Source: a virus. From it: DNA of 37,493 nt. This document shows, piece by piece, positions 1 through 37,493 of this stretch. Positions within the stretch are counted from its first letter, which is position 1, and every line of letters begins with the position of its first letter. A program made the position numbers and the translations under genes. Where the stretch lies: positions 1-37,493 of the IMG/VR virus record IMGVR_UViG_3300018476_000025; one strand, given 5' to 3'. The notes beneath the pieces were generated by a model. That model was not told where the DNA came from, ran no database searches, and saw only the letters and a list, made by a program, of their open reading frames with translations.

Positions 1-1
1 C

Positions 2-412
2 GCTTCCGACGACGTCGAAGCGGTGCGCTCGATCAACAGCGAGGTGAGCGACCTGCTTGGCAAGATGGAGCAGGGCTTGCGCAACCTCGACGTCAAGGCG
101 ATCCGCCAAGCAGCGAACGATGCGAAGGAGATCGGCCAGATGCTTTCGCCCGACGCTGCGGTGCGAGTGCAGAAGGCGGTCGAAGCGGTGCGCTCTTCAG
201 CACGGCAGATCGTCAAGGCTGGCGAGACCGCTGCGGTCGAGATCGATCTCAACGCACTGCGCACGGTGACCAACGCGCGCACGGCGTTCCTCGACATCGA
301 CGAAGCGAAGGCGGTCACTGCACCGAAGGCCGAGAGCCGCGCGCTCGATCTCGCGCCGGTCGCTCCGAAGAAGAAGGCTGCGAAGGCGAAGGTCCCGCAG
401 CTTGAACTGTGA
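2..412 (+). CDS. Hypothetical phage protein, 5' end outside the window
   Basis: The frame is already open at the window edge and runs to a TGA at 410-412, so the gene most likely begins upstream; a GTG at 23 is the first start codon inside the window. At least 136 residues are visible. They are largely helical and rich in Ala, Lys, Glu and Val, and end in a basic Lys/Ala-rich tail (KKKAAKAK). The repeated alternation of charged and aliphatic residues would suit a coiled coil. No catalytic motif is visible and I do not recognise the family. It is followed directly by a strong hairpin, so it is probably the last gene of a transcript. Confidence 0.75.
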   Translation, partial: ASDDVEAVRSINSEVSDLLGKMEQGLRNLDVKAIRQAANDAKEIGQMLSPDAAVRVQKAVEAVRSSARQIVKAGETAAVEIDLNALRTVTNARTAFLDIDEAKAVTAPKAESRALDLAPVAPKKKAAKAKVPQLEL

Positions 413-420
413 TCGACACT

Positions 421-450
421 GCCGGGCGGCAATCGTGCCGCCCGGTTCAT
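421..450 (+). terminator. Hairpin terminator candidate after first gene
   Basis: A perfect 10-bp stem (422-431 with 436-445, CCGGGCGGCA/TGCCGCCCGG) closes a 4-base ATCG loop nine bases after the stop codon of the preceding gene. It is followed by TTCATCTCT, a weak U tract. Position and stem strength suit an intrinsic terminator or a 3'-end stabiliser. Confidence 0.6.
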
Positions 451-471
451 CTCTCAACAGGAGCCATCAAC

Positions 472-822
472 ATGGCATGCGATACCCGACCGATCACGCA
501 GAACCAAACCCTCTCCCAACGCAAGACTCAGGTGAAGGAGATCATCGCCTTCACCGACGAACTGATCCGCAAGAGCAAGGTCCGCATCGTCGTCGATAAG
601 CGCTCCGGCGCTGTCGCCTTCGTCGGCATGACCGATGCAGAGCGCGGCGGTGTGAGCGATGCTTGCACCTACCGCATGATCATGGCGACCGGCACGGTGC
701 TGGCCAAGCAGGCCATCGCTCGCGCCGAACAACTCGCTGGACGCACTGTCAATCGGCAGGCGTTGACGGCGGGAGTTCACTCTCACGATGGAGGCCACAC
801 GTGGTCTACGCACAAGCACTGA
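472..822 (+). CDS. Hypothetical phage protein, 116 aa
   Basis: The ATG at 472 was chosen because AGGAG (459-463) precedes it; an in-frame start at 409 would place coding through the upstream hairpin. The first half is helical (SQRKTQVKEIIAFTDEL). The middle has an AVAFVGMTDAERGG segment, and the C-terminus is His-rich (HSHDGGHTWSTHKH). That His cluster could bind metal, but no known family is evident. The last 22 bases overlap the start of the next small gene. Confidence 0.75.
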   Translation: MACDTRPITQNQTLSQRKTQVKEIIAFTDELIRKSKVRIVVDKRSGAVAFVGMTDAERGGVSDACTYRMIMATGTVLAKQAIARAEQLAGRTVNRQALTAGVHSHDGGHTWSTHKH

Positions 823-908
823 TCCTCTTCATCGCGCTGTCGCTTCCTGCGGCAGCGCACCCGAACAAGACGTGCCACTCGCACGCCACCCACACCCACT
901 GCAAGTGA
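801..908 (+). CDS. Tiny exported His/Cys-rich protein, 35 aa
   Basis: A GTG start at 801 has GGAGG seven bases upstream, inside the end of the previous gene. The product has a hydrophobic N-terminal stretch (ALILFIALSLPAAA) ending in an Ala-x-Ala signal-peptidase-like site near residue 18. A mature part of only about 16 residues follows, carrying five His and two Cys (CHSHATHTHC). This looks like a secreted mini-protein able to bind metal or form a disulfide. Function unknown; the signal peptide and ribosome site argue that it is real despite its size. Confidence 0.6.
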   Translation: MVYAQALILFIALSLPAAAHPNKTCHSHATHTHCK

Positions 909-916
909 GGAGCGCC

Positions 917-1156
917 ATGACTGGCTTCGATCCTACCAAGGACCGCGATGCGCCCGACGGGTTCTTCAACCCGTATGAGCCCACGTGGTGGAATCAACTC
1001 GCAGCCGCGCGTCGGCTGCTGAGCGAGAAGGGCTACCACGAGGTGCGCTCGCACGCTCGTGTCTCGACGAACAACCGGCATCGCTGCCGGTCCTGCTTCT
1101 GCTGCGCATGCAACGAAGTGCTGCGCGAGCACGCGATCACAGGTGGGAGGAGATGA
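917..1156 (+). CDS. Small Cys-rich hypothetical protein, 79 aa
   Basis: ATG at 917 follows GAGGAGCGCC at a good distance. The protein begins with a Pro/Asp-rich segment (DRDAPDGFFNPYEPTWW), continues with a helix, and ends with a Cys cluster, CRSCFCCAC, around residues 58-66 in a His/Arg-rich context. The closely spaced Cys could bind one zinc ion or an iron-sulfur cluster; this is inference. The stop is one base before the next start, so the pair is probably translated together. Confidence 0.7.
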   Translation: MTGFDPTKDRDAPDGFFNPYEPTWWNQLAAARRLLSEKGYHEVRSHARVSTNNRHRCRSCFCCACNEVLREHAITGGRR

Positions 1157-1157
1157 G

Positions 1158-2021
1158 ATGTCACCGATCCCCACTGCATCCCGCATCTTCGCGGATCGCT
1201 ACATGCGCGAGCTTCGCAAGCGTGAAGCCGCGCACTCCAACCGGCTCGCGCCCGGCACGAAGAACTGGACCGACGCGATGCTGTCGGTCTTCGATCAGGT
1301 CGGCAACGTGGGCAACCCAATCAAGCGAGCGAAGCGCATCCGCGAGATCGCGAACTATCTCAACCGCGCCATCGACACGCCGGACGGCTTCGCTCACTTC
1401 GTGCTCGACTTCGGTGGCTCGAACCGCTCCTGCGGTTTGATCCTCGCGACGCTTGGCGTGGGCGAGCATCCGATCCAAGGCGTCAACGAGGACGGCATCA
1501 ACATCCTGCACCACTTCATCACGTCACGGCGCGGCGGCACGGTGCGTGCGTGCGCCGATCTGAACCTCGCTTACATCTCGAAGCACGCTCTTGCGCGAAT
1601 GCACGAGCGCGGTCTCGACATGGACACCGACGGCACGACTGGCGTGCTGTCCTGCATCGGCGTGATCGGCATCCTCATGCGCTACTCGAAGGCCCATGCC
1701 GACAGCGGCATGGCTCTGCGGTTCGGCGACACTCTGATCGTCGGCTCGCTGAAGAACGCCATCAAGGATGTCGGCGGCGGCAAGGGAGTCGAGTGCGCAC
1801 TGTTCGACGTGCGCACTGCGCTGCCTGCTGATGAGGTGAAGGACTATCGGCAGGTGGAGCAAGGACAACTGGCCACGCACGCCGTCAACCAATGGCTGGA
1901 GCAGCGGACACTGTCCGGCCCGCTGCTCGACAAGCTGGCTGCATCGATCCCGGTGCTGCCGCGACGCGAAGACGACTACACCCTGCAAGCCGCGCGAGCG
2001 GCGATGGAGCAACCAACATGA
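1158..2021 (+). CDS. Hypothetical protein, 287 aa
   Basis: ATG at 1158 is preceded by GGGAGGAGATGAG, a strong ribosome site. The protein is soluble and mixed alpha/beta. Recognisable patches are AKRIREIANYLNRAI near residue 60, the motif SKHALARMHERG near 143-154 and a Gly-rich KDVGGGKGVECALFDVRTALP segment further on. The SKHAL..MHERG pattern resembles short helical motifs in several unassigned phage and mobile-element proteins, but I cannot tie it to a named domain. The last four bases overlap the next gene as ATGA, so they are coupled. Function unknown. Confidence 0.8.
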   Translation: MSPIPTASRIFADRYMRELRKREAAHSNRLAPGTKNWTDAMLSVFDQVGNVGNPIKRAKRIREIANYLNRAIDTPDGFAHFVLDFGGSNRSCGLILATLGVGEHPIQGVNEDGINILHHFITSRRGGTVRACADLNLAYISKHALARMHERGLDMDTDGTTGVLSCIGVIGILMRYSKAHADSGMALRFGDTLIVGSLKNAIKDVGGGKGVECALFDVRTALPADEVKDYRQVEQGQLATHAVNQWLEQRTLSGPLLDKLAASIPVLPRREDDYTLQAARAAMEQPT

Positions 2022-2494
2022 CTGAGAATCTCTGCGGCGAGTGCAACGCGTGCTGCAAGGTCTTCGAGATACCGGAGATCAACAAGCAGGCTGGCAAATG
2101 GTGCGAGCACTGCGCCATCAGCAAGGGCTGCACGATCTATGAGGACCGGCCTCAGATGTGCGTCGAGTTCGAGTGCCTCTGGCTGCTGAGCCAGAAGCGA
2201 GCGGACCCGCGCGAGCAACTCGCGCCGGAGCTTCGGCCTGATCGGTGCAAGGTGGTGTTCTCGCCATCAACCAACGACATGATCATGGCCGCGACCACGA
2301 TGCCCGGCGCGCCGGACGCGTGGCGCAAGCCGAAGGTGCGAGCGCTGATCGACACGCTGGTGAAGGGCGGCGGTGCCGTCGTCGCTGGCTCACCGCGCTC
2401 AACGCGACGCGTGATGATCGACAAGAGCGGCCCGCGCGAAGTCTTCATGACTGAGCCGGACGAACATGGAATGCAGTGGAACGTCCCAACCTGA
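2018..2494 (+). CDS. YkgJ-like CxxCxxCC domain protein
   Basis: The N-terminus carries CGECNACC (residues 6-13), then a Cys/His set (WCEHCAISKGC, C50 and C55). This is the layout of the YkgJ/UPF0153 CxxCxxCC family, proposed to bind zinc or iron-sulfur. About 158 residues, the usual size for phage members. The rest includes REQLAPELRPDRCKVVFSP, a stretch often seen in these proteins. ATG overlaps the previous stop (ATGA) and has GGAGCAACC upstream. A paralogue lies at 2810, with one small gene between them. The biochemical role in phages is unknown. Confidence 0.8.
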   Translation: MTENLCGECNACCKVFEIPEINKQAGKWCEHCAISKGCTIYEDRPQMCVEFECLWLLSQKRADPREQLAPELRPDRCKVVFSPSTNDMIMAATTMPGAPDAWRKPKVRALIDTLVKGGGAVVAGSPRSTRRVMIDKSGPREVFMTEPDEHGMQWNVPT

Positions 2495-2507
2495 AGGAGC
2501 AACGAAC

Positions 2508-2825
2508 ATGACGACGACACTGAAACGACCGGAGATGATTCTCTGGCTGAGCGACGCGCGCGGCATCTACATCCCGCGCGACTTCGCGAAGAGCTTCGCT
2601 GATCGCGCGAAGCACGTGGCCAACGTGAGCGATGAAGACTGGGCGATCCTCGATGCCGGTCCCGATCATCGCGAATACTGGGACGCATGGGCCGACGTCA
2701 CCGACAACGCGGTGGTCACCGACGACGATGGCGTGAAGTACCACGTCTATCAGGACGGCGACTGCTGGCTCGTGCCGCAAGGCATGACGTGGGACGAGGA
2801 GGCTGACGGATGGAGGTGGCCTTGA
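2508..2825 (+). CDS. Hypothetical acidic protein, 105 aa
   Basis: ATG at 2508 follows AAGGAGCAACGAAC, one of the repeated extended ribosome sites. The protein is rich in Asp and Trp, with a hydrophobic start (MILWLSDARGIYIPRDFAKSF) and an acidic Trp-rich end (YHVYQDGDCWLVPQG, then WDEEADGWRWP). This matches a widespread type of phage protein with an N-terminal segment of this kind and no known function. It overlaps the start of the second CxxCxxCC gene by 16 bases. Confidence 0.75.
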   Translation: MTTTLKRPEMILWLSDARGIYIPRDFAKSFADRAKHVANVSDEDWAILDAGPDHREYWDAWADVTDNAVVTDDDGVKYHVYQDGDCWLVPQGMTWDEEADGWRWP

Positions 2826-3574
2826 ACAACCGAACGTGCGGCGACTGCCAACTGTGCTGTCGCTTGCTGCCGGTGAAGGACATCGCCAAGCCTGCATCAA
2901 CCAAGTGCAAACACCAGAAGCACGGCACCGGGTGCGCTATCTATGCGACGCGCCCGCTGTCGTGCCGCGTGTGGTCGTGCGGCTGGCTGACTGATGAGGC
3001 GACGGCGACGCTGTCGCGTCCTGATCGCTCGCACTACGTGATCGATCCCTCGCCTGACTTCATCGAGTACGAAGACAACGAGACCGGAGCACGCACACCG
3101 ATCCCGGTGCTGCAAATCTGGTGCGATCCCAAACATCCTGACGCGCATCGCGATCCTGCCTTGCGCGCCATGCTCGAAGAGAACCGGGTGATCTCGATCA
3201 TCCGCTACAACAACCTCGATGCGTTCGTGCTGTTTCCACCGTCGGCCTTGACCGGCGGACAATGGCACGAGCACACGTCGGCCACGCGAGTGGCTGGCCA
3301 TTCCGCAGCAGAGATCGCGAACGCGATCCAAGGAGCAACCATGACTGACCACACCGAAGGACTACGGCGAGCGATGCTCGCAGACAATCAGCCGCTGCAC
3401 GATCTCGCAGTGGCCGACCAGCGCTGGACGACGGAAGAACTCCAGCGTGACTTCACCGTGCAGAGCTTCGCTGCGCCGTTCGTCGTCGTCACCCGCAAGG
3501 CTGATGGCGTGCGCGGCTCGATGGAGTTCACGCACTCCCCGCGTTTCTACTTCAACTTCGTCGCAGATCGATAG
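2810..3574 (+). CDS. YkgJ-like CxxCxxCC protein fused to a small phage domain, 254 aa
   Basis: ATG at 2810 has GAGGAGG upstream. Residues 10-17 are CGDCQLCC, followed by further Cys (KCKHQKHGTGCAIY, RPLSCRVWSCGW), so the first ~170 residues form a YkgJ-type domain like the one at 2018. Residues 178-254 look like a separate phage protein: they begin MTDHTEGLRRAM and contain APFVVVTRKADGVRGSMEF and PRFYFNFV. That second unit is preceded in the DNA by a full GGAGCAACC ribosome motif at 3332-3340 directly abutting an ATG at 3341, in the same frame. Either a stop codon was lost and two genes fused, or the ORF makes both a 254-aa and a 77-aa product. Confidence 0.8.
   Translation: MEVALNNRTCGDCQLCCRLLPVKDIAKPASTKCKHQKHGTGCAIYATRPLSCRVWSCGWLTDEATATLSRPDRSHYVIDPSPDFIEYEDNETGARTPIPVLQIWCDPKHPDAHRDPALRAMLEENRVISIIRYNNLDAFVLFPPSALTGGQWHEHTSATRVAGHSAAEIANAIQGATMTDHTEGLRRAMLADNQPLHDLAVADQRWTTEELQRDFTVQSFAAPFVVVTRKADGVRGSMEFTHSPRFYFNFVADR
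3341..3574 (+). CDS. Probable internal translation start: 77-aa phage protein
   Basis: Nested in frame within the 2810-3574 ORF. AGGAGCAACC immediately precedes this ATG, exactly as at the true start of the next gene at 3583, which suggests independent initiation. The 77 residues contain QRWTTEELQRDFTVQSFAAP and RGSMEFTHSPRFYFNF, a compact beta-rich unit of a kind I associate with a common small phage protein family of unknown function. Whether it is made alone, as part of the fusion, or both cannot be decided from the sequence. Confidence 0.5.
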   Translation: MTDHTEGLRRAMLADNQPLHDLAVADQRWTTEELQRDFTVQSFAAPFVVVTRKADGVRGSMEFTHSPRFYFNFVADR

Positions 3575-3582
3575 GAGCAACC

Positions 3583-3876
3583 ATGTCTGCAAAGCCAAAC
3601 TTCTTCCCTCGCCTCATCGACAACGATGAAGGTGAGATCACCGTCACCGTCAACGGCGTAGAGATACGCGGTTGGTCCTACGCGGATCGCGACGAGCAGT
3701 ACCTGAAGATCAGGATGGCTCGCGAGTTCTGCGAGGGATGGCACACCGGCTTCGGCGCAGGTCTCGACCGCGCACAGGAGTTGTTCTTGAACGCACTGGG
3801 CGCTGGCCCGGAAATAATTATTTCCGGCAAGGACGCCCCTTCTCTCACAGTGGTTTCCAGCGACGACACGCACTGA
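3583..3876 (+). CDS. Hypothetical protein, 97 aa
   Basis: ATG at 3583 has GGAGCAACC three bases or fewer upstream and follows the preceding stop by eight bases. It begins with a beta-rich segment (GEITVTVNGVEIRGWSY), followed by an amphipathic helix (DEQYLKIRMAREFCEGWHTGF) and a Ser/Thr-rich end. No catalytic pattern is visible. It closes the first cluster; the 181 bases after it are non-coding. Confidence 0.75.
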   Translation: MSAKPNFFPRLIDNDEGEITVTVNGVEIRGWSYADRDEQYLKIRMAREFCEGWHTGFGAGLDRAQELFLNALGAGPEIIISGKDAPSLTVVSSDDTH

Positions 3877-4057
3877 TCACGCGCGTCTCGTCCTGTATTT
3901 CTCGGAGTCAAGTTTCCCAAATCCGCGGGCTCGCCCCTTGTGCTGTAGCGTTTGCTGCACGCGCATCGGTGCGACTCGCGATTTGGCGAGAGTGCGTTTG
4001 CTACACTTCACTCGCTCGCTCATGAGGCGAGCTTTACACGCTCAAAGGAGCAACCCG
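3877..4057 (+). promoter_or_regulatory. Non-coding gap with repeats, possible promoter region
   Basis: This 181-base gap is the longest on the plus strand of the left arm. It holds a direct repeat GCGTTTGCTRCAC (3948-3960 and 3994-4006), a short inverted repeat CTCGC/GCGAG between the copies, and a 6-bp hairpin GCTCGC/GCGAGC (4014-4019 with 4027-4032) followed by TTTACAC. Repeats plus a hairpin just before a gene suggest a promoter or attenuator for the downstream cluster, but I could not fit a convincing -35/-10 pair with 16-18 bp spacing. Confidence 0.35.
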
Positions 4058-4558
4058 ATGGCGAGAGCCAAGAAGATCACCAGCATCGAACACCTCGACG
4101 CGCTGGCGAAGAGACTACGGACCAGACTGAAGCGCACGATGACCATGCTCGACAAGCTGGAGAAGCAGAAGGCGCGACTGCTGAAGGCGGCGAAGGCACC
4201 GACGGTGAAGACCGTCACGTTCGAGCCGATGTTTGAGGATGCGGTGCCGGTCTCCCCTCCGGCATACCCAACTGTTGACAGCGAGACCACGCTTGGGGCT
4301 TTGCCGCCCGTCACCATAGCAGATGAGGCGATGGCTCGCGCCGGTCTCGCCGGGAGCCACGACGACCTTGGCATCCCCGCCTTCCTGCAGCGCAAGAAGC
4401 TCGATCCGGTGGCTGAGCAGATCATGGCTGAGCAGGCCTCCATCAAGAAGGCGAAGGCGGCTGGCCGCATCGCGAAGATGAAGGCGAAGAAGTCTGGCGA
4501 GACTCGCAAGATGCCGTTGACAGGCAAGGCGGCGCTCGACCTGATCAACAACGGCTGA
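4058..4558 (+). CDS. Lys-rich hypothetical protein, 166 aa
   Basis: ATG at 4058 has AAAGGAGCAACCCG upstream. The N-terminal third is a basic coiled coil (LAKRLRTRLKRTMTMLDKLEK). A Pro/Thr-rich middle follows, then a second Lys-rich helix (IKKAKAAGRIAKMKAKKSG). The charge suggests a nucleic-acid-binding or scaffolding role, but no domain is recognised. The gene is monocistronic or last in its unit: a textbook hairpin follows 17 bases after its stop. Confidence 0.75.
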   Translation: MARAKKITSIEHLDALAKRLRTRLKRTMTMLDKLEKQKARLLKAAKAPTVKTVTFEPMFEDAVPVSPPAYPTVDSETTLGALPPVTIADEAMARAGLAGSHDDLGIPAFLQRKKLDPVAEQIMAEQASIKKAKAAGRIAKMKAKKSGETRKMPLTGKAALDLINNG

Positions 4559-4575
4559 TCGACGACGACCAACCA

Positions 4576-4606
4576 ACCCGGCAGCATCCCGCTGCCGGGT
4601 TTCTCT
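4576..4606 (+). terminator. Intrinsic terminator
   Basis: A perfect 10-bp GC-rich stem (ACCCGGCAGC 4576-4585 with GCTGCCGGGT 4591-4600), a five-base loop and TTCTCT after it. It lies between the stop at 4558 and the next ribosome site at 4609. It is the best terminator in the left arm. Confidence 0.8.
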
Positions 4607-4620
4607 ATGGAGCAACCCGA

Positions 4621-4932
4621 ATGCCATTCTCAATCTTCAGCGACCACAAGAGATACCGCGACAACGATCTTCGCGGCTACACCTCGCAGTGGCGGAGCAC
4701 GCACGTCACCGCCCATTCGGCTGGTCACGCCGTTGGCTACCGCATCGGTCTCGTCGAGATCGATGACCACATCATCAAGCTGCAAATGAGCGGCGAGACG
4801 GTGAAGCACCTGTTCGAGGAGTTGGCCTGCATCGAATACTTCAAAGACTGTCTGAAGCCCGACTACCTTGAGACCATACAGGGCATGGTCGCATCGCGAC
4901 GCAAGGCGAGGAGCAACAATGACACCGACTGA
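4621..4932 (+). CDS. Hypothetical protein, 103 aa
   Basis: ATG at 4621 follows GGAGCAACCCGA, directly after the terminator, so transcription must read through or restart here. It starts MPFSIFSDHKRYRDND and has a His-rich patch (STHVTAHSAGHAVGYR), a short beta-rich core (GLVEIDDHIIKLQM) and a charged C-terminus. Function unknown. The last 14 bases overlap the next gene. Confidence 0.75.
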   Translation: MPFSIFSDHKRYRDNDLRGYTSQWRSTHVTAHSAGHAVGYRIGLVEIDDHIIKLQMSGETVKHLFEELACIEYFKDCLKPDYLETIQGMVASRRKARSNNDTD

Positions 4933-5284
4933 AATGATCCGACGCCTGACCGGCAACATCGAGAAGGCCCGCGCGACGATGGAGGACGGCGCTGTCGGTT
5001 ACATCCTGCACACCCGCGATCACGTGTGCTTCCTCTGCCAACGACGCGACGGCAACGGCGTCACCGGCTCGCCAAGTCTCGGCGATCCGCTGGACGACAC
5101 CGTCGCCGTGATGTCCACGCACGCCACCGCCGTATCGCTCCAGCGATACTGGAATTCGTTTCACGACGACCGCTTCAACTCCGTGGTGATCTCACTGCGG
5201 CGCGAAGCGCTGGTCGGCTACATCGATGTTCAGCAACGGTCCATCGATGCCCTCACTCAAATGCAGGAAGGAGCAAGCCTATGA
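4919..5284 (+). CDS. Hypothetical protein, 121 aa
   Basis: ATG at 4919 has GAGGAGCAACA upstream. It begins with a helix (TEMIRRLTGNIEKARATM) and contains HVCFLCQRRDGNG, which has a CxxC-like pair with nearby His and could bind metal. A region rich in Val and Asp (DDTVAVMSTHATAVSLQRYW) follows. No family recognised. It ends in an ATGA overlap with the next gene, so translation is probably coupled. Confidence 0.75.
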   Translation: MTPTEMIRRLTGNIEKARATMEDGAVGYILHTRDHVCFLCQRRDGNGVTGSPSLGDPLDDTVAVMSTHATAVSLQRYWNSFHDDRFNSVVISLRREALVGYIDVQQRSIDALTQMQEGASL

Positions 5285-5697
5285 GATTCGTCATCATCGA
5301 TCCGAAGACGCGCACCATCAAGTCGGTGGACTGCGAGACCATCATCGAAGCGCAGACCATCGCCGGTCTGGGCAACGTCGATCACGGTGTGATCGGTGTC
5401 GGTCCGCGCAGCGGCATCGGCTACTGCGTCGATGAGTTCGGAATGTTCGAGCCGCCACCGGCTCAGCAATCCTTCTGCGGTTGCGCCGGTCGCCTGATCG
5501 CTGGCGCTGCTGTTCTCTACGGCTTCGACGAAGCCGGTGAGACTGTCGATCTCCTGAGATCGGCGGTGCCTGATGTCCAGTTCTATCTGGGCGTCAACGA
5601 TGTCGAAGCCGCGATTGATCGCGGTGAAGTCAAGCGCCCGGTCATCGCCGTCGGTGACGCGGTGATCTGGCAGTGGCCACAGCCTCAGATGGGATAG
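5281..5697 (+). CDS. Hypothetical protein, 138 aa
   Basis: ATG at 5281 overlaps the preceding stop (ATGA) and has AAGGAGCAAGCCT upstream. The start is beta-rich (RFVIIDPKTRTIKSVDCETI). There is a Gly-rich middle, a CGCAGRLIAGAAVLYGF segment, and a C-terminal stretch with a Trp pair (VIWQWPQPQMG). The overall pattern recalls small phage proteins annotated only as hypothetical. Confidence 0.75.
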   Translation: MRFVIIDPKTRTIKSVDCETIIEAQTIAGLGNVDHGVIGVGPRSGIGYCVDEFGMFEPPPAQQSFCGCAGRLIAGAAVLYGFDEAGETVDLLRSAVPDVQFYLGVNDVEAAIDRGEVKRPVIAVGDAVIWQWPQPQMG

Positions 5698-5702
5698 CAA
5701 CC

Positions 5703-5798
5703 ATGTGGAGCGAGGACCTGACGGCAGCGGTCGCCGTGACTCTCTTCTCCGCAATCATACTCGTAACCGCCGTGATCCTGATGGGCCACGGCTACTAG
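5703..5798 (+). CDS. Single-span membrane mini-protein, 31 aa
   Basis: ATG at 5703 sits just after GGGATAGCAACC, a degenerate form of the GGAGCAACC site. The product is almost entirely one hydrophobic helix (AAVAVTLFSAIILVTAVILMG) with a short acidic N-terminus and ends GHGY. The spacing, five bases after the preceding stop and 17 before the next start, leaves no other role for the stretch. Likely a small inner-membrane protein; function unknown. Confidence 0.6.
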   Translation: MWSEDLTAAVAVTLFSAIILVTAVILMGHGY

Positions 5799-5815
5799 CA
5801 ACAGGAGCAACCACG

Positions 5816-6307
5816 ATGACTATGAGAGACCACTTTGAGATGAGGAAGAAGGCCTTCGGCCCGAACCTCCCGAACGACTTCATGCTCGCGCACGGAGTCG
5901 AGTACACGTTCAACGCCGAGACCTTCGCTGGTCCGCGCGCTGAGCGGAAGCAGTGCTTCGCCAACGCGACGCACCTCGCGCTCTTCAACAAGGACCTGAC
6001 CTACGTCGAGGGCTACGTCTGCATCCACGGCGTGCCCATCGAGCACGCGTGGTGCGTCGATGCCAACGGCGTCGTCGTCGATCCAACGCTCGAAGACGTC
6101 GGTCAGGTCGTCGGCTACTTCGGCGTGCCGTTCAAGACCGAGTACGTGAAGCGCGCGATCCTGCTGAACGATGTCTACGGTCTGCTCGACTGGTACTACG
6201 CCCGCAAGACCTGCGGTCACCTGTACCGGCTTGGGCTCGACGACGGTCAGGCATGGCTGCTCGATCAGCCGGTGAAGAAGACGCGCAAGCGGAGGGCGGC
6301 GGCATGA
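5816..6307 (+). CDS. Putative cysteine protease or transglutaminase-fold protein, 163 aa
   Basis: ATG at 5816 has CAGGAGCAACCACG upstream. Three conserved-looking islands occur in the order expected for a papain or transglutaminase-like triad: QCFANA (C47), IEHAWCVD (H77) and VVVDPT (D89). This Cys-His-Asp layout, with HAW and a following DPT, fits that fold as known from cysteine peptidases and transglutaminases; the assignment here is inference. The C-terminus is basic (KKTRKRRAAA). It ends in an ATGA overlap with the next gene, which encodes an exported repeat protein. Confidence 0.65.
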   Translation: MTMRDHFEMRKKAFGPNLPNDFMLAHGVEYTFNAETFAGPRAERKQCFANATHLALFNKDLTYVEGYVCIHGVPIEHAWCVDANGVVVDPTLEDVGQVVGYFGVPFKTEYVKRAILLNDVYGLLDWYYARKTCGHLYRLGLDDGQAWLLDQPVKKTRKRRAAA

Positions 6308-6534
6308 GGGCGATCATCGCACTGGTGCTGCTGTGCTCGCCTGCGCTGGCACAGCAGAGCGTCACGATCCGCGACGCGAACGGTCGCGAGACCGGACGCG
6401 CCGTGACCAACAACGTCGGCACCCAGTTCTATGACGCGAGCGGTCGCAACGTCGGTCGCTCCGTCACGAACAATGCTGGCACCACCTACTACAACAACCT
6501 TGGTCAGCAGACCGGAAGGAGCAACCGCAAATGA
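6304..6534 (+). CDS. Exported small repeat protein, 76 aa
   Basis: The start overlaps the previous stop (ATGA). The N-terminus is a clear signal peptide (MRAIIALVLLCSPALA, cleavage after residue 16). The mature part consists of three imperfect ~20-residue repeats built on DANGRETGRAVTNN, DASGRNVGRSVTNN and NNLGQQTGRS. Such short Gly/Asn repeats suggest a beta-solenoid-like or extended secreted peptide. I know similar signal-plus-repeat proteins from alphaproteobacterial genomes, without a known function. It may modify the host envelope. Confidence 0.7.
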   Translation: MRAIIALVLLCSPALAQQSVTIRDANGRETGRAVTNNVGTQFYDASGRNVGRSVTNNAGTTYYNNLGQQTGRSNRK

Positions 6535-6824
6535 ATCAGGATGAGTTCAACGATCTCGCCGTCGTGGCGAGAGACCGCGTGCGCAAGAGCGTCACGCTGA
6601 CCACGCAACTGTTCGAGGACGATAGAGAGGCCGCAGCGTTGCTGATGGCTGTCTCCGTCGATCTCTTCCACGGTGCCGTGACCTATCTCTCCGACGGAGA
6701 GGACGGCATGTCGGAGAAGGACGCCTTCGCCACGGTGTTCGGCCTGATGATGACGTCACTGGGCAAGCAGCGTGTCGTCGATGCACTTCGTCACGGCAAG
6801 ATGCGATGGGGAGACGGCAAATGA
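6531..6824 (+). CDS. Hypothetical helical protein, 97 aa
   Basis: ATG at 6531 is preceded by GGAAGGAGCAACCGCAA and overlaps the previous stop. The sequence is mainly helical (FNDLAVVARDRVRKSV, EAAALLMAVSVDLFHGAV) and ends KMRWGDGK. Acidic patches (SDGEDGMSEKD) lie between the helices. No domain recognised. It ends in an ATGA overlap with the next gene. Confidence 0.75.
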   Translation: MNQDEFNDLAVVARDRVRKSVTLTTQLFEDDREAAALLMAVSVDLFHGAVTYLSDGEDGMSEKDAFATVFGLMMTSLGKQRVVDALRHGKMRWGDGK

Positions 6825-7036
6825 TCTGGCGTCTCATGGCTTCGGTGCTTGTGATGTCTGACACGGGTAGCGTGTCGGTCACCTCTGAGCACACCGACTG
6901 GAATAGCCAACGCACCTGCGAGCACGTCTTGCAGACGATCTACGTGGCTCCTCCACCGCAGGACCTTGGCGGTCACAAGGTAACGATGAGGATATCGGCG
7001 CAGTGCGTGCCGCTCGTCCCGCAATTCTACAGGTGA
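6821..7036 (+). CDS. Small, possibly exported protein, 71 aa
   Basis: ATG overlaps the previous stop; GGGGAG lies upstream. The N-terminus MIWRLMASVLVMSDTGSVSV is hydrophobic enough for a weak signal peptide or anchor. The mature part has two Cys (C33, C62) that could form a disulfide, which would suit a periplasmic location. Function unknown. Confidence 0.65.
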   Translation: MIWRLMASVLVMSDTGSVSVTSEHTDWNSQRTCEHVLQTIYVAPPPQDLGGHKVTMRISAQCVPLVPQFYR

Positions 7037-7039
7037 ACC

Positions 7040-7363
7040 ATGAATGGAATGGAATATCGAGAAGCCATCGTTGATCGCGGCATGACGCAAGTCGGTGCCG
7101 CGAGATTCTTCGGCGTCGATGGCCGCACCAGCCGCAAGTGGATTGCCGAAGAAAGCCCGGTGCCACCTGCGGTCGCGCAGCTTCTGCAGGTGATGCTCCA
7201 CTACGATCTCTCACCGGGCGACGTGCGGAACATCTCCCAGTGGAGCGACAACGCGGACGGCATGCTTCTGCGCGTGATGCTCCACTACAATCTCACGCCT
7301 GACGACGTGGCGAATATTTCTCCACGTGCGAGACCGGAGCGAGCAGGCAGGGTTGCAACGTAG
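7040..7363 (+). CDS. Small helix-turn-helix protein with duplicated tail, 107 aa
   Basis: The N-terminus (YREAIVDRGMTQVGAARFFG, then VDGRTSRKWI) is a Cro/YdaS-type helix-turn-helix: a recognition helix with the RTSRKW pattern seen in many phage HTH mini-proteins, followed by SPVPPAVAQLL. The remainder contains a near-exact tandem duplication, VMLHYDLSPGDVRNIS then VMLHYNLTPDDVANIS, also visible at DNA level (7189-7243 and 7273-7324). It is probably DNA-binding and regulatory. It is the last plus-strand gene before the convergent replication operon. Start ATG at 7040 has AGGTGAACC upstream. Confidence 0.75.
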   Translation: MNGMEYREAIVDRGMTQVGAARFFGVDGRTSRKWIAEESPVPPAVAQLLQVMLHYDLSPGDVRNISQWSDNADGMLLRVMLHYNLTPDDVANISPRARPERAGRVAT

Positions 7364-7426
7364 CGGCCCGGTCGGTTATGGTCGCCACCGTCATCGGCCT
7401 TTGGCGGGTTGCTCCTAACCGATACG
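7364..7426. other. Convergent gap with an orphan ribosome motif
   Basis: The 63 bases between convergent genes carry, on the minus strand, AGGAGCAACCCGCCAA (7401-7416), identical over 15 bases to the leader of the MT-A70 gene at 16847. Here it precedes only a 33-codon antisense frame (7293-7394) with a poor 12-base spacing. It may be a leftover of a deleted gene. A hairpin follows in the end of the minus gene (AGAGGCG/CGCCTCT, about 7439-7468). Confidence 0.4.
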
Positions 7427-7642
7427 CTATGACAACGGAGAGGCGGAGTGCGCAAGCGCTTCGCCTCTTCGCACATCACGAAGCTCCTCCAGCGTCGTGA
7501 GAACCGCGATCATGATCGTGGTCTTCAACTCGGCTTCCCCAGCCGACATCTTCCCCTGACCCATCATGCGGACGTAGGTCCGCTTGCGCATCTCGATCTC
7601 GCGGCGAACCTCCGCGATCTGATCCTGTAGCGTCACGGTCAT
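7427..7642 (-). CDS. Hypothetical helical protein, 71 aa
   Basis: ATG at 7642 (minus) has GGGGGAAGACG upstream and overlaps the previous stop as ATGA. The product is one long amphipathic helix region (LQDQIAEVRREIEMRKRTYV, then TIMIAVLTTLEELRDVRRGE), probably a small coiled coil. It is the last gene of the replication operon. No family recognised. Confidence 0.7.
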   Translation of the reverse strand: MTVTLQDQIAEVRREIEMRKRTYVRMMGQGKMSAGEAELKTTIMIAVLTTLEELRDVRRGEALAHSASPLS

Positions 7643-8307
7643 CGTCTTCCCCCCATTGCTTCCGCTATCATCCTGTCGTGTGACTTCACCCGCTTGAAGA
7701 TCACCAGACCACGTCCCCGCCACTTCTCCACCCACGGCAAGCCTTGCTGCTTCAGCGTCGCGTTGTCACGGTCTTCCTCGTTCACCATCACGTAGTCCAT
7801 CCACACCCGCGCGATGCCCTTGGCCAGCGGATCGCTCAGCCGCATGTTGTTCATCATCGCCTGCTCTTCGGTCCACGTGTAATCCTCCGGCCTGAACGGC
7901 GGTGCTTGCCACGGCGCAGGATCGGGCTTGCGCTTCAGGTACGCATCTACGCGTCTCGATTCCTCCTCGCGCCGCGCGGCCTCCTCCTTCTTCCATCTCG
8001 CCTTCTGCTGTCGATCCTTCTCGCGCTGGTCGATGATCTCCTGCCGCCGATGCCGGAAGAACCTGCGGTGATCGAAGAACTCCGACGTCCCGCTGATGCC
8101 GTCCGGCACATGACTGTGCAGCGGCACCGGCACGTCGTCCTGCGATCTGCTGTCCGCATCGACGTGCATCATCAGGCTCTTGCCGCTCTTGATCCTCTCC
8201 ACCAGTTGCATCACGCCACCCTCTGCATCGTCGAAGTCTGGATCGACAATGCTCCAGTCATCATGCCCAGCCCAGAAGACGCCTCCGGTGTTTCTTCTGC
8301 CCTTCAC
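7639..8307 (-). CDS. Hypothetical protein with Arg/Glu coiled coil, 222 aa
   Basis: I chose the GTG at 8307 because it forms a GTGA overlap with the preceding stop and GGAAGTGAT lies just upstream, the same junction type used across this genome; a longer in-frame GTG exists at 8319. A strongly charged helix (QREKDRQQKARWKKEEAARR) lies in the middle. A Pro/Trp-rich segment (DPAPWQAPPFRPEDYTW) follows, then a compact C-terminus. The gene sits in the helicase-primase operon, so a replication accessory role is possible but unproven. Confidence 0.7.
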   Translation of the reverse strand: MKGRRNTGGVFWAGHDDWSIVDPDFDDAEGGVMQLVERIKSGKSLMMHVDADSRSQDDVPVPLHSHVPDGISGTSEFFDHRRFFRHRRQEIIDQREKDRQQKARWKKEEAARREEESRRVDAYLKRKPDPAPWQAPPFRPEDYTWTEEQAMMNNMRLSDPLAKGIARVWMDYVMVNEEDRDNATLKQQGLPWVEKWRGRGLVIFKRVKSHDRMIAEAMGGRR

Positions 8308-8495
8308 ATCACTTCCCACTCGACGCGCGTCACCTTCGCGCCCGATCTCGTTTCAGTGGTCACGCGGAAGACCTTGAGCTTCTCGCCGTATGCAGCCTCC
8401 ATTGCCTGCCGCTCGAACTCGATGTCCTCCGGCGTTGCGATGTGGAGAAACAACGAGCCTAGTGCGAGCACGTCAGCGGCGCGTGTATTGATCAT
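8304..8495 (-). CDS. Small hypothetical protein, 63 aa
   Basis: ATG at 8495 overlaps the previous stop (ATGA), with GGAAAGGACCACGCC upstream. It begins with a helix (INTRAADVLALGSLFLHIAT) and ends beta-rich (KLKVFRVTTETRSGAKVTRVE). The compact alpha/beta layout without Cys suggests a small folded domain. Function unknown; coupled on both sides. Confidence 0.7.
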   Translation of the reverse strand: MINTRAADVLALGSLFLHIATPEDIEFERQAMEAAYGEKLKVFRVTTETRSGAKVTRVEWEVM

Positions 8496-8668
8496 GGCGT
8501 GGTCCTTTCCAATCTATCGAGGAAGGCAATCACCACCTCCCAGACGTCGTACTGATTCCCATCCGCCCCCGTTGCGGTGATGGTGGGCGGTCCGTCACTG
8601 CGTGGCTTGACGCCCAGTCGCGCCGCCACCTCACTGATGCGACCCCACGGATTGTGCTCGCTCATCAT
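8492..8668 (-). CDS. Small hypothetical protein, 58 aa
   Basis: It fills the space between the helicase stop and the next gene exactly, with ATGA overlaps at both ends (8665-8668 and 8492-8495); an ATG at 8665 is an alternative start. The sequence (PWGRISEVAARLGVKPRSDG, then GNQYDVWEVVIAFLDRL) looks like a small helical domain, perhaps winged-helix-like. Function unknown. Confidence 0.65.
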   Translation of the reverse strand: MMSEHNPWGRISEVAARLGVKPRSDGPPTITATGADGNQYDVWEVVIAFLDRLERTTP

Positions 8669-10197
8669 GCTCGCTGCCTAGACTTCGCGTATGCGATCTG
8701 ACGGCTCTTGATCCAACTCAACGTCTCCGGCGAGACGAACATCGCCGCCGCAGCGTCCCTGATGTTCGGATGATTCGGCCACACGCCAAGCCTCTCGCGA
8801 TACTGGTTCGCCGCCCATCCGTTCTTGTAGCCGTGCTGCTTCGCGTAGCGCTTCAACTCCGACATGAACGCCGCCTTCTCTTCGATGGTGACGATCTCCT
8901 TCTTCTCCTTCGGCTTCGGCTTCAACTCGCGAAGCTCGCCAGCCTCGTTCTCGATCTTGCTGGTCACGGTCGCGACGAACCCGCACGCCGGGCAGCACGC
9001 CATCTTCGGCAGCTTCAGGTATCCGCACTTCGGGCACTCCTTCGGCAGTCGAATGCCGTCGGTGCGGTTGTCGTGGCGCGGTGCTTTGCCATCATGCAGT
9101 CCGGTGTAGCTCTCGTCGATGTCGGTGACGAAGCCGAGACGTGAGTGATTGTCGGAGTGATCGAGGATCAAGCAGTGATCCTTGCCCGGTGCGGTGCGAA
9201 GTCCGCGCCCGATGATCTGCGTGAACAGCATGTCGCTCTTCGTCGGTCGGCACAGCGAGATGCAGCGCACATCCCAGTCGATGCCGGTGGTCAGCGTCTC
9301 GACGTTGCACACCACCTTCAGCGTGCCGTTGTGGAAGTCACGACGCAGTCGAGCGCGGTCGTGGTCGCTGGTGGCGTGATCCTGATATCCGGCTGGCACA
9401 CCGTTCGCCTCGAACTGGAGCTTCAGCTTCATCGCGTGCGCACGATCCACCGCGTAGCACAGCGTCGGTCGGTTCTCTCCCAGTCGCAGCCACGTCGTCA
9501 CGGTGTCGGCGACCAGCGGCTGCATCGCATTGCTGAGTTCGGTCTCGTTGTAGTCACCGCCAGTGATGCGCACGCCAGAGAGATCGGGATGGTCCGGCGC
9601 ATAGACCCGGAAGTCCGAGAGGTGACCGGCGTCGATCATCTCGCGGATCGTCGCTGCCTTCTGAAAGTAATCGAACCACTTGCCGAGTCCCTTGCGCCAC
9701 GGCGTTGCGCTGAGCCCTATCACTGGCACACCATCCCATTCGACGATGCGGTTCTCGGAGTCCTTGCTGGTGCCCAGCCACTTCTCGTAGGCATTGAACC
9801 AGATGTGACACTCGTCGATCAGCACGATGTCAACCGACGGCATCGACTTGCGCTTCATCAACGTCTGCACGCTGCAGACTTGGATCGGCATATCCCAGTT
9901 CGTCATGTGATGGTTCGCTTGGATCACACCGACTTCGAGGATGCCTTGCTTCGCGAACATGCCGACAGTCTGATCGATCAGCGAGATCGCTGGTACGATG
10001 AACATCACCTTCTTGTTGCGCTGGTGCGCCGCGTTCACCAGTGCGCCAGCGAACACGGTCTTGCCCCAGCCGGTGGGCGCTTGCATGCACAGTCGCCGTT
10101 CGCCGGACCTGACAGCATCGCGCAATGTCTGCAGTGCGCTATCTTGATCAGGTCGAAGCGTCTTCAATTCCGCACGCTCGTCGAACAACGATGTCAT
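8665..10197 (-). CDS. SF2 DNA helicase (DEAD/DECH type) with zinc ribbon, 510 aa
   Basis: The motifs of superfamily 2 helicases are all visible: Walker A APTGWGKT (40-47), motif II DECH (128-131), motif III GLSATPW (161-167), the second RecA-like domain with TTGIDWDVRC (303-312), and motif VI QIIGRGLR (327-334). A C-terminal zinc ribbon follows (CPKC 388-391, CPAC 402-405), then a basic helical tail. It is expected to use ATP to unwind or remodel DNA in phage replication. It is coupled by ATGA to the upstream primase, which makes a helicase-primase unit. The general architecture resembles UvrB/Hef/phage DEAD-box helicases such as T4 UvsW. The exact polarity and substrate cannot be read from the sequence. 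Confidence 0.92.
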   Translation of the reverse strand: MTSLFDERAELKTLRPDQDSALQTLRDAVRSGERRLCMQAPTGWGKTVFAGALVNAAHQRNKKVMFIVPAISLIDQTVGMFAKQGILEVGVIQANHHMTNWDMPIQVCSVQTLMKRKSMPSVDIVLIDECHIWFNAYEKWLGTSKDSENRIVEWDGVPVIGLSATPWRKGLGKWFDYFQKAATIREMIDAGHLSDFRVYAPDHPDLSGVRITGGDYNETELSNAMQPLVADTVTTWLRLGENRPTLCYAVDRAHAMKLKLQFEANGVPAGYQDHATSDHDRARLRRDFHNGTLKVVCNVETLTTGIDWDVRCISLCRPTKSDMLFTQIIGRGLRTAPGKDHCLILDHSDNHSRLGFVTDIDESYTGLHDGKAPRHDNRTDGIRLPKECPKCGYLKLPKMACCPACGFVATVTSKIENEAGELRELKPKPKEKKEIVTIEEKAAFMSELKRYAKQHGYKNGWAANQYRERLGVWPNHPNIRDAAAAMFVSPETLSWIKSRQIAYAKSRQRA

Positions 10198-11126
10198 TCC
10201 TCATCCTTCCTTCTCAACACCTCGTTGAAATCCTGTCCCGTGATGTGCGGGATCGTCACTGCGATATGGCGCTTGATGCCAGTCTTCTCTGCTTCGATCT
10301 TCAATCGCTTCGCCAGCGCGTAGGCCGCAGCCTGCCCGGTGAAGCTCACGTCGTTGTCTGCGAAGATCGTGACGTGCGCTGCTATGGCCGGTGGTTGCCA
10401 CCGCTCCAGCATCAGTGCCGATGTCGTCGCCCACACCGGCATATTGAACAGCGCCGCTGCACTCAGCGCGGTCTCGATCCCTTCGGCGATCCCCATCCTC
10501 TCCGCCGCATCACCCAGCCGGATCGCGCCGCCTGACGGCACGTTGCCCGGCATGAACATCCGCACTGGCTCGACGTCCGCCTTCGTGCCGTCCTCGTTCA
10601 GGAAGGTTCGATGCAGCGTCGCTGGCTTGCCGTCGGCGTCGCAGTACACCGCGATCATTCCATGCGTCACGATTCCCGCTGGCTTGTGGCGCAGCGTCGT
10701 CCAGCGCAGCGCCTTCGGCCACGGTCCCTTGATCCCGCGACGCGTCAGGTATCGACCGGCGCAGTTGTCTCCACCGTTGATCGGCTCACTGCTTGCGTAG
10801 ACGTTGCGCAGCGCTGTCGGGTTAGACTTGTTCGGCGTGAACTCCACCTGCTTCGGCGGCAGGTTGCCAATGATCTTATCCACCTCGCTGGCTGCTCGCT
10901 TGTAGTCCCAGCCGTTGATCTCCATCAGGAGCTTCATGCCCATGCCCGCACCGCACTGGCTGCAGAAGTAATCGCCCTTCCTGTTGCGGTCGGTGAAGCG
11001 GAAGCGATCCGTGCCACCGCACATCGGGCACGGCTGTTGCTTGCCGTTCAATGCACCCGCCGGGAATCCCAGCGCAGGAAGTATCTCGCGCCAGTGCCCT
11101 ATCGCTGCGTCGAATGTATCTCTCAT
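10194..11126 (-). CDS. Zinc-binding TOPRIM DNA primase, 310 aa
   Basis: The N-terminal zinc module has CPMCGG (C33, C36) and CSQCG (C55, C58), the P4/T7-type primase zinc ribbon. The TOPRIM domain shows GIAEGIETALSA near residue 210 and VTIFADNDVS near residue 257, the metal-binding Glu and Asp-x-Asp motifs. It makes primers for phage replication. It has no helicase domain; the adjacent SF2 gene, coupled by ATGA, may supply unwinding. I chose ATG at 11126 because it overlaps the previous stop as ATGA and starts a typical primase N-terminus (MRDTFDAAIGHWREILPALG); the longer frame upstream overlaps another gene. Confidence 0.9.
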   Translation of the reverse strand: MRDTFDAAIGHWREILPALGFPAGALNGKQQPCPMCGGTDRFRFTDRNRKGDYFCSQCGAGMGMKLLMEINGWDYKRAASEVDKIIGNLPPKQVEFTPNKSNPTALRNVYASSEPINGGDNCAGRYLTRRGIKGPWPKALRWTTLRHKPAGIVTHGMIAVYCDADGKPATLHRTFLNEDGTKADVEPVRMFMPGNVPSGGAIRLGDAAERMGIAEGIETALSAAALFNMPVWATTSALMLERWQPPAIAAHVTIFADNDVSFTGQAAAYALAKRLKIEAEKTGIKRHIAVTIPHITGQDFNEVLRRKDEE

Positions 11127-11410
11127 CGCCTGCGATCTCCTCGCCACCAGTGGATCACGATCCAGCCGAACTGGATCAGCCCAAGCCAATTCAGGATGCG
11201 ACCGAAGCCCAACAGCGTGAGCAATACGATCATGTCGAAGATGACGTAGAGCGTGCGCCCGATGCGCCACAGCACGCCAGCCACGTAGAACGGTGACGGC
11301 ACGAAGGTTCTCACTCGCGGCTGACATTCGATGCACGTGTCGGACCAGCCGGGCTTGCTGGTGTCCACCTCATGCGTCGAGCTACACTTCGGGCAGACCA
11401 TGAGCATCAT
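11123..11410 (-). CDS. Zinc-ribbon protein with two membrane segments, 95 aa
   Basis: The N-terminus has a zinc ribbon (CPKCSSTHEVDTSKPGW, then CIEC) nearly identical in layout to the gene at 11616-11807 (CPKC...HEVDPSKIGW...CESC). After it come two hydrophobic helices (VIFDMIVLLTLLGFGRI and LGLIQFGWIVIHWW), so the protein sits in the inner membrane with a cytoplasmic zinc finger. The start lies at a TGATG junction; GTG at 11413 is an alternative. These two zinc ribbons look like duplicated copies, with the membrane part specific to this one. Role unknown. Confidence 0.7.
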   Translation of the reverse strand: MMLMVCPKCSSTHEVDTSKPGWSDTCIECQPRVRTFVPSPFYVAGVLWRIGRTLYVIFDMIVLLTLLGFGRILNWLGLIQFGWIVIHWWRGDRRR

Positions 11411-11619
11411 CACGCGCGCCCCTTCGCGTTCACTGTGACCGTGAATGGATACGGTCCATTGCTCTCGTAGTCCCAGCTTGCGCTGCTGATGTACTCGGCG
11501 CACTCGATGCACCAGAAGAGATCGCGCTCGACGCCGTTGTTCGAGACGTGGCAGCGGTGCAGCAACGCACCTGCCATCAGCTTGCCGCCGCACTCGCTGC
11601 ATTGATGCGGATCGTTCAT
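11410..11619 (-). CDS. Small zinc-finger-like protein, 69 aa
   Basis: ATG at 11619 overlaps the previous stop and has GGGGAGCAAGCG upstream. The sequence contains CSECGG (residues 7-12) and CIEC (37-40) with CH between, a probable zinc ribbon, followed by a Tyr-rich beta segment. It lies between the two paralogous HEVD-type zinc ribbons. Function unknown; DNA or RNA binding is possible. Confidence 0.7.
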   Translation of the reverse strand: MNDPHQCSECGGKLMAGALLHRCHVSNNGVERDLFWCIECAEYISSASWDYESNGPYPFTVTVNAKGRA

Positions 11620-11807
11620 CGCTTGCTCCCCTTGATCTCGCGGGTGCGCTTCTTCACCATTTCCTTGTGCTTCAATCGCATCCAACTGCGCTGCGACGTG
11701 CCCCACGCTGGTCGGCACGATTCGCAGGTCACTGACCACCCGATCTTACTAGGATCGACTTCGTGATCGAGCCCGCACTTCGGGCACTTCATGGTCGTCA
11801 TCGTCAT
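11616..11807 (-). CDS. Zinc-ribbon protein, 63 aa, first gene of replication operon
   Basis: ATG at 11807 was chosen over in-frame ATGs at 11801 and 11792 because GGAGCAACC lies six bases upstream. Residues 7-10 (CPKC) and CESC form a zinc ribbon, with HEVDPSKIGW between them, shared with the membrane paralogue at 11123. The C-terminus is strongly basic (LKHKEMVKKRTREIKGSKR), suggesting nucleic-acid binding. It is first in the minus-strand operon that continues through primase and helicase. Confidence 0.7.
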   Translation of the reverse strand: MTMTTMKCPKCGLDHEVDPSKIGWSVTCESCRPAWGTSQRSWMRLKHKEMVKKRTREIKGSKR

Positions 11808-11823
11808 CGTGGAGGTTGCTCCT

Positions 11824-11832
11824 CTATCCACA
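11824..11832 (-). promoter_or_regulatory. Possible DnaA box
   Basis: CTATCCACA on the plus strand matches the DnaA consensus TTATNCACA at eight of nine positions. It lies just upstream of the replication operon and next to a large inverted repeat. A single near-consensus box is weak evidence and I see no second strong copy nearby. Confidence 0.25.
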
Positions 11833-11853
11833 ACTAACAGTCTTTAAGAACTT

Positions 11854-11903
11854 CATCAGGAAGTGGAGTCTGAATCTCTCTGAGAGAACTTCACTTCCTG
11901 ATG
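11854..11903. repeat. Large inverted repeat upstream of replication operon
   Basis: CATCAGGAAGTGGAG (11854-11868) pairs with CTTCACTTCCTGATG (11889-11903): 14 of 15 pairs match and the fifteenth is G:T in RNA. The 20-base loop contains its own small palindrome, TCTC/GAGA. On the minus strand it lies in the leader of the first operon gene, 46 bases before its ATG. It could be an operator, an attenuator or part of a replication origin; no U tract follows. Confidence 0.6.
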
Positions 11904-12186
11904 GAGCAAGACCAACCAAAGGAAAGAAAGAAAGTAAGAGGTGAGTGCGCGCGAGAGCGAGCAAGGAAATTTCAACATTTCCAAACAGCCACGGGTCAGC
12001 ACCCTGCGATCACCGGGGAGGAGGCTCTTCCCGGCGGTCACAGTAGACGGTGCTCAGACGTGCGCAGGCCTCACGCAGGTCGAGCGGTTTGAAACCTAAC
12101 TGATGGATGGTGGTTGATGAGAGGTGCGGGAGGGTGTATATCCGCACAAGACATCGACCACTCGCAGCATCCGAGTGTCGGTTTAA

Positions 12187-12220
12187 GAAGGGCGGGTCCG
12201 TAGCAAGCGGCTCGCCCTTC
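12187..12220 (-). terminator. Hairpin, candidate terminator of resolvase operon
   Basis: A perfect 8-bp stem, GAAGGGCG (12187-12194) with CGCCCTTC (12213-12220). Read on the minus strand it is followed by TTAAACC, a very short U tract. It lies about 250 bases after the last minus-strand gene of the upstream operon. Confidence 0.4.
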
Positions 12221-12383
12221 TGCATTTCAGGGTTTGAACCCTCGACGATTTCCTGCGGCGTCGTCAAATGGAATCTTTGAGCAAGGATATCGGGCAAAGT
12301 CCTTCTGGATGGTTGACCAGCATCTCGCGTGATTCGCCGAAGCGATCCGCAAGATGTTGGAGTGCGCTGCAACGATATCTCTC

Positions 12384-12424
12384 CACGTGAGCGATTGAAT
12401 TCGATGTCTCACGGTGAGCGATCA
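12384..12424. repeat. Direct repeat GTGAGCGAT pair with palindrome
   Basis: CACGTGAGCGATTGAA (from 12384) and CACGGTGAGCGATCAA (from 12410) are imperfect direct repeats. The second is preceded by CT, giving CTCACGGTGAG, a perfect 5+1+5 palindrome. The same core, CTCACGGGGAGCGAT, recurs twice near 25285 and 25539. It could be a protein-binding site. Confidence 0.35.
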
Positions 12425-12467
12425 AGGTACGCATTGAGATCGGATCGCACGCCAACTCGTACCCGAA

Positions 12468-12998
12468 TCACCCGCGCCTCTTCTGAAACAGCGGCGACGT
12501 TCGCACGCCGACTTCCGGATCGAGGAAGCTGCATTGATAATTCCACAGCGCACACGCGTCGCCTTCGTCGCTGGTGCCGACCATCCAGCCAAGCTGACGG
12601 CAGCGCTCGACCACCATCGGCTTTGCAATCGCGCTCTTCAGGTTCATGCCAAGGAAGTGCGCACGCACCTGCGCCGTCGTCGCTTCGCGAAGCTCGACCT
12701 TGTTGTGGCACCACTCTTCGAGATGCTCAGTGAGTCCGATCAGCATCTTGATCGTCTCGATGTTGGTCTTGCCTGCCATGAACTGGACGTTCGCGCTCTC
12801 GTAGACGATCAGGTCCGGCTGGTGATCGCGGACATTCCACTTGTCCTCCAGCCATGCGCGGAAATTGCGATAGGTCGATGCGCGTGAGCCGCCATTGGAG
12901 AAGCGGACGTGACCGAACTTCGGAGCGCCACGAGGCGGGCCATAGGCCCACCCCGTAGTCGTTGCTAGATCAAGAGCGAGTACGCTGCCCTTGAACAT
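12468..12998 (-). CDS. RuvC-like Holliday junction resolvase, 176 aa
   Basis: The N-terminus LALDLATTTGWAYG is the first RNase H-fold strand with the catalytic Asp (D10), as in RuvC and phage resolvases. LIVYESANVQFMAG supplies the second acidic residue (E in VYES), and TSDEGDACALW at the C-terminus supplies the last acidic cluster. About 176 residues is the RuvC size. It is expected to cut branched DNA during replication, recombination or packaging. ATG at 12998 overlaps the stop of the preceding PEP-CTERM gene by one base (TGATG), so translation of the two is probably coupled. Confidence 0.88.
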   Translation of the reverse strand: MFKGSVLALDLATTTGWAYGPPRGAPKFGHVRFSNGGSRASTYRNFRAWLEDKWNVRDHQPDLIVYESANVQFMAGKTNIETIKMLIGLTEHLEEWCHNKVELREATTAQVRAHFLGMNLKSAIAKPMVVERCRQLGWMVGTSDEGDACALWNYQCSFLDPEVGVRTSPLFQKRRG

Positions 12999-13756
12999 CA
13001 GACAGCGCGGAAGGTTGCGCCGCTGCGCTTGCGGTAGGCCATGACGCCAATGCCCGCGAAGCCCAACAGCATCATCGCCCACGTCGTCGGCTCCGGCACA
13101 GCCGCGACGCCCGGCTCCGCAACGAGGAAGAACGACTCCGCGCCATCGTTCGCACCGGACCAGCGCGCGAAGAAGATCACTTCATCACCGAACGAGATGT
13201 CGCCACGGTCGATGTTGAAACCGCTCAGCGTGTAGTCTGGATAGCCAGTGCCGTTGTTGGTCGCGAGCAACGGAGTGCCGCCCGGTCCCGGTGAGTACGA
13301 CGCCAGCACTGTGCGGTCCGTCAGGTTCAGGAAGTAGAAGCTCTCCAGAGTCTGAGCGACGCCAGTGTCATTGACGTCGATGCCGACGCTGAACGTGGTG
13401 CCCGCTGCCTGCGCCAACAGGTAAGCGCGCAGGATCGAACCGTCACCGACAGCGTAGCCGGTGCCGAGGGTATCTTGTGCGAGCGAGCCGCCGACGGTCG
13501 CCGTTGAGAACATCAGGTAGTCGCTGATGTTGCCTTGAGCTTGGAAATTATTGTACCCGAAGCCCGTGGGCTGCGCTGGTTGGTTGGTGCCGCAAATCAA
13601 GCACGGGTTGTTGAGCGGCTGATTGCCGCCGGGTACTACAGCGGACAGCGTGAGAGTGCTGGTCGAGTCCGTGACGGTGAACGAGTCGATAACGGCAGCG
13701 CTGGCAGGCAATGACATTGCGGCCAGCGCAGTGCAGGCTAGTAGAAACTTTCTCAT
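12998..13756 (-). CDS. PEP-CTERM (exosortase substrate) surface protein, 252 aa
   Basis: ATG at 13756 has a near-perfect AGGAGGA ribosome site, unlike the GGAGCAACC of its neighbours. An N-terminal signal peptide (MRKFLLACTALAAMSLPASA, cleavage near residue 20) is followed by about 200 beta-rich residues with many Gly, Thr, Asn and Ser. The C-terminus is diagnostic: VPEPTTWAMMLLGFAGIGVMAY (220-241) and then RKR. This is the PEPxxWA-CTERM signal: a PEP motif, a membrane helix and a basic patch, which host exosortase recognises. In bacteria such proteins go to the cell surface or exopolysaccharide. Finding one in a phage operon, coupled to a resolvase gene, is unusual. Its middle region is not recognised. 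It may be a host-derived moron gene altering the lysogen surface. Confidence 0.88.
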   Translation of the reverse strand: MRKFLLACTALAAMSLPASAAVIDSFTVTDSTSTLTLSAVVPGGNQPLNNPCLICGTNQPAQPTGFGYNNFQAQGNISDYLMFSTATVGGSLAQDTLGTGYAVGDGSILRAYLLAQAAGTTFSVGIDVNDTGVAQTLESFYFLNLTDRTVLASYSPGPGGTPLLATNNGTGYPDYTLSGFNIDRGDISFGDEVIFFARWSGANDGAESFFLVAEPGVAAVPEPTTWAMMLLGFAGIGVMAYRKRSGATFRAV

Positions 13757-13772
13757 ATAATCCTCCTCGTAA

Positions 13773-13814
13773 GATGCGGTGTCGCATCGTGGAGCGCAGC
13801 GTAGTTCTGCGCTC
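13773..13814 (-). promoter_or_regulatory. Two tandem hairpins in the leader of the PEP-CTERM gene
   Basis: GAGCGCAG/CTGCGCTC (13792-13799 with 13807-13814, perfect 8 bp, 7-base loop) and GATGCG/CGCATC (13773-13778 with 13783-13788, perfect 6 bp, GTGT loop) lie between the upstream stop at 13824 and the AGGAGG site. Neither has a U tract. They may insulate this cargo gene from the upstream operon or control access to its ribosome site. Confidence 0.5.
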
Positions 13815-13823
13815 GTCGTTGCG

Positions 13824-14306
13824 TCAGTCGATGACGAGAGGCTTGAATGCAACCAGATCAATCGGGACTGCGTAGACCTGCTCCTCCCGCTTGGTTAGAG
13901 GATTGAAGAACCGCGTCTCGTACCAAGACGGTCGGGTGTCCGCCATCACGATCCCCATATGCGTGGTCTCCTTGCACAACTGCACTGCCGCGTAGAGATC
14001 GGTCGCACGATTGAGCGGCTCGATGTTGCCGACGAAGAAGTGCGGATGAGGAAAGTCGCGGCGGCATGTGAAGCTGGTGCGCTCCCAATGCCTGCACTCG
14101 AACCGCCGACGCTCGCCGCCGATGTGAACGAACAGGTCGCCCCTATCAACGTGAGACTCAATCTCGGACACGTCGCTCGCATACGTCATCGCAGGAATCT
14201 CGATGTCGTATCCGCGCCTGTGCATGTGCAGTCCGATCAGGAAGACCGGCGACGATGACGCGCGCATCCTCGCCCTGATCCCGGCTTGAGGTGAGTTCAC
14301 AGTCAT
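13824..14306 (-). CDS. Hypothetical protein, 160 aa
   Basis: ATG at 14306 overlaps the preceding stop (ATGA). It begins MTVNSPQAGIRARMRASSSP, then a hydrophobic strand (VFLIGLHMHRRGYDIEIPAM), a Cys/His/Arg-rich centre (GERRRFECRHWERTSFTCRR) and a compact end rich in Pro and aromatics (PSWYETRFFNPLTKREEQVY). The Cys pair could bind metal. Family not recognised. It precedes the two hairpins and the PEP-CTERM gene. Confidence 0.7.
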   Translation of the reverse strand: MTVNSPQAGIRARMRASSSPVFLIGLHMHRRGYDIEIPAMTYASDVSEIESHVDRGDLFVHIGGERRRFECRHWERTSFTCRRDFPHPHFFVGNIEPLNRATDLYAAVQLCKETTHMGIVMADTRPSWYETRFFNPLTKREEQVYAVPIDLVAFKPLVID

Positions 14307-14902
14307 CCAAGCTCCGCCCGTCTTCGATCCTTCGCCGCCTTCTTCGCCGCTGGCATCTCCTCTCGCACCCAGCGAAGATGACGCTGCAGTATACGCTCGA
14401 CCTCGACGTCGTCGGCGAGTATCGCATCCAGTTCTTCGAGCGGACGATACGGCGGCGGGTTGTACCAGCACTGCGAGTTCATGTTCCAAAGCTGCTTGCC
14501 GAGATCGGTGTCCCCATCACCATCCTCATCAAGGTGCATGCCTTCGTGGCCCCAGAGCCAGCCCAGCAATAGCGTGCTGTGATCTGGATACACCCACCCG
14601 AACACGTTCGGCAGATAGCGCTTGTCATCGAGACGCATGCCCATGTCCTTGCCCGGCGGACGCGAGCGCACTTCGATGATCTTGCCGACGTCAACGCCGT
14701 CGGTATCACCGACAGCCTCACGCCACTTCTGCCTGAAGCGCTTGCCACCGGCACACTCTGCAACGCACCCATTGATATTCCACTCTGGCGTGGACTTCGA
14801 GTGCGCGCCCCTGTTGATGAGGCCTCGCTCGTCAGCCCACGTGAAGCGCGCCAGCCCGACACGCTTCGCCCTCTCCAGCCACGATGGATCGAGCGTGATC
14901 AC
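14303..14902 (-). CDS. Hypothetical protein, 199 aa (GTG start)
   Basis: I place the start at GTG 14902 because it forms a GTGA overlap with the stop of the 76-aa gene at 14899, the junction used throughout this genome. The frame stays open further upstream (to 15331), discussed separately. The protein begins ITLDPSWLERAKRVGLARFT and is rich in Trp and charged residues. It contains two Cys-bearing patches (NGCVAECAGGKRFRQKWREAVG) and a DEDGDGDTDLG acidic loop resembling an EF-hand-like calcium site, in GHEGMHLDEDGDGDTDLGKQ. It ends with a basic helix. Function unknown. Confidence 0.6.
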   Translation of the reverse strand: MITLDPSWLERAKRVGLARFTWADERGLINRGAHSKSTPEWNINGCVAECAGGKRFRQKWREAVGDTDGVDVGKIIEVRSRPPGKDMGMRLDDKRYLPNVFGWVYPDHSTLLLGWLWGHEGMHLDEDGDGDTDLGKQLWNMNSQCWYNPPPYRPLEELDAILADDVEVERILQRHLRWVREEMPAAKKAAKDRRRAELG

Positions 14903-15331
14903 CTGCCCCGGCCTGACGATCTTCGCGGCTTCACGCTGGCTGCGGGCTTCTTCGGCTTCACAGCGCTGAGAGGGCTGCGCGTCACCTTGTCGATCAGCTT
15001 CTTGGCGCGCGTCGTGCGAGCCTCGCGGTCCGACAAGGCCGCTTTCTCCGCGCGAGCCTCGCGCATCTCGCGAAGCTGTTGCTCGCGCGGCCCCATTCCT
15101 TTCTTGTCGCTTGGCTTCTTGCTTTGCATCTTCGTCTGCGCTCCTCTGATAATACTCGACGCACCATGCATCGATGTCTGGCTGGTCCCAGCCGTGCTGC
15201 TTCATCTGCCCCCAGAACTGCTCCTTGGTGAGGTTGTTCACGCCGAACTGGTAGAGCAAGTAATTCATCGTCTCGTACTTCTTCTCCGCATCCTTGGCCT
15301 TCTTGCGCGGATCGGCCCACTTCACGCTCAC
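14303..15331 (-). CDS. Open frame whose N-terminal part is a separate gene; possible 342-aa fusion
   Basis: GTG at 15331 overlaps the previous stop (GTGA). The first ~75 residues look like a real small protein (SVKWADPRKKAKDAEKKYET, MNYLLYQFGV, then TKEQFWGQMKQHGWDQPDID). After that the frame runs with no stop through the overprinted 76-aa gene as a low-complexity Arg/Glu/Gly linker, and then, in frame, into the 199-aa gene ending at 14303. Either this is one 342-aa protein with a disordered linker, or the N-terminal gene lost its stop through an indel or substitution. The composition of the linker favours the second. Confidence 0.5.
   Translation of the reverse strand: MSVKWADPRKKAKDAEKKYETMNYLLYQFGVNNLTKEQFWGQMKQHGWDQPDIDAWCVEYYQRSADEDAKQEAKRQERNGAARATASRDARGSRGESGLVGPRGSHDARQEADRQGDAQPSQRCEAEEARSQREAAKIVRPGQVITLDPSWLERAKRVGLARFTWADERGLINRGAHSKSTPEWNINGCVAECAGGKRFRQKWREAVGDTDGVDVGKIIEVRSRPPGKDMGMRLDDKRYLPNVFGWVYPDHSTLLLGWLWGHEGMHLDEDGDGDTDLGKQLWNMNSQCWYNPPPYRPLEELDAILADDVEVERILQRHLRWVREEMPAAKKAAKDRRRAELG
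14899..15129 (-). CDS. Lys/Arg-rich coiled-coil protein, 76 aa, overprinted
   Basis: This gene lies out of frame within the long open frame 14303-15331. By hand count about 80% of its codons end in G or C, against about 55% for the long frame over the same bases, so this is the likelier coding frame. It starts MQSKKPSDKKGMGPREQQLR, with GGAG about ten bases upstream, has a helix (EMREARAEKAALSDREA) and a basic C-terminus, and ends in a GTGA overlap with the next gene. Probably a small nucleic-acid-associated protein; function unknown. Confidence 0.6.
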   Translation of the reverse strand: MQSKKPSDKKGMGPREQQLREMREARAEKAALSDREARTTRAKKLIDKVTRSPLSAVKPKKPAASVKPRRSSGRGR

Positions 15332-16230
15332 AGCGGCGGGCTCGCCGCGTCGCGATAGCCTCTCGTGCCGTCGTTGTTGTTGCCGCCCGGCCAGTCATAG
15401 CCGTTGGCTTCCAGCCACAGCCGCAAGCCACGGCGCAGCAAGTCCTGCATGGTGATCTTGTTGTCGAACGCAGCCTGACGCATAGCCGCGTGCACATCCT
15501 CTTTGATCAGGAAGACCACCTGCTTCATGTTGGCGCGATCCTTGCGCTCCAGCGTGACGCCGACATCGTCCATCGCTGACTGCGCTGCGGCGTCCAACTC
15601 GCGCTCGTGCTTGCGCTGCATCGCGTCCACCTTCATCGCCGCCGATGTGAGCGCGGCCTTCTCCGCAGCTTCCCTCTCCTGCTCCTTCGCCCACCTCTTG
15701 TTGTTGGCGTCGCGCTCCCTTTCAGCTTGCTCCCTCGCCTTCTCTGCGGCTGGCGTGCGCCGCAAGAGATCGACAATGCTGCCGCCGACCTGCTGCTTGA
15801 CGGCGTACTCGAAGTCCTTGTCGGTCACCTCCATCAGCTTCAGGATGTCGCTGATGCGACCGTCGCTCATGTCGGCCACGGTGGGATCGTGAAGGAATGC
15901 TTCCCTGATCCTCTTCACTCTGGACGTTTGCGTCACGTAGCCGCGCGCCTGCCAACTATCGCTGGGCGGAATATCAGACAGGTTTACAGTCGAGAACAGT
16001 TCGGCGATGCGACGCCACGCGCGGAGCCGCACGCGATAGAACATCACCTCAGTCTCGGTGTCCTTGATCTGCTTGTAGTACGCGGCCATCGCCACGGACT
16101 TGTTGATGATGTCGGCGCACTCATCGAACCGATGGCACGCGGCGATGGACACGCACATCTTGTTGTACGCGACCAGATGGCCGTTGACCTTCTGGTTCAG
16201 CACGGTCAGTTGTCGTTGCTTCTTGTTCAT
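15328..16230 (-). CDS. Ribbon-helix-helix protein of the MT-A70-linked type, 300 aa
   Basis: ATG at 16230 has GAGGAGCAACGG upstream. The N-terminal ~90 residues (ADIINKSVAMAAYYKQIKD, EVMFYRVRLRAWRRIAELF) resemble helical proteins that often sit beside adenine methyltransferase genes in phages. The middle is a long Glu/Arg/Ala coiled coil (about residues 160-220). The last 60 residues hold a ribbon-helix-helix-like unit (MKQVVFLIKEDVHAAMRQAA, then TMQDLLRRGLRLWLEA), a DNA-binding fold. It lies 15 bases downstream of the MT-A70 gene. A role as a regulator or a partner of the methylase is inferred from this arrangement. Confidence 0.65.
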   Translation of the reverse strand: MNKKQRQLTVLNQKVNGHLVAYNKMCVSIAACHRFDECADIINKSVAMAAYYKQIKDTETEVMFYRVRLRAWRRIAELFSTVNLSDIPPSDSWQARGYVTQTSRVKRIREAFLHDPTVADMSDGRISDILKLMEVTDKDFEYAVKQQVGGSIVDLLRRTPAAEKAREQAERERDANNKRWAKEQEREAAEKAALTSAAMKVDAMQRKHERELDAAAQSAMDDVGVTLERKDRANMKQVVFLIKEDVHAAMRQAAFDNKITMQDLLRRGLRLWLEANGYDWPGGNNNDGTRGYRDAASPPL

Positions 16231-16244
16231 CCGTTGCTCCTCAC

Positions 16245-16847
16245 TCACTCTTCCGGAAGGTCCGGACCCCACGACGTCCATCCTTCGCGCCGTCGTCGCG
16301 CGTTCAATTCGATCTTCGGCAGGTTCGGGAAGTAGTGCTCGATCAACTCGGCAACGAGTTCAGGCTTCTCGCTGTGCTTGCCGCGCGGCTGCTCGATCAC
16401 GGACTCCCATTGCTCACCGGGAGCGGGACACGGCACGGTGCCGCGCTTGCCCAGCAACAGGTGCTCGTGCCTGAACCTGAACCAGTAGCCGGTGCCGATG
16501 GACGGCTTCACCCACACGGCATTGGTGACGTAGCCGAAGCCCCAGTGCTTCAGCACCTCGATGGCCTGATCGAGCATCGGCGGCGTCGCCCACATGAAGA
16601 GCATGCAGTCCGGTGCCATGATCGACGGCACGTCGCGCGCCTTGATGTTCTCAATCGGTGATGTCGGATAGTGATTGTCGGCGGAGCGATCCATCCCGGT
16701 CTCACGGGACCACGGCTCCCAGCGCCACTCAGGATCGGCGTAGATCACGCCGTACCTCTCTGAAGGCAGCTTCTTGATCTTCTTCGCGAGTTCGCGCTCG
16801 CGCTTCGCTCTCAGTTTCTTCTTGGTCTTTGCCGCATCGTAGAACAT
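16245..16847 (-). CDS. MT-A70 family adenine-specific methyltransferase, 200 aa
   Basis: YGVIYADPEWRWEPWS (residues 32-47) is the catalytic motif IV of MT-A70 enzymes in a DPEW form; most members have DPPW. CMLFMWATPPM (81-91) and HWGFGYVTNAVWVKP follow, typical of this family. Later RGKHSEKPELVAELIEHYFP supplies the SAM-binding end, with KPELVAELIEHYFP closely matching family members. Phage MT-A70 enzymes methylate adenine at N6. The basic N-terminus (KTKKKLRAKRERELAKKIKK) may bind DNA. The start has GGAGCAACCCGCCA upstream. No restriction enzyme gene is nearby, so it is probably an orphan methylase for protection or regulation. Confidence 0.9.
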   Translation of the reverse strand: MFYDAAKTKKKLRAKRERELAKKIKKLPSERYGVIYADPEWRWEPWSRETGMDRSADNHYPTSPIENIKARDVPSIMAPDCMLFMWATPPMLDQAIEVLKHWGFGYVTNAVWVKPSIGTGYWFRFRHEHLLLGKRGTVPCPAPGEQWESVIEQPRGKHSEKPELVAELIEHYFPNLPKIELNARRRREGWTSWGPDLPEE

Positions 16848-16869
16848 TGGCGGGTTGCTCCAGTCGCCA

Positions 16870-17340
16870 TCAGTGCATCGGGCTCGCTTCGACCGTCGCG
16901 GCCTCTGCTTGCTCGACGAGATCGGTCTGCACTTCCTTCGTCTTCTTCGCTCGCTTCGTCTTCGGCTCTGGCTTCTCCGACTTCACGAGCGTCGGCTTCG
17001 GCACATCACCGAACAGCGATAGCTGTCGCTTGTCGCCAGCCGCCTTCGTCAGCTTCTCGGCGAGCTTGCGTTCGTGCATCTCCAGATCGGCGATCCATCC
17101 TTCGATCTTCTTCAGAGCGACGGCGATCTTGATGTGGAGACGACTGGACTTCTGCGGCACGCCGCGTGCGGCGAGCGACTCATAGATGCCGTTCATCGCC
17201 TCACGCTCACGGTGAACGATGACGCGATGAGCGTTGCGAGCTTCATCGACGATCTCAAGGTGCTCGAAGATATCACCGACGAACTTGGTGGCGACCTTGT
17301 CGGTGATCTCGATCTCTGCGGTCTTCGCAGACTTAGCCAT
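16870..17340 (-). CDS. Putative sliding-clamp-binding coiled-coil protein, 156 aa
   Basis: ATG at 17340 has AAAGGAAAGCG upstream; the longer frame overlaps the GcrA-like gene. Two helices (EIVDEARNAHRVIVHREREA and KIAVALKKIEGWIADLEMHE) are followed by KRQLSLFGDV. QLSLF (106-110) is the textbook motif by which proteins dock on the bacterial beta sliding clamp. A Lys-rich disordered tail follows. The helical part weakly recalls GapR/DUF2312 proteins of alphaproteobacteria. Clamp binding is inferred from the motif and from the operon with replication-linked genes. Confidence 0.6.
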   Translation of the reverse strand: MAKSAKTAEIEITDKVATKFVGDIFEHLEIVDEARNAHRVIVHREREAMNGIYESLAARGVPQKSSRLHIKIAVALKKIEGWIADLEMHERKLAEKLTKAAGDKRQLSLFGDVPKPTLVKSEKPEPKTKRAKKTKEVQTDLVEQAEAATVEASPMH

Positions 17341-17815
17341 TCGCTTTCCTTTGCTGTGGAGGGTTGGTGTAAATCCGGAGATGATACGCACAGTAGGGAG
17401 ACAAGCTCCCGCCGAATGCAGTGCGCGGCTTTCCGCAGCACACTTGCAACAGCCACTTCCCGGCACGTGGCTTGTCCAGTATGGCTTTGCAGCCGTGATC
17501 ATTGAGCAGATATTCAACGCCGTCGTTGTCCTGCATTTCCTCTCGTAGTTGATCCATCGTCTTCTTCACAGTTGAAGTCCTGCCCCGTGATGGTCGCACT
17601 ATCCGCGACGGCATCGGTCTCGTCACTCGCGATTGAGTGTTCGGCGCTCGCTTGAATGGGGAGAGCTTCTCCGCCAGCCTGTGCTTCCGCCCGGCTATAG
17701 CGTTGCGCGTGACATCGTACCCTGCCTCGCGCATCTTGTCGGCCACGAACGCGAGCGATCTGCCTTCGTCCCACAGGTTAACGAGCATGCGATCCGTCTC
17801 GTCATTCCAGAGCAT
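17333..17815 (-). CDS. GcrA-like cell-cycle regulator, 160 aa
   Basis: ATG at 17815 has GGGAGCAACG upstream. The N-terminus (LWNDETDRMLVNLWDEGRSL, then TRNAIAGRKHRL at 36-47) follows the GcrA helix-turn-helix pattern, in which W..E....L..LW.EG.S and VTRNAVIGKVHRL are conserved. The C-terminus has a Cys/His set (LQVCCGKPRTAFGGSLSPYCAYHLRIY), as in the GcrA sigma70-contacting domain. GcrA recruits sigma70-RNA polymerase to promoters in a DNA-methylation-dependent way in Caulobacter. A phage copy could redirect host transcription. It lies beside an MT-A70 methylase. The middle is basic and probably disordered. Confidence 0.75.
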   Translation of the reverse strand: MLWNDETDRMLVNLWDEGRSLAFVADKMREAGYDVTRNAIAGRKHRLAEKLSPFKRAPNTQSRVTRPMPSRIVRPSRGRTSTVKKTMDQLREEMQDNDGVEYLLNDHGCKAILDKPRAGKWLLQVCCGKPRTAFGGSLSPYCAYHLRIYTNPPQQRKANG

Positions 17816-17828
17816 CGTTGCTCCCTGC

Positions 17829-18128
17829 TCACCTGCGCTTCTTCGGTCCGAAGATGTCGGGCCTGATCTCTTCGGGTGTCATCTTGATCAGTGGGGAGAG
17901 CTTCATCACGTGATGAGGCGGCACCCGATTCCACGCCGACACGTTCTGATGCGTGACGTCGAGGTGTCGCGCGACCACGGTGGCGAAGCCGGGCTCCGAG
18001 AAGATCAGCTTCATCACGTGATCCCGCTTTGCATCGCGCGGACTCTCTCGGCGCATTATCTCTCCACGTAAGAGTTTCTTTGCGGCGACATGTGCTCGCA
18101 CGGTCGTTGTTTCCTTCTTGGTTACCAT
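17829..18128 (-). CDS. Cro/YdaS-like repressor, 99 aa
   Basis: Residues 50-97 (FATVVARHLDVTHQNVSAWN, VPPHHVMKLSPLIKMTPEEI, RPDIFG) match the YdaS/Cro pattern: an HTH with a W at the end of the recognition helix, then VPxxHVxxLe and LRPDiF. The N-terminal ~40 residues are basic. The predicted transcription start is only a few bases before ATG 18128, so the message would have almost no leader. A palindrome overlapping both divergent promoters lies just upstream and is the likely operator, by analogy with phage immunity regions. Confidence 0.75.
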   Translation of the reverse strand: MVTKKETTTVRAHVAAKKLLRGEIMRRESPRDAKRDHVMKLIFSEPGFATVVARHLDVTHQNVSAWNRVPPHHVMKLSPLIKMTPEEIRPDIFGPKKRR

Positions 18129-18139
18129 ATCCCCTTGTG

Positions 18140-18168
18140 CCCATACAATAAGTTGTTGATTTCATCAA
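18140..18168 (-). promoter_or_regulatory. Minus-strand promoter of repressor operon
   Basis: On the minus strand, TTGATG (18168-18163), a 17-bp spacer and TATGGG (18145-18140) form a good sigma70-type pair. Transcription would start about 18132, within a few bases of ATG 18128, giving a very short leader. Confidence 0.5.
18156..18168. promoter_or_regulatory. Palindromic operator candidate TTGATttcATCAA
   Basis: A perfect 5-3-5 inverted repeat overlaps the -35 boxes of both divergent promoters. A protein bound here would control both directions at once. The adjacent Cro/YdaS-like gene is the obvious candidate; only one copy is visible in the 81-base gap. Confidence 0.5.
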
Positions 18169-18184
18169 GGCTGCAAACTATCTT
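18156..18184 (+). promoter_or_regulatory. Plus-strand promoter of recombination operon
   Basis: TTGATT (18156-18161), a 17-bp spacer and TATCTT (18179-18184). A transcript from here would run through the exonuclease, recT and the following small genes. Its -35 box overlaps that of the divergent repressor promoter. Confidence 0.5.
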
Positions 18185-18209
18185 CGCGATTCCCTGAAGG
18201 AGCAACCCA

Positions 18210-19145
18210 ATGCAAGTTACGAAGTGGTCGGGCAAGCCGATCAGTAAGCCCGGCTGGTACAGCGGGATTCCCATCGAGCGCTATCACTCACCCGGGATGT
18301 GCGACGGTCCTGCGGTGTCGTCGTCGAACCTGCGAACGCTCTGGAGCAAGAGCGAAGCGCACATGTATCACGAGTGGTGCGAGGCACCGGACTATCAGCC
18401 GAAGGAAGCCACGCGAGCGATGATCCTTGGCGCTGCGGCGCATCATCTCTTCCTTGGCGAGGACGGCTTCAACATGAAGTTCGTCGCTCAGCCAGAGAAC
18501 TATCGCGACAGCAAGACGGCGGAGTTGAAGAAGTGGAACGGCAACGCCAACGTCTGCAAGGACTGGCTCGCCGCAGCGGAGGACTCCGGTCGCGTCGTCG
18601 TCAAGCCCGATGAGTTCAAGGCGATCAAGGGAATGGCGGCGTCACTCACGTCGCAGCCGCTGGTGCAGGAAGGTCTGCTTAGCGGACTCGTCGAGTGCTC
18701 CGGCTTCATCAAGGACAAGCCGACTGGTCTCTGGATCAAGGTGCGGCCCGACGTGATCCCGGTCAGCGGTCCCGACTTCGTCGATCTGAAGACCACCAGC
18801 GACGTCACCTCTCACGCTCTGCAATACACGATGCGCAGCTTCGGCTATCATCAGCAAGGCGCGCTGATCTGGGAAGTCTGCGAGGCTCTCGGTCTGCCGT
18901 TCGCCTCGTTCAATCTGATGTTCGTCGAGACCAGTGCGCCGTACTGTGCGCGACGCATTGAACTCGCGGACAAGGACCTTGAGGACGGCAGGCGCATCAA
19001 CCGCGTCGCGCTGAACCGGATCGCCAAGGCGATGACGCTGAAGCACTGGCCCGGACCCAGCGAGAACGACGGTCACCCGCTGCCGTTCTCTCACGATGAG
19101 CGAGCGCGCACCGAAGCAAGGCTGAAGATCGAGGAGAGTGCATGA
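18210..19145 (+). CDS. RecE-like PD-(D/E)XK exonuclease, 311 aa
   Basis: ATG at 18210 follows AAGGAGCAACCCA. The fold is recognisable from GAAAHHLFL (75-82), VECSGFI with E162, KVRPDVIP with D181, FVDLKTTSD giving the D192-x-K194 catalytic signature, and FGYHQQGALIW with the YxxQ motif. This is the DUF3799/exonuclease VIII family, which chews the 5' ends of double-strand breaks to leave single-stranded 3' tails. The recT gene follows after one small gene, forming the standard phage annealing pair. Confidence 0.88.
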   Translation: MQVTKWSGKPISKPGWYSGIPIERYHSPGMCDGPAVSSSNLRTLWSKSEAHMYHEWCEAPDYQPKEATRAMILGAAAHHLFLGEDGFNMKFVAQPENYRDSKTAELKKWNGNANVCKDWLAAAEDSGRVVVKPDEFKAIKGMAASLTSQPLVQEGLLSGLVECSGFIKDKPTGLWIKVRPDVIPVSGPDFVDLKTTSDVTSHALQYTMRSFGYHQQGALIWEVCEALGLPFASFNLMFVETSAPYCARRIELADKDLEDGRRINRVALNRIAKAMTLKHWPGPSENDGHPLPFSHDERARTEARLKIEESA

Positions 19146-19342
19146 GGCTTCCTGAAGGAGTGAAGGCGCACGGCTTCTACATGGCCACGTGCTCCGATCC
19201 GAAGTGCGGACCGCACCTTGTCGCGTTCGACCGCAACGAGGTGCCGATCTGCGACATCGCAATTCCCCTGTCCGGCGTGCCGTCACTGGTGCAGGCGCTT
19301 CAAGACTTCGCCTACGTGCGGGCTGTCGAGAAAGATAAATAG
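19142..19342 (+). CDS. Small hypothetical protein, 66 aa
   Basis: It lies between the exonuclease and recT genes and starts in an ATGA overlap with GAGGAGAGTGC upstream. ATCSDPKCGPHLVAF has a CxxxxC pair, and DIAIPLSGVPSLVQALQDFA is a helix. The constant position between the two recombination genes suggests a small partner, but no function can be read. Confidence 0.7.
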   Translation: MRLPEGVKAHGFYMATCSDPKCGPHLVAFDRNEVPICDIAIPLSGVPSLVQALQDFAYVRAVEKDK

Positions 19343-19351
19343 GAGCAAACA

Positions 19352-20407
19352 ATGGACGTGACTGAGATCGAACGGCGCGTTGATCGCGCAATCGCTGCAC
19401 CCATCGCGGTGAACATGGAGATCGGCGGCGTCGCGCTGCAGAACATGGGCGAGGTGATGGAGTTCGCCAAGCTGATGGCGGTCTCCGGTTCTGCGGTGCC
19501 GAAGTATCTGCGCGGCAATCCCGGTGGCTGTCTCGCGATCTGCTCGCGTGCACTGCGCTGGCAGATGGACCCGTTCGCCGTGGCGGAGAAGTCCTATCAG
19601 GTGGTGAACAAGGGCGAAGAGCGCATCGCCTTCGAGGCTCAGCTTGTGCACGCCGTCATCACGGCACGCGCTCCGCTGAAGACGCGGCTGCGCTACGAGA
19701 TCGGCGAGATCGTCGATGGCGTGTGGCGTGTCGGTGGCTCCGGCGACGAGCGTCGCTGCCGGGTGTGGGGTACGTTCCGTGGCGAGGACTCGCCGCACAG
19801 TTACACCAGCGAGACTCTCGCGAAGCTGCGCGATGCTCGCGGTCGCAATGAGTACGGCAACATCAAGGGATCGCCGCTCTGGGACGCGCAGCCCGAAGTT
19901 CAGCTTGCCTACTCGTCGATCCGCCAGTGGTGCCGACTGCATGCGTCGGAGGTGATGCTTGGCGTGTACACGCCGGACGAACTGGAAGACGGATCGAAGA
20001 TCAAGGACGTGACACCGCCAGCGGTCAGCCCGCTGCAGCAGAGGTTGCGTGATGCAAGGCAGCAAGCCGCTCACGCACAGGACCGTGGCTTCGACGCGGA
20101 GCACATTGCTCGCGAAGTTGCGTTGAGCACGGTCATCGAAGAAGACGCCAATCCCGGCGAACAGGAGACTAAGAATGACGACGATGCAGGAGGTAGCGAT
20201 GCGACTGGAGTTGAAGGAGGGCAAGACCCAGTTGGTGATCGAGGAGACGAGAGTCTTCACGAAGGCGGAAGCGATAGCGCTGTCGATGCAGATCAGAAGG
20301 TGGTCAGCGGGACTGCCGGATCATCAGCCGCGCAAGAAGGCCAAGGGGAAATCTTCCCGCCAGACCGCAAGCCGTCGCCCGGCAAAGGCAAAGGTAGCAA
20401 ACGGTGA
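19352..20407 (+). CDS. RecT-like single-strand annealing protein, 351 aa
   Basis: ATG at 19352 has TAGGAGCAAACA upstream. The core (residues ~25-215) shows RecT-type features: FAKLMAVSGSAVPKYLRGNP, GGCLAICSRALRWQMDPFAV, YQVVNKGEERIAFEAQLVHA, ITARAPLKTRLRY and LGVYTPDEL. It promotes annealing of the single strands made by the neighbouring exonuclease. From about residue 275 on, the sequence turns into an acidic Gly/Asp/Glu tail, which coincides with a second, out-of-frame gene (20199-20438). By codon composition the tail looks less like coding than the overlapping frame, so the original RecT end may lie near residue 275. The stop overlaps the next start as GTGA. Confidence 0.85.
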   Translation: MDVTEIERRVDRAIAAPIAVNMEIGGVALQNMGEVMEFAKLMAVSGSAVPKYLRGNPGGCLAICSRALRWQMDPFAVAEKSYQVVNKGEERIAFEAQLVHAVITARAPLKTRLRYEIGEIVDGVWRVGGSGDERRCRVWGTFRGEDSPHSYTSETLAKLRDARGRNEYGNIKGSPLWDAQPEVQLAYSSIRQWCRLHASEVMLGVYTPDELEDGSKIKDVTPPAVSPLQQRLRDARQQAAHAQDRGFDAEHIAREVALSTVIEEDANPGEQETKNDDDAGGSDATGVEGGQDPVGDRGDESLHEGGSDSAVDADQKVVSGTAGSSAAQEGQGEIFPPDRKPSPGKGKGSKR

Positions 20408-20438
20408 TGCTGCGGCAGCGACAACCGCCGCTGCGTGA
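20199..20438 (+). CDS. Overprinted basic protein, 79 aa
   Basis: The ATG at 20199 has AGGAGG at 20188-20193, an ideal ribosome site; in-frame ATGs at 20175 and 20184 exist. It is out of frame with recT. By hand count about 74% of codons end in G or C over the overlap, against about 50% in the recT frame. The product begins MRLELKEGKTQLVIEETRVF, has a helix (TKAEAIALSMQIRRW) and a Lys/Arg/Ala-rich tail. It could bind DNA or the annealing complex. Its last 35 bases also overlap the next gene. Confidence 0.6.
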   Translation: MRLELKEGKTQLVIEETRVFTKAEAIALSMQIRRWSAGLPDHQPRKKAKGKSSRQTASRRPAKAKVANGDAAAATTAAA

Positions 20439-20727
20439 TCCGGGCTATCTGGCGTGGCTCCGCAAGCAACGGTGCGCGTGCTGCAAGCAGGCTCCGCCCT
20501 GCGATGCCGCGCACCTGCGGGCCACGTCATTCGTTTACGGCAAGGCTGGCGGCATCGGCATGAAGCCCGATGATCGCTGGGCCTTGCCGCTGAAGCACAA
20601 CCATCACATGGCGCAGCATGCGCACGGCAACGAGCTTGAGTGGTGGGCGAAGCAAGGCGTGGAGAATCCATTCGATCTCTGCATCACCTACTACAAGCGA
20701 TATCTTCTCACGAAAGGAATAGACTGA
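20404..20727 (+). CDS. DUF968/Ref-like HNH-type nuclease, 107 aa
   Basis: Start GTG 20404 (GTGA overlap with recT) or ATG 20407. It contains CACCKQAPPCDAAHLRATSF, then GIGMKPDDRWALPLKHNHHM, AQHAHGNELEWWAKQG and FDLCITYYKRYLL. The CxCC/C...H...KPDD...PL..HHH..QH pattern matches the DUF968 group, which includes Ref-type RecA-linked nucleases with a zinc-stabilised HNH fold. It follows the exonuclease and annealing genes and probably trims or nicks recombination intermediates. Length is normal for the small phage versions. Confidence 0.7.
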   Translation: MMLRQRQPPLRDPGYLAWLRKQRCACCKQAPPCDAAHLRATSFVYGKAGGIGMKPDDRWALPLKHNHHMAQHAHGNELEWWAKQGVENPFDLCITYYKRYLLTKGID

Positions 20728-21164
20728 TGAGCACATCCATCGTCCCGCAGGACCGCGTGCACGTGGTGCCGCGCCGATCTCCGGTGAACCTTCAAGCGCT
20801 CGATGATGAACTGGGCGAGGTGTCGCGCAGCGTTCGCCGCCCGGAGCGCACGCCGCTCGATCCCGTGCCGGAGCAGGTGCAGGACGTCGGTCGCCTCGCC
20901 GCTGATGCAGTGCTGGCGACAGCCGAGACCGCAGCGCAGGAAGTCGGCAAGCTCAGCGCGCTGGTGAAGGAGTTGGCACCGCAGCTTGAAGCGTCGCTTG
21001 CCGATCTGGACAAGAGCCTGCTGATCATCACTGAAGCATGCAAGCAGGTGCGGGATCGCGGCGAGCGCACGAAGCTGCTTGTCGAGGCGTCGAACAATCT
21101 CGCGAAGGACATCAGGGAGAAGTGCGCGGAGTTCTCCAAGATGGTCAACGGCGATGGTAACTGA
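20727..21164 (+). CDS. Coiled-coil hypothetical protein, 145 aa
   Basis: ATG at 20727 follows the previous stop as TGATG; AAAGGAATAGACTG lies upstream. Most of the sequence is helical with heptad-like spacing (AADAVLATAETAAQEVGKLS, ALVKELAPQLEASLADLDKS, LLIITEACKQVRDRGERTKL). The N-terminus is Pro/Arg-rich. Probably a dimeric coiled coil; function unknown. Confidence 0.7.
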   Translation: MSTSIVPQDRVHVVPRRSPVNLQALDDELGEVSRSVRRPERTPLDPVPEQVQDVGRLAADAVLATAETAAQEVGKLSALVKELAPQLEASLADLDKSLLIITEACKQVRDRGERTKLLVEASNNLAKDIREKCAEFSKMVNGDGN

Positions 21165-21357
21165 TCGTCAGTTCACCAACCCCAACTTCGGCTCGCAGGC
21201 GCGAGTCGAGGTGGATGGTTGCGAAGTGCGACTGGTCTTCGTTGCCAACGACAGGTTCAAGGCGAACGTCCTTGCCGATGCATTGCTCGAACAACTCAAG
21301 CAAGGTTCGGTCACGCTCACCATGATGGGCAAGCCGACGGGTATCGTGGAGGAGTGA
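21154..21357 (+). CDS. Small beta-rich protein, 67 aa
   Basis: ATG at 21154 overlaps the previous gene by 11 bases and has no clear ribosome site, so it is probably coupled. RVEVDGCEVRLVFVANDRFK forms a beta hairpin, followed by a helix (ANVLADALLEQLKQG) and a final strand. Function unknown. Confidence 0.65.
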   Translation: MVTDRQFTNPNFGSQARVEVDGCEVRLVFVANDRFKANVLADALLEQLKQGSVTLTMMGKPTGIVEE

Positions 21358-21533
21358 TGCACAAGCGCGAGGTTGTCGATGTCGAAGCTCGTCTCGTCAA
21401 TGAGACTGACGCTGCCTACCGCATCCACGACGGCAAGCGAACGGAGTGGGTGCCGAAGTCGCTTGTCGAAGCCAACGATGACGGCACCTTCACGATGCCT
21501 GAGTGGCTGGCGCTGGAGAAGGGATTCATCTGA
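21357..21533 (+). CDS. Small acidic protein, 58 aa
   Basis: TGATG junction with GGAGGAG upstream. VVDVEARLVNETDAAYRIHD then KRTEWVPKSLVEANDDGTFT is a beta-rich pattern of a small phage protein class in which RIHDGKRTEWVPKSL serves as the core, similar in layout to short proteins that carry WIPKSLV. No function known. Confidence 0.7.
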   Translation: MHKREVVDVEARLVNETDAAYRIHDGKRTEWVPKSLVEANDDGTFTMPEWLALEKGFI

Positions 21534-21838
21534 TGCACACGAAGGACATGCTGGCGCAGGCACTGCGCGACGTCGGGCTCGACGAGATGGCTGGCAAGGC
21601 GGCGACCGGCTACTACCACGACTTCCTCTCACCGCTGGCGACGCCGGAGATGCAGTTGTGCAACGATCTCCTGTTCGAGGTGCACTTCCATCCGGAGAGC
21701 GAGTACACCGAAGCGAGGACGGTGCTGCGTCAGCGCGTGATCAACGGCGACTTCGACGCCAGCATGGAAGAGAGCGACGACTGGGCGAAGAGCGATGAAG
21801 GTCAGGCAGCGTTCCGGCAACTGACGAGCAAGCGCTGA
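21533..21838 (+). CDS. Hypothetical helical protein, 101 aa
   Basis: TGATG junction; GGAGAAGGG upstream. MHTKDMLAQALRDVGLDEMA is followed by a Tyr/His patch and LLFEVHFHPESEYTEARTVL. The C-terminus is acidic then basic. No metal or catalytic pattern is certain, although HFH is suggestive. Function unknown. Confidence 0.7.
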   Translation: MHTKDMLAQALRDVGLDEMAGKAATGYYHDFLSPLATPEMQLCNDLLFEVHFHPESEYTEARTVLRQRVINGDFDASMEESDDWAKSDEGQAAFRQLTSKR

Positions 21839-22077
21839 TGCTGACGTTCAAGTCCAACGCAGCGAGGACGACGCACGCCGCACAGTGCGGCAGCGTGCGC
21901 GTCGGCTACGTCGAGGCGGGGAGAGAGCCGAACCGCTGGCTGTGGTCGCTCAATACGATCCAGCCGAAGGGCGGCAGAGCGGCGGGCATCGTCGAGAGTG
22001 AAGAGGCCGCGAAGGCGGCGCTTCAGGAAGCGTGGCAGACGTGGCTCGACAACGCGGGCTTGGAGCAGAAACGATGA
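21838..22077 (+). CDS. Hypothetical protein, 79 aa
   Basis: TGATG junction with the preceding gene. The protein has a beta-rich start (SVRVGYVEAGREPNRWLWSL) and a helical end (EEAAKAALQEAWQTWLDNAG). The pattern, a substrate-like strand pair followed by EEAK..L...W..W, is common among small phage proteins without assigned function. Confidence 0.7.
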   Translation: MLTFKSNAARTTHAAQCGSVRVGYVEAGREPNRWLWSLNTIQPKGGRAAGIVESEEAAKAALQEAWQTWLDNAGLEQKR

Positions 22078-22292
22078 GAGAGAACGCGACGCACGCACTC
22101 AAGCTCTACGCCAACTGGAAGCACCCGCCGCAGAAGTACGGCGACGAGGTGATGCACCTCTGGTTCGATGACACCGATGAGATGGAGGCCGGACTCGACA
22201 TCGCGATTGAGCGTGAGGACATCGCCTACATCGACGTGATCGATATCGTGAATAACACGACGACGCGGAGGTACACCCGATGCGCAGTATAA
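22074..22292 (+). CDS. Hypothetical acidic protein, 72 aa
   Basis: ATGA overlap; TTGGAGCAGAAACG supplies the ribosome site. Sequence ATHALKLYANWKHPPQKYGD, then WFDDTDEMEAGLDIAIERED, is acidic and mostly helical with a beta end. No family recognised. Its tail overlaps the next gene by 13 bases. Confidence 0.7.
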   Translation: MRENATHALKLYANWKHPPQKYGDEVMHLWFDDTDEMEAGLDIAIEREDIAYIDVIDIVNNTTTRRYTRCAV

Positions 22293-22735
22293 CCGACATC
22301 AGGACGGAGCGGATCGGTCTCCCGCGAATGCGGACTCGACTGTCGCCACTCAAGATTACAGCCGCCGCATCCGCGATGGCAGCGCTGCTGATGGTGTTCG
22401 CGATCCAGCGCTTGCCCAGCGCTGAGCGCATCGAGGTGCCGCCGCCAGTCATTCCGGAGGTGACGTCGTCGTCGGTCGGCAAGACTCACCGCGAGCCGGT
22501 CCGTGTGATCGAGACGGTGCACGTCGCATCGACTGAGCCGGTGCCGGTGAAGACCGAGACCATCCGGCCAGAGCCCACACCATCAGTCGTGCCTCCGGTG
22601 ATCATGCCGCCGGAAGAAGAAACACCGCCGCCGAAGCGGAGGTTGCGCGTGGCTTCGCGCGGCGGTGACGTCTGCACGCGGCACGGCAAGCGCAAGGTGA
22701 TCACGCGCGGTGGCAAGTCGTGGCGGTGTAGATGA
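22280..22735 (+). CDS. Membrane-anchored Pro-rich periplasmic protein, 151 aa
   Basis: GGAGGTACACCCG precedes the ATG at 22280. A basic N-terminus leads into one membrane helix (ITAAASAMAALLMVFAI, about 26-42). A Pro/Val/Glu-rich stretch (VPPPVIPEV, EPTPSVVPPVIMPPEEETPP) follows, like TonB-type spacers that cross the periplasm. The C-terminus is basic with two Cys (VCTRHGKRKVITRGGKSWRC) and could form a small disulfide or metal-bound unit. A role at the envelope, possibly spanin-like, is speculative. Confidence 0.65.
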   Translation: MRSITDIRTERIGLPRMRTRLSPLKITAAASAMAALLMVFAIQRLPSAERIEVPPPVIPEVTSSSVGKTHREPVRVIETVHVASTEPVPVKTETIRPEPTPSVVPPVIMPPEEETPPPKRRLRVASRGGDVCTRHGKRKVITRGGKSWRCR

Positions 22736-23217
22736 GCGACCTTGTGAAGCGACTCCGCGCTGGTCCGTATGATCGGTTTGATCCACGCAAGGATCAGGAA
22801 CTGGAAGACGCTGACTACGTCGAGGCGCTGGAGGCGGACGGTCGCGAAGCCACCCGTCTACTGGACCTTTGGTCTGAAATCCCCGGCGCTGAAGACTTTG
22901 CACCATATCAAGACACAATGACGTTTCTTGGCAAGCCAAACAGTGTTGGCTGGGTCTGGGCGCGTGAGGTTCGAGAGGAGCGAGACTTTGATAAGGAACA
23001 AGCTCGTCAGCGTGATCTAGCAATGCAGTGCGTTTGCGAAGCCGAAGAACGTGAGCAAGCAGCACATGCCCGCATCGAGGCGCTGGAGGCGGGGCGCGAT
23101 GCTGTTGAGAAGAAGTTGTGGGGCCTGAGTACCCAGTGGGCGTTGCACGGAGGCCCATTTGACCACGCGTGGATATCTGAAGTCATGGCCGTCTTCGCAC
23201 CGGAGCAGGACAAGTGA
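22732..23217 (+). CDS. Coiled-coil phage protein, 161 aa
   Basis: ATGA overlap. It begins MSDLVKRLRAG, the start of a known class of phage proteins that continue with repeated IEALEA heptads (here VEALEADGREA and RIEALEAGRDAV). The second half is helical with several Cys. From about 22860 the codons become visibly less GC-biased than in neighbouring genes, continuing to about 23370, which may mark a different origin. Function unknown. Confidence 0.7.
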   Translation: MSDLVKRLRAGPYDRFDPRKDQELEDADYVEALEADGREATRLLDLWSEIPGAEDFAPYQDTMTFLGKPNSVGWVWAREVREERDFDKEQARQRDLAMQCVCEAEEREQAAHARIEALEAGRDAVEKKLWGLSTQWALHGGPFDHAWISEVMAVFAPEQDK

Positions 23218-23378
23218 TGAGAGATCGGGATTTCCCAGACATCAGGTTCAAATGGCGCTGCTCACAGTGCGGTCGGCTCAATAGCTTGGAGTTGGATAAT
23301 GTCTGCCCAACGTGTTTGGAGTTGGCGCTGGACGAGGATCAGAAGAAACTCGCCGCCCTCGCACCGGAGAAGGACTGA
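23217..23378 (+). CDS. Zinc-ribbon mini-protein, 53 aa
   Basis: ATG at 23217 follows the previous stop as TGATG and the stop joins the next ATG the same way. WRCSQCGRLN and NVCPTCLELA supply two CxxC pairs, a one-zinc ribbon, between an Asp/Arg-rich start and a helical end. Its exact fit between neighbours and its zinc ribbon argue it is real. Confidence 0.65.
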   Translation: MRDRDFPDIRFKWRCSQCGRLNSLELDNVCPTCLELALDEDQKKLAALAPEKD

Positions 23379-23770
23379 TGCCGTTTTATTGCGAGAAGAC
23401 TGGCGGTCCATCTCCCAACGAAGGCTCGTGCGACTGCCAAGGCTGTTATGCCAACCGTCGCATCGAGGTGCTGGAGGCCGCGCTCGCGAAGGCCGCGCCG
23501 ACAGGGCATGTCGAGATCGCCCATGATGGGTTCGCGGGCGACATCATCGGCCACTACACCACCCGCGAGGGCAAGAAGGGCGTCGTCGTCCAGCAGGACG
23601 GCACCCGCGTCGTGCATGTCTACGGCGAGAAGTGGATCGCCACCCCTGAGACGGAGAGCCGTGATGAGGGATTGGAGGAGAAGGTTCGAGCACTGGTCGA
23701 GCTTCATATCGGCTCGCAAGAATGGGTCGATCTATACAACGAGATCGCCGACAGGTTCGAGGACAAGTGA
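23378..23770 (+). CDS. Hypothetical protein with N-terminal Cys cluster, 130 aa
   Basis: TGATG junction. The N-terminus FYCEKTGGPSPNEGSCDCQG, followed by CYANRR, has five Cys and probably binds zinc. RIEVLEAALAKAAP is a helix like the preceding IEALEA type. A beta-rich domain (GHYTTREGKKGVVVQQDGTR, VVHVYGEKWI) then a helical end (LVELHIGSQEWVDLYNEIAD) follow. Function unknown. Confidence 0.7.
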   Translation: MPFYCEKTGGPSPNEGSCDCQGCYANRRIEVLEAALAKAAPTGHVEIAHDGFAGDIIGHYTTREGKKGVVVQQDGTRVVHVYGEKWIATPETESRDEGLEEKVRALVELHIGSQEWVDLYNEIADRFEDK

Positions 23771-24042
23771 TGCGGTTTGAACGAGTGCCGTCTTCGTATC
23801 CCGACATGCGATTATGGGCCGCGTCGAGCGGTAACTACTCTTTCGTGATCTCAGAAGAGCGCATGGTCCCGCCAGACCCGCTGTGGAGCGGCTTCACCGC
23901 GAGCTGGAAGAATGTTCACAGCGACATGACCCCGTTCGGCAAGCAGGCGGCGAATAAGATCGACGGCGGGCCGTGGAAGACGCTCGCGCAGGCAGAGCAA
24001 GCATGTAACGCAACGCTGAAGCAACTGAGGCGCAAGCAATGA
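23770..24042 (+). CDS. Hypothetical protein, 90 aa
   Basis: TGATG junction. The sequence (RLWAASSGNYSFVISEERMV, GFTASWKNVHSDMTPFGKQA, then TLAQAEQACNATLKQLRRKQ) has a beta-rich first half and a final amphipathic helix. This A..SW......G matched with A..AC...L layout occurs in small phage proteins of unknown function. Confidence 0.7.
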   Translation: MRFERVPSSYPDMRLWAASSGNYSFVISEERMVPPDPLWSGFTASWKNVHSDMTPFGKQAANKIDGGPWKTLAQAEQACNATLKQLRRKQ

Positions 24043-24248
24043 GGCTCAGCGAAGAGATGTCGGAGAAGTGGTTCAAGCTGCCGATGGCGCTGCGCGTGCG
24101 CTGGTGGACCGAGACCGAGTACGGCAAGAAGCCGCCCAGCGATGAACTGACTCAGGCAGTGAACGAGGCAATCGAGGAAGGGGAGAAGGATGAGCAACGG
24201 AGGAAAGCCGCCGCCGCAGAAAGCGCGGACGGAGAACCAGAGACTTAA
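24039..24248 (+). CDS. Small helical protein, 69 aa
   Basis: ATGA overlap. LSEEMSEKWFKLPMALRVRW and ELTQAVNEAIEEGEKDEQRR are helices; the last 20 residues (KAAAAESADGEPET) are low complexity and lie entirely within the next gene, which starts 59 bases before this stop. The functional part is probably the first 50 residues. Confidence 0.65.
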   Translation: MRLSEEMSEKWFKLPMALRVRWWTETEYGKKPPSDELTQAVNEAIEEGEKDEQRRKAAAAESADGEPET

Positions 24249-24486
24249 TGATCTGGCGAAGCATGCCTACAACGTGCTGCGCAAGCTGAAGATGGGAGAT
24301 CGCGGGACGATCTCGTGCGGCAGACAGTTTCCGATGGATGAGGTTCGCGGCTACATCTACGGCTACGCCTTCCACAAGAAGAAGTGGTTCGACATCCAGA
24401 CGGACAGCGTCAGCAGTTCGCTGATCGTCACGCGAGCCCCGAAGCCGAAGCCGATTAAACACTTTGATGAGGAGGAAGAAGCATGA
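24190..24486 (+). CDS. Hypothetical basic protein, 98 aa
   Basis: GAAGGGGAGAAGG precedes ATG 24190, which lies 59 bases inside the previous gene in another frame. The N-terminus is disordered (GGKPPPQKARTENQRLNDLA). Then come a helix (HAYNVLRKLKMGDRGTIS), a Tyr-rich patch (GYIYGYAFHKKKWFDIQTDS) and an acidic tail (HFDEEEEA). Function unknown. Confidence 0.7.
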   Translation: MSNGGKPPPQKARTENQRLNDLAKHAYNVLRKLKMGDRGTISCGRQFPMDEVRGYIYGYAFHKKKWFDIQTDSVSSSLIVTRAPKPKPIKHFDEEEEA

Positions 24487-24836
24487 CCGATCAGGTTAAC
24501 GACGAAGAACAGCAGGCAGCGCAACAGGTGCTGACTGGAATCGAGAAGCTCTCGCCGCAGGCGTTGCAAGCGCTGGCACTGTCGCTCGATAGAATTCTCA
24601 ACGGCGAGAAGGTTCTCGGCATCGAGATGAGCGTGAGACGCATCAACGGCTTCGTGCTGATGGTGTTTCCGTTCGGCGACAAGGATGCCCAGTGCCACTA
24701 CGTCTCGAACGGTGCGAGCCGCGACGACATCATCAAGCTGTTCACGGAGCAACTGAAGCAACTCACCGCGCAGCGCGACGCGGAGCAGAAGAAGGCGGCG
24801 TTGTTGCCGGGACTCGGTGGAGGGCCGGTGCAGTGA
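24483..24836 (+). CDS. Hypothetical helical protein, 117 aa
   Basis: ATGA overlap with GAGGAGGAAGAAGC upstream. A helical first half (QAAQQVLTGIEKLSPQALQA, LALSLDRIL) leads into a beta strand (GFVLMVFPFGD) and a second helix (DDIIKLFTEQLKQLTAQRDA). The VLMVFPFGD...YVSNGAS...... pattern resembles a small phage protein class without assigned function. Confidence 0.7.
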   Translation: MTDQVNDEEQQAAQQVLTGIEKLSPQALQALALSLDRILNGEKVLGIEMSVRRINGFVLMVFPFGDKDAQCHYVSNGASRDDIIKLFTEQLKQLTAQRDAEQKKAALLPGLGGGPVQ

Positions 24837-25222
24837 GGCGCTACATTCCGCTCGTGCTGCAGGCGAACCGAGTCCGCAAGGGCGAGTTCGCCAGCAACGA
24901 CTCGCAGGGGATGATGGGGATGTTCAGGGTGCTCACGCCGGGCGGCGCGCTGTTGCTCGCGGTGTCGAGCGGTGCCGACATGGCCAACGGCTGGGAGCAC
25001 GTCGCAGTGTCGGGCGAGACTCGCACGCCGACATGGGAGGAAGCGTGCTTCGTGAAGGACATCTTCTGGAGCGAAGACGAACTGGTGGTGCAGTTTCATC
25101 CGCCGAAGATGGATCAGGTCGTCTTCAAGCCGCACGTGCTGCACTTGTGGAAGTCGCTGCGCACGCCGATCCCCGCTCCGCCGACAATCATCTCTGGGCT
25201 GAAGACGCCAGCCACGCCATAG
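24833..25222 (+). CDS. DUF7694-like phage protein, 129 aa
   Basis: GTG at 24833 gives a GTGA overlap with the previous stop; GGTGGAGG lies upstream. GWEHVAVSGETRTPTWEEAC, FVKDIFWSEDELVVQFHPPK and PHVLHLWKS follow the motif order W.HVSVS..R.P.W.EM..VK..FW...E.V.QFHPP...Y.......LHLW that I associate with this uncharacterised domain in phages and prophages. The C-terminal ~25 residues are Pro-rich. Function unknown. Confidence 0.7.
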   Translation: MRRYIPLVLQANRVRKGEFASNDSQGMMGMFRVLTPGGALLLAVSSGADMANGWEHVAVSGETRTPTWEEACFVKDIFWSEDELVVQFHPPKMDQVVFKPHVLHLWKSLRTPIPAPPTIISGLKTPATP

Positions 25223-25239
25223 ACTTATGGAATAGCGTG

Positions 25240-25533
25240 ATGGTTCGGATGCGCCTGATCTGCGCCGCCTGCGGCAGGCATTGGTCGCTCACGGGGAGCG
25301 ATAAGCGCCGGGCGACCTGCCCCAAATGCCACCGCAGGCGGGTCTCCGCCGGGCGGAAACGGGCATGGGCGCGTAGGAAGCTATTAGGAGCCCGTACAGT
25401 GGCCGTCCAGCCGGAGGCTACAACCCCCCTGCCCAGTCTCGCGGAGCTAATGGCTGACGCGGACGCCAAGGCGGCGAAGGCCCTCGAAGCGGCCCGGACC
25501 ATAGCCGCCCGGTTCAAGCCCGGCGGCGGCTAA
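25240..25533 (+). CDS. Zinc-ribbon protein with distinct codon use, 97 aa
   Basis: ATG at 25240 or 25249; no strong ribosome site. CAACGRHWSLTGSDKRRATC and CPKCHRRR form a zinc ribbon. A basic stretch (AGRKRAWARRKLLG) and an Ala-rich helix (ADADAKAAKALEAARTIAAR) follow. Compared with its neighbours the gene uses more CGG, CCC and GCC codons, so it may come from another source. The bases encoding SLTGSD contain one copy of an 18-bp hairpin repeat found again after the stop. Confidence 0.65.
   Translation: MVRMRLICAACGRHWSLTGSDKRRATCPKCHRRRVSAGRKRAWARRKLLGARTVAVQPEATTPLPSLAELMADADAKAAKALEAARTIAARFKPGGG
25285..25302. repeat. 18-bp hairpin repeat, copy 1 (in coding sequence)
   Basis: TCGCTCACGGGGAGCGAT, identical to 25536-25553. 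The two halves pair as TCGCTC/GAGCGA around an ACGGG loop. It lies inside the zinc-ribbon gene, which is odd for a terminator. Confidence 0.6.
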
Positions 25534-25534
25534 T

Positions 25535-25553
25535 ATCGCTCACGGGGAGCGAT
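25535..25553. terminator. Hairpin between convergent genes, repeat copy 2
   Basis: ATCGCTC (25535-25541) pairs with GAGCGAT (25547-25553) around ACGGG, exactly between the stops of the plus gene (25533) and the minus gene (25553). It could act as a bidirectional terminator, but there is no U tract on either strand. Confidence 0.45.
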
Positions 25554-25864
25554 CAGCAGAAGTCCACCCGGCCAGCCTTGATGTGGAAACGGGACCGGCA
25601 CCCGGTGGTGATCTCGCAGACGATCCTGCCGGACATCGCCGACAGGTCCCGGTAGTCGTGGCCGACGAAGTCCCACGCTCCCGACGGTCGCCACAGCGTG
25701 ATGCTGTGCACGTTATCGACGCCGCCGCGCCCGCGCGCGAATGCCCAGTGACACGCCGGGCACTTCATCGAGAGGCCTTCGGCCTTCTTGATGTCGTCGG
25801 TGTAGTCGTACTCGAACTGCGCGCTGCGCTTGATGAAATGCGGATCGAGATCGGTCAGCTTCAA
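25553..25864 (-). CDS. Hypothetical protein resembling DUF6527, 103 aa
   Basis: The start is TTG at 25864, one base after the preceding stop; GGGGATT lies upstream. It opens MKLTDLDPHFIK, and continues with a CPACHWAF Cys pair, HSITLWRPSGAWDFVG and a late Cys pair (VCEITTGCRSRFHIKAGRVD). This order of a leading LTDLxPxF motif, then CPxC and a second strand-rich half with Cys matches DUF6527-type phage proteins, usually small zinc-binding domains. The assignment is tentative. Confidence 0.65.
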   Translation of the reverse strand: MKLTDLDPHFIKRSAQFEYDYTDDIKKAEGLSMKCPACHWAFARGRGGVDNVHSITLWRPSGAWDFVGHDYRDLSAMSGRIVCEITTGCRSRFHIKAGRVDFC

Positions 25865-25865
25865 T

Positions 25866-25952
25866 TCAGAATCCCCACACCAGCCAGACGACCACGGTGA
25901 CGAACACGACGATGAAGAGTCCGAGCACCCACCGTGGTTTCTCTTCCGGCAT
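25866..25952 (-). CDS. Single-span membrane mini-protein, 28 aa
   Basis: ATG at 25952. After MPEEKPRW the whole product is one hydrophobic helix (VLGLFIVVFVTVVVWLVWGF). Its stop lies one base before the next start. It sits beside a two-span membrane protein and near the endolysin, so a lysis-related role is possible. Ribosome site weak (AAGGGATGCTGACCTG). Confidence 0.5.
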   Translation of the reverse strand: MPEEKPRWVLGLFIVVFVTVVVWLVWGF

Positions 25953-26032
25953 CAGGTCAGCATCCCTTGCAGATCGACGGCGGTCGATCCGGATATGGCG
26001 GTAGCGGATCGACCTGCGACTGTCGAGGAGGA

Positions 26033-26266
26033 TCAGCGGATCGGAAAGAAGTGCGGAAGGCCCGTACCTCCGCCGAGCAATCCACTGAGCCACGCGACGA
26101 CCGCGATCAAGCATAGTAGCGCGACGATGATCTGACCGAACTTGTAGACGTTCGGCGGGATCGCCCAGTTGAAGATGCCGGTGATCACCCACACGATGAC
26201 GTAGGCAATCAGGCAGATCAGCGCGATGTACAGGCACAGGTTCAGGAAGCTCAGTAGAATTCCCAT
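26033..26266 (-). CDS. Two-span membrane protein, holin candidate, 77 aa
   Basis: ATG at 26266 has GGAGGACTGTG upstream. Two hydrophobic helices (LNLCLYIALICLIAYVIVWV and FGQIIVALLCLIAVVAWLSG) are joined by a short turn with NWAIPPNVYK. The size and topology suit a class II holin. The PPNVYKFGQIIVALLCLIAVVAWLSGLLG region also resembles the Thivi_2564 family of small membrane proteins, whose function is not known. It lies 284 bases from the amidase stop, which supports but does not prove a lysis role. Confidence 0.6.
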   Translation of the reverse strand: MGILLSFLNLCLYIALICLIAYVIVWVITGIFNWAIPPNVYKFGQIIVALLCLIAVVAWLSGLLGGGTGLPHFFPIR

Positions 26267-26338
26267 CACAGTCCTCCATTCGGAACATGTTTCAACGCGA
26301 CGCGTTCTCGTCCGCTACCCATTCAACCCAAGGAGCGA

Positions 26339-26548
26339 ATGATGACTGTTTCCCACGACAGCGTGCAGCAGATTAACCAATTGCTCGACCGGATCGTTCA
26401 GGTCAAAGACAGCCCGGAGTCAATTCAACAGGCCGTCGATAACGTGAAGGCGAAGGTCTCGCAGTTGGTGTCTGACGCATCGGCGCAAGGCAAGCAGGCC
26501 CCGCCGACTGGTCAGCAGGCACAAGGCCAGCCGAACCAGAAGAAGTAA
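26339..26548 (+). CDS. Small helical protein with Gln-rich tail, 69 aa
   Basis: AAGGAGCG precedes ATG 26339 (or 26342). The first 50 residues form two helices (VQQINQLLDRIVQVKDSPES and IQQAVDNVKAKVSQLVSDAS), followed by a Gln/Pro/Gly tail. It is the only plus-strand gene in the right arm, inserted between the membrane genes and the amidase. A palindrome ACGCGaCGCGT (26295-26305) lies in the 72-base divergent gap ahead of it. Function unknown. Confidence 0.65.
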   Translation: MMTVSHDSVQQINQLLDRIVQVKDSPESIQQAVDNVKAKVSQLVSDASAQGKQAPPTGQQAQGQPNQKK

Positions 26549-26549
26549 C

Positions 26550-27533
26550 CTATTCCTTCCACGGATAGATCACTTCGACCTCGTCGTCGGTCTCGATCCC
26601 AAGGTCTGCCATCAGACCCGGTGAGAGATCGGCGACGCGTCCAGTCTTCTCCTCGTGCGGTCCCCAGTCAGCAGGGAATGCAGTCAACGCGACTCCGGTC
26701 CTCGTAGCGCGAACGAGCGCGACATTCTCCAGCAACGTATCCTTCGGAGTCTGCGAGTAGTCCCAACGGCACGCGACGTAGTGCACGAACGGATTAAGTC
26801 TGCGCGCGAGTCCCATGCCTTCGGTGCCGGGCGTGCCTTCAGGCAAGAAGAGATGCGGCGCATCCATCACGTCGAATATGAAAGCGAGCCCTTCGTCGTC
26901 GCTCACGCCGGAGGTGTCGTCGGGTCCGCCGAAGTGCGAGCATCGACCGATGGCGTAGAAGTCGCTGGCCGGTGGCTCCGGCTCCGGTCCTTCGGGCTCG
27001 CCCTCATCACCATCGCCCTTGCCGCTGATCGCCGTCGCGAGTCCGTCGATGATGGAGTCGAAGCCGTCTTCGTAGAGTTGGCAATCGGTCTCGCTATCCA
27101 CGAAGCAAATTTCCGCCAGCAACGCGGGCATCTCGGTCGAGTTCAGGAATTTCAAATCGGTCCGCTTCTTCGCACCGCGATCAATCAGACCAGCCGCTTC
27201 GGAGATCACCGCCGACATCTCTGCGGCGATGGTTGGCTGCGTCAGGTAAAGCACCTCACAGCCCATGCCCTTCTCGCAAGGTTCGTAGGCGTTGAAGTGT
27301 ACACTCAGGTCGTAGTCGCGTTCGTGGCTGTTGTGCCAGTCGCATATCGCCGAGAGGTTCTCTCCCTGTGAGTTCGACGTATTGTCGTGATAGGTGTGCA
27401 CCTCGACGCCGCGATCTTCGAGTGCGATGGCGAGCGCATCAACCACGCGCCTCGCTTCCTCGACTTCGTTCAGAATTCCCACCGCGCCTTGCACCTTGGC
27501 TCCGTGGCCGGAGCTAATGCAGATCGTAAGCAT
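26550..27533 (-). CDS. N-acetylmuramoyl-L-alanine amidase endolysin with DPBB tail, 327 aa
   Basis: ATG at 27533 has GAGGAGAGTCTC upstream. It is an Amidase_3 enzyme: SSGHG (H10), LNEVEEA (E23), LSVHFNA (H79) and LLAEICFV (E141) are the zinc and catalytic residues in order. It cleaves the bond between N-acetylmuramic acid and L-alanine in peptidoglycan at lysis. A linker rich in Glu, Pro and Gly (about 182-203) leads to a C-terminal domain with CSHFGGPDDTSGVSDDEGLA and ALTAFPADWGPHEEKTGRVA, then DLSPGLMADLGIETDDEVEV. These match a double-psi beta-barrel as in RlpA and expansin-like proteins, probably a wall-binding part. It follows gpD in the same operon. Confidence 0.85.
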   Translation of the reverse strand: MLTICISSGHGAKVQGAVGILNEVEEARRVVDALAIALEDRGVEVHTYHDNTSNSQGENLSAICDWHNSHERDYDLSVHFNAYEPCEKGMGCEVLYLTQPTIAAEMSAVISEAAGLIDRGAKKRTDLKFLNSTEMPALLAEICFVDSETDCQLYEDGFDSIIDGLATAISGKGDGDEGEPEGPEPEPPASDFYAIGRCSHFGGPDDTSGVSDDEGLAFIFDVMDAPHLFLPEGTPGTEGMGLARRLNPFVHYVACRWDYSQTPKDTLLENVALVRATRTGVALTAFPADWGPHEEKTGRVADLSPGLMADLGIETDDEVEVIYPWKE

Positions 27534-27543
27534 GAGACTCTCC

Positions 27544-29127
27544 TCATTCTGGGAATGTGATTCCACCCTCACCGGCTTGTCCCGGCACGTAGCTCTCGTT
27601 CATCGGCGGTGCGTTCGGCGGTCCAATCGCAGGTGGCGCGCTCTGATATTCAGCCGGGAGCTTTGCGAACTGATCCTTCCACCGCTGCGGTGGGTCCTGC
27701 TTCCACTGTTCGTACCACGCCTTCGCTGCGCGGATGTCGCGCTCACTCGGATCGTTGTTGTTCCAGTAGCCCCAGTATTTATCGCCCGGCGCGCGACCGG
27801 GGATCATCGGGTTCATTGCGCGCTCGCGAATGAACTTCTCGTCCTCGCTCTCCTGCTCCGCCTTCTTCTGCTCTTCGACCTTCTGCTCCTCCGCCTTCTT
27901 CTCCGCCGCCTTCACCTCCGCCGGTTTCTTCGGCCAGTTGTAGTCGCCTTCACGCGGCTGGAAGTTCTGCACGTTGCATCGTGTCGTGTAGCCGACGCCG
28001 CGCGTGTAGTTGTGCTCAGCTTCCGACACGTAGTAGGTGCCATCGACACCCGGTCGAGCGTTTGAAATCACGACGTTGCAATGCGCGTGCGCACGCGGCT
28101 CGCCATTGAGAAGCACCCAGCCAGTGCCGCGCTTCGACTGGCTGTCGCCGGACATGCCAGCGTTGTTCTGCCCGCCCTCGACCTTGCCGATGACGGAGCC
28201 GACGGTCTGCGCGATGGCCTTCGCTCCACCGAACGGATTGCCGCCAGCGACTTCGCCAGCGATCTTGTCCCAGTTCGCCGCGTTGAAGTCGAAGAACCGC
28301 GCCGACGTACCGCCCCATTGCGCGCGACCGGAGAACGGCTTGATGCGCCAGCCGATCAAGTTGATGCCCCACACCGCTTCGATGTTGAACATCTTGACGC
28401 CATCGGCGTTGACGCCCTCGCCTTTGCCGACCAGCGTCGCGATCCCGTTGTTGATCGAGAAGATGCCGCCGGTCTCGCGCGCGATGCGCTCGCCGAAGTT
28501 CTGCGCGCTCTCGTTAGCCGCCTGCCAGAAGTCGCGCTTCATCGCCTTCATGCCCGGAGACAGCTTGAGCTTGAGCCCGGCATTGCCGAACACCTTCTCG
28601 CCGATCTCGCTCAGCGAGTGCTTGCCTTCACCTGCTTGCGCAGAGTCATCCTTCTTGCCTTCGCCGACGGTGACGTTCTGCTGCTCCTTCGCTGGCCCCT
28701 TGGTATTGCCGCCGGTCCCGGTGATCCACAATCGACGACCACCACCACGACGACCGAAGCCGCTCTCCACTTCCGACACCCAGCCAGCGAACACGACTTC
28801 GAGTCCCGGCCCGCCCCACTTCATCTCGTCTTGCGCCTGCTCAGCGACGACGTCCTGCATCGAGTTGGCACCGCGACCGAAGTCGATCACGCGCGGACCT
28901 TCACCAGCCCAGCCCAGCATCACCGTCAGCGGCACGTTGTCCGGCGGGATCATCAGTTCGGAGTAGCGATCATCAAGCTCGATGTGCGCTTGGCTGTGAC
29001 CGCCCTCGACGCTGTCGATCACCTGCACCGATATCAGGTACGGGTTCAGCCGTTCGGTCACGTCCTGCATGCCGTGAACGATGATCTTGCACGCTGCGTG
29101 ACGACGCGGCCCCTGATGCTCGACCAT
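27544..29127 (-). CDS. D: Tail hub protein, late control gene D family (gpD), 527 aa
   Basis: ATG at 29127 joins the upstream stop as TAATG; GGAGAGATA lies ahead. The order U, X, D in the genome and the features of the protein (an early DRYSELMIPPDNVPLTVMLG strand, VVFAGWVSEVESGFGRRGGG, ERIARETGGIFSINNGIATL and GTYYVSEAEHNYTRGVGYTT) fit P2 gpD, the tail spike hub that joins tube to baseplate. The protein is longer than typical. Residues ~400-435 are a Lys/Glu coiled coil (EVKAAEKKAEEQKVEEQKKA) and the rest of the C-terminus is Pro-rich, possibly an extension that contacts the spike. Assembly in the baseplate is inferred from the family. Confidence 0.85.
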   Translation of the reverse strand: MVEHQGPRRHAACKIIVHGMQDVTERLNPYLISVQVIDSVEGGHSQAHIELDDRYSELMIPPDNVPLTVMLGWAGEGPRVIDFGRGANSMQDVVAEQAQDEMKWGGPGLEVVFAGWVSEVESGFGRRGGGRRLWITGTGGNTKGPAKEQQNVTVGEGKKDDSAQAGEGKHSLSEIGEKVFGNAGLKLKLSPGMKAMKRDFWQAANESAQNFGERIARETGGIFSINNGIATLVGKGEGVNADGVKMFNIEAVWGINLIGWRIKPFSGRAQWGGTSARFFDFNAANWDKIAGEVAGGNPFGGAKAIAQTVGSVIGKVEGGQNNAGMSGDSQSKRGTGWVLLNGEPRAHAHCNVVISNARPGVDGTYYVSEAEHNYTRGVGYTTRCNVQNFQPREGDYNWPKKPAEVKAAEKKAEEQKVEEQKKAEQESEDEKFIRERAMNPMIPGRAPGDKYWGYWNNNDPSERDIRAAKAWYEQWKQDPPQRWKDQFAKLPAEYQSAPPAIGPPNAPPMNESYVPGQAGEGGITFPE

Positions 29128-29441
29128 TATCTCTCCGGATCAGTAGTGACGAACGGCGTCGTGCCCTGCGTCGTGTGCCCTTCTGGTGTGGTGCCCCATA
29201 GCACGATGCTGTTCTTCGGTTGCGGCGATCCGCTCAGCACCTCGTAGTCAATCGGGATGCGCACCTGCGTGCCCACCGGGAGGAACGGCGAGTAGCGATG
29301 AACCTTCGCGAGATGCGGATTGTCATCAAGCATGCGCTCGACCATGTGCTGCGCGCGGTTGCGATACCTGCGCCACAGGATGGTGTCGGCGGTGATGAAG
29401 TCCGAACCGACGGTGACGACGTCATAGCTCGATACGGTCAT
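29127..29441 (-). CDS. X: Tail protein X (gpX, LysM-like), 104 aa
   Basis: The family pattern is visible: DTILWRRYRNRAQHMVERML, DDNPHLA and FLPVGTQVRIP, in which a short helical core carries a LysM-like repeat. In P2, X lies in the tail region next to gpD and gpU. The C-terminal ~25 residues are Thr-rich. ATGA overlap with the upstream gpU gene. Role: tail assembly at the baseplate, known for the family but not biochemically defined. Confidence 0.8.
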   Translation of the reverse strand: MTVSSYDVVTVGSDFITADTILWRRYRNRAQHMVERMLDDNPHLAKVHRYSPFLPVGTQVRIPIDYEVLSGSPQPKNSIVLWGTTPEGHTTQGTTPFVTTDPER

Positions 29442-30037
29442 GCCATCGTCCCGCTGGTGTCGGCAGCGCCGGAGGAATAAATCTGCATGATGCCAGCCGC
29501 AGGATCGTTCGGGATCGGCACGCGCTGGAAGCTCGCCTCGAAGTCGATCTGCTGACCGACGCCATCACGATGGATGTGGCTGTGCGCGCGATTGAGAGAC
29601 TCGATGATGAACCAGCCGAAGTGCCAGCCGTCACCACGGATCAGGATGTGAGCCTGACCAAGCCTGCGCATGTTGTCGAGCACGTCGAGATGCATCAAGC
29701 CGCCGGACGACGGGAAGCCGCCGCGATGCTCGCGCAGCATCATCGACTCCGGGTCCATCTCAGCGCCCGGACCCATGACCGGCTGATTGATGTTGCGCCG
29801 CTTGTTGGTGCTTGGATCGACTGATCGCCGCATCATCCGCGCGAAGTAATGCGGGAAGACGCGGCCCTTCACGGTGATCTGCTCCTCGCCCTCTCCTACC
29901 CATTCTCGATAGAGAGCCGCTCCCGCGATCTCCTTCTTCGCCCAGTCTGAAGCCGTGTGGTGCGCGTAGTCGTTCACGCTCAGAGGAAACACCTGAAACT
30001 GAACTGGTCCCCATTGGAATAGAACTGGGTTCGCCAT
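29438..30037 (-). CDS. U: Tail completion protein U (gpU), 199 aa
   Basis: ATG at 30037 follows the tape-measure stop as TGATG. FQWGPVQFQVFPLSVNDYAH, SDWAKKEIAGAALYREWVGE and EEQITVKGRVFPHYF are the signature gpU segments. LLMHLDVLDNMRR-like text (GLMHLDVLDNMRRLG) and FGWFIIESLNRAHSHI follow. It lies between the tape measure and gpX as in P2 and Mu-like tails. An insert rich in Met and Glu (about 85-110) is unusual. It caps the tail and helps link tube and baseplate. Confidence 0.85.
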   Translation of the reverse strand: MANPVLFQWGPVQFQVFPLSVNDYAHHTASDWAKKEIAGAALYREWVGEGEEQITVKGRVFPHYFARMMRRSVDPSTNKRRNINQPVMGPGAEMDPESMMLREHRGGFPSSGGLMHLDVLDNMRRLGQAHILIRGDGWHFGWFIIESLNRAHSHIHRDGVGQQIDFEASFQRVPIPNDPAAGIMQIYSSGAADTSGTMA

Positions 30038-33000
30038 CAAGCCGCTCCGATATCACTGTGGGAATTCCATCGCGTCTCGCGCACCTCGCGATCCGCCTGA
30101 CGTCGCATCGACGCGCGAGCGAACTGCATGCCGCTGTCGTTGACCTTGAGGTTCACGTTGACGTCGCGCTCTGCGCTGGCGTTGATGATCTCGTCATCGC
30201 GCTTCTTCGGCTTCGGTGCTTCTGCCGGTGCTGGTGCCGCCGGTTCCTCGGCCTTCGAGACAACTGGTGCATCAACCTTCGGCGGCGTTTCAGCGACAGT
30301 GGTGACTGGACCGGAGACCTGTGGCTTACCTCGCTGTGCATTAACCCACTTTCCTGTGCCCGGCTGAACACCGAACATGTTGCCGCCGACGTTGGTCATC
30401 GTATTCGGGTTATAGTTCGGATCGCCGACCGTTCCTTGATCGGTAGCGTAATTGATCTTGTTGGACCCGCCAGAGAACACGTCATTGCTGGCCTTGTCCC
30501 ACGCCTTCTGCTTCTCTGGAGTCCACGCACTGAAGTACGCATCACGTTCATGCTTCATCATCGGCCCCGAACCGGGATCACCGTGGAAGCGCCGAAGCGG
30601 ACCATAGAACTGTTTGCTGCCCCTAGCGTTCACAACCTGCTCTAGGGTCTTGTTTCTGGACGCTGCGTAGTTCGACATCTGCTCCAAGTTGGCAGTGATG
30701 TTGCCGCCGCCTTCAGCCTGAAGCGTTCGGAATATCTTCTGCTGATTCTTTGGGTCCTTCATCCATTCGGCGTTGGATTGTTGAATGCGCGTCTTCAGGA
30801 CATCTGCGTTGACGCGCCGCCCTTGGTAGTCTCCTGATGCCGTTCCGCCCGCCGCTGGTCTGCTGTCAGGTGTACCCATCGGGTTTGCTGCATCGGCGGA
30901 CGCAGTCTGCGTGCGTGCAGCGGGTGCGGTCGCTTGCTGTGCAATAGCCGTCGCCTCATCGGCTGGCACGCCGTTTGCGATCAACGCCGCACGCGCAGTC
31001 GCAGGGTCCCTGATGCCGAAGTGACCTTGATCGTTGCGACGCCACTTGTTGCCGCTGACCATGCCCCACTTCTTCGCAAGCTCATCCTCCACCCTCGGAT
31101 CGATGGTGCGGCCCTTCTTGCCGCGCACACCGTAGCCGACCTGATTGATGTCGATGGCCGCGCCGATGGGATGACCGGATGCGTTGTGCGGTCGATGCCC
31201 GAGCGTGCCGCTCTCAGGTCCGATCACGCCGCCAGCTTTCTCATAGTCGTTGATGAAGCCTTGGAAGTTCGCCTTGAAGCGTTGATCGACCTGAAATTTG
31301 CGACCGCCAGATGATGTGACCGTCGCCAAGTTCTGCCGCGCGATTGGCGTGCCTGCTCTTGCAGTGATGCCGCCAGCGCCGCCAGCACTGGCGCTCCCGC
31401 TACCGGGGACACCAGCGCCAGCGCCAGTGCCCGCCACTGGTGCCTGCGGTCCGTGATCGTGCCCGTCGTCCGGCGCGTGCGCGGGTGGCAACGACGACTG
31501 TCGCCTCTCGACGTGCGGTGGCGCAAGGTCGGTGCCGCCTCCGTATCCAGTGCCGTGCGATCCAGTCGGGCCAGCCTGATCATAGACTCCAGTATTGAGG
31601 CCGGACGAACCGAAGCCGCCTCCGCCCGTGCCGCCACCACCGCCCGGATGATAAGAGGCCTGCAGATACTTCGCATCCATGCTGGAGCCGTAGCCGCCGC
31701 CCTGTTGCTCAGCGATTGCCTTGCCGATCTTCTTCGCTTCGTCGGTGCCGGTGAACGATGCGTTCTGCAGTAGCGGATTGCGCTGCTGTCCGCCGCCACC
31801 ACTACCGCCGCCCGGCGTGAAGCTCATCTTCTCTGCGCGTGCGCCGCCCGGTCTCTCGCCGACGGCATACGGTTGCTGCCAAGCTCCGGGCTGCTGACGT
31901 GTCAGCGGCACGTTCTCGTATGGACGCACCGGCTCAGTCGATAGTGCGTGCGGCTTGCCGCCGGTCGTGTCGCCCGGTCTCACGCGTGGACCGATGCCCA
32001 AGATGTTGCCCTTGAAGCGAGAGCCGAACTCGCCCCAACTCTGCGGCATCCACGCTGGCAACTCGAACCGCTTCAGCGCCTCGAACAGCGAGATCAATCT
32101 CTCCGCGCCAGTCGCGATGTTGCCGAGTAGTTCAGCGAACACCTGCAGCACCTTGGTGACACCGAACGCGTCGAGCAGGTGGCCGATCTCCATCACGAGC
32201 ATCGAGACCGAGTTGGTCAGCCGCGCCACCGCGACATCGGGTCCGTCGGTGATGTTGCGCGACTTGGCCAGACCGTCGGCTGCGTTCTGCGTCTTCTCCA
32301 GTTCTTCGTTGACGTCATCGAGCGAGCGCTCGAACTCGCGGACGACGCGCGCGTTCCTGATGCCCGCCGCCGCCATGATCTCGTTCTGCTTGTTCGACGC
32401 CTTGAACATTCCCATCAGCCAGCCGAGTGGACTGCCGGACTGCTTGGCCTTCTCCACCTCCGCAAGCATCACCTCGACCGGCATGTTGAGCGCGTCGGCC
32501 ATGCCCTTATCGCCAGAGAGCATCCGCTCCATGATGTTCGACAGGATATTGATCGACTGCGCGGTGTCGCCTGTCGCCCTGTTGGCGATGCCGACGTAGG
32601 TCGTCATCTCCGCGAAGCCCTTGGCTCCGTGCGATCCGAGCGACGACATCACCTCAGCCAGTCGCGGACCGTGCGCAGCGAGCGCCTTCACATCGACGTT
32701 GAGATCGCCAGCGGTGTGGACCGTTGCTTCCAGCACCTTCTTATAGTCGCTCGCCGGGATCGACATGATGCGCATCGAGTCGCCCATCACCGACGACATG
32801 TCTTCGACTTCAGCGACAGCGCCCTTGGCGTAGAGCGCGATGTCCGGAAACATCTTCTTTGCGTCGGCTGGCTTGACCATGCTCTTGTCGAGGAAGGATT
32901 TGAATGACAACTGCAGCCGACCGAGATCGTCGCCAGTGTCCATCGCGACATCCTTGAACATCGAGCCGAAGCCTTCGAGGTTCGAGCGCGTGCCGCCGAT

Positions 33001-33462
33001 GCTGTTCTGCAGTTGGCGCAGCTTGGTGTCGTAGGCAGCGAACTGCATGTAGCCTCGACGGATCGTCTCCATCGCAGCGCCCACGCTGAGCGCTTTCACC
33101 GCCATCAGACCGAGAGCGCCGCCAGCCTTTCCGGCGAGCGCCTCGACAAGGCCCATCGCAGCGCCGCCCTTCTTGCCGCCTTCCTCGACGGACTTGCCAG
33201 CTTCGGATGCTTTCTTCCTGTACTCCGCCCACTTCGCGGAGTTCGCCTCCATCAGCTTGATCTGCTCTTCGATGGTGACGTTGTTCTTCTTCGCTCCCTT
33301 GTTGATCGACTCCTGCGAATAGACGATGCCCTTCGATGTCTGATAGAACATCGCCTGCGTCTCTTTCGAGAGCGACGCGAAGTTCTTCTTCGCCGAAGCA
33401 ATCGCTTCTTCGGTGTCGTCTACAGCGCTGATGACGAGTGTCTTCTTATTCTCGTCGGCCAT
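30037..33462 (-). CDS. Tail tape measure protein with M15-type peptidase domain, 1141 aa
   Basis: ATG at 33462 has AAGGGGTTGCCGC upstream. The first ~450 residues are a long helical tape-measure core; NFASLSKETQAMFYQTSKGI and the hydrophobic GGALGLMAVKALSVGAAME segment (near 115) are typical. Residues ~560-700 are Gly/Pro/Gln-rich and disordered. Residues ~730-830 form a peptidase M15/extensin-like domain: GHPIGAAIDIN gives H764 and D771, and GHFGI gives H814, the usual zinc triad. Such a domain digests peptidoglycan as the tail drills into the cell. The tail length it sets can be estimated from the residue count, but not tested here. The gene follows the tail chaperone with an 11-base gap. 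Confidence 0.9.
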   Translation of the reverse strand: MADENKKTLVISAVDDTEEAIASAKKNFASLSKETQAMFYQTSKGIVYSQESINKGAKKNNVTIEEQIKLMEANSAKWAEYRKKASEAGKSVEEGGKKGGAAMGLVEALAGKAGGALGLMAVKALSVGAAMETIRRGYMQFAAYDTKLRQLQNSIGGTRSNLEGFGSMFKDVAMDTGDDLGRLQLSFKSFLDKSMVKPADAKKMFPDIALYAKGAVAEVEDMSSVMGDSMRIMSIPASDYKKVLEATVHTAGDLNVDVKALAAHGPRLAEVMSSLGSHGAKGFAEMTTYVGIANRATGDTAQSINILSNIMERMLSGDKGMADALNMPVEVMLAEVEKAKQSGSPLGWLMGMFKASNKQNEIMAAAGIRNARVVREFERSLDDVNEELEKTQNAADGLAKSRNITDGPDVAVARLTNSVSMLVMEIGHLLDAFGVTKVLQVFAELLGNIATGAERLISLFEALKRFELPAWMPQSWGEFGSRFKGNILGIGPRVRPGDTTGGKPHALSTEPVRPYENVPLTRQQPGAWQQPYAVGERPGGARAEKMSFTPGGGSGGGGQQRNPLLQNASFTGTDEAKKIGKAIAEQQGGGYGSSMDAKYLQASYHPGGGGGTGGGGFGSSGLNTGVYDQAGPTGSHGTGYGGGTDLAPPHVERRQSSLPPAHAPDDGHDHGPQAPVAGTGAGAGVPGSGSASAGGAGGITARAGTPIARQNLATVTSSGGRKFQVDQRFKANFQGFINDYEKAGGVIGPESGTLGHRPHNASGHPIGAAIDINQVGYGVRGKKGRTIDPRVEDELAKKWGMVSGNKWRRNDQGHFGIRDPATARAALIANGVPADEATAIAQQATAPAARTQTASADAANPMGTPDSRPAAGGTASGDYQGRRVNADVLKTRIQQSNAEWMKDPKNQQKIFRTLQAEGGGNITANLEQMSNYAASRNKTLEQVVNARGSKQFYGPLRRFHGDPGSGPMMKHERDAYFSAWTPEKQKAWDKASNDVFSGGSNKINYATDQGTVGDPNYNPNTMTNVGGNMFGVQPGTGKWVNAQRGKPQVSGPVTTVAETPPKVDAPVVSKAEEPAAPAPAEAPKPKKRDDEIINASAERDVNVNLKVNDSGMQFARASMRRQADREVRETRWNSHSDIGAA

Positions 33463-33473
33463 GCGGCAACCCC

Positions 33474-33908
33474 TTACGCTTCTTCGTCACTCAGATCGAA
33501 GCCAGCTTCGTCCTCCGGCGGCAGCGGCGCGCCCGGACCTTGCGTCGGCTCATCGTTCGGTGCCTCGTCCACTTCGATCTCGCTCACCGGCTCGATGATG
33601 TTCGACTCCTTGAGCGGCACGTTACCCGTCGCGATGTCGTTGCGTATCTCCTGTGGGATGTTGGCCATGAACGCTTCCATCACCCGGTCAGCGTCGGGAT
33701 AGCGAAGCTCGCGCAGCACAGCCTCATCGACACCGGCAAGCTCCGTCATCAGTCCGATCATGCTTGGCCAGTGACGATCCTGCCACAGCAACAGGTGACC
33801 GAACTTGAACGCACCAAAGGTGATGCTGTCGATCTTCTTGCCGTTGTACTCGAACGGAATGAACAGGTGGACCGTGCGTCCACCGAGCTTGTCAATCGAG
33901 ATAGCCAT
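33474..33908 (-). CDS. E: Tail assembly chaperone (gpE-like), 144 aa
   Basis: ATG at 33908 joins the preceding small gene as TGATG; AGGAAGGGG lies upstream. Position directly before the tape measure, small size, the TFGAFKFGHLLLWQDRHWPS core and the acidic C-terminus (EPVSEIEVDEAPNDEP, then EAGFDLSDEEA) fit tail assembly chaperones. In many phages a -1 frameshift fuses the two chaperone parts; here no second chaperone frame separates it from the tape measure and I see no obvious slippery heptamer near the end. It keeps the tape measure soluble during assembly. Confidence 0.75.
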   Translation of the reverse strand: MAISIDKLGGRTVHLFIPFEYNGKKIDSITFGAFKFGHLLLWQDRHWPSMIGLMTELAGVDEAVLRELRYPDADRVMEAFMANIPQEIRNDIATGNVPLKESNIIEPVSEIEVDEAPNDEPTQGPGAPLPPEDEAGFDLSDEEA

Positions 33909-34015
33909 CAACGAATCCCCTTCCTGCCGGTCGGCGCATCCGGCAGGAAGATCGCGTTGCCGTCAATGGTGAAACCAGATCGCGACGACGTCTTCGCCAC
34001 GGTCGTTGCGTTCAT
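33908..34015 (-). CDS. Overlapping mini-gene ahead of tail chaperone, 35 aa
   Basis: ATG at 34015 to a stop that overlaps the next start as TGATG (33908-33912), the usual junction in this genome. The sequence MNATTVAKTSSRSGFTIDGN, then IFLPDAPTGRKGIR, reads like a real peptide. It starts 53 bases inside the 53-aa gene in another frame. Its bases include an 11-bp perfect inverted repeat. The ribosome site is weak, so it may depend on coupling. Confidence 0.45.
   Translation of the reverse strand: MNATTVAKTSSRSGFTIDGNAIFLPDAPTGRKGIR
33920..33950 (-). promoter_or_regulatory. Perfect 11-bp hairpin overlapping the chaperone ribosome site
   Basis: CTTCCTGCCGG (33920-33930) pairs perfectly with CCGGCAGGAAG (33940-33950) around a nine-base loop. 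On the minus strand the 3' arm runs into AGGAAGGGG, the ribosome site of the tail assembly chaperone, so the hairpin could limit its translation or act as a terminator without a U tract. Confidence 0.5.
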
Positions 34016-34124
34016 CGATGAACTCGATGTTCTCGTGACCGCCAGCACCATCGCGATCAGCTACAACGACTCGCTTGTCAGGCGACTGTCGCTGTAGCTG
34101 CTCGATCAGTTCTTTGACGGTCAT
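33963..34124 (-). CDS. Small phage protein, 53 aa
   Basis: ATG at 34124 overlaps the tail tube stop (ATGA). MTVKELIEQLQRQSPDKRVV, then VADRDGAGGHENIEFIDERN, is typical of a common class of small phage proteins (TVKELIEAL......D..V.V) with a helix and a beta hairpin. Function unknown. Its 3' part overlaps the 35-aa frame by 53 bases. Confidence 0.6.
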   Translation of the reverse strand: MTVKELIEQLQRQSPDKRVVVADRDGAGGHENIEFIDERNDRGEDVVAIWFHH

Positions 34125-34714
34125 ACTTCAATGCCGACCGGGTTGGCCGGGATCGCGAGCAGGCGCACCATATCGTCGGTGAGCATGGTGTCGCCAATTC
34201 CGAGCGTCGTGGTGAAGAAGTCCCACCAGTAGATTTGCTTGAAGCCGCCCTCGCTGACCATCATGTTCAGTTCGTAGTGCATGATGTTCTTGATCGAGTA
34301 TTCGTGCGCCTGAAGGTTGCCCTTCGAGAACGCTGTAGGATTGGCGCGACCGAGACGACCTTCGATCACGGCAACAGCCTGCAGCGCCTCCGACGTTCGC
34401 CGATCACGGATCAAACCGTAAGCGGTGAAGCGGTGATACTGCGGGTCTTCCTGTCCGAGCATCGCCATGATGAGCGGGTCCCAGCCAGCGAGGTTGAACG
34501 TCGCTTCGAGCTTGTTGATGTGCGTCGGAATCTCGATGCCGACCGGCGCACCGGCTGGCGTGTGATCGACGTAGTTCTCTTCCCAGCCCGGCAGCTTCAA
34601 CTCTTGCAGCACGAGATGGGTGGAGATGCCCGGCATCGTGCTCGCGCCCGTACCGACAGCATCGCCGCAGATCAGGTTCGCGCTCTCCATCACGTAGATG
34701 GTCTGGTTAGCCAT
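34121..34714 (-). CDS. Major tail tube protein, 197 aa
   Basis: ATG at 34714 has GAAAGGATTCCAAC upstream. NLICGDAVGTGASTMPGIST, LVLQELKLPGWEENYVDHTP, GIEIPTHINKLEATFNLAGW and HEYSIKNIMHYELNMMVSEG are the successive strands and helices of P2 FII-type tube proteins, and the length is close to normal. It builds the inner tube through which DNA passes. It follows the sheath gene, the usual order in myophages. The GHTP region is well conserved in this family. Confidence 0.88.
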   Translation of the reverse strand: MANQTIYVMESANLICGDAVGTGASTMPGISTHLVLQELKLPGWEENYVDHTPAGAPVGIEIPTHINKLEATFNLAGWDPLIMAMLGQEDPQYHRFTAYGLIRDRRTSEALQAVAVIEGRLGRANPTAFSKGNLQAHEYSIKNIMHYELNMMVSEGGFKQIYWWDFFTTTLGIGDTMLTDDMVRLLAIPANPVGIEV

Positions 34715-34814
34715 GTTGGAATCCTTTCTTCGAGTTGGCCTTGACGAGACCGGCGCTTGCAGTCGCCGCTACAGTTTGAAGCACGTCAGTTCGTGCTGTC
34801 CGCCAAGCTCCGGG

Positions 34815-36584
34815 TTACGAGGTCGCGAGGTTAAGTTGCTGAGCGAGATCGGCAACCATCTCATCGACGGCTTCGCGATAGCGCGAAGACTCGATGGTCA
34901 GGTGCTTCAGGACCGGCGGCTCCTCAGCCTTGAAGCCGACAGTGAGGTGACCCATCCTGATCTGCTCAGCCGTGTTGCCTTCGGTCTTGAAGTTCACCCG
35001 GTAGCCAAGGATGTGATTGTCTGCGTGAAGATCACGCAGGAAGAACTGCATCGTGTTCAGGATCGCCTGCACCGTGTGACCGATGATGTTGTAGCGACCA
35101 AGGAAGTAACGCAGCGTCTTCAGCATCCCAAGATGGATGTAGTCCCGACCGCGCATGACGTTGTACATCATCCAGATCGGGTCCTCGCCGACGTTGTCGG
35201 TGGAGATCAGCACGAAGCCTCCAGATGCAATCGCGAAGTCGTCGCCGACTTCACCACGCACCAGCACGCCGATGTTTGCGGCGAGCAACTCCTGCGCCTC
35301 GTTCGCGCTGTCGGTCAGATTGAAACCGATGTCGCGGTTCGGCGACACGATCCCCTGCACCGCTTGGTTCGCGGCAGAGTGGAACGGTGCGCCGGTCTCG
35401 TGGTCGCGCCGCACCATGATGCCCGCCATGCGAGGAGAGAGCGGACGGATCATGATGTAGCTCGTCGCCGGGTCCATCACGCGGCAACCGCCCGACAGTG
35501 CGATCAGGCGATGCGACTGCATCGTCTCACGCCAGTCGAAGTCGTTCTGCATCGAGGAGCCTGCGGACTCCACGATCATGTGGCCGAGCAACTGATTGCA
35601 GATCGGCGTGGCACCAGCGACGATTGGATTCGCGCCGGACACGATGTCTGCAGTGTAGGTGGCGACAGTGCCGTGCACCATCCACGCCATCGTGCACGTG
35701 GCACCAGTGCCAGCGCCCGTGGTCGCCTTCGGCGTATCGATACCCGGAGGAGTATCGGTGCCGACGACGAAGCCGGTGTTCGCGACGTCAAGAGAAAGGA
35801 TCGCGCCGGAGCCGCCGATCTCGTCGATGGACGCGACGGTCAGGATGACGTCGTTGTTCATGATCAACTGTTCGCCGACGGCATAACCCATGCCGCCCTG
35901 CGCAATCGTGGCTCCGGAGCACGTGTAGCCCGGAGGCGGAGCGGTGATGGTCGGAGGCTCATCGTACCAAGCGCCCGGCAATTCGAGTTCGACCGGGCCA
36001 AGCGTGCCGTTGCTCATGCCGTATGCGTGGCCGGTCGCGTCAACCACGTTGGGACCGCCACCCTCGAACGTCACAGGGTAGAGATGATCCTGCACGTAGT
36101 TCTCACCCGGTGCTGTGCGCTCGATCAGGCCGACACCGTTGGCCATCTGCGAGGTGTAGCCCGGCGCGATCAGGATGCGCGGAGTGAAGCCGAGCTTCGC
36201 CGCCGACTTGAGGAACGCCCACATGCCGGTGCCCGCAATGCTGTCGCCAGCGATATACGAGATCGTCTTCTGCAGAGCGATGGCGGGATCGGAGTCGATG
36301 CCCTGCATGGTGCGGACAACGACGATGCGCGCAGCGAACTGCGTCTCGCCAAGCTGGTCGTTGATCGCGCGAACTGCGTCGGAGAGATAGCCAGCCTCGC
36401 CGAGCTTCTTCGCTTTCTTGTTGTCGTTCGAGTTGAGAAACACCGGAGTGTCGAGCGGAAACGCCACCGCATCAGCGAGCGGTGCCGGACCGATGAGTCC
36501 GATGGTGGAAAGATCGGCAGCAAAGACGGGACGTGCGCCTTCGTCTACTTTGCGGATACTAATGCCGAAGACTGGATCAGACAT
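34815..36584 (-). CDS. Contractile tail sheath protein with inserted domain, 589 aa
   Basis: ATG at 36584 has AAAGGAGACATCAA upstream. The ends match sheath proteins: STIGLIGPAPLADAVAFPLD (25-44) and the C-terminal DHETGAPFHSAANQAVQGIV, SPNRDIGFNLTDSANEAQEL, LGRYNIIGHTVQAILNTMQF, then FKAEEPPVLKHLTIESSRYR. Between about residues 150 and 320 lies an insertion rich in Gly, Thr and Val (GGMGYAVGEQLIMNNDVILT, GSGAILSLDVANTGFVVGTD, TPKATTGAGTGATCTMAWMV), the GYAVGD....L.V..V...G.I.....GTGTGA repeat type found in many virion decoration and fibre proteins. It probably points outward from the sheath. The protein forms the contracting outer tail cylinder. Confidence 0.9.
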   Translation of the reverse strand: MSDPVFGISIRKVDEGARPVFAADLSTIGLIGPAPLADAVAFPLDTPVFLNSNDNKKAKKLGEAGYLSDAVRAINDQLGETQFAARIVVVRTMQGIDSDPAIALQKTISYIAGDSIAGTGMWAFLKSAAKLGFTPRILIAPGYTSQMANGVGLIERTAPGENYVQDHLYPVTFEGGGPNVVDATGHAYGMSNGTLGPVELELPGAWYDEPPTITAPPPGYTCSGATIAQGGMGYAVGEQLIMNNDVILTVASIDEIGGSGAILSLDVANTGFVVGTDTPPGIDTPKATTGAGTGATCTMAWMVHGTVATYTADIVSGANPIVAGATPICNQLLGHMIVESAGSSMQNDFDWRETMQSHRLIALSGGCRVMDPATSYIMIRPLSPRMAGIMVRRDHETGAPFHSAANQAVQGIVSPNRDIGFNLTDSANEAQELLAANIGVLVRGEVGDDFAIASGGFVLISTDNVGEDPIWMMYNVMRGRDYIHLGMLKTLRYFLGRYNIIGHTVQAILNTMQFFLRDLHADNHILGYRVNFKTEGNTAEQIRMGHLTVGFKAEEPPVLKHLTIESSRYREAVDEMVADLAQQLNLATS

Positions 36585-36617
36585 TTGATGTCTCCTTTGG
36601 AGTGAGAAGTGAATTCT

Positions 36618-36911
36618 TCAGAACGTCGCTGGTGGAGTCAGTATCTCCAACTGTTTGACCGACAGTGCGTGCAGCCGGATCGACAGGATCATCTCAGGAT
36701 CGACGCCGCCCGCTGGCAGCGACATGATGCGAATCTCCCTGATGTAATCCCCGACCTGCAGGTCCTGCACGATGGGCGTAACGATCACTTGCCCGACTGG
36801 ATTGCAGTCCATCTTCGTCGCCAACATTCGCAGCGGCGGCATCGGCGTGACCGAGTGCGCAGCGGGTGGTGGTGTCGTCTGCCTTCCTTCAAAGAATGCT
36901 ACGTCAGCCAT
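36618..36911 (-). CDS. Hypothetical structural-region protein, 97 aa
   Basis: ATG at 36911 has AAGGAGCCGAC upstream. It begins MADVAFFEGRQTTPPPAAHS and continues beta-rich (PVGQVIVTPIVQDLQVGDYI, REIRIMSLPAGGV). Its place between an unknown gene and the sheath suggests a tail or baseplate part. No family recognised. Confidence 0.7.
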   Translation of the reverse strand: MADVAFFEGRQTTPPPAAHSVTPMPPLRMLATKMDCNPVGQVIVTPIVQDLQVGDYIREIRIMSLPAGGVDPEMILSIRLHALSVKQLEILTPPATF

Positions 36912-37371
36912 GTCGGCTCCTTAGAATTTGCGCGAGTTGATGTTCGTCGATCTCAAGCTCTTGCGCCAGCGCATACAGCAGCGGACGCTTGGTGTCGGGC
37001 AGCGGCGGTGGGTCTCTGAACTCGCCCTTGTCGAAGTCGAAGCGCTGCTGACGCAGCTTCTCATGATCTCCGCCAAATTCAATCTCGATCAGCCGCGTGC
37101 CTTCAGGCCAGATGAACTCAGGCTCTTCTCTCGCGGTGGTCATCACGACCCACTCATCCTTCTGGATCAGCGGATTGAACTGGCGCAGGATCGTCACCAG
37201 CACGCGATCACCCGATGGCCGAACGAGTCCCTTCTCCTTGCGATAGTCGTACCAGTCCACGCCGTCAGTCTTGCGTTTGCAGAACAGCAGCTTGTGGCCA
37301 TCGACGTGCTGTCGCAGCGGATGGTTCTCCGGCTTGTATGCGGCCCACTCTCCGTGATCGATAAACTTCAT
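36904..37371 (-). CDS. Hypothetical protein, 155 aa
   Basis: ATG at 37371 has AAGGGGACACG upstream. MKFIDHGEWAAYKPENHPLR and CKRKTDGVDWYDYRKEK form the N-terminal part; a beta-rich centre (VLVTILRQFNPLIQKDEWVV) and acidic middle lead to a helical C-terminus (LLYALAQELEIDEHQLAQIL). It overlaps the next gene by eight bases. The opening pattern recalls phage proteins that precede tail genes, but no function is known. Confidence 0.7.
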   Translation of the reverse strand: MKFIDHGEWAAYKPENHPLRQHVDGHKLLFCKRKTDGVDWYDYRKEKGLVRPSGDRVLVTILRQFNPLIQKDEWVVMTTAREEPEFIWPEGTRLIEIEFGGDHEKLRQQRFDFDKGEFRDPPPLPDTKRPLLYALAQELEIDEHQLAQILRSRHG

Positions 37372-37380
37372 CGTGTCCCC

Positions 37381-37493
37381 TTAATAACCTGCGGCGTGCC
37401 AGCCGCCAGCGATCAGCATGTGGCACTGGCGATAACGACCGATGACGTAATAGGCGGAGTAGCAGCCGGTGATCCCGGTGATCACGCCGCCGC
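37381..37493 (-). CDS. 3' end of a Tyr/Cys/Gly-rich hydrophobic protein (partial)
   Basis: The frame is open to the window edge on the minus strand and ends with TAA at 37381-37383. About 36 residues are visible (GITGCYSAYYVIGRYRQCHM, then LIAGGWHAAGY). The Gly/Tyr/Cys-rich composition suggests a membrane-associated or hydrophobic surface protein. Its start is outside the window and no family is recognised. Confidence 0.6.
   Translation of the reverse strand, partial: GGVITGITGCYSAYYVIGRYRQCHMLIAGGWHAAGY

Follow-up and report, generated by a model that had tools for sequence, protein, structure and literature searches.

A phage gene encoding an exported protein with a PEPxxWA-CTERM tail belongs to a virus family built of apparently exchangeable parts

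The stretch of DNA analysed here – referred to below as the window – is an entire IMG/VR virus record of 37,493 bases, linear and metagenome-derived. Its large genes encode a tail sheath, a tape measure protein, an endolysin, a head closure protein and other tail proteins, and the record can therefore be assigned to a contractile-tailed soil phage; a primase, a helicase, exonuclease VIII and a RecT-like protein are encoded as well, and no integrase was seen among the window ORFs tested. The gene of interest lies in the replication region, and its features are collected in Table 1. The initial annotation had placed it within a phage operon and read its product as a secreted protein with a beta-rich body, and this description holds: the signal peptide is evident on inspection and in the hydropathy profile, the body is indeed beta-rich, and the neighbours are phage genes both in the window and around the relatives, as expected of a genuine phage gene. 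The AGGAGG site upstream is likewise present, its difference from the sites of neighbouring genes being judged by eye only. The same minus-strand gene run also includes a DNA methyltransferase gene (PHROG 359; 16245-16847).

Table 1. Features of the PEP-CTERM gene and its surroundings, in window coordinates
Feature	Position	Strand	Remarks
RuvC-like resolvase gene (PHROG 159, E 1e-10)	12468..12998	(-)	overlaps the PEP-CTERM stop codon by one base, TGATG
CDS of PEPxxWA-CTERM protein	12998..13756	(-)	252 aa; profile matches, relatives, dN/dS
Sorting tail, residues 219-244	13025..13102	(-)	VPEPTTWA motif, hydrophobic helix, RKR cluster
Body A, residues 21-216	13109..13696	(-)	predicted beta-sandwich; virus-specific family
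Signal peptide, residues 1-20	13697..13756	(-)	MRKFLLACTALAAMSLPASA; from sequence
Leader element matched by covariance model R1	13754..13826	(-)	window row among those building R1
Ribosome-binding site	13762..13768	(-)	GAGGAGG; from sequence
Leader hairpin 2	13773..13788	(-)	GATGCG-ACAC-CGCATC
Leader hairpin 1	13792..13814	(-)	GAGCGCAG-AACTACG-CTGCGCTC; covarying

The C-terminal end had been proposed to carry a PEPxxWA-CTERM signal, and a search of this end against the PEP-CTERM models gave significant matches: the tail, with its motif, helix and basic cluster, exceeds three curated cut-offs, namely those of NF035944 for PEPxxWA-CTERM (39.7 bits against 35), TIGR02595 (21.5 against 16) and PF07589 (29.1 against 20.7). 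The signal is thus bona fide, and the absence of a profile hit is excluded as a ground for doubting it. This ORF alone matches TIGR02595 in the whole window, and 300 Markov shuffles of the window sequence produced no ORF with a VPEPxxWA tail. The 300 bases upstream of the gene contain no TTTACA and no -24/-12 match to the sigma-54 leader motif, which accompanies 99 of 167 proteobacterial PEP-CTERM genes and so is not a defining feature (PMC1569441).

Relatives of body A, sought by scanning with the protein and then with the alignment, occur in 199 IMG/VR viral contigs, whereas the same kind of scan found them in 2 of 84,980 bacterial and archaeal genomes; these two are 36% identical, sit on a very long branch and end in VPLPA tails. 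A body-only profile had no match in 397 further genomes that sampled one bacterial phylum evenly; isolated phages and plasmids have no body A relatives, and Pfam and NCBIfam offer no named domain for it. Among INPHARED phages, no convincing PEPxxWA tail was found in any. The company of the relatives is viral too: a set of 78 large ORFs from related loci (denoted L plus a number) gave matches to DNA polymerase, helicase, primase, terminase, endolysin, tail fibre and integrase families. Compared with the window, the body evolves with dN/dS of 0.065 (L002), 0.12 (L003) and 0.15 (L004), and the median over the 40 closest pairs is 0.13. The gene is under strong purifying selection and, to judge from these sequences, it is a maintained phage gene whose body represents a virus family.

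A coupling to the adjacent resolvase gene had also been suggested. The one-base overlap is present in the window, recurs in L007 and probably in L022, and a RuvC homologue also adjoins the gene in L008; in L007 a primase gene is adjacent too, in L008 an exonuclease gene. RuvC lies 0.2-1.6 kb away with no such overlap in L014, L019 and L020, however, and in many relatives the gene is found near lysis or tail genes or in accessory regions – in L003, L004, L005 and L012, for example, it shares its region with endolysin and/or tail genes. Since the gene is located elsewhere in so many relatives, the coupling was rejected as a rule: the RuvC-like neighbour is probably not functionally linked to the PEP-CTERM gene, and their association is local and incidental.

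The two hairpins noted upstream of the gene fared better, as they covary across relatives beyond what chance would give. Across 12 aligned leaders, standard pairs fill 90% of the pair cells and both partners vary at 7 of the 13 pairs, more than in shuffled and slid controls. The element matched by R1 occurs once per phage and invariably at these genes, ~1.4 Mb of loci containing no further strong match; beyond the window, leaders are found at L004, L007, L012, L014, L016, L020, L037, L038, L101, L123, L126, L129 and L130, and L129, L130 and L131 were found by R1 although they had not been used in building it. The exact 19-base pattern of hairpin 2, sought in all viral contigs, is confined to six (some of them near-identical), always upstream of genes for exported proteins; where these genes can be read to their end, they encode a PEPxxWA tail or, in L012 and L125, a tail of the VPGP type described below. 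By a hand tally, the leader accompanies roughly 12 of 18 PEPxxW-tailed genes as against 1 of ~65 others, a contrast for which any p-value is merely indicative, the rows being related. Several loci have an additional palindrome, TCCTGATCAGGA or TCCTAGCTAGGA, that overlaps the ribosome-binding site. An Rfam search with the leader returned nothing real, and neither a sigma-70-like promoter nor a T-tailed terminator was found around the gene – though host promoter types may differ. That the leader controls translation is our guess.

A survey of the tails attached to body A, covering 66 sequences, revealed at least four C-terminal anchors: PEPxxW(A), the classical PEP-CTERM (PEPxSL), VPLPA and an unnamed type, VPGPxxGAGxPGL..RRRR. 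The tail type switches at least 13 times on the body A tree; L038, for instance, has a PEPxxW tail and is placed among VPGP-tailed bodies. A second virus family, body B, is unrelated to body A and is carried by 21 viral contigs (loci L128-L147) with a similar range of tails, and in some phages it takes the place of body A beside RuvC. The boundaries are visible at the DNA level as well. Between the window and L020, a stretch of 131 bases is 85% identical and spans the leader hairpins and the signal peptide, after which homology is lost across the body and comes back at RuvC; with L022, the window shares 60 bases at 92% over the signal peptide, and homology returns at the tail and continues into RuvC. 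The signal peptide of the window protein is 92-95% identical to those of phages with an unrelated body, and three other bodies stand behind a similar leader: C (L123/L127), D (L126, cut by the contig end) and E (L016). As homology is conserved at the leader and signal peptide and at the tail and is lost in the body, three exchangeable modules can be read from these alignments: the leader with the signal peptide, the body, and the tail.

Exchange may also extend to neighbouring genes. A small gene of the window (22732-23217, plus strand) is 96% identical over 90 residues to one in L002 (4890-5159) that stands directly upstream of the PEP-CTERM gene there, the window and L002 otherwise having little in common at that locus; a recent exchange of an accessory gene is the probable explanation. 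L017 and L018, for their part, are viral contigs that each show two PEP-CTERM tail matches no more than a few kilobases apart.

What the bodies do can be approached through their predicted folds. AlphaFold2 models the window protein (mean pLDDT 81) as a beta-rich fold flanked by two helices, and Foldseek found no significant match to body A in the PDB or in a viral structure library. Its best PDB matches, all weak, are a glycoside hydrolase accessory domain and CBM32 domains, the top one reaching a VIA Z of 7.1 with an rmsd of 3.3 over 117 residues, which is not significant. The model of body B (pLDDT 80) matches CBM29 at a Foldseek E of 1.7e-4. As judged from these models, a glycan-binding payload is likely for body B and only plausible for body A.

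Neither the window nor any of 24 related and possibly fragmentary phage records encodes an exosortase, and an enzyme of the host would therefore be needed. One class, probably Alphaproteobacteria as its GcrA matches indicate, was sampled with 245 genomes: PF09721 is present in 31, and a single genome passes the PEPxxWA threshold, with an XrtB/XrtV-like exosortase encoded ~8 kb from a tagged protein. Helicase matches to isolated phages all fall below 60% identity, are spread over many hosts and point to no host. Exosortase processing of the window tail would be the natural expectation from its sequence. Bacterial proteins with a VPGPxxGAGLP-helix-RRR tail, several with signal peptides, were observed at L111-L117 in four genomes from a sample of one order (G602, G566, G537 and G514). 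None of these genomes, with their own VPGP-type tails, has a PF09721 exosortase, so some tail types may not be exosortase substrates, and the VPGPxxGAGLP tail is possibly an unnamed sorting signal served, if at all, by another enzyme. Plasmids contain no VPGP tail, and 398 genomes of one phylum yielded four marginal matches, none at a credible protein end.

The phage origin of the gene, its tail, its family, the selection acting on it and the exchange of its modules can, at the level of sequence, be taken as established. The interpretation that we consider to have about an even chance of being right is that of a phage surface-display cassette, relying on host export and probably on a host exosortase to place a probably glycan-binding body on the infected cell. 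Given its signal peptide, the protein would be exported through the host Sec pathway during infection; its C-terminal helix would hold it in the inner membrane with the body outside; and the PEP motif would then most likely be cut by the host's own exosortase, freeing the body or fixing it at the outer surface or within exopolysaccharide. The beta-sandwich, possibly a carbohydrate-binding domain, would probably bind host surface glycans, and this binding could mask phage receptors against superinfection or alter cell aggregation. The phages would keep two host-matched handles – the leader with the signal peptide, and the tail – and swap body or tail by recombination.

The tail might instead be a mere membrane anchor, tethering a periplasmic domain to the inner membrane – where it could, for example, block DNA entry by other phages – with no exosortase action. 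A helix and a basic cluster do suffice for a stop-transfer anchor, the helix and the Arg-rich end stay constant while tail types vary, PEP is replaced by PEL or PEA in some close relatives, and the VPGP-tailed relatives point to genomes without a known exosortase. We nevertheless regard this explanation as less likely than a display cassette: within each class, the motifs ahead of the helix show sharp conservation, and they correspond to known sorting classes; moreover, a mere anchor is not expected to converge on PEPxxWA, PEP-CTERM and VPLPA signals. An exported domain that acts on the envelope at lysis, or joins the virion, appears improbable, although several relatives have the gene only a few kb from endolysin and tail genes; in the window it sits in the replication region, phages differ in where they carry it, and no family of lysis or virion proteins was matched. 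That a host surface gene was recently captured as a passenger or auxiliary gene, serving no phage-specific function, would accord with the typically bacterial occurrence of PEP-CTERM proteins (PMC1569441) and with the VPLPA tails of the two bacterial relatives, yet it is very improbable for a body that is almost missing from sequenced bacteria, diverges among phages and is under purifying selection. A chimeric assembly joining a bacterial gene to a phage contig, conceivable for a metagenome-derived linear record not known to be complete, is already refuted by synteny, the same gene adjoining the same phage genes in independent contigs (RuvC in L007 and L008, with primase or exonuclease, respectively; tail genes in L003, L004 and L005).

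The display-cassette reading can be extended to soil phages at large, a generalisation that we put forward tentatively and think somewhat more apt to fail than to hold: such phages would share a modular display system in which a leader and signal peptide and a host-matched tail frame glycan-binding payloads that are swapped, with host exosortases (or, for VPGP tails, another enzyme) recoating the cells and probably excluding competing phages. Exosortase sorting has so far been described as a bacterial system; if the reading is true, a virus family of ~200 contigs with switching sorting tails would mean that phages exploit surface sorting. Tail type set against host exosortase could then serve as a possible predictor of phage host range, and the family offers a way to approach the unnamed VPGP tail and the enzyme behind it as well as a testable mechanism of surface change in infected cells. 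On the evidence of these sequences, phages may be using the sorting machinery of their hosts to change the surface of infected cells.

Among known systems, the closest is the PEP-CTERM/exosortase (EpsH) system with its PEPxxWA-CTERM class (Haft 2006, PMC1569441; NF035944), of which the window protein represents the substrate side: signal peptide, variable body, PEP motif, helix and basic cluster are the same. Unlike that system, it is phage-encoded, comes with no exosortase in the phage records tested and no sigma-54 leader motif, and has a single body bearing several tail classes across phages. In hot-spring viral contigs, TIGR03118 proteins with a putative exosortase-interaction domain have been mentioned in passing as horizontally acquired (PMC11003980); the window protein is similarly virus-borne with an exosortase-type tail, and body A does not match TIGR03118. 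The literature on PEP-CTERM or exosortase together with phages, prophages or viruses otherwise yielded only passing mentions, none of them as a phage strategy, in a search that left subscription journals mostly outside; as far as could be searched, then, PEP-CTERM proteins are new as a phage theme.

Two further comparisons suggest themselves. Bacterial surface proteins have "choice-of-anchor" domains, as NCBIfam names them, in which one extracellular domain occurs with different C-terminal anchors. Body A resembles these in its varied anchors and differs from them in having no named NCBIfam or Pfam domain and in being nearly virus-only. Phage morons and genes for lysogenic conversion or superinfection exclusion are likewise accessory genes that vary in position and may change the surface of the host; unlike morons, the gene described here specifies a sorting tail, has no promoter or terminator that could be found, and lies on a contig with no integrase seen.
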